Assembly: GCA_014084085.1 (NCBI GenBank)
Contig: NPFB01000109.1
Location: forward strand, 206,648-238,968
Direction of reading: 5' to 3'
DNA length: 32,321 nucleotides
Source of the DNA: Hondaea fermentalgiana
Lineage: Eukaryota; Sar; Bigyra; Thraustochytrida; Thraustochytriidae
Numbering within the stretch: position 1 is the stretch's first letter; every line of letters begins with the position of its first letter. Positions 1-32,321 of this stretch are shown in pieces. The notes under the pieces were generated by a model. That model saw nothing but the letters and a program-made list of their open reading frames with translations. It made no database searches and was not told the DNA's origin. A program made the translations under genes and the position numbers.

Positions 1-961
1 ACGGCGGCGACGCGGAGGCGGCGGAGCGGCGGCAGGCAGCTGCAGCAGGAAGCGGCGCAGGAAGGGACCCGAGCGCACGGTGCGCACGGGGAGGAAGAGC
101 TACGGGACTCGGTAGGGGCGCGGCAAGGGGGGCGGGTCTAAATCGAGAATGGGTAAAGGTGAACTTGAGGAAGGGGGAAAAGCAGTTGGAGAGGGGGGAA
201 AAGAGCTTGGGGGTGGCGGAGGCTGGTAGGGCCGCGCGGGCGCAGACCCGGGTCCCGTTCCTGCGCAACCCGCCCGAGCCCCTTCCTCCCGGCCGTGCCG
301 CGATCGTCTCGACGAGAGAGAAGTCACGGCCGCGCAACGACGTGGGCACCCTCGCTGGCCTCTGCGACTCGCCGAGGAGGAGAAAGGAGCCGCCGCTGCC
401 GCCGGAAACGCGGCTCGACAAGCTGCAGCTGCAGATGCAGATGCTGCTGGCTGCCTTGCGTCGCGTTGCTCGCACGCCGCGATGACCAAAATCCAGCCAC
501 AAGCCATCCGCAAACTAACCAACCAATGCAACTAACTTACAGCTAGACGGAAAAAGGAAGAGACTCACAAGAGACAGATGCTCCGTGTCCCCGTCGCTCC
601 CGAACCTCGGTGTCGCGATGATCAATGGCATGCATGGCATGGTCATCGCCCATCGCGAGCCCGGGCTTTTCGGCCGGCACAGACCGTTCATCGGCGACGG
701 CTGCTCGATTGCCATGGTTGATGAAACGATTGATTGCTCGACTTCTGACTGCCATGGCGGGTGGCAGTGCAGAGCGGAGCGGCCTGGGAAACCTGTGTCG
801 GCGTCCCTGGCCGGCTGCAGTGGCAGCTAGATAGATGGCTACGCTGCGCCTGGCGCAGAACGGTGAGCAGGCGGCGGCGGCGGCGAGTCCTCCTCGCGAG
901 CGCAGGAGCGCGGCTCGCGCGGGTGGTGCCGTGCCGCTCGGGACGGCGGCGCGGGCGAGAG

Positions 962-1003
962 ACCTGAGCGAGCGAACGAGCGACAGCGAGCGAGCGAGCG
1001 TGC
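962..1003. repeat. GAGC/GCGA tetranucleotide-rich tract
   Basis: Imperfect tandem GAGC units with interruptions. The same unit recurs near 11735-11757 and, on the other strand, near 19117-19163, each time close upstream of a start codon. Confidence 0.7.
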
Positions 1004-1160
1004 CAGAAGTGCCGGGGGTGCCTTGCATTGCCAAGTGCGCTTCGAGGAAGGCGCCGGCCGTGAACGCGGTTCGACGCGCCGAAGTGAAGGAAAGAAGGGC
1101 GCGCATATCAGCCACGCCACGACAAATAAAAAAGATAAACAAGCAGATACGTCAGCCAAA

Positions 1161-1183
1161 GCAGCTGCAGCAGCAGCAGCAGC
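1161..1183. repeat. CAG trinucleotide tract
   Basis: A GCAGCTG followed by five CAG units. It is not in a supported coding frame here. Confidence 0.7.
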
Positions 1184-1267
1184 GGGCGGTCGACCGCGCC
1201 GGTGCCACGCGCGGAGAGACGCGCTTGTGGCAGCCAGCCCCGCGAGTGGACAAGTCGATCGACTCGC

Positions 1268-1325
1268 GAGCCAGCCAGCGAGCTAGCTAGCCCAGTCTAG
1301 CTAGCTAGCTAGCCAGCGAGCTAGC
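1268..1325. repeat. AGCTAGC / CCAGCGAG simple-repeat cluster
   Basis: Two blocks of CTAG-unit repeat, each joined to a CCAGCGAG element. CTAG is self-complementary, so the block can form hairpins. Confidence 0.7.
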
Positions 1326-1351
1326 AACAAAATGCAAGCTCGTGGAGGGAC

Positions 1352-1372
1352 GGTCGGTCGGTCGGTCGGTCC
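1352..1372. repeat. GGTC tetranucleotide repeat
   Basis: About five tandem GGTC units directly downstream of the CTAG cluster. Confidence 0.75.
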
Positions 1373-1659
1373 GTGAGCCAGAACAGGAGATGCCGGGGCC
1401 GGGACCGGAAAACACAGGCGGCCGGCCGGCTGCGGACGGGCGGCCGGCAGCGGTGCGGAAAGGAAAAGACGCGGCGGCGGGGCGAACGAAGCGGGCGAGG
1501 CGAGGCGCGGCAAGAATCCTGCGAAGTCTTGCTGCTGCTGCGACTGCCGACGGACGGCTGCTGCAAAAGATGGCTGGGAACAAACTTCGCCAAAAAAGCA
1601 AAGTTTGCACGACAAGACGGAGGAGACGAGTCGCCGTCGCTCGACCGAGGCAACGCGGC

Positions 1660-1704
1660 AGGCAAGGCTAGGCTGGGCTAGGCTAGGCTAGGCAAGGCCA
1701 GGCC
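1660..1704. repeat. GGCTA pentanucleotide repeat
   Basis: Tandem GGCTA units with GGCAA and GGCCA variants. Confidence 0.7.
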
Positions 1705-2388
1705 GAGAATCAGCGAGACTCGGCAGCCGCGCCATGCCGGGCGATCGATTGCTGATGCTACCGAGTCGGGTCGAGCACCGCGAGTTTGGACTCGAGAACG
1801 GGACGGGACCTTGGCCAACGCGAGACCCGGAAAGAAAGTGAGGGAGCGAAACGTGGGGCACGGGCCGGTGAAGGTAGCGCTCGTTGTCCCTCGGGAACCC
1901 CTCGGCGGATGCGGTTATTCTACCTCATTCCGCCTCCGAAAGAGGCCCGCACCGCCTTCAAGTGTCGCAGTTGGCATTTTGGCGAGAAGGGCAAATAGGA
2001 ACCTTGGCGCTGCGTGGCGCGAACGAGCGAGCAAGCGATGCACAAATCTTGCTCTCCTTGTATAAGACTGGGCTGCCAAGAACGACGCCTTCCGGCTTGC
2101 TTGATTGTCGCCAGCTGGCAGCCAGCAGCCAGCCGGCCAGGTCTCGACGAAGTCACCTTGAAAAGTCGAGGTACTGCATCAAGGCCTGCATTTCATGATG
2201 ATCATGCATAATCTTGTCAAACAACACCTGCAGCGGCGGCAGCAACGGCAGCTGCAAGGTGTGCGCTCGTTCCTCACAGGAGGCAAGATGGAAGCTCCAT
2301 GGGGATGATGAGTCTGCTGCGTCAGGCAGCTTCAGGTGGCATTTATGTTTGCGTTGCGCTGCGCGTAACAAAAGCTGCTTACAGAAGA

Positions 2389-2500
2389 GTGAAAGGTCCG
2401 CGACCTATGAGATGTCTTTGCAATAGAGCTCTTGAAGGTCCGCGACCTATGAGATGTCTTTACAGGAGAAACTTGAAGATCCGCGACAAATGTAGTAGGA
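2389..2500. repeat. Degenerate 42-bp tandem repeat, about three copies
   Basis: The core AAGGTCCGCGACC starts at 2393 and again at 2435 (period 42). A third, diverged copy starts near 2476. The first two copies share about 27 identical bases. The core contains GGTC-CGC-GACC, a small inverted repeat. No gene is recognised around it. Confidence 0.8.
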
Positions 2501-3209
2501 TACGGGGCCGCTACGCCTCACCCATTCACGGCTCAAGCATCGCTCGAACGGCCGTCTGCTTTGCGAGTGCGCCGTCCCCTGTCCCTGCCTGCCCTGTGTG
2601 GTCTTGAATCACTGCACGAGCTTCGTTAGTAGTCGACAGACAGACAGCCTCACTCTGCACTGACTGTGAGGTGACTGACTGCAGTGTGCCGGTCCCCGGC
2701 CCGAAAGGCCACATGAAAGAAAAGAAACAAGGAATAGAAAGGCGAGACCGGCACCGGCTGCGGCGGCAACAATCTACTCGCTCTCTCGGCAACTTGACCA
2801 ACGGCCCTGTCGATCCTTGTTTTTTTCTAGTATAAACGTTCGTCGACAATGGCCGTGGTGGCTGCTTGCGTTTCACCATACTCTGCTTCGATGTTTTTAC
2901 TGCACAACCCGCTCGTGGCAGTGTGGCAGTGGCAACAGCCAAGATCGGATCTTACGACAGCAGCACACTGACGACAAGAGCAGCTAGGCTACAGACGGTA
3001 GGCCTAGTAAAATTTGTAGGCACAAGTAGGTATGTGCAACGATTTCCACCTGTCATGCCATTTCATGTCAGCGGTTGTATTCTCGCGTCGGCAACGCGGT
3101 GATTTCTTTCTCTTTTGATCGCTCAAAGGATGCTGCCGTCTTGAGCATTATCCCTATGCCTGCTCCTTCTCAACCCGAAAGGTAAAAAAAGGCTTACAGA
3201 TGCTCTGCC

Positions 3210-3231
3210 CTGTCAGTGATTGACAGTGAGG
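3210..3231. promoter_or_regulatory. TGTCA/TGACA inverted repeat upstream of MEMO1
   Basis: CTGTCA and TGACAG form a perfect 6-bp inverted repeat around a 5-base spacer (3210-3226), running into TGACAGTGAGG (3221-3231). It lies about 165 bp before the MEMO1 start codon. A close variant, TGACTGTGAGG, occurs at 2661-2671 and at 22608-22618, about 40 bp upstream of the NAA80-ACTMAP gene. A role as a promoter element is inference only. Confidence 0.3.
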
Positions 3232-3358
3232 CCACACCGCTCGTGTCACCTCTGGCTCGCGCCCTTTGCCTCAGCATCCGGGTCTAATCTAATCACTGTC
3301 ACTGGCAAACGCAAGCACGAAAGATCCGCGACGCCGAAGTTCAACGTGAAGCACGGAC

Positions 3359-3377
3359 GCCGCGCGCGCGCGCGCGC
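3359..3377. repeat. Alternating CG dinucleotide tract before the MEMO1 start
   Basis: About nine CG units end about 18 bp before the MEMO1 ATG. Alternating CG can adopt left-handed DNA under torsion. A similar GC alternation lies at 7473-7484 between two divergent genes. Confidence 0.75.
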
Positions 3378-3394
3378 AAGGGAGACGCGAAGCG

Positions 3395-4327
3395 ATGGCA
3401 GGCGTGGGCGCAGCGGCGTACGTGCGCACGGCGCTCCACGCAAGCTCGTGGTACTCGGACCGCGCCTCAGAACTCGAGTCACAGCTGGCTGGATGGCTCA
3501 AAAATGCGCGCGAGAAAAGTCCGCAACCAGACGAGGCCGCGCAGGGCCGCTGCGCCGCTGTCATTGCACCGCACGCAGGGTACTCGTACTCGGGTCCCAC
3601 TGCTGCCTGGGCCTACAAGTACATTGACCCGTCACGCATCAAGCGTGTATTCATTCTAGGGCCTTCGCACCACGTATATTTGGAAAACTGCGCGCTGTCC
3701 AGCGCGACAGCATATGCCACCCCCATCGGAAACATGCAGCTTGATGCAGACACCGCGCAAGAACTTCGCAACGCCGCACCCTCGGGCACCTTTGGCACCA
3801 TGTCCAGAAGCGTCGACGAGGAAGAGCATTCCATCGAAATGCATCTCCCCTACGTGGTTCACGTCATGCGTGGCCACGACTTCAAAATCGTCCCCATTCT
3901 CGTCGGGAACCTCGACGATCGCGCAGAGCAGCAAATGGGCGCGCTGCTTGCGCCTTACCTCGCCGATCCCGAAAACTTTTTCGTCATCAGCTCCGACTTT
4001 TGCCATTGGGGCAAGCGTTTTCGCTACACCCCTCACGACGCATCCGCGGGACCCATTCACAAGAGCATCGAGAATCTCGATAAACGGGGCATGGCGCTCA
4101 TTGAGAGTCTCGATGTGTCTGGCTTCGCCGCCTATCTTCGCGAAACGCGTAACACCATCTGCGGTCGTCACCCCATCGGCGTTCTACTCAACGCCATTCA
4201 GGCCTCGCCCCTCGAACTCTCTCTCAAATTCACGCATTACGCGCAGTCTTCGCCCTGCACGCGCATGTCTGACTCCTCCGTATCGTACGCCTCCGCTGTC
4301 GTTACTGCCCCTGCCGTCTCCTCATAA
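3395..4327 (+). CDS. MEMO1: MEMO1 family protein (310 aa)
   Basis: This is a full-length member of the MEMO family, a cytosolic single-domain protein related in fold to extradiol dioxygenases. Human MEMO1 has been linked to redox/copper biology and cell motility downstream of receptor signalling. The sequence shows the family blocks in order: ASSWY near 16-20, IAPHAGY with His60, ILGPSHHV with His92, EEEHSIEMHLPY (142-153), SSDFCHWG (199-206) and NTICGRHP with Cys256. His60, His92 and Cys256 match the human metal-site residues as I remember them (His49, His81, Cys244). Length is close to the usual ~297 residues. The ATG at 3395 puts the first conserved block at the expected distance. The gene has no introns and ends convergently with the metacaspase, 294 bp away. 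Confidence 0.97.
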   Translation: MAGVGAAAYVRTALHASSWYSDRASELESQLAGWLKNAREKSPQPDEAAQGRCAAVIAPHAGYSYSGPTAAWAYKYIDPSRIKRVFILGPSHHVYLENCALSSATAYATPIGNMQLDADTAQELRNAAPSGTFGTMSRSVDEEEHSIEMHLPYVVHVMRGHDFKIVPILVGNLDDRAEQQMGALLAPYLADPENFFVISSDFCHWGKRFRYTPHDASAGPIHKSIENLDKRGMALIESLDVSGFAAYLRETRNTICGRHPIGVLLNAIQASPLELSLKFTHYAQSSPCTRMSDSSVSYASAVVTAPAVSS

Positions 4328-4402
4328 ATCTTTGTACACAATGCTTCCAAGCACCGTGATTGGAGGTGCCCACACAATAATAAGAAGAAGAATATTAACA
4401 TC

Positions 4403-4531
4403 CTACTCACATCCACTGCTTCATTCCACAAAATCTCTCAACACCCTTCTCACATCCACTGCTTCATTCCACAAAATCTTTCAACACCCTACTCACATCC
4501 ACTGCTTCATTCCACAAAATCTTTCAACACA
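4403..4531. repeat. 43-bp tandem repeat, three copies, in the 3' intergenic region
   Basis: Units start at 4403, 4446 and 4489, with an exact period of 43 and only a few substitutions. The unit is AT-richer than its surroundings (TCACATCCACTGCTTCATTC core). It sits between the convergent 3' ends of MEMO1 and the metacaspase, so it may lie in a 3' UTR of one or both. Confidence 0.92.
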
Positions 4532-4621
4532 AAGTAGGTTAATTTTTCAAACGAAAGGCCCCAAGCACAAGGCCTTTCCAATGCCATGGAAACGAGGATC
4601 CAAAATAGCAAAAGGGGGTAA

Positions 4622-7333
4622 TTACTGTTGCGCTGGCCGCACTCGATTCCTCTGCCGCATCCATCGTGGCCTCGTTGATAGGATTCGAGAAGCCGCCTCT
4701 TCAGCTTCCGCTACAGCAGGTCCAACATGCTTCATTGTGGAGGCACCGACTGATGCAAGATAGTTCAGATGCGAGGAATCAAGAACTTGCCAAGCTGGTC
4801 TTCGCCCTTCTTGCCGGTCCGCTTCGCAGACAACAGGCCGTGCAGAAGCTTTCGTGGGATGCTTGAGGTCTCGATGCGCTTCCTCTCGCTCAGATCTGTC
4901 TGCATCAGAGCTATCGTCATCAAAGTCGAGCTCGTCGGGCCCGTCATCCTGATTCACGTCCACACGTTTGACACCATCGGCCTTGCTAGGATCATCTTTG
5001 CTACGATTGACATCAATCTTGCCATTGTTGTTTCTGTTCGCGCCTTCGGCCTCTCCGCTGCTGGCGCTCTCCGTGCCACCATCGTCGAGCTTGCCACTTG
5101 CACTCGCACTTTCACTTGCACTCGCACTCGCACTTTCACTTTCACTTGCACTCGGCTCAAGACGAGCATTGACGGGTGCCCGCGAAAGATCCCACGATTC
5201 CATCCAGCGCGATGCGGAAGTCTTTGCAGACCCAAGCGAAATCTGAGGTTCCTGCTTAAACCTCCGCCCGGACAAGGTTTTACGAAGACGCTGCAAAAAG
5301 TCGCCAAGTGCGAGAGGTTCGTCGCTTGCACGCATCGTTTCTCGCACTCCCCACGTTGTTGCGCCGATAGGCCGCCCGTCAATGTTGGCGTCCGCTGCCG
5401 TTTGATCATCTCGACAACCGCTCAACACTACAAAGGAAGCTCCCTGGCGGGCTCGAACGCGGGATTCTCGACTGCGCGAAGCTCCGCGCGTAGCTTGCTT
5501 CGTGCGCGATGCCTTGAGAGCATCCATGCGTTGAACAAGCGCTTCACAGGGCGGAAGAAAACGAGAGCGGGTGTCCTGAGGTGACGTCGCTTCCGAGCTG
5601 CTTTGCTGGCCCCGACTTCGTGGAACGTCCAAAAGCTTTGCATCGCTCAAAGTACCACTATGACAGCAATCAAACACCACCGTTAGATCGACGCCCTTGG
5701 GGACTTGCTCAAAGAATGAAGAGCGGAGCTCATCGTCGGTAATGTAGGTGCTTGGATCGGCACCATTAAAATCTACAGGAATGAGCGTTTCATCGCGCCC
5801 ATCCTCCTCGTCCCCGTCCTCATCAGGGACCTGAGAACCGTGCCCAGAATAGTGCAAAAAGAGGCAGTCGCCAGCTTCGGCCCCCTCGAGAAGCCAGCGC
5901 AGGCCCATGCGGATATTGCGCGCTGTCGGAAGATCGTCTTTGCGTGCTCGCACCTCGTCCGTCAATACACGCACTGTCTCCGTCTTAAATTCTTGCTGCA
6001 TCATAGACTGCATCTCACGAACGTCATTGTGGCACCCGTGCAGCTCATTTTCTCCTTGGCCAACATAGTTGATTCCAATCAAGAGGGCTTTTCGCTTACC
6101 GCGTGCCGATGGTGTGCCAGTGGACGTTTGGTCTTCAACGCTGTACGCTGGCTCAAAGCCCACACGAAGGTGCAGCTCTCCACTCGGCTCGACGCCATTC
6201 TGACAATCCCAGAGCTTTATCACTTTTGCGATGCCATTCTTATCATCTCCCGTGCCGCTCTTGGTCGCGGGTTCCGATCCCTCGAGATTCGCGGCCTCGA
6301 CGGCGCGCACGATGGCGTCCTTGACGTCAACCCAGGCCCGGCCCATGGGTCGATTTCTGCGCAACTTCATCTCATCGAAAATTGTGACACGTAGCCCAAG
6401 TCCAAGCCCCTGTGCTGCTGCTTCTGCGTTGTCCAGGCCAGGATACGCGATCATAAGCTGAGCAGCATCTGGATTCTTGCTTCCTTCGGCGATGGCGACT
6501 TGATCCCAATTCGGCTCGCGTCCACCATCCACGTGCGTGTCGCTGCGCGCAAGGGTGCCCCAAGGATGAAGCTCGGCCAGTACAAACGGGTCTTCCACGC
6601 CCAGCGTCGCAACGCGGCGAAGACCCACAGCACGCTGGACGGACACATGAAGCGTTCCACACATTGTCAACGGTGACCAGGGCTCGAAGCAAACCTCAAA
6701 GTTGACGGTACCATTGCCCTCTTCGAGCGTGCATGACGCAGAGGCAAAGACCGACGCCTGAGACAAGATCACCTCCAAATCCATCATGCCCATGCCAATT
6801 TCTCGATCACGTCCTGATTTCTCGCTGTCCATGACGCGTACAAACAACCGTATCGGGGATTTGCTCGGCCCTTTCGAAGTTCGCGGATCTCGACCTGGAT
6901 AGCGAAAATACATGCAATTATCTCGCCCCCAGGTGTCTACGTCATTGTCCTTCCAGCTCACGTCCGTTCCACCGTGGTCCATGGTCCGTGTCCTGCGCCT
7001 TTTGCTGGCGCCAATGCACAGCTTCGCAAGTGCTGCATCGGAGAGAGAGACGAGATCACGATCTTGCCCAAAGAGTTTTTCGGTGAACCCATGCACGAGC
7101 GTCTCTTTGCGCCTCTGCGCCTCTAGCGCCAGCTCGCTGGTGCTGGCCAGCACGATCGCCGTCTCCACATACGGATCCTGCTCGCCAACGATAAATCGAG
7201 CGTGCTGCACATTGCGCAGCCCCTTGCATTCGCGCACCCTGACAATGAGTCTTCCTGGCAGCGCCCACGGCACCGCCGCCTTTACCGCCCGGGGTTCCGC
7301 GGTCCTTTCGGGTGCGCTCTTTCCTTTGCACAT
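4622..7333 (-). CDS. C2-C2-metacaspase (type I-like, about 903 aa)
   Basis: A clan CD cysteine protease (peptidase C14, metacaspase) behind two C2-type domains. Metacaspases cleave after Arg/Lys, are commonly calcium-dependent and act in stress and cell-death responses. Numbered from the ATG at 7333: C2-like regions at about 26-219 and 225-399 (PGRLIVRV, EQDPYVE; GTLHVSVQ, VEDPFVLAEL), protease from about 415 (KRKALLIGINY), HYSGHGS with catalytic His498, FDCCHSG with catalytic Cys557, LSGCRDDQ near 638. The tail (about 720-903) is low-complexity Ser/Glu/Ala followed by acidic and basic stretches. The frame stays open upstream to TTG at 7486, with in-frame ATGs at 7459 and 7429. I chose 7333 because C2 similarity starts shortly after it and it leaves 198 bp to the divergent neighbour. 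C2 domains suggest calcium-dependent membrane recruitment (inference). Confidence 0.92.
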   Translation of the reverse strand: MCKGKSAPERTAEPRAVKAAVPWALPGRLIVRVRECKGLRNVQHARFIVGEQDPYVETAIVLASTSELALEAQRRKETLVHGFTEKLFGQDRDLVSLSDAALAKLCIGASKRRRTRTMDHGGTDVSWKDNDVDTWGRDNCMYFRYPGRDPRTSKGPSKSPIRLFVRVMDSEKSGRDREIGMGMMDLEVILSQASVFASASCTLEEGNGTVNFEVCFEPWSPLTMCGTLHVSVQRAVGLRRVATLGVEDPFVLAELHPWGTLARSDTHVDGGREPNWDQVAIAEGSKNPDAAQLMIAYPGLDNAEAAAQGLGLGLRVTIFDEMKLRRNRPMGRAWVDVKDAIVRAVEAANLEGSEPATKSGTGDDKNGIAKVIKLWDCQNGVEPSGELHLRVGFEPAYSVEDQTSTGTPSARGKRKALLIGINYVGQGENELHGCHNDVREMQSMMQQEFKTETVRVLTDEVRARKDDLPTARNIRMGLRWLLEGAEAGDCLFLHYSGHGSQVPDEDGDEEDGRDETLIPVDFNGADPSTYITDDELRSSFFEQVPKGVDLTVVFDCCHSGTLSDAKLLDVPRSRGQQSSSEATSPQDTRSRFLPPCEALVQRMDALKASRTKQATRGASRSRESRVRARQGASFVVLSGCRDDQTAADANIDGRPIGATTWGVRETMRASDEPLALGDFLQRLRKTLSGRRFKQEPQISLGSAKTSASRWMESWDLSRAPVNARLEPSASESESASASASESASASGKLDDGGTESASSGEAEGANRNNNGKIDVNRSKDDPSKADGVKRVDVNQDDGPDELDFDDDSSDADRSEREEAHRDLKHPTKASARPVVCEADRQEGRRPAWQVLDSSHLNYLASVGASTMKHVGPAVAEAEEAASRILSTRPRWMRQRNRVRPAQQ
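5098..5157 (-). repeat. Ser/Ala/Glu hexanucleotide-type repeat inside the metacaspase tail
   Basis: CACTCG/CACTTG/CACTTTCA units encode alternating Ser-Ala and Ser-Glu on the minus strand. This is a low-complexity linker between the protease domain and the acidic C-terminus. Confidence 0.8.
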
Positions 7334-7531
7334 GGCGATTAGGATGATGCTGCATTGCTCAGCTCGTCGGAAACATGATGACGATCGTGAGACGGTTGGT
7401 ACACACCGTTCCGGTACACACCAAAGCATTCCGCTTCTTACCTCCTTGCGGAGATCCATGCCGAGCCACCGGGCGCGCGCGCGCAAGCTTGATAGTCAGC
7501 CACACAGCGAGGTAGCTGTTGCGCGCCGCGC

Positions 7532-8938
7532 ATGGAGTTTGCAGCTGCTCGCGCAAGAAAGCAGCGCGACCTTGTGCGTGATGCCGATGCGCTCGCCAAC
7601 GCCCAGGGGCCCGAAGCGGCGATGCGGGCAGAGATCCTTGTGAGGCGACTCGACGACATCGTGGTGCGCGCCATGCTCTTTGAGAACGAAAGTCCGACAG
7701 GTGCGTCATGTCAAGTGTTGACTGCGCTCACGGAAGCCCTGCAGGGACGGAAAGGGCGGTGCGGCGTCGACGCTCGCTGCTCAGTCCTTCGAGGGCTCAT
7801 CCGACTTGGCTCCGCGTGCGAGGACACATGGGAGGCAGCAAACGCATCACCGCGTTCACTTGTTCCGCAACGAGCCTTTGACTACTTGCCACGCGCGATG
7901 GAATGCATGGCAGCATGCGAGGATCTGTGGACGGCCTTGTCTTTCCAACTCGAATCCTTTGCGTCTCAGGGTAAAAGCGCGAGGGCGCATCAAATCATTG
8001 AGCTCGCACCCTCGCAAGGCGCGCTCGAGGTCCTTACGCGACTTGCAACGTGGTCAGTAATGTCAAGCGCCAAGTCTCTACTTGCCACGCGGGGCGCTGC
8101 AATGACGTCGCTTTGCAGCAAGGTACTTTGCTCTCCTTTCGTTGCCAACATTGAAAGTGACGCCGCACTTGAGCTCGCTTTTCGTGGCGTCGAGCTCGGG
8201 ATTCTCCTCTGTGTTGAAGGGGGGCTGACTTCTTTGCTGCGAAGTGAAATTGAGACTTCTATTGCTGCTGCGTTGTGCCGCGCCCCGCGTGGGGGCGCAA
8301 TGGCCCGTACAATAATTGAAGCGATACAAATGAAGTCGCGAGATCTCCGTTCCCTTTTGCGATCACATCCGTGGATTGCGGTTGGGCTTTTGGAGCAGGT
8401 CGCAGTTGTGCCTACGAATGTGCTGGCGTGTCTTCCCGTGTCAATTCTTGCGCCTTGTGTCGCGCAAGGCTGGATTTACGTTGCCAAGAGCAAAAACGAT
8501 CTGGCAGAGATGGATGGTTTATTAACGCGTTTTTCGACGGATCCCATGCCACATGTCGATGCAAAGCTCGAATGGCTGTCGCTGCTTCAGGCGCCCGCGG
8601 CGCGTATGCGACCCACAGGAGCCGCCCCTTCTGCAAGCGAAGGTGTTCCCAGCGTGGGCCAGTTTTCGCCACGACGTCCTAAATGCCGTGGGCGCGCCAT
8701 CGTGGAAACCAAGGCTGCGGGAGTTGTGTTGGCTGTGCAAGTCTCCAACAACCATCCAGCATGGATACGCCCACTCACTGATGTCTTGCAAGTTTGGGCA
8801 CATGGAGACTCAGCCAAAGATCCCAGCGCACAAACCCGTCGGCTGGTCGCGCAAACTCTCTTATCAAGCTCGTGTAAAAAGAGCGACGCCGATTGCGTAG
8901 CTAATGAGCCAAAGCAACAAGAAAATGTGATCGCATGA
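7532..8938 (+). CDS. Unrecognised helical protein (468 aa)
   Basis: I do not recognise this protein. The frame is intact from an ATG at 7532 and has ordinary composition: leucine/alanine-rich, predicted mostly helical, no clear membrane segment or signal peptide, many cysteines. The amphipathic helices suggest an alpha-solenoid or scaffold fold (inference). It is divergent from the metacaspase across about 200 bp, so the two may share a promoter. Between about 8640 and 8745 the annotated frame turns Arg/Pro-rich, while another frame reads more like the rest of the protein (FPAWASFRHDVLN, LRELCWLCKS). The annotated frame looks normal again from NNHPAWIRPL. A pair of compensating indels or assembly errors is possible, so the middle of the C-terminal third should be read with caution. 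Confidence 0.75.
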   Translation: MEFAAARARKQRDLVRDADALANAQGPEAAMRAEILVRRLDDIVVRAMLFENESPTGASCQVLTALTEALQGRKGRCGVDARCSVLRGLIRLGSACEDTWEAANASPRSLVPQRAFDYLPRAMECMAACEDLWTALSFQLESFASQGKSARAHQIIELAPSQGALEVLTRLATWSVMSSAKSLLATRGAAMTSLCSKVLCSPFVANIESDAALELAFRGVELGILLCVEGGLTSLLRSEIETSIAAALCRAPRGGAMARTIIEAIQMKSRDLRSLLRSHPWIAVGLLEQVAVVPTNVLACLPVSILAPCVAQGWIYVAKSKNDLAEMDGLLTRFSTDPMPHVDAKLEWLSLLQAPAARMRPTGAAPSASEGVPSVGQFSPRRPKCRGRAIVETKAAGVVLAVQVSNNHPAWIRPLTDVLQVWAHGDSAKDPSAQTRRLVAQTLLSSSCKKSDADCVANEPKQQENVIA

Positions 8939-8962
8939 TTTATTGTTTTTTCATCATAAAAG

Positions 8963-9973
8963 TCAAGTAAGCAGTGTGTGTTGATCTTGCGGAGCGAGTG
9001 TGGGTCGAGGCGTCTGCGCGCGCATACGAAGGCAAAGCTGCACCGCTTTTACAGCAGCATCCATGAGCGCAACGACTTCCATGGGCGAGGCTGTTGGGCT
9101 CACCGTGTACAGATTTGGCGCTAACACGATGCCGAGAGCCTTGATACTCATGCGATTGATGGTCTCGTATTGAGCTGTGTCGGCAAGCAGGTCGAGCAGC
9201 CAGAGAAAGACGGACTGATTGGGCTCTGGGAGACGTCGTAAGAGCTCTTCTGAAGCTTGTTCGTCGTTGTCAGTTCGTGCTGCGACTGACACAATGAGGT
9301 CTCGGGGCAGACATTGCAATAGAGGCTCGGGGAGTGCACGGAACCATTCTTTGATGAGCGCAGCCATGCACGTAGCATCGGTGCTCGAGACACAGCCTCT
9401 AAACTGGCCCGCGTCGAGTTGCGTCTTGTAGTGCAGTTGGGTGGACTTGTTGGCTGAGACGCGAAAGACGCCTTCGTGACGAAGACCACCATTATCGATA
9501 AGCTCACGCCTGAGCAGCACGAGCACTGCAGGTATGCGAGCTGCGTAGCCTTCCACTTCCACGCGCGGCGCGCTTCGCAAGGGAATGCCGAATTGTCTGT
9601 TGATGAGGGTCGTCTGCTGATTCCATCGGGTGGGAAGGCCGGCAAAGGTGACCGAGGTGGTGTCAAAGGTTGCATGAAAGTTGTGCCGGAAATTGGTGGG
9701 ACCTGATATTTCCACGCATCGGGGAATCTCGGCGCTGTTGGCTTCGCTGAGGCCCATTACGCGACGCCAAAGGGAGCCTTTGGATCTCTTGATGCGCCGT
9801 GCATCGCGACGCAGCCGAGGTCGTGGCGGGATTTCTTTTTCTTGATTGGAGGTGTTTGCCGCTCGCAGGGCTGTTCGCTCGAGCGAGCTTCGTCTTGAAC
9901 GCACTGTGGCTGGTCCTAGGATGACATCATGCTGTTCTCGATCGGGTGCTGCGCGAAGTGGTTCGAGTGTCAT
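8963..9973 (-). CDS. CRIB-RhoGAP, Rho/Rac-type GTPase-activating protein (336 aa)
   Basis: A GTPase-activating protein expected to stimulate GTP hydrolysis by Rho/Rac/Rop-type GTPases. Numbered from the ATG at 9973: a basic N-terminal region, a CRIB (p21-binding) motif at about 88-117 (ISGPTNFRHNFH ... FAGLPTRW), then a RhoGAP domain at about 128-320, with FGIPL at its start and the catalytic arginine finger in GVFRVS (Arg171). KEWFRALPEPL and NRMSIKALGIVLAPNL are further RhoGAP blocks. CRIB directly before RhoGAP is the order known from plant RopGAPs, where CRIB helps bind the active GTPase. The frame stays open upstream to a GTG at 10003, but 9973 is the first ATG. Confidence 0.95.
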   Translation of the reverse strand: MTLEPLRAAPDREQHDVILGPATVRSRRSSLERTALRAANTSNQEKEIPPRPRLRRDARRIKRSKGSLWRRVMGLSEANSAEIPRCVEISGPTNFRHNFHATFDTTSVTFAGLPTRWNQQTTLINRQFGIPLRSAPRVEVEGYAARIPAVLVLLRRELIDNGGLRHEGVFRVSANKSTQLHYKTQLDAGQFRGCVSSTDATCMAALIKEWFRALPEPLLQCLPRDLIVSVAARTDNDEQASEELLRRLPEPNQSVFLWLLDLLADTAQYETINRMSIKALGIVLAPNLYTVSPTASPMEVVALMDAAVKAVQLCLRMRAQTPRPTLAPQDQHTLLT

Positions 9974-10688
9974 TGTCGATCCGCACCGTGTCTCTGCGAT
10001 CACGTACGTTTCGTCACCGCTCGCGCAACTTTCGTCGAGGTTCTACGCGGAGAAAAAGTCTGCGCGCGCCTCGCTGCTAGTGTTGGTGCGCTGCTACGGC
10101 TCGGTCTCGCGGTCGGTGCGCGCTTTGCGCTGTGTCGACGGAGCCCGTCCCGACGACCCCGGCCGGCGCCGCGAGGCGTCAGCGGAAGGGTTTTGACATC
10201 GCGCGTAAGTTTCTTGCATACTCCGACCGAACTAGGCACGTCAACTTGGAGTCCCATCGGGTGGGTCTCGCCGCTTGGCACATCGCTGGGAGGCCCATTT
10301 GCCCGACCTGGGACGAAAAGAGGGGTATACAGGGAGTCTTGCCGGACAAACATCTTGGAGGTTCAAACGCCTGAGCAGAGGAGGCGTTGTTGTAAGGTTA
10401 GCAATCTGCCCCCCCCCCNNNNNNNNNNNNNNNNNNNNNNNNNNNNNNNNNNNNNNNNNNNNNNNNNNNNNNNNNNNNNNNNNNNNNNNNNNNNNNNNNN
10501 NNNNNNNNNNNNNNNNNNCCCCCCCCTCCTTTCTTTCTTGCTGACTTTGGGGACACGAAGCAAGGACAAAGACGCCCGATGCATGCATCGCAAGACCGCC
10601 CGTCTGTATACAGGACAGCAAAACGAAACGTTGCTCGTAAGCTTTGTTTGCTTTTGGGCAAAAGTTGGATCGTGATAAGATTAGCTAA
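9974..10688. other. Intergenic stretch including the assembly gap; no gene seen
   Basis: Upstream of the RhoGAP start and downstream of the propeller protein stop. Short open frames on both strands lack an ATG with supporting similarity. The gap means that sequence of unknown length, possibly including coding sequence, is missing. Confidence 0.6.
10419..10518. other. Assembly gap of exactly 100 N flanked by poly-C
   Basis: Ten C residues (10409-10418) precede the N run and eight (10519-10526) follow it. A round 100 usually marks a gap of unknown size. C runs on both sides suggest that assembly or sequencing failed in one long homopolymer. Confidence 0.97.
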
Positions 10689-11585
10689 TTAGATAAAGAT
10701 GAGCTCCGGCGCAATGACGCGGGGCACGGTGTACTGGTCCGAGGCGCCAGCCTCGATTTGTTCGACCATGTAGAGATGGCCTTCAAAATTGCGAAAGTAG
10801 ACCTGGAGCTTGCCCGAGGTTTCGTTGCGCAGGACAGAAATATCGCTCGTTGGGAATACAGGACTGTCGATGATCCAGTAGCTCGCCGTGGTCTGCACGT
10901 CGGGCATGCCGGGCTCAAGACAATGCCAAATGGAGGTGTCCTGGTCCTGGTCGACGCACGAACCCTCGCGGGGGTGCGACCAGCTGGTCGGATCATTCGG
11001 ATCGGTCTGGTGCATTTGCCAAAGATCGAGATTCTCCTCGAAACGCGCAAAGATCTCGAGGCGACCATCTGCATTTTTGCCAATGTTCGGGTCCGCGTCG
11101 AATTTGCAAAGACGTCTTGCGTCGGTGGCGTTCGGGCAAAATGACGTGAGCGGGGCCCAGTCCTTCCACTTTGCGCTGGGCAGCTCTTGATAGCTGTGCC
11201 AGAGCTGGCCGTCTTTGCCGAGAGCGACGACAAAGAGCATGCCGTTGTGCAAGCTTTCCATGGCAAAAATGGTGCGGTTGCCGCGGGCAAAGACTTCGAT
11301 TGGGTAGCCAAGCGAGGTCGGGCCATCAGAGCTCTCGTCTTGGTCGTCAGGGCCCACAAGGCTGGTTTGCGAATCATCCATCTGCGCCTCGGGTACATTG
11401 ACGAAGACGTTAATCTGGACGGGCGGCGGCGGCGCGGGGGCCTGCACGACTACCAGAGAGGCGAGATCGTGGCGTAGGAGCATGAAGGCGCACAGCAGCG
11501 CCGTCACCACGAGCAGCGCGCCAGGGAGCGCGGTGCTGGTCCTCCTCGAGGTCCGCCTCGTCGGCGTCTCCGTCTCCATCTTCAT
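10689..11585 (-). CDS. Type II membrane protein with a PLL/lectin-like beta-propeller (298 aa)
   Basis: A short basic N-terminus (TRRTSRRTS) is followed by one hydrophobic segment at about 20-38 (LPGALLVVTALLCAFMLL). A Pro-rich stalk and a lumenal or extracellular domain come next, so type II topology is likely. The domain has three related blade-like motifs: EVFARG (97-102) with LWHSYQ (128-133), EIFARF (177-182) with LWQMHQ (188-193), QVYFRN (261-266) with LYMVEQ (271-276). This pattern recalls PLL/tectonin-type lectin propellers, which bind glycans, but only part of a propeller is present. Sequons Asn103, Asn152 and Asn254 fit a secretory location. The frame extends to a TTG at 12071, but the extension is low-complexity. 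ATG 11585 directly precedes the membrane anchor. It is divergent from the EF-hand gene. Confidence 0.85.
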   Translation of the reverse strand: MKMETETPTRRTSRRTSTALPGALLVVTALLCAFMLLRHDLASLVVVQAPAPPPPVQINVFVNVPEAQMDDSQTSLVGPDDQDESSDGPTSLGYPIEVFARGNRTIFAMESLHNGMLFVVALGKDGQLWHSYQELPSAKWKDWAPLTSFCPNATDARRLCKFDADPNIGKNADGRLEIFARFEENLDLWQMHQTDPNDPTSWSHPREGSCVDQDQDTSIWHCLEPGMPDVQTTASYWIIDSPVFPTSDISVLRNETSGKLQVYFRNFEGHLYMVEQIEAGASDQYTVPRVIAPELIFI

Positions 11586-12397
11586 CGCTCTATCTTTCGG
11601 GGCTCTCACGCCGCCGCTCGCCGTCTGTCCTCCAGGCAGGCCGCGGGCGCGGAGACTCGTCGGCCTCGAGTCCGCGCGCGAGCTGCGAGGGCGTCGGCCG
11701 CGGGTTGGCGGTCTGCGGCGCAGCCTGGGCAGCGCGCGAGCGAGCGAGCGAGCGAGTGCTTCGTTGGCTGCTCGCCCGAAGAATGGAGACGGAGAGGCGC
11801 AGGGGTGTCCGACTCGGCGCGACCTGGCTGGTGCCGCTCCAGCGGAGGCACGGACGGCAGAGGGAGAGAGAGAGAGCCACACAGAAGCGGGAGGAGCGAC
11901 GGCGGGGCGGAGGGAGCAGGCGCCCTCGCCGCGGAGGCCCCTTGGACAGCCGCCACCGCCAGCCAGCCCGGAAGGAAAGCAGGAAAGGAAACCGGGAAAG
12001 TGGATCGATCCGTTTTGAGCTCTGCGCAACCCGAAAAGGGACGAGTGTTGCAGAGGTTCCAGAGAATGCAAGTGAGATGACGTTCCCTGTCGTTCTTTGA
12101 TGGGGAAAGGGGTGACCGTTGCAGCTGGCTGCTGGCTGTTGTACGAGGAGGAGGAGGCGAGGTCGGCAGTTCTTCATTTTCCGGAGCTGCAGCGCGGGCG
12201 CTCCGAGGGGGAAAGCATTCGACAGAGAGGGCTCGAGTCGCGGCGGCGTCGACGGCGAGTGTCAGGGGCGCGAAGCGTTGAAGAGATTGCGCAAGGGTCT
12301 TGCGCTGGCGACGACCGCTGCAGCGAGACTTTTTCTTCAGCCTGCGACGGTTTTCCGTGCTTGAGCAGCTTAAGCATCATCACCAGCCAGCAAGAAG
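11586..12397. promoter_or_regulatory. Divergent promoter/leader region between the propeller and EF-hand genes
   Basis: This 812-bp stretch separates two head-to-head starts (11585 minus, 12398 plus). It contains GAGC tetranucleotides (about 11735-11757), a GA-rich tract near 11860 and GGAGGAGGAGG near 12146. No convincing coding frame was found: the long open frames are Arg/Ser/Pro-rich and begin at non-ATG codons or cross the repeats. Confidence 0.55.
11735..11757. repeat. GAGC tetranucleotide repeat in the leader of the propeller gene
   Basis: About five tandem GAGC units, 150-170 bp upstream of the minus-strand start at 11585. Confidence 0.75.
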
Positions 12398-14249
12398 ATG
12401 GGCAACGCGTCGTCCGCGGCAGGAGAGCAAGGCGGCAGCGACGGCGGCGGCGTCCAGTTCTTGGATAAGCTCGAGCCGCTGCGAAAACGTAAGTGAACGA
12501 AAGGACACTGCACTCTATCGCAATGAATAATGGCTGACGGACGGCTTGTACGCGTTGTTTGGGCCTACTACGCTTGGCTCAACACGATTTTGACGACGCG
12601 AACATGCATACATGCACGCACACACACAGTCGAGGTGACCACTGCTCGCAGACTGCTGGACAAATACCTGGATCTGGACCTGGACTTTGGCATTCCCCAG
12701 GAGGATCTGCAAAAGCTTTTCCGAGAATGTGATCTGGAGCTCGGGGGAGAGGTGGTCAAGGCCGTCTTTGACTGTTTTCCCAAGGCGCAGGCCAGCGCTA
12801 CACTCAACGCACTCGACTTTTTGGAGGGCTGTGCCGTGCTTTGCGAGGGCGCATTCTCGGCTAAAATTGAACGTACGTGTGTGAACCTGGCAGGCGGATT
12901 CACAGGCTGGGATGGATGAATGGATGAATGAATGGGACTGAGCTGACGGCCCTTTTGCTGATTCGAAATTTGGCAGTCATGTATGACATCTTTGACTTTC
13001 AGAAGCGAGGTGAAATCAGCTTTGACGAAATGGTACGTGCAGGTCGATTTATTCTTAAAAAGTAGGGGCGAGGTGGGGACACTCGTCAAGGAAGAAAGCA
13101 TTTTAAGGTGAGACTGACCCGCTGCGCCGTACCCTTTTCGTTCTCCAGACCATCATGTTCATGTGCGCGGCCGAGGGGGTTGTACACATGGCGGGTGTCG
13201 AGGATAAGGAGCAGTTCAGCGATGCCTCGGACGAGCTCGTGGCACAATTGATTCGACGCGATTTCGGCTTTCAGTCTGGAGAAGAAAGGGACATTCCGAA
13301 GGATCAGTATCTTGCCTGGGCCAAGGAAAAGGTTCCGCGCGACTTTGCCAACGCTGCTCAGATTGTGACCTTTCTTCATGGCAAAGACCCTTTCGAAGAG
13401 CTTCCTGCCAAAACTGAAATTGCGCATGTTCCCGCTGAGGAAGAGAAAGGTGAGGCCAAGCAAGACGAAGATCATCACACCGAAGCTGTCGATGATGCAG
13501 CCGAAGAAAAAGAAACCTCTGTTCCAGCTGCGGAGGAAGTCGCTCCAACTACGGAAGAAGTTGCCCCGAGTACGGGAAAAATTGCCTCGGCAGCAGAAGA
13601 AGTCGCCCAGGCTGCAGATGAAGAAAAGGCAGCAGATGCTCCGGAGGAGCCAGCAGAAAAGGATGCTCCTTCTGCTCCTACCGATACTGCTCCTGCCGAT
13701 GATGGGATCCAAGGAGGAGCGGAAGCCATGCCTGCCGCTGCGGAAGTTGCACCTGCCTCTGCTGCTGCCGCGGAAGAAAAAGAAGAACATGAAGCCGCAG
13801 CTGAAGAAGAGAAAACAGAACCGGTTGTTGAAGAGGAAAAGCCTGCACCCGAAGCTGCGCAAGAGGCAGAAAAGCCTGAGCCCGAAGCTGCGCAAGAGAC
13901 AGAAAAGCCTGAGCCCGAAGCTGCGCAAGAGGCAGAAAAGCCTGAGCCCGAAGCTGCGCAAGAGGCAGAGAAGCCTGAGCCCGAGGCTACGCAAGAGGAA
14001 ACATCCCCTGCACCTGATGCTGCGCAAGAGGAAGAAAAGCCTGCGCCTGAAGCTGCGCAAGTGGAAACATCCCGTGCACCTGAAGCTGCGCAAGAGGAAG
14101 AAAAGCCTGCGCCTGAAGCTGACTATGTTGAAGCGAGCGAATATACCGCCCCTGCAGAAGAAGAGAAAGCTGCCCCTGCTGCTTCCGAAGAAGAAGAAGG
14201 AAAAGTTGCCTCCACTGCTGCAGAAGAGGATAAGCCTGTCGATGCGTAG
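12398..14249 (+). CDS. EF-hand protein with predicted N-myristoylation and acidic 11-residue repeats (four exons, 496 aa)
   Basis: Exons 12398-12488, 12630-12872, 12977-13032 and 13149-14249 are joined by GT-AG introns with GTAAGT, GTACGT and GTACGT donors. Phases match and the spliced length is exactly 497 codons. The product starts MGNASS, a good N-myristoyltransferase site (Gly2, Ser6). The middle resembles neuronal-calcium-sensor/calcineurin-B-like EF-hand proteins: MYDIFDFQKRGEISFDE carries a loop at 118-129 with Asp1, Gly6, Ile8 and Glu12 but Gln at position 3, so calcium affinity is uncertain. Residues about 200-496 are Glu/Ala/Pro/Lys-rich and include eight 11-residue repeats (PEAAQEAEKPE type, 364-451). 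It may be a membrane-tethered calcium sensor with a long disordered acidic tail (inference). The first three exons are too short to be seen as ORFs. Confidence 0.85.
13848..14120 (+). repeat. 33-bp coding tandem repeat (eight units plus a partial)
   Basis: The unit encodes PEAAQEAEKPE. Units two to four are nearly identical at DNA level and later units diverge (ETSPA, ETSRA), so the repeat probably grew by recent unit duplication. Copy number may vary between strains. Confidence 0.9.
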
Positions 14250-14678
14250 TTGCTGTGAAATCAAATCATACATTTTTGTTCCTTTACTCGTTGGCGAAAT
14301 CGAATCCTCCCGCACCTCCCCAATGATCCTCTATCTTTTCAGAACCTACGAAGGCAGCTGCAGCGGCTGCGACGTGGTTCGCGCAGATCGATGCGCTCCC
14401 TCCCCTCAGACTCAGCTCAGCCTGTTCGTTGAGGCCACGAGCAGCAGCAGCTGCAGCTCAGCTCAGCTTAGCCGGGTCGTCCGTGACCCCCCCCCCCCCC
14501 CCCCCCCCCTCCACTCCTACTGCTTCTATAGGGGCCAGGCCGAGGTAGGGCAGAAAGGGTGGCATGAAATCGGCGTGTGCAGCGGCGCTGTAATGCGGCA
14601 GTGCGGAAGAGCAGAGGGCGCTCGCGGCCATCAGTTGTGCATCAGCTGTTGCGAGGCGGCGCGGGCGAGAGAAGCAGA
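14250..14678. other. Intergenic region between the EF-hand and alanine aminotransferase genes
   Basis: Holds the EF-hand gene 3' end and the aminotransferase promoter. It contains a 23-base poly-C run and CAG/CTCAGCT-rich sequence near 14440-14470. No gene is supported. Confidence 0.6.
14487..14509. repeat. Poly-C run of 23 bases
   Basis: An uninterrupted C homopolymer about 170 bp upstream of the aminotransferase start codon. The length in the assembly may not be exact. Confidence 0.9.
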
Positions 14679-16501
14679 ATGGTAGCGATGCGCATGATGG
14701 TGGCGGCGGCGGTGGGCGTGGCGGCGACGCTGGTGCCGGAGACCCTCGCGCAGGTGTCCAAGGCCGAAGCATGTGAGACCGAAGTGGACGCGAGCAAGGT
14801 GCAGCTTCGAGAGGGCACGATGAACAGCAAGGTGCTGCGCGCGGAGTACGCCGTGCGCGGGCCACTGCTCTTGCGCGCCTTGGAGATCGAGGACGACCTC
14901 AGGAGCGGCACTGGAGACTGTACGTTGAGCGCAGCACGCTGACCTTGTGATCATGGATGGTCCTCTGGCCTCGCGCGTGTCGGAATGACCGAGGCGAGCA
15001 CGGTTTCCTTGCGGTTGTTGTTGTTGCTGGAGATTGACTGACATTCCCTTTTCCTTTGTTTCTTTTACTTGGTTCGCTCGGTGCACTCGCTTCGCGTGGC
15101 TCGGCTTTCTTTTGTTTCGTATCGTCACGTTTTGTTGTGGATTTTGCAGACCCGTTCTCGCGCATCGTGAAATGCAATATTGGCAACCCGCAATCTCTGG
15201 GACAAAAGCCAATTTCGTTCACGCGCCAGGTACTGTCGCTGGTGATGAATCCAGAGCTCATGAAGGATCGCTCAACGACCTCGTACCCGAGCGACACGTA
15301 CGAGCGCGCGGAGCAATATCTTGATGCGATTGGATCGATTGGCGCATACAGCGAGTCGCAGGGGGTGCGGCTCGTCCGCGAAGAAATTGCCGCTTTTATT
15401 TCGGAGCGCGATGGCGGGGTGCGCGCTCACTCGCAGGACCTCTTTCTCACTGCTGGAGCAAGCGAGGCCGTCAAGACGCTGCTAACGCTGCTCATTCGCG
15501 ACGAGAACGATGCTGTGCTGATTCCCATTCCTCAGTACCCTCTTTACTCTTCGCTCACGGCTCTCATGGGCGGCTATATGGCCGAGTACTACATGGGTGA
15601 GGAGGACAACTGGGCCTTTGACATTGAAGAGGTTCGGCGCGCGATTCGCGCGGCCAAAGACTTGGGCAAAACGGTGCGGGCAATCGTGGTGATCAACCCG
15701 GGGAACCCCACGGGCAGCAAATTGACCGAAGAGGACATGCGCGAGATTGTGAGCTTTTGCCTCGAGGAGAACCTCATTCTCATGGCTGATGAGGTGTATC
15801 AAAAGAACATTTACCGCGATGACGACACCTTTACCTCGTTTCGCAGCATTGTGCAAAAAATGGGTCTCCTTTCGGAGGAGGGAATTATGCAAGCTTCGTT
15901 TCAGCTCGCCTCATTTCACTCGACATCCAAGGGCGTCGTTGGCGAGTGTGGTCTGCGCGGCGGGTACGTCGAGATGCTCGGATTTCCCCGCGCGGTGATT
16001 GACCAATTTTACAAGCTGTCCTCCATTGGCCTCTGCTCCAATGTGCCGGGCCAAATCGCTGTGGGTCTTATGGTCAATCCGCCCCGAGAGGGCTCGCCGT
16101 CTTTTGCGCAGTACGAGGAGGAGTCGATGGCCGTCTTTGGCTCGCTCAAGCGACGCGCCGCCAAGCTCGAAGCTGCGCTGAACGCCATGCCGGGCGTCTC
16201 TTGCAAGCCGCTCGAGGGTGCCATGTATGCGTTTCCGAAGATCGAGTTGCCGGAGAGCTTTGTGGCTGCGTGCCTGGACCGCGGCCAGAGCCCCGACGTT
16301 GCGTATGCTCTGGAGCTTCTCGAGTCAACGGGTCTTGTTGTCGTTCCTGGATCTGGTTTTGGGCAGCGCGAGGGTACCTATCATGTGCGCACGACGTTCC
16401 TGCCGCCTGAAGATGTCATGGAAGACGTCTTGGAGCGTTTCAAGGCCTTTCACTTGTCCTTTATGGAAAAGCATGCGCAGGCTGCTCAGGAGACGCAGTA
16501 G
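14679..16501 (+). CDS. Alanine aminotransferase (two exons, 530 aa)
   Basis: PLP-dependent enzyme of the alanine aminotransferase group of the fold-type I class I/II family; reaction: alanine + 2-oxoglutarate = pyruvate + glutamate. Exons 14679-14919 and 15150-16501 are joined by a 230-bp intron with GTACGT donor and TTTTGCAG acceptor. Joining restores 531 codons and the family block YPFSRIVKCNIGNPQ. Other marks: SLGQKPISFTRQVL, INPGNPTG, FHSTSKGVVGECGLRGGYVE with Schiff-base Lys341, and YHVRTTFLP with Arg494 as the expected carboxylate-binding arginine. The N-terminus (MVAMRMMVAAAVGVAATLVPETLAQ) is hydrophobic with one arginine. It could be an organelle-targeting peptide or signal peptide, or the true start may be a later ATG (for example TMNSKVLR). 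Assignment within the alanine aminotransferase/glutamate-glyoxylate group is good but not absolute. Confidence 0.95.
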
Positions 16502-17089
16502 ATGTGTGCAAGAGACCTGGAAGAAATGACACGTAGCGTACATTCTTTTTTGGAAGGTGGGAAGAGAGGGAGGGGCCGGTGGCGATGCCGAGGCGTCTAC
16601 GGTGTTGTCGTTGGCTAGCTAGCCGACGGGCTGGCGAACTCAAGTGCTTTTGCAATCTTTATGGTATAGGGTCGCGTATGAAGACGAGGCTCTCTTTGCA
16701 ATAATAAATATGTGGCCTGATATTGGATCATGGTGAGGTTTTCGGTGGGTGCTCCGATGCTTGGCTTACTTGCGTTTGTACCCTTGACTGCTTGTTTCGT
16801 TTTCTCACCGAGCACGCACGCACGCACGCAATGCCTAAACGGAAGTGAAATGGTCTTTGCAAAAGACAACTCGGGCGTTTTCATAGGTATATATAGTCCT
16901 TTCTCCTTTTCATTTCCCGTTTTTTTAGAATCGACGACTAAAGGAAAAGGAGGACACCTGTCAGCTAAAGGTGAAAAAGGCCCTGAGATCGAAAAGATTT
17001 TCAATGATAATCAGCCAGCGCTTTTGTATTTACTTACAACGAATAGGAGGAGGAGAAACAGAACCGCGTTAACGCGATAAGAGAGCATG
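16502..17089. other. Convergent 3' region between alanine aminotransferase and LTV1
   Basis: AT-richer than neighbouring coding DNA, with AATAATAAATA near 16700 and CACG repeats near 16812-16830. A 116-codon plus-strand frame at 16730 is judged spurious. This probably holds both 3' UTRs. Confidence 0.6.
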
Positions 17090-18895
17090 TTAAAAGTGCA
17101 AAACAGTGGCACCCTGCGGAGGTGCAGCGGCCTGCTTGAGCTTTTGTTCTGCGTTCTGCTGGCGCTTCTTTTCTTGCTTGAACATTGCGCGAGTCGTCTT
17201 CTTTTCTTGGCGGCGCATCCGCTGTTGCATCTTGACGAGCTTTTTCCGAGCACGTTTTTCCTCGGGGGTCTCATCTTTGGTGCGCTCGGTGAGAGCATCG
17301 AAGGGGACGTCGAGGCCGGCGCTAAGGCCAACAAAGGCACTCAAATCAACATCACCCTCAAGCGGAGCGGGGGCTTCGTGGTCGAGAGCGTCCGCCTCGT
17401 CTTGGTCATGGTTGTTTTCCTCATCACCGGAATCCTCGGCAATTGGCTTGGTGGCCGCAGGCTTACGACGGCGACGACGCTCGACAGGAATGACGGTCGG
17501 GTGATTATCCAGAACCGAGTATGTGCTAACAATAGTTTCGCAGTCCCACTGTGCGACGGGCCTGTCTTCGTAGCCAAAGTGGCGAAGAATCTCGTCCTTG
17601 GATGGGCCGTCAGCGTCCGCATCTGCGTCGGCCTCGACGCTGTTCTTGGTTTGGGCATCCCCGTCCGCGGCATCGGGTACAATATCATTGCCAAACTTAT
17701 CGCGGCCAACTTCCTCTTCAGCGACAAGCCCTGTGGCACCCTCGTCAACAAGCTGTTTGCTCGTTTCCTTGAGCTCGAGGTTGGCCCGTGTGGCGCCAAT
17801 TTCGTGTGTACGATTCTTGTCTTCAGCCTGTTCCCGGAGAAAGGCGTCGACGAGCTTTTGGACGTGCTCGGATGTAAGCTCAATGGTACCAGCCACGCGA
17901 TCGTCATAGGTGCGGTGCTCGAGCTCTCCAATTTCATCGTCGTCGTAGTCACGTGCGAGAACGGTCTCGAAATGAAGGTCGATGTCTCTGAGCTTGCGCG
18001 AGCCGCTAGCGCGCGCAATAATTTCTGCGAGGCCTTCTTCGTCGTACTCGTCATCCTCGTCGTCGTACTCGTCATCGCCGGCCCCACCTTCCTCGGCCTC
18101 TGCTTGTGCCATGAGACGAGCCATGTGAGCATCAAAGTCAAAGACGTCCTCGTCTGGGGCCTCTGCTTCAGCTTGGAGAAGCTGATGCATAAAGTCGTCA
18201 TCGAGCGTGCCCACGTACTCGTCCATGTCTTCTCCTTCATCGTCGTGATCCATGCCCTCTTCGAGAAGTGCCTTCATTTCCGGGTCGAGCGAGTCTGGGC
18301 GGAGGGTGATTGCCTCGAGCATGCGGTCATACTCGCGCTCGGACGCAAACATTTCTCCGGGAAGAGAAAGACCCTTGGCCCCTGATGCCTTGGCCGCACC
18401 GGTGGCGCGCCCCTCGCCCTCGCCCTCATCGTTCTCGTCGACCTCATCTTGAAAGCGAACCGTCTTTTTCTCCTTTTCCAGGTTTGCGTTCTCGTCAGCT
18501 GCCTTGGCGGAGGCAAAGGTACCCTTTTCCTTGACGCGGCCGGTGGAGTCTACAAAGGTTCCGGACCCATCAATGGCAGCAAGATGCTTGTGGTAATCGT
18601 AGCCATCGATGGGAAGGCCGAGTTCATCGACCTCGCGTAGTTCGCCCGATCGAGACGCGACGGAGCTAGCGCCACGCGCTGCTGCGGCGGCATCAGGGTC
18701 CTCGAACTCGTCGCCTCCAAAGACTTGGCTTCCGAGTCCGAGCTTGTGCAGTGCCTTGGCCGTGGCCCTGTCTGCCGGATGCAGAACAAACTTGCTGCCG
18801 CCCTCGCGATAGTACTCGGGGTCCTGCTGGCTGCGGTGCATGAGCACGAACTTGTGCGCATCGCGCTTGTTGATGAACTGACGTTTCCGCCCCAT
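17090..18895 (-). CDS. LTV1: LTV1, 40S ribosomal subunit assembly factor (601 aa)
   Basis: LTV1 binds the head of pre-40S particles and, after casein-kinase phosphorylation, leaves to allow cytoplasmic maturation. The N-terminus shows the family signature: basic start MGRKRQFINKRDAHKF, then VLMHRSQQDPEYY at about 18-30, corresponding to the VHRSQRDP block of animal LTV1. Acidic low-complexity stretches follow (DDEGEDMDEYVG, DDEYDDEDDEYDEE). A C-terminal Lys/Arg/Gln helix (EKRARKKLVKMQQRMRRQEKKT) is typical. It is longer than human LTV1 (about 475 aa) because of acidic inserts. The ATG at 18895 is the first possible start of the conserved block. It is divergent from the coiled-coil gene. A long plus-strand open frame opposite it is a shadow. 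Confidence 0.94.
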   Translation of the reverse strand: MGRKRQFINKRDAHKFVLMHRSQQDPEYYREGGSKFVLHPADRATAKALHKLGLGSQVFGGDEFEDPDAAAAARGASSVASRSGELREVDELGLPIDGYDYHKHLAAIDGSGTFVDSTGRVKEKGTFASAKAADENANLEKEKKTVRFQDEVDENDEGEGEGRATGAAKASGAKGLSLPGEMFASEREYDRMLEAITLRPDSLDPEMKALLEEGMDHDDEGEDMDEYVGTLDDDFMHQLLQAEAEAPDEDVFDFDAHMARLMAQAEAEEGGAGDDEYDDEDDEYDEEGLAEIIARASGSRKLRDIDLHFETVLARDYDDDEIGELEHRTYDDRVAGTIELTSEHVQKLVDAFLREQAEDKNRTHEIGATRANLELKETSKQLVDEGATGLVAEEEVGRDKFGNDIVPDAADGDAQTKNSVEADADADADGPSKDEILRHFGYEDRPVAQWDCETIVSTYSVLDNHPTVIPVERRRRRKPAATKPIAEDSGDEENNHDQDEADALDHEAPAPLEGDVDLSAFVGLSAGLDVPFDALTERTKDETPEEKRARKKLVKMQQRMRRQEKKTTRAMFKQEKKRQQNAEQKLKQAAAPPQGATVLHF

Positions 18896-19116
18896 CGTGC
18901 CCGCGCGCGATGCCTTTCCCCTCTGCCTTGCCTCCGCGCGCCTGGTCTCGCGCGCGAGGGGTCAAGCAGGAGTCGTGGCGTGGACGCGCGGAAGCGCGAA
19001 GACGTGCGTGCGTGGGTGGGTGGGTGGGTGGTGGAGCCCGCGATGCGCGCCGTGGGGCCCGGGTCTCCTCCGGGCCGCCCTGCTTCCGCCCCGCCGCTCT
19101 AGCCGGGTCCCTGCGC

Positions 19117-19163
19117 CTCGCTCTCTCGCTCTCTCGCTCGCTCGCTCGCTCGCCCGCCCGCTC
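19117..19163. repeat. CTCG/CTCT tetranucleotide repeat
   Basis: Tandem CTCG with CTCT and CCCG variants, about 220-270 bp upstream of the LTV1 start. Confidence 0.8.
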
Positions 19164-19180
19164 GCGGCAAGGCGTCCGGG

Positions 19181-19203
19181 TCTGCGTCTGCGTCTGGGTC
19201 TGG

Positions 19204-19243
<40 letters not shown>

Positions 19244-19247
19244 GGGT
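19181..19247. repeat. GTCT tetranucleotide repeat
   Basis: About ten perfect tandem GTCT units (about 19205-19243) preceded by GTCTGC/GTCTGG variants. Copy number is likely to be variable. Confidence 0.9.
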
Positions 19248-19545
19248 CCTCGCGCGTGTCGGGCTGCCAGCCATTCTCGCGCTCGCGGCGTTGCGGCGTT
19301 TTCGGCCCTCTGCGGGTCTAAACCGCGCGCCTCCGAGGCGCTCGCACCCACGGTCGCTCGTGATTTTTTATTTGTTTTTGGATGCTGCTGCGGCCGGCAG
19401 GGCTGGTGGCTTCGCGAGAGCTGTATGCCGTGGCCGCAGCCGACAAGTGCGAGAGCTGTGGCGCAGAAGAAGACGCGAGGCCAAGGTGGCTCAAGTCCAA
19501 GATGTGCTAGGCGTCCAAGCTGCGGACGTGCCGCCATCGGGCATG

Positions 19546-19594
19546 TCACTCAGTGTCAGTGAATGCTAGGCCTATCACTGACGGTCACAGTGAC
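19546..19594. promoter_or_regulatory. Cluster of TGAC/GTCA inverted repeats
   Basis: GTCAGTGA (19555-19562) and TCACTGAC (19575-19582) form an 8-bp stem around a 12-base loop that itself contains the palindrome TAGGCCTA. GTCAC-A-GTGAC follows at once (19584-19594). The cluster lies about 200 bp before the coiled-coil start codon. It could bind a dimeric regulator or form a hairpin in the leader. Function is inferred only. Confidence 0.35.
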
Positions 19595-19790
19595 AACAGA
19601 GCCCCAACGGATCGATGGAAGACTTCCTTGCGGCGGGTGGATTGCGAGACTAACGTAAGAGTGGATAAGTTCACACCCGAGGTCACGAAGCAGACACGCA
19701 GGCAGACGGGCAGACAGGCGAAAGCTGTGGCGGGCGCCCGGCGTGGCGCGCGGTCGCTTGAGCGCGCCGCCGCACCTTGCGCAGCTTACG

Positions 19791-20987
19791 ATGGCCGAGG
19801 AGAATGCGGCGCTCCGCGAGCTGCGCGAAGACATGAAGAGCATGAAGGCGGAGCTGCGCAAGGTGCAGCAGAAACAATCCGTGCGCAGAAGAGGGTCGAC
19901 GTCGACGCTATCAAGGCGACTCTCGACGCAGATTGATGAACTCACGCGGTCTGCTCAAGTGGACGTACCGGCATTACGCCAAGAAATAGCACGCCTTACA
20001 CTCGACAAGAATTCTCTTGAACTTGAGCTCGAAGTTCTGCGTAAGGGCGCCGACCTCGCAAAGCGTGAGTTCGCGGTGGACGCGTCTCTACGAACTGAAC
20101 TCGAGGCCTCACTCTCTACCATCCGCAACGCAATTGAAGACGTCGCAGGGGTCCCCGCGCATGCAAGAAAAGCCCTCGAAGAGAGCTTGGCCCGTCTTGC
20201 CAAGCGTCAGGAAGAAGCTTGCATGGACGATCTCCTGAGCAGTGACACTGACTTGATGAGTTCGACGAGCCGCGAGGACAAGGCAGAGGACAAGGATCGC
20301 TGGACGCTGCATCTGATTTCCCGTCTTGAACAGCGACTGGAGAGTCTTGAAGACGGCACACACGTTAGAATTGGTCCCTCGAGCACACCGATACCGACCA
20401 TGAGACCAAAGATGATGCCACGACGACCCACAGGCCTTGCTCCTTCGCCAGACAAGGGAAGAGGCGCGAAAACCCCACGACGGTCCTCTGGACAACAAGC
20501 TTCTCCGCCGCGACGACGCGTTGTGGACTCGATTGTTGTTTCCAAGTCAAATCCTCGCTCACAAGCAAGTCACAAGCAAGCTTCCTTGCTGCACACGCCA
20601 TTGAAAAAGAAATCGAGCGGATTCACGGCAAAGGGTATCAGGAAGCAGTTTAAACTTTTGTCTGACCAGCCAAAAACTGAAAGCGTCCAAATCACAGCTC
20701 CCGCGCAGCAGAGTTCCGGGGATTCAAAGGTGGTCACAGACTCGATTGTCATGAATAAGAAGAAGCTCGAGGAGCTGCGTAAAGCCAAGTCAACCACTGC
20801 TGGCTCGCAAGAGGATGTTGAGCATGAAGACACTGATAATTTGCTGCAACTTGGCTCTCGTGACAGTTTTGATGCCCCACCCATATTGCGAGATCCCAGC
20901 TTGTCTCCCGGAAAAGAGGCAGAAAACTCTTTGTTTGACGAGATCGAGCCACAAGAGAAGAAAGTGGGCGAGACCGATGACGTTTGA
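19791..20987 (+). CDS. Coiled-coil protein of unknown function (398 aa)
   Basis: I do not recognise a named family. Residues about 3-140 have heptad character (ENAALRELREDMKSMKAEL; LTLDKNSLELELEVLRKG) and should form a coiled coil. The rest is polar, rich in Ser, Lys, Arg and Pro, and probably disordered. Two similar short motifs occur, VVDSIVVSKSN and VVTDSIVMNKKK, about 80 residues apart, possibly peptide-docking sites. The C-terminus is acidic. The open frame extends upstream to a GTG at 19743, but the first ATG is 19791, immediately before the coiled coil. A cytoskeletal or centrosomal role is conceivable from composition alone but not shown. It ends convergently with the NAA80-ACTMAP gene, 270 bp away. 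Confidence 0.82.
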   Translation: MAEENAALRELREDMKSMKAELRKVQQKQSVRRRGSTSTLSRRLSTQIDELTRSAQVDVPALRQEIARLTLDKNSLELELEVLRKGADLAKREFAVDASLRTELEASLSTIRNAIEDVAGVPAHARKALEESLARLAKRQEEACMDDLLSSDTDLMSSTSREDKAEDKDRWTLHLISRLEQRLESLEDGTHVRIGPSSTPIPTMRPKMMPRRPTGLAPSPDKGRGAKTPRRSSGQQASPPRRRVVDSIVVSKSNPRSQASHKQASLLHTPLKKKSSGFTAKGIRKQFKLLSDQPKTESVQITAPAQQSSGDSKVVTDSIVMNKKKLEELRKAKSTTAGSQEDVEHEDTDNLLQLGSRDSFDAPPILRDPSLSPGKEAENSLFDEIEPQEKKVGETDDV

Positions 20988-21257
20988 TCGCTGAAGGTGT
21001 GGTTACCAATTTTGAAAACAAAACAAATCAGTATTGCTCTCCGCACAAGGGAAAGTTAAAGAGGGAAGAATGATGCTTTCCTTCTCGTTCCTTCCTGTTT
21101 GTTGTTATTGCGAGAACGAATGGAGGCGGGCAAAGAGTCTCCACCCCCTCCCCCTGAACCAAACGGGCCACGGCGCCTCATTGTCTAGCATAATAATCAC
21201 CTATTGCCTTTGTCTCTGTTTGCGTGTGCGTGCGTTTGTGTTTGCGTTGTGTATAAT

Positions 21258-22568
21258 TCATGAAGAAGAGAGAATGAGCATTTTGCCTTTGAGGGCAGGC
21301 CAGAGGTCGAGCTGGTTGTTACTCGCGATCCAGTCAGAGGTTCGCGCGACAACAAGACGACGACTCATACCATGCTGCGCGATGATAAAGTCGCATTCTT
21401 GGATGGACGTATCCTCACGAACAACTTCACCCGCCGCCAGTGAGGCGTCCTGAGATGCACTGCCAACGACGAGCGCATAGTGAGCACTTTTACCGTGGCG
21501 TTCCTCGGGCGCCGAGCCGGCTCCACGATCATAGGGAAGAATCGCCACGTGAGATGGCGAAATAGAGGCAGCAAGCGCCTCTACAGAGATGGCGACGACC
21601 TTGGCGCTGAGGCCAGACACACTTTGAGCAAGCGAAGCAAGGTCGTCAATCTTGTACAATTCGCCATCCGTAGAATAGCCACGCTGCTGCGCCTCTTGCA
21701 AGAGCGATGGCGCTCCTGGCGCGAGCGCAGCTCCACAAAGGTAGTGGCGCGCCATACGTAGCGCCGCAAGGCCACACGAGGGTCCAACCTGGCGATGAAG
21801 CGGTACATTGAGGAGGGCAAGGTGAAAACCTGTGGCCTCGGCCGCAAAATGACGCAGGTCTGCGCAGACCTCGGCTTCGATGGCATCCGCGTCGAGGATC
21901 TCGGCCGGGAGATCCTCGATGAGGCGCTTCCGCATCCACACCACGTTTTCGGCGTCAGCAGATTCGTGGTCGTAGTCTGGTACCGTCGACGATTGCCCCG
22001 TGTCTTGCTCTGCGTTCCTGGCACGCATTTTGGCGAGCATGCGCTCGAGAGCAGAGACTTGATTCTCTGCTAAATTGTCCAGAATGGGCCGGGCCACTGT
22101 GACACTCTCGCAGCACAGATAGCCGCACTTTGCGTAAAAGCCTTGCGCCGTGGATGTCCAGAGATAGACGTAGGTGTACCCGAGACTTTCGGCCTGATCA
22201 TGAATGCCATTCATGAGCTGGCGACCCAAGCCGCTGCCCCGAAGCGTCTCACTGATGACAACAGAAGTCAGGGCGCATGCTGGACCTTCGCCCTTGTCAG
22301 CGACCGCCTGGAGCTGCGCAAAGCCTACACAGTGCTCATTATCCGCGCTGTTATCCTCTTTGCTGTTGTCGTGCACCTGCACGAGCCCGAGAAAAACGCT
22401 GCCAGCTTCTTGCTGTTCCCGTAATCGTTGCGCTCTCCGCGCGAGACTCCCGCCCGCAGGCCACTCGGCGTGCAACAGCGCGCAGGCCTCGTCAACGAGC
22501 CGTCGCGCCCGGCCCGTTGTGGCGCTCGGATCGAGAACGGTGGTGAAGGGTGATGATGATGATGCCAT
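21258..22568 (-). CDS. NAA80-like acetyltransferase fused to ACTMAP-like actin maturation protease (436 aa)
   Basis: One uninterrupted frame with two enzyme domains. Residues about 22-160 plus 208-216 are GNAT: ACALLHAEWP matches the human NAA80 start region (CADLINDQWP), VVISETLRGSGLGRQLM carries the acetyl-CoA loop Arg110-Gly115, YAKCGY follows, and VVWMRKRL matches the terminal FWM strand of NAA80. Residues about 240-436 match ACTMAP (C19orf54): VGPSCGLAALRMA with nucleophile Cys265, QRGYSTDGELYKIDDL, VAILPYD, GKSAHYALVVG with His363, IIAQHG, and SDWIASNNQL. In animals ACTMAP trims the acetylated actin N-terminus and NAA80 re-acetylates it. The proline-rich profilin-binding loop of human NAA80 is absent; a helical linker (165-205) replaces it. 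ATG at 22568; no intron needed. Substrate is inferred, not shown. Confidence 0.92.
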   Translation of the reverse strand: MASSSSPFTTVLDPSATTGRARRLVDEACALLHAEWPAGGSLARRAQRLREQQEAGSVFLGLVQVHDNSKEDNSADNEHCVGFAQLQAVADKGEGPACALTSVVISETLRGSGLGRQLMNGIHDQAESLGYTYVYLWTSTAQGFYAKCGYLCCESVTVARPILDNLAENQVSALERMLAKMRARNAEQDTGQSSTVPDYDHESADAENVVWMRKRLIEDLPAEILDADAIEAEVCADLRHFAAEATGFHLALLNVPLHRQVGPSCGLAALRMARHYLCGAALAPGAPSLLQEAQQRGYSTDGELYKIDDLASLAQSVSGLSAKVVAISVEALAASISPSHVAILPYDRGAGSAPEERHGKSAHYALVVGSASQDASLAAGEVVREDTSIQECDFIIAQHGMSRRLVVARTSDWIASNNQLDLWPALKGKMLILSSS

Positions 22569-23453
22569 CGTCCTTGCTTTGGATTCATGTGATCATGATT
22601 GACTGCCTGACTGTGAGGAAGTAGATCCTTGAACTTGAAGGAAACGTTTCAGAATATCCTATACATTTCTCTTCAAGGTGCCCGGCCCGGTGTCAATGCA
22701 GTGCCAGAGGAAACCAAAAACACGAAGAACCCAAGTCAGCAATCACAGTTCTTGGGGCGGACGCAACATGCCCTATATTTCTCTTCCCTTCTTCTTCTTC
22801 TTCTTCTTTACCTTTTTGCACGAGAAGAATGAGTAAACCAAAAACAAGCTGCTGTTCACGTCCAATACCGTAACACTCGCTCACATCTGTTCCTTCACCA
22901 GGCGTTCTGGGCACAAGGCTTTGCGCGAGTCTCCACACAAATCTACCGTATGAGAATGCTGAGAGCGCTTCCAATGGGCTTTTACCCAACATGATAAACA
23001 GGAGAACCGTTTCCTTTCGATACACGCAATACACAAAAAAAAAAAAATCCGTTGCTAACTCGAGCGGACTCGGACGGTCACGGTGACCGCCCGGCCCGAC
23101 AGCGTTTAGTAGTAGTTTGGCTCCATGTGAGTTCAACTGAACTTACTATTAGGGTATACGAGCAGATTGTATGTGGACATTTCGAGTTCAGCAAAGAATA
23201 CATGATGAAATGACAGTGTGGAGCGAGCGAACAAGCAAGCTCGAGGCTGTACGAACAAATCGCCAAATATACCACCGGATTGGCCCAAGGGTGAGACAGC
23301 GTGCTGCTACCTGGTTTAAAATAACAAAGCATAGGTTGCCGCAGTGCGGGCGTAGAAGCTTGCGCAGCTGCGGCGCCTTGCGCGCAACTGATATCACAAA
23401 AGAAAGTTGCAGGATCGCCTGCAAACGGAGGACGTCTTGCATAAGCACGCAAA
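22569..23453. other. Intergenic region between two divergent genes; no gene seen
   Basis: Contains TGACTGTGAGG at 22608-22618, a TTC trinucleotide run (about 22785-22808), a 13-base A run (23035-23047) and a 7-bp-arm palindrome, CGGTCAC-G-GTGACCG (23075-23089). Composition is AT-richer than the left part of the window. No coding frame is supported. Confidence 0.55.
23075..23089. promoter_or_regulatory. Perfect GGTCAC/GTGACC palindrome
   Basis: Seven-base arms around one base, directly after an A run. It resembles a dimeric transcription-factor site and shares the GTCAC half-site with 19584-19594. Function is unproven. Confidence 0.3.
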
Positions 23454-24281
23454 ATGAATGCGCAAATTTGGATTCGCATTCTAGGTCTTCTCGTGGCCGT
23501 CACCATGTTTCCTGAGACAATAGACACAGTTTCGCAACTGAAGCACCCGGGGAAACGTCGTCGCATCAAAGTGATCATGTATTTGCTTCCAATCCTCAAC
23601 ATTGTGAGCGCTCTCGTCGAAGGATTTTCCCAATTTTTTTGTCCGATTCTGATCGACTCGTTGACGGTATGCTACTACACGACCAAAGCAGGCACAAGCT
23701 TTTTGTACTGCGATCGTGTTGACTCATTGCTTCACGGGTTTGGGAAACCAAAACATCAGATGCACCTGCTCGACGCTATTCGAGCGTTCCATGTGGCCAG
23801 CTATATCCTCTGTGCCGGTAAAAGCATACTCTTGTACAAGAGTTTTCTCGTAGATGATGAAATTTGCGCTGTGGAATTTGGCGGCGGATCATGGACTTAC
23901 CTCGATGAAATTCTTTTTACGATTGGAGATTTGTCAACCGTAGGCATGCTTCTCTATATGCAGAGGACCTTTTCGCGAGCACATATGGCTGACGTTGCGT
24001 CTGACCCTGTCAAACGATCTTTCCGACGCCTCTTACGCATCACTTTTGTTCCAATGATCTCCACTATTGCTGCAATTTGGCAGATTGCGGTCGATCCATC
24101 GTCAGCGCCCTATGTTGGAACGTGTGATATGCAAGTGCACATGTTGTGCCTTTTTTCGGCCTATGCCACGTCTCGTGCGAGGCGAAGTCACACGCCTGGC
24201 CGTTCTGTGATCTATTCTGCTACAAGAATGCAAGGGGGTCGCGCAAGCGGAACATTCGGCTCTGATCCGCATAAATCATGA
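23454..24281 (+). CDS. Orphan multi-pass membrane protein (about 7 segments, 275 aa)
   Basis: I do not recognise the family. Hydrophobic segments occur at about 5-20, 40-56, 61-80, 110-130, 147-170, 196-213 and 222-240, separated by charged loops (KHPGKRRRIK at 30-39, DPVKRSFRRLLR at 184-195). Seven segments would suit a GPCR-like or channel-like protein, but none of the usual signature motifs is visible. The Arg/Ser/Gly-rich tail (241-275) would be cytosolic if the N-terminus is outside. The ATG at 23454 is in an A-rich context. Just after the stop, another frame (about 24360-24546) gives a Ser/Glu-rich stretch preceded by an intron-like TGCTAAT...CAG acceptor, but I found no good in-phase donor, so I did not extend the gene. 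Confidence 0.75.
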   Translation: MNAQIWIRILGLLVAVTMFPETIDTVSQLKHPGKRRRIKVIMYLLPILNIVSALVEGFSQFFCPILIDSLTVCYYTTKAGTSFLYCDRVDSLLHGFGKPKHQMHLLDAIRAFHVASYILCAGKSILLYKSFLVDDEICAVEFGGGSWTYLDEILFTIGDLSTVGMLLYMQRTFSRAHMADVASDPVKRSFRRLLRITFVPMISTIAAIWQIAVDPSSAPYVGTCDMQVHMLCLFSAYATSRARRSHTPGRSVIYSATRMQGGRASGTFGSDPHKS

Positions 24282-24820
24282 GGCAAAAGATGGGCCGCGC
24301 TCATCGTGTTCGCGTTGCCGGCTCTGCGATGAAAGCTCGTCAACGACCCTTGGAACTGTGCTAATGCTTGGGTACTGCAGAGAAAGATTCGCCGGGCATG
24401 CAAGATTCTCATCAGATCAACGGGACTTGAGCATTTCCTCTGAAGTATCTCGGCCACTCGCCAGGCAGAATACAAACTCATTAACGGAATCAGAAGCATC
24501 TCTGTCGCTGCAGAGTAAGGATGCATCAGGCGGATACAGGACCTGATTATTGCCAGAAGCATTTCCGTCGCTTCAAAGTAGTGCGCCTGATTTGATTTGA
24601 GCGCACCCATCAGCCTCGCTGCGCGTCGCCATGTTCCAAGTATCACCGTGGTATTTTGGGTACGATCGAACGCCATACTTTGCACACCACTTGACTTTGG
24701 CGTCTGTAACTTCGAAGCCCGCGTTTATCAAGTTGAATGATGAAAGCTACGGGTGAAATGAGTGGTTGCGGGAAGATTTTAACTAAGTCTTCATACTGTT
24801 AGGAAGTTTCCTTAACGATT
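24282..24820. other. Convergent 3' region; no gene seen
   Basis: Lies between the membrane-protein stop and the ankyrin-RBR stop. A diverged direct repeat, AGAAGCAT(C/T)T(C/T)(C/T)GTCGCT, occurs near 24500 and 24557. The open frames on either strand are short and have no supporting motif. Confidence 0.5.
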
Positions 24821-27800
24821 TCATTCAAATGTAAAGTCGCAGCCAACAATATCCGGCGTGAGAAGTGGGCGTAATCTTTCTTGCACGATGGCACGTACAC
24901 CTGAGTCTTTGGTTTTGTTTGCCATGTACTCACGAAGACGCTGCGCTCGAAGCCGAGTCCAAGCTTGCTGCACCACGTGTTTGCTCTCAAAATAGGGATC
25001 TTTGCCAGGAGGCTTTGATTTGCATGTTGCAACGTGCTTATGACAGGCGCCTGAGTCGTCGCTTGCATATTGCAGACACCACGCGCAAAAGTGGCACGAG
25101 CAAGTACTACATTCGAGAGCACAGCAGCCATCAAAATCAGCAAAGACCGCCGAACAACGGGGGCATGAGACATTCAAGATCTCGTTATGGATGTCGTGGA
25201 TGTGATTCTGCGTTGTCGGGTTCACTCCATGTTCACGGAGCGCTGCGTCGACGCGGTCACGGAGCTGGCGGTCTTGCTCGGCTGCAACGTCTCGCTCAAA
25301 TTGTTCACGAACGACGTTAAGCAGAACTGCAAAGTCCGCCTCTGGAACCGCGGATGCAATGGCCCGTCCAGAGATAACAAGATCACAATTTGGCGCAACA
25401 CAGCACATGCTCCCGTTCCGCAGTATTTTGACATGCGATTGAACCTGAGTAGCAGCGCGTACCGACATCCTCAAGCAGTTGTCACACGTAAAGTGACCAT
25501 CATCGCAGGAGACGCCCTCACTGATTGGGTAGACGTCGAGACAAATGGCACAAGAGACCCTCTTCATGGGCTCAATCTGGAATGCTTCGTGACGCAAGGC
25601 CTCAAGCGCACTGGGTCGCTGTGCTGGATTTGCAGACTGCAGAGACGCAACGAGTACCTGAATCGCGTCAGATGCCTCTGAGCCGTCAAAGAGCTCCGCG
25701 AGCACCACACCGATAGAGAACATGTCCACGGCAGGCTCAACCTTGTCAACATTCCCGTTGCGGATCTCGGGGGCCACGTACTTGATGACCGCTTGCTGCG
25801 TCAATGCCTTGTCGTGCGCTTGTGCACCATCAAAGTCAAGAACAGGTAAATGGTCTGGGTCGAGAAAGACATTCGCTGGCTTGATGTCGCAGTGCACGAA
25901 ACCTTGCGAGTGCAAATCGTGAAGGCCGGATAGAAGACAGGCAGCGATGCGCCTGCGCGTCGTCACGTCCGCATCCGCATTATCACGCATCCAGGCGGCC
26001 AAATCTCCACCTGAATAGTAGGGCATGACAACGCAACCATACCGGACATCCTGCATAAAGGTGCTCTCGATGCGAACGAGATAGGCCGAGCGCATTTTGG
26101 CGAGGGCTATTACTTGGCGATAAAAGCGGCTGCTCCACTCTTCGTCGGTGAGATGATAGGTCCTGAGAGCGAGCTCGCGGCCATCGGGGCTGCGGACTTT
26201 CTGAACAAGCTTGCCAGGCTTTGATGCGAGCTCGGTGAGTGTTGTAAAGCTCTCTCGCTCAACATGGCTGGGACAAAGGCCGGCCTTTGACAACTCCAGA
26301 GGCACCCCATTGCTTATTCCGATACGATCCAGCCATTCTTGATCTTGGAGCAGCTCAGGGTAGTGTGTCTCCGCGTGGTGCAGCACATGAGCGCGCTCCT
26401 TGATCAGACAGCTGCCTTGCCTGTAGACACTGCCGATCTTTGCAAGTTCTCTCTCGAGCTCCGGAAGTCTGGTTTGAGCATTGACATCACCGTGGTCTGC
26501 ATTCTCTGTAGCATCCTCGAGGTCCCGAGCGATCCTTTTGCGCTTCTTTCGAGAGTCACGAAGGTTCTTGACTAGCAATTCTACACGGTCCGTGACTGGC
26601 GCCTTGAGCCCTGGCTCGAGGCTTGAAAGAAGACTTTGAAGGTACTCGATGGTATTTTCCGCGCGAGACATCTTGTCCATAACGGTCTGCTCGTAAAATG
26701 ATAAAGTCAGAGATACCACTTGCTGAATACACTTTCGAGATGCGGTTTTCATAGGGTTTTCCCCCAACAAAACCTCAAGCTCGAACCAGAATGCCATCTC
26801 CATCGCTTGAGTGCTACCTTGGAGCGTTGATGCTTGCTCTGGATGCGTACCAGTTGTGGGCATGCTTGCTCGGCAAGCACTCAGCGCACGGATGGAGGCA
26901 AATGTGCGTTCGCGGGCTGACGAAGTGTTGTGTAGTGTCTCCCATTCTGTGAGTGCTTTCAGCGCAGCTTCTGTTGCTTTTTGTACCTCTTTAAAGGTGA
27001 TTGAGGCAGGTCGTATCCCACAATTGACCGGCTCACACAGGATCTCTTTCTGTAGGGTGCGATACGTATCTACAATGCGTTTAACTTCGGAACTTCTTCT
27101 GAGTTCGTCAATGAGGCCTTTGATGTCATCCGCAAGAACCTCGCGAGTGGAGTCGATAAGGCTCTTTCGAGACGCATCTCGCTTTGCAGCATTTGTTGGC
27201 GCGGCAGCCATCGCCGCCTGGAGTTCTTGGAACTCTGCTGCCTTTTCACGGATGTTTGCCTGGTCCTTGTCAAAGTTCATCAGAGCTTCAAGTGTGCGAC
27301 TGAGTACAAGATGCTGGGTCAAAGCAGGACGCAGCCATTTGTGGAAAACGGGTTTACCGTTATCGCGCAGTTCACGCGCGAATGCGACCGTTGCAGCGAG
27401 CGCCTCGAGACCCGAATGCCTTTCGCTTGCTCCAAACGCTTCCACGAAGAGTTCCCGGCCCTGTACACTGGCGATACCAAGCTGCGCAATACGAGTGAAA
27501 CTGAGACGACGAGCCTCGTTCATCGTTTGCACACGTTCATCCAAAAGCTCGACAACCATCTCTCGCAAAGTTTTGATCTGAAGCTGCGCAAGCGGTAGCG
27601 ATTGTAGAAAAGAAAGCAGGGTGGGCAGCTCCTTGCGATTGTCAGTGGAGCGTTGATGTTCGTCGCTGGCAAAGATGTCTCGCCTATCGATGTGTGGAAC
27701 CATTTCTTGCGTCCGGGATGGCAACGGTACAGTGTTTTGCTGCTGCTGCTGCTGCTGCTGCTGATCCCGTGTCCCCTCCAACATCGTCACGAACTCCAGG

Positions 27801-29781
27801 AACGCGACGGCGTCGGCGCGTGAATAGTACTTGGCGTTTGCCAGCGCGTCCCGCCCTTTCTTATTCTTCAAATGCAGATCGGCGCCCGCCACGTAGCAAA
27901 GCTTGAGGCAGCGCAGGAGACCCTTCTCGGTGTGATGCGATTCCGCAGGCTCTTGACATGCCAGCATGAGCGCAGTCCATCCATCGTTGGCCTGCAGGTC
28001 GAGATTGGCGCCGCGCTCGTCATCAAGGAGCAACTGAGCCGTGCCGGGTTGGTCGAAGCGACACGCGAGCATGAGCGCCGTCCATCCTTCCTTTTCCTGC
28101 AAGTAGAGGTTGGCGCCGCGCTCGATGAGCAACTGGGCCGTGCCGGGCTGGTCGTTACGGCATGCGAGTGAGAGTGCGGCCCACCGATCGTTGTCCTGTA
28201 AATTGAGATTGGCGCCGCTGTCGATGAGCAAATGGGCCGTCTCAGGCTGGCCATGTTCGCACGCAAACATAAGCGCGGTCACTCCCTTGTTGTTCTGCAG
28301 ATCAAGGTTGACGCCGCGCTCGATGAGCAATTGGGCCGCCTTGGGCTGGCCGTAGCGGCAGGCGAACATGAGTGCGGTCCACCGCTTGTTGTTCTGCAGT
28401 TCAAGCTTGGCACCACGCTCAATGAGCAACTGTGCCGTTTCGGGCTGCTTGTAGCGGCAGGCAAACATGAGCGCGGTCCATCGTTTGTTGTTCTGCAGGT
28501 CAAGCTTGGCGCCGCCCTCAATAAGCAACTGCACCGTCTCAGGCTGCTTGTAGCGGCACGCGAGCATGAGTGCGGTGTTTCTATCGTCATTCTGCAGGTC
28601 GAGATTGGCGCCGCTGTCAATGAGCAGCTGGGCCGTCTCAGACTGGCTATGCTCACACGTAAACATGAGCGCGGTCCCTCCGTTGTTGTCCTGCAGATCA
28701 AGGTTGGCGCCGCGCTCGATGAGCAGCTGCGCCGTCTCGGGCTGCTTGTAGCGGCACGCGAACATGAGCGCGGTGCTTTTATCGTCATTCTGCAGGTCGA
28801 GGTTGGCGCCGTGCTCGGTAAGTAATTGAGCCGTGTCGGGCTGGTCGTAGCGGCACGCAAACATGAGCGCGGTCCATCCGTTGTGTAGCTGCAGGTCGAG
28901 GTTGACGCCGCGCTCGATGAGCAACTGCGCCGTCTCGGGCTGCTTGTAGCGGCACGCGAGCATGAGCGCGGTGTTTTTATCGTCATTCTGCAGGTCGAGG
29001 TTGGTGCCGCGCTCGGTAAGTAATTGGGCCGTGTCGGGCTGGTCGTAGCGGCACGCAAGCATGAGCGCGGTCCATCCGTCGGGTAGCTGCAGGTCGAGTT
29101 GACGCCGCGCTCGATAAGCAACTTGGCCGTGCTAGGCTGGTCGTGGCGACAAGCGAACATGAGCGCAGTCCATCCAATTCCGTTCTGCAGGTCAAGGTTG
29201 GCACCGCGCTCGATGAGCAGCTGGGCCGTCTTGGGCTGCCCGCGCCAGCAAGCGAGCATGAGCGCGGTGTTTTCATCGTCGTTCAGCAGGTCGAGGTTGG
29301 CGTTGCGTTTGATGAGCAACTGGGCCGTGTCGGGCTGGCCGTGGTAGCAAGCGAGCATGAGCGCGGTATCTCCATTGTTGTTCTGCAGGTCGAGGTTGGC
29401 ACCGCGTTCGGTAAGCGACTGGGCCGTGTCGGGCTGCTCGAAGCGGCACGCGAGCATAAGCGCGGTGTCTTCATTATTGTTCTGCAGGTCGAGGTTGGCG
29501 CCACGCTCGGCAAGCAACTGGGCCGTGTCGGGCTGCTCGTAGCGGCACGCGAGCATGAGCGCGGTGTCTCCATTGTTGTTCTGCAGGTCGAGGTTGGCGC
29601 CACGCTCGATGAGCCACCGCGCGATAACGGGCTGCCCCCCGGATTCTTCGCAGAGTGTCCACATGAGCGGAGTAGATTTCGAAGTCGTCACCGCCTCGTT
29701 AAGCAGGGAGGGCTCGTCCTGCACGGCGCGCTGCACGCCGGCGACGTCGCCGTCCCTGATGAGGTTGAACATGCTCACCAT
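24821..29781 (-). CDS. Ankyrin-array / degenerate kinase / RBR-type E3 ligase, with one frameshift (about 1653 aa if bridged)
   Basis: Starts MVSMFNLIRDGD at 29781. About 18 ankyrin repeats of 33 residues follow (TALMLACRYxQPxTAQLLIERGANLDLQ type), then poly-Gln (about residue 673), a long helical region and a kinase-like domain (about 1177-1400). RING1 follows (CAICLDVYP, SCDDGHFTCDNC, CCVAPNC). A second zinc module (CPRC, DGCCALEC, FCAWC, CHKHVATC) resembles the Rcat domain of RBR ubiquitin ligases, with Cys1553 (codon 25124-25126) at the active-site position. The kinase keeps HCDIKPAN (Asp1299) and APE, but has Arg1207 where the VAIK lysine is expected, Gln for the helix-C Glu, and DFD for DFG, so it may be a pseudokinase. 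A missing G near 29097, in ankyrin repeat 6, splits the frame. Expected role: target recognition by ankyrins and ubiquitin transfer (inference). Confidence 0.88.
27738..27763 (-). repeat. CTG/CAG trinucleotide run encoding poly-Gln
   Basis: It encodes about nine glutamines between the ankyrin array and the helical region of the ankyrin-RBR protein. Length polymorphism is likely. Confidence 0.9.
27840..29681 (-). repeat. Tandem 99-bp ankyrin-encoding repeat array (about 18 units)
   Basis: Units of 33 codons are very similar at DNA level, including third positions, with alternating subtypes (CRYDQPDT, CRYKQPET, CEHGQPET). Unit 17 carries two extra residues (DDERGAN). The last unit is degenerate, with a longer insertion. 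Near-identity suggests recent expansion or gene conversion, and also makes assembly errors possible. Confidence 0.95.
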
Positions 29782-29976
29782 CCTTGCGCGCGCGGGTCTT
29801 GCTCGAGGGCGGCGGTCGAGGTGGAAGCGGGACTGCTGGACGGGCTGGCTCGGCTGGGGGCGGGGCTGGAGCTGGCGTCTGCGCGCGGCACGTGCAGGGC
29901 GCGCGAAGAGGCGGGCGTTACCGAGATGCGCAGGACTGCCGCGTGTAGCGGTGTCAAGCTCTTCAGCGTTGGCGAA

Positions 29977-30321
29977 GCGGGTTTGCAAGCAGCCACGGCA
30001 GGTCGACCCCGGAAAATCAATGCCTCTCGGAGCGCGGCGCATTTCGTGACACTGCAGACGCAGACGGTCAGTGCTGCGCACCACAGCTCTACCCCCTCCC
30101 GACCACACGCTTCGCACCACAGCTCTCCGCCATGCTTCCACGCGTCGGAAAATACCCGATGTTGAGAGCGCTTTGACTGTGCCTTGAGAGCGCTTGTGGG
30201 AGCGGGTGCGCTGCGCTGCTGCTGCGAGGCGAGGCGCGACATTCTTCAGCCCGCCGCGCCGCGCGTCTTCGGTGTCGCCGCAGAGCTCTGGGGGGAGCGG
30301 CTGGGTCCAGCCAGGTTGGCG
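29977..30321. repeat. Upstream duplication, copy A
   Basis: Aligns with 30346-30700 at an offset of about 369 bp. Shared blocks include TCAATGCCTCTCGGA, CGTGACACTGCA, CACCACAG, CTGCTGCGAGGCG and CCGCCGCGCCGCGCGTCTT. It lies about 200 bp upstream of the ankyrin-RBR start codon. Confidence 0.85.
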
Positions 30322-30345
30322 TGCGCAACCCGAGATCGAAGCCTG

Positions 30346-30700
30346 GCGGGTCTGCAAGGAGCCCCGGCAGGTCGAGCCCAGCCAGTCAATGCCTCTCGGA
30401 CCACGTTGCTTTCCGTGACACTGCACACGTGGACGGTCTCTGCTTTACACCACAGGTCTCCCACCTCCGTATGCTCCACACCACAGCCCCCGTCATTCCC
30501 CCACGCAGCGTAAAGTCCGCGCCTTGAGAATGCGGCGAGAGCGCCTCGCCTGAGAGCGCCTCGCCTGAGAGCGCCTTGAGATCGCGTCTGCTGCGCGCGG
30601 CGGCTGCTGCGAGGCGCGACGTGCTTCGGTCCGCCGCGCCGCGCGTCTTGGGCGCCGCCGCAGAGCTCGCGGACGGCTGCCGGGTGCAGCCAGGTCGGCG
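30346..30700. repeat. Upstream duplication, copy B
   Basis: Diverged partner of 29977-30321, in the same orientation, with an added 15-bp triplication (GAGAGCGCCTCGCCT) near 30537-30575. The divergence argues against a simple assembly duplicate. Confidence 0.85.
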
Positions 30701-32077
30701 CCCAAGGAAAGAAAGAAAGGAGGCGTGGCGGCGGGCAAGGCATCGAGACGGAGAGCGAAGGTCAGCGACCGGCTGCGGCTTCTCCTTGCGCGCGCGCACG
30801 CCCTCTCTCTGAGGACCGAGGCGGCAGTGGCGGGCCGGGACAGCGGCCGGCGGCCGCGGCTGCGCGCATTCGCGTGCTGCAGCGCGCGGCCGTCCGTCAT
30901 GCGCCGGGAAGGGGAATGGGAGGAGGGAGGAGAAAAGGCAGGCAGGGAGGGAGGGAGGGAGGAGGAGGGATGTCCGAAGGTGCGGCACGCGCCGCGACGT
31001 AGCCGCTGCTAGGAGTCGCATCGCGCGCTGCGCCAAGCGACCTGGGAGGAGACAGCTGGCTGGACTGGAGCCCAGGCGTGATGAGGAGACGCGCTGGCCC
31101 TGGTGGTCGCCGGGACGATGAGTCCCGGAGACGATCAGAGCGGGCTCCGGGCGAGAAAGAAAAGTGGACGTGCAAGGGCAAGTTGCGTGGCCGGCAAAGA
31201 GCTCGACAATGACAGAGTGAGGATCTTCATCATCTTCTTCTTCTTCCTCTCGGCGAAGTGTCGCTTGGTCGTTCGTGGTGTACGGTGGTAAAGGAAGACG
31301 TTTGGCGAGAGACTGGGCCGAGACCAGCTGTGAGTGGGTTGAGCGCAAGCACTGTGATCCCTCCTTCAAAGGGGCAAAAGGTATGACTGTTGCGGCAATG
31401 ATGAGCACGTCTTTTCGAGCAGTGGTAAACATTGATCCTATTCTTGAGCCAAGCAAGCCAGGCCAGACTGCCTTGTGTGCCACACGTCGGACTTGGGTAT
31501 CTGTCAAACTACAAAAAGGCGACTCATATCAACTTGTCAACCTCTGTCAAGTCTGTGGCCAATATACTCCCTGACAGTATCGGTGGTAAACTTGCCGCGC
31601 TGCAGCTGCGAGCTCGTCGATGTGCCAAGATCCAAGCCAGCCAAGTGATTTATCCAGGCGCTGCAAATTGGATCATTGACCTTTGCAATGAACAAACAGT
31701 GAAGTGCAATCGGCAAAAATAAAGGCTTAGCCAAGTCTTGGCCCCTTCTGATCCATTGCCGCCGCCGCAGAAGACGCAGAAGACTACGTTGAGGGCGCGG
31801 CGGAGCGAAGGCCTGATTGCATATGCGGGGGCCAGTGACGCGAGCGAGCCACGAGAGAAGCGATAGCTCAGAATGTGGCTGCTTTTGACGAGCTGCTGTA
31901 CATGAAGGGCGCATAAGCTGAGAAAAGCACCTCGCGTCTTTCGTCGACTCGACATTGTATGCAGCAGCAAGAAAGGCAAAGAGAGATTTGCAGCAGCGTT
32001 CTGGGCCTCGGTCAGCACTCAGGTCACGAAGAACACTCGACAAGGCAAGGACATTTCAAACATTCTCGCGGCATTTG

Positions 32078-32321
32078 CTACTCGAATCTAAAGTTGTCGC
32101 CGACAATGTCCGGCGCAAGAAGTGGACGCAGTCTCTGCTGGACGTAGGCACGTATGCCTGCGTCTTCAATCTTTTCCGCCATGTAGCGACGAAGACGTTG
32201 TGCACGATGCCGAACCCACGCTTGCTGAACAACAGCAAACTCACTAAAGAATGGTTCCTTTTCTCCAGCAGGTTTTGATGCGCATCTCGCCACGTGACGA
32301 TGGCAAGCATCTGTGTCATCA
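32078..32321 (-). CDS. C-terminal end of a second ankyrin-RBR family protein (partial at the window edge)
   Basis: The minus-strand frame enters from the right edge and ends at TAG (32078-32080). It reads DACHRHVARC, KPAGEKEP, VVQQAWVRHRAQRLRRYM, QQRLRPLLAPDIVG and ends in NFRFE. Block for block this matches the end of the gene at 24821 (GACHKHVATC, KPPGKDP, VVQQAWTRLRAQRLREYM, QERLRPLLTPDIVG, CDFTFE). It is therefore the tail of a paralog in the same orientation. Whether it also has ankyrin and kinase-like domains cannot be seen here. Confidence 0.9.
   Translation of the reverse strand, partial: DDTDACHRHVARCASKPAGEKEPFFSEFAVVQQAWVRHRAQRLRRYMAEKIEDAGIRAYVQQRLRPLLAPDIVGDNFRFE

What the first reader, a model, noticed from the sequence alone, without database searches (positions are those of the whole stretch)
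21258..22568. Single-protein actin N-terminal maturation enzyme: NAA80 acetyltransferase fused to ACTMAP protease
Seen: one 436-codon frame carries a GNAT domain whose start block, acetyl-CoA loop (RGSGLG) and terminal VWM strand match remembered NAA80 features, followed by a domain with ACTMAP blocks (VGPSCGLAAL, RGYSTDGELY, ILPYD, HYALVVG, IIAQHG). Known: in animals, ACTMAP and NAA80 are separate enzymes acting in sequence on the actin N-terminus. Inference: fusion implies a physically coupled trim-and-reacetylate reaction and independently supports a functional link (Rosetta-stone logic). The domain order (acetyltransferase first) is opposite to the reaction order, and the profilin-binding proline loop is missing. 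I do not know of a described fusion of this kind, but I could not search.
Basis: partly seen in the sequence, partly recalled or inferred. Interest (0 to 1): 0.9.

Follow-up and report, generated by a model that had tools for sequence, protein, structure and literature searches.

The report
Fused actin-trimming and re-acetylating enzyme
A single-celled eukaryote carries, as one protein, the two enzymes that animals use separately to cut and then re-cap the front end of actin, and the same two-in-one protein occurs in other non-animal eukaryotes.

Summary
One uninterrupted 436-codon frame, on the minus strand (22568→21258), encodes an acetyltransferase domain followed by a papain-like protease domain. 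The N-half is closest to NAA80 among solved structures, by sequence profile (E 3e-20 and 7e-17, next 3e-6) and by fold (ranks 1-5); the nearest bacterial family, ArsN2, scores lower. The C-half is an ACTMAP domain: PF21646 at 80 bits, and alignment over the whole domain to human ACTMAP with Cys265 on catalytic Cys132. That human sequence was recalled, but agrees with five positions given in a paper. The architecture recurs: 18 two-domain proteins from several databases, including one from the haptophyte Prymnesium parvum and transcriptome-derived ones, keep Cys and His in 18 of 18. Trees of the two halves share their shallow groups, though deeper branching differs; one old fusion is compatible. 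The genome shows one ACTMAP-type locus, and Drosophila NAA80 finds only this place. Its conventional actin begins M-A-D-D-E, a class II-like start suited to trim-then-acetylate. Held papers call NAA80 animal-specific; no passage seen describes such a fusion, but the ACTMAP discovery paper was not readable. No activity or actin N-terminus was measured. It is a new architecture of two known enzymes outside animals.

The parts
21258..22568 (-). Whole gene: 436 codons plus stop, single open frame; NAA80-like acetyltransferase fused to ACTMAP-like protease
21921..22553 (-). NAA80-like GNAT domain, residues 6-216 (span aligned to NAA80; residue 216 ends the aligned range at human residue 308)
22458..22463 (-). 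Trp36-Pro37, position of the actin-peptide-binding Trp of NAA80 (Dm W36 / Hs W105)
   Evidence: W in 15 of 18 fusions
22224..22241 (-). Acetyl-CoA loop RGSGLG, residues 110-115
   Evidence: R110 and G115 in 18 of 18
22155..22166 (-). YLWT strand, residues 135-138; W137 falls where Drosophila NAA80 has S124, which contacts the first Asp side chain (register read by me)
   Evidence: W in 17 of 18
21945..22106 (-). Mostly low-confidence beta6-beta7 region, residues 155-208, without the proline runs of vertebrate NAA80
21921..21938 (-). Basic junction motif WMRKRL, residues 211-216, last strand of the GNAT domain; R213 and R215 invariant
   Evidence: 18 of 18
21261..21914 (-). ACTMAP-like papain-fold protease half, residues 219-436
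   Evidence: (pLDDT 91.8)
21774..21776 (-). Cys265, predicted nucleophile (human ACTMAP C132)
   Evidence: (18 of 18)
21480..21482 (-). His363, predicted catalytic base
   Evidence: (18 of 18)
21369..21377 (-). Gln398-His399-Gly400; His399 kept in most fusions where human ACTMAP (recalled) has Gln; possible third active-site residue
   Evidence: (H in 17 of 18); role inferred

Best explanation
The gene encodes a bifunctional actin N-terminal maturase. Its C-terminal papain-like domain (Cys265/His363) removes the acetylated first residue of actin. For this organism's actin (MADDEVQ...), Met would be lost to methionine aminopeptidase, Ala acetylated by NatA, and Ac-Ala removed by the protease domain. 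The N-terminal NAA80-type domain then acetylates the exposed acidic end (DDEVQ...). Placing the protease right after NAA80's last strand keeps both active sites on one actin monomer, and may stand in for the proline-loop/profilin recruitment that vertebrate NAA80 uses. Shown here: the fusion, both family assignments, conservation of catalytic residues, its recurrence, and an actin with a suitable N-terminus. Inferred: activity, substrate, order of steps, coupling.
For: N-half: a profile of 9 fusions finds Drosophila NAA80 (E 3.2e-20) and human NAA80 (6.6e-17) above the other PDB matches (112 at E up to 1, 60 shown; third 3e-6). Single-sequence search gives the same two on top. Foldseek and VIA ranks 1-5 are all NAA80. 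The Drosophila NAA80 segment finds only this place in the genome, where 20 places match PF00583, this one included. A bacterial ArsN2-like GNAT scores 50 bits against 75 and 65 for the two NAA80 pieces. Actin-peptide Trp kept in 15 of 18. C-half: PF21646 in 18 of 18 fusions; a profile of 17 of 18 fusions matches recalled human ACTMAP over residues 109-345, E 1.1e-26, with C132 on C265. Papain-type fold predicted with pLDDT 91.8. 17 further fusions; half-trees share shallow groups. Only ACTMAP-type match in the genome at E up to 10. Conventional actin MADDEVQ, the class II pattern described in PMC11465159 section 6.
Against: No activity or actin N-terminal mass was measured. The Arg directly after WP in NAA80 (Dm R38) is not kept; an Arg near Dm R43 stands at column 44 in 12 of 18, with uncertain register; position S124 is Trp in 17 of 18, so the pocket differs from the animal one. 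P0018 has Phe at the Trp position. The best NCBIfam model is ArsN2 (2.3e-12, 46.7 bits, cut-off 125), matched by 11 of 11 fusions scanned; that library holds prokaryotic models, and Drosophila NAA80 itself also has ArsN2 on top (3.5e-7). The GNAT tree puts fusions and NAA80 in one neighbourhood with moderate support and two stray rows inside; a joint clade is not rejected (p 0.41) but not shown. Deeper branching of the two half-trees disagrees. The human ACTMAP sequence was recalled, not fetched. A second actin paralogue starts MHEGEAH and would not be processed this way.
Confidence: 0.77

Rival explanations
1. The fusion is a real NAA80/ACTMAP-derived enzyme, but its main substrates are other acidic N-termini and not actin, so it is a general trim-and-recap enzyme in these protists.
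For: Substrate-pocket positions differ from animal NAA80 (W137 for S124, no WPR Arg). No substrate was measured.
Against: Actin is the only NAA80 substrate reported (PMC10318143 abstract). The organism's conventional actin has the required X-acidic start. The two families paired here share actin as known substrate, which is the reason for expecting it.
Confidence: 0.13
2. Convergent case: a eukaryotic copy of the bacterial GNAT plus DUF3335/C39 peptidase fusion (PF11814), unrelated to actin.
For: PMC10318531 (passages) reports DUF3335 papain-like domains often fused to GNAT domains. Fold neighbours of the protease half include C39 peptidases and a bacterial phytochelatin synthase. 3 of 18 fusions touch Peptidase_C39_2 weakly (best 0.0052) and 1 Peptidase_C39 (0.036). 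The GNAT half also resembles bacterial ArsN2.
Against: PF11814 is not listed for P0001 (limit E 10, although HMMER's filters drop most matches above 0.1), for any of the 18 fusions at E up to 0.1, or in this genome at E up to 0.001 (one control genome rang). No relative confirmed in the prokaryote genome collection by conserved-motif scans. PF21646 and NAA80 are the preferred matches. A bacterial GNAT-DUF3335 protein was not compared directly.
Confidence: 0.04
3. Only one of the two domains is catalytically active; the other serves as an actin-binding arm.
For: A possible third active-site residue departs from human ACTMAP (His399 for Gln, recalled); the NAA80 pocket is partly changed.
Against: Cys265 and His363 in 18 of 18, acetyl-CoA Arg110 and Gly115 in 18 of 18: both sets are under constraint.
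Confidence: 0.05
4. Assembly or gene-model artefact joining two neighbouring genes.
For: Gene prediction alone could read through a boundary; no RNA data for this organism were available.
Against: One uninterrupted frame; same order and junction in 17 other proteins from jgi, mmetsp, ena, eukprot, ncbi/uniref and lgn sources, at least two of them transcriptome-derived.
Confidence: 0.01

Closest known systems
NAA80 / NatH (actin N-terminal acetyltransferase; PDB 5wjd, 5wje, 6nas, 6nbe, 6nbw)
   Same: Best sequence-profile and fold match of the N-half; WP motif with the peptide-binding Trp; acetyl-CoA loop; the aligned range runs to human residue 308 (that this is NAA80's C-terminus is recalled)
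   Different: Carries a protease domain after the last strand; no proline loop; WPR Arg lost; YLWT in place of YLST/HLTT; outside animals
ACTMAP / C19orf54 (actin maturation protease; Pfam PF21646)
   Same: Whole protease domain aligns; catalytic Cys and the His kept; shared blocks (GPxCGL, GY-x3-GE, PYD, AH[YW], SNxQL)
   Different: Preceded by an acetyltransferase; His399 where human (recalled) has Gln; lacks a proline-rich N-terminal extension (the human one is recalled)
Bacterial GNAT + DUF3335 (PF11814) papain-like fusions (PMC10318531, passages)
   Same: An acetyltransferase and a papain-like domain in one protein
   Different: Different papain-like family; no PF11814 match found; not tied to actin
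ArsN2 arsenic-resistance GNAT (NF040501)
   Same: Nearest bacterial GNAT model for the N-half, and for Drosophila NAA80 too
   Different: Far below the family's cut-off (46.7 against 125 bits); scores below NAA80 against the fusion profile

Membership tests
NAA80 / NatH | Closer to NAA80 than to any other solved GNAT, by sequence and fold | tested here: met
NAA80 / NatH | Reciprocal match: animal NAA80 finds this locus among the genome's GNATs | tested here: met
   Drosophila segment gives one match at E up to 10 (3.1e-5), this locus, one candidate scored; 20 places match PF00583
NAA80 / NatH | One clade with animal NAA80 in a GNAT tree | tested here: inconclusive
   same neighbourhood (85/82) but two stray rows inside; joint clade not rejected, p-AU 0.41; 12 of 18 fusions used
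NAA80 / NatH | Actin-peptide-binding residues W105, R107, R112 (human numbering) | tested here: inconclusive
   Trp kept in 15 of 18; WPR Arg not kept; one downstream Arg in 12 of 18 with unsure register
NAA80 / NatH | Proline-rich beta6-beta7 loop binding profilin (vertebrate feature; insects lack it, so not defining for the family) | tested here: not met
   no run of four Pro in the loop of any of 18
NAA80 / NatH | Acetylates acidic actin N-termini | not testable with these tools
   needs enzyme assay
ACTMAP | PF21646 above curated cut-off | tested here: met
   80.3 bits against 27; matched at E up to 0.1 in 18 of 18 fusions
ACTMAP | Homology over the whole catalytic domain with nucleophile aligned to human C132 | tested here: met
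   residues 109-345, E 1.1e-26; human sequence recalled, agreeing with C119, C132, C271 and the bounds of tryptic peptide 115-154 in PMC13367750 (passages)
ACTMAP | Removes Ac-Met/Ac-Cys from actin | not testable with these tools
   needs enzyme assay
Bacterial GNAT-DUF3335 fusion | PF11814 domain | tested here: not met
   not listed (limit E 10; E up to 0.1, 18 proteins) or (own genome, E up to 0.001)
ArsN2 (NF040501) | Score over the curated cut-off of 125 bits | tested here: not met
   46.7 bits for P0001; own genome 49 bits

The most novel reading that the evidence does not exclude
A single-polypeptide actin maturase arose early in eukaryotes and persists in several non-animal lineages. 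Actin N-terminal trimming and re-acetylation is then an old eukaryotic process, not an animal one, and animals carry the two activities as separate proteins, with profilin docking replacing the covalent link.
Probability: 0.4. Interest if true: 0.85.

Novelty: new variant of a known kind. Interest (0 to 1): 0.76.

Why it matters
[quoted passage not shown] PMC10318143 'animal actin-specific', passages). A fused NAA80-ACTMAP in protists extends both enzymes beyond animals, gives sequence evidence, independent of cell biology, that the two act on the same substrate, and offers one recombinant protein in which trimming and re-acetylation could be tested together. It also predicts mature actin N-termini for many protists.

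Tried and rejected
Bacterial or viral relatives: none confirmed in viral contigs or genome contigs; on plasmids one weak match (E 1e-3) to the GNAT part only, which proved to be an ArsN2-like gene in the neighbourhood of arsC. ArsN2 as a rival family for the N-half: it is the best NCBIfam model for the fusions but also for Drosophila NAA80, and the one ArsN2-like protein tested scores below both NAA80 pieces; it is only 96 aa, so the comparison leans against it. The ACTMAP-half profile (7 of 11 fusions then known) found no PDB sequence at E up to 10, so ACTMAP's own fold could not be compared. Profilin (PF00235) was not detected in the own genome, but no control genome rang, so this says nothing. 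P0019 and P0020 match only PF21646 but are short and may be incomplete, so they are not counted as standalone. The bacterial-type promoter scan is uninformative for a eukaryote. I read some actin loci first on the wrong strand and corrected that.

Literature: 9 searches. ACTMAP and NAA80 together occur in 3 held papers; searched for 'fused' and 'fusion', none gave a mention of a natural fusion. ACTMAP with actin occurs in 8; the 5 others were seen as listing only. Other listings showed no title or abstract start on such a fusion; I saw passages of PMC7864067, PMC10318531, PMC9692967, PMC7536088, PMC11853071 and PMC12219266. The founding papers (Haahr 2022, Goris 2018, Rebowski 2020) are not held, so a mention there cannot be excluded.

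Full report
What is there. Position 21258..22568 holds one open frame of 436 codons on the minus strand. None of 20,000 shuffles of the same bases was open throughout. Pfam finds a GNAT domain (76-150) and ACTMAP-like_C (258-370), both well above cut-off.

A result that pulls the other way. The best NCBIfam model for the N-half is bacterial ArsN2 (2.3e-12 for P0001, matched by 11 of 11 fusions scanned), a better E-value than the single-sequence NAA80 match, though far below its cut-off (46.7 of 125 bits). Drosophila NAA80 also has ArsN2 on top (3.5e-7), so ArsN2 seems to be the nearest bacterial family to both. Against the fusion profile with equal settings, Drosophila NAA80 scores 74.7 bits, human NAA80 65.3, an ArsN2-like plasmid protein (96 aa) 50.0, and the best of 19 other GNATs of this genome 20.1. 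NAA80 stays first, but the ArsN2 protein is short and is a single example.

Substrate pocket. PMC10318143 (passages) lists Drosophila W36, R38 and R43 (human W105, R107, R112) as key peptide contacts, and S124 for the first Asp side chain. In the 18 fusions the Trp is kept in 15 (one Phe, one Leu, one gap); the Arg right after WP is not kept; an Arg stands at column 44 in 12; the S124 position is Trp in 17 (register read by me). A basic motif, W-M-R-K-R-L, lies on the last strand (R213 and R215 in 18 of 18). I suggest, as inference only, that it supplies charge for the acidic actin end. No proline run lies in the loop of any of 18 (P0005 has one far upstream); insects lack it too (PMC7864067, passages).

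C-half. The protease half folds alone with mean pLDDT 91.8 (alignment with 16 of the 18 fusions plus P0019, P0020 and the window fragment). Its fold neighbours are papain-like: a pseudomurein endoisopeptidase, bacterial phytochelatin synthase, C39 peptidases and staphopain. Cys265 begins a helix and His363 lies near the start of a strand, as in papain-like enzymes; both are present in 18 of 18, and His399 in 17 of 18. PDB holds no sequence relative at E up to 10. I recalled human ACTMAP from memory. It carries Cys at 119, 132 and 271 and Arg at 114 and 154, as PMC13367750 requires (C132 nucleophile, C119, C271, tryptic peptide 115-154; passages). A profile of 17 of 18 fusions matches it over 109-345 (E 1.1e-26 for 177,635 sequences), with C132 on C265 and Gln where the fusions have His399.

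Distribution. Searches of about 5.8 billion proteins returned 17 further two-domain proteins (7, 3 more, 7 more) and two short PF21646-only pieces. All three searches scored only the roughly 8,000 candidates sharing most words, so the list is incomplete, and nothing listed was named as an animal ACTMAP or NAA80. All 18 match both domains and align in this order. One is named, Prymnesium parvum; P0002 comes from MMETSP transcripts (57% identical), P0004 from a Trinity transcriptome. The source names shown mention at most the acetyltransferase part. Separate trees of the two halves share shallow groups (P0001+P0002; P0003+P0004, near P0005 and P0006; P0007 and P0009-P0011; the group of P0008), with distance correlation 0.66, not reached in 2,000 permutations. 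Deeper branching differs: P0001+P0002 side with P0003-P0006 in the N-half tree (81/92) but not in the C-half tree (87/83), and P0015 moves; P0018 is a long branch in both. One old fusion is the simplest reading, not a proven one. No relative was confirmed in prokaryote genomes or viral contigs. The own genome shows one PF21646 match.

Substrate in this organism. The best of 17 actin-family matches is a conventional actin whose frame starts MADDEVQALVVDNGSG, with no Met upstream in that frame; its best PDB rows are mostly cytoplasmic actins. PMC11465159 section 6 describes class II actins: Met removed, second residue acetylated by NatA, that residue removed by ACTMAP, acidic end acetylated by NAA80. 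M-A-D-D-E fits this with Ala for Cys. A second actin, starting MHEGEAHAIVIDNGSG, does not.

Interpretation. A bifunctional actin N-terminal maturase is the best explanation (0.77). Family membership of the protease half is close to settled and that of the acetyltransferase half well supported; substrate and coupling are inferred. Rivals are given in their field.

Novelty. Held papers call NAA80 an animal enzyme (PMC9692967 passages; [quoted passage not shown] The 3 held papers naming both enzymes mention no natural fusion under 'fused' or 'fusion'. The ACTMAP discovery paper is not held. Actin trimming outside animals is not itself new: the reference list of PMC7536088 cites work of 1981 on N-terminal processing of Dictyostelium actin. 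I rate it a new variant: a new architecture and a new range for two known enzymes.

Noticed in passing
24821..30042 (-): Ankyrin-repeat/protein-kinase gene split over two overlapping frames (24821-29062 and 28279-30042); by eye the second frame turns from ankyrin to out-of-frame repeat text, suggesting an intron or frameshift near 29060.
   Followed up: no
4622..7459 (-): Metacaspase (Peptidase_C14) preceded by a C2 domain, in one frame.
   Followed up: partly
8963..9973 (-): RhoGAP domain preceded by a P21-Rho-binding (PBD/CRIB) motif, a small combined regulator.
   Followed up: partly
L007 and L006 (G000:C79, about 43.7-47.5 kb): Two neighbouring divergent actin genes with long N-terminal extensions in frame with the actin domain; that of L007 looks repetitive and is partly masked as N.
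   Followed up: no
L004 1501-2616: Second actin-like gene starting MHEGEAHAIVIDNGSG, an N-terminus that would not follow class I or II processing.
   Followed up: no
L011 (G000:C14): Actin-like domain preceded by a calponin-homology-like and SAM-like region in one frame (read by eye).
   Followed up: no
21369..21377 (-): QHG block: His399 conserved in 17 of 18 fusions while human ACTMAP (recalled) has Gln at the aligned place; may be an altered third catalytic residue.
   Followed up: partly
22224..22463 (-): Drosophila NAA80 and the fusions both have bacterial ArsN2 as best NCBIfam model, a hint that NAA80 and ArsN2 may share an origin.
   Followed up: partly
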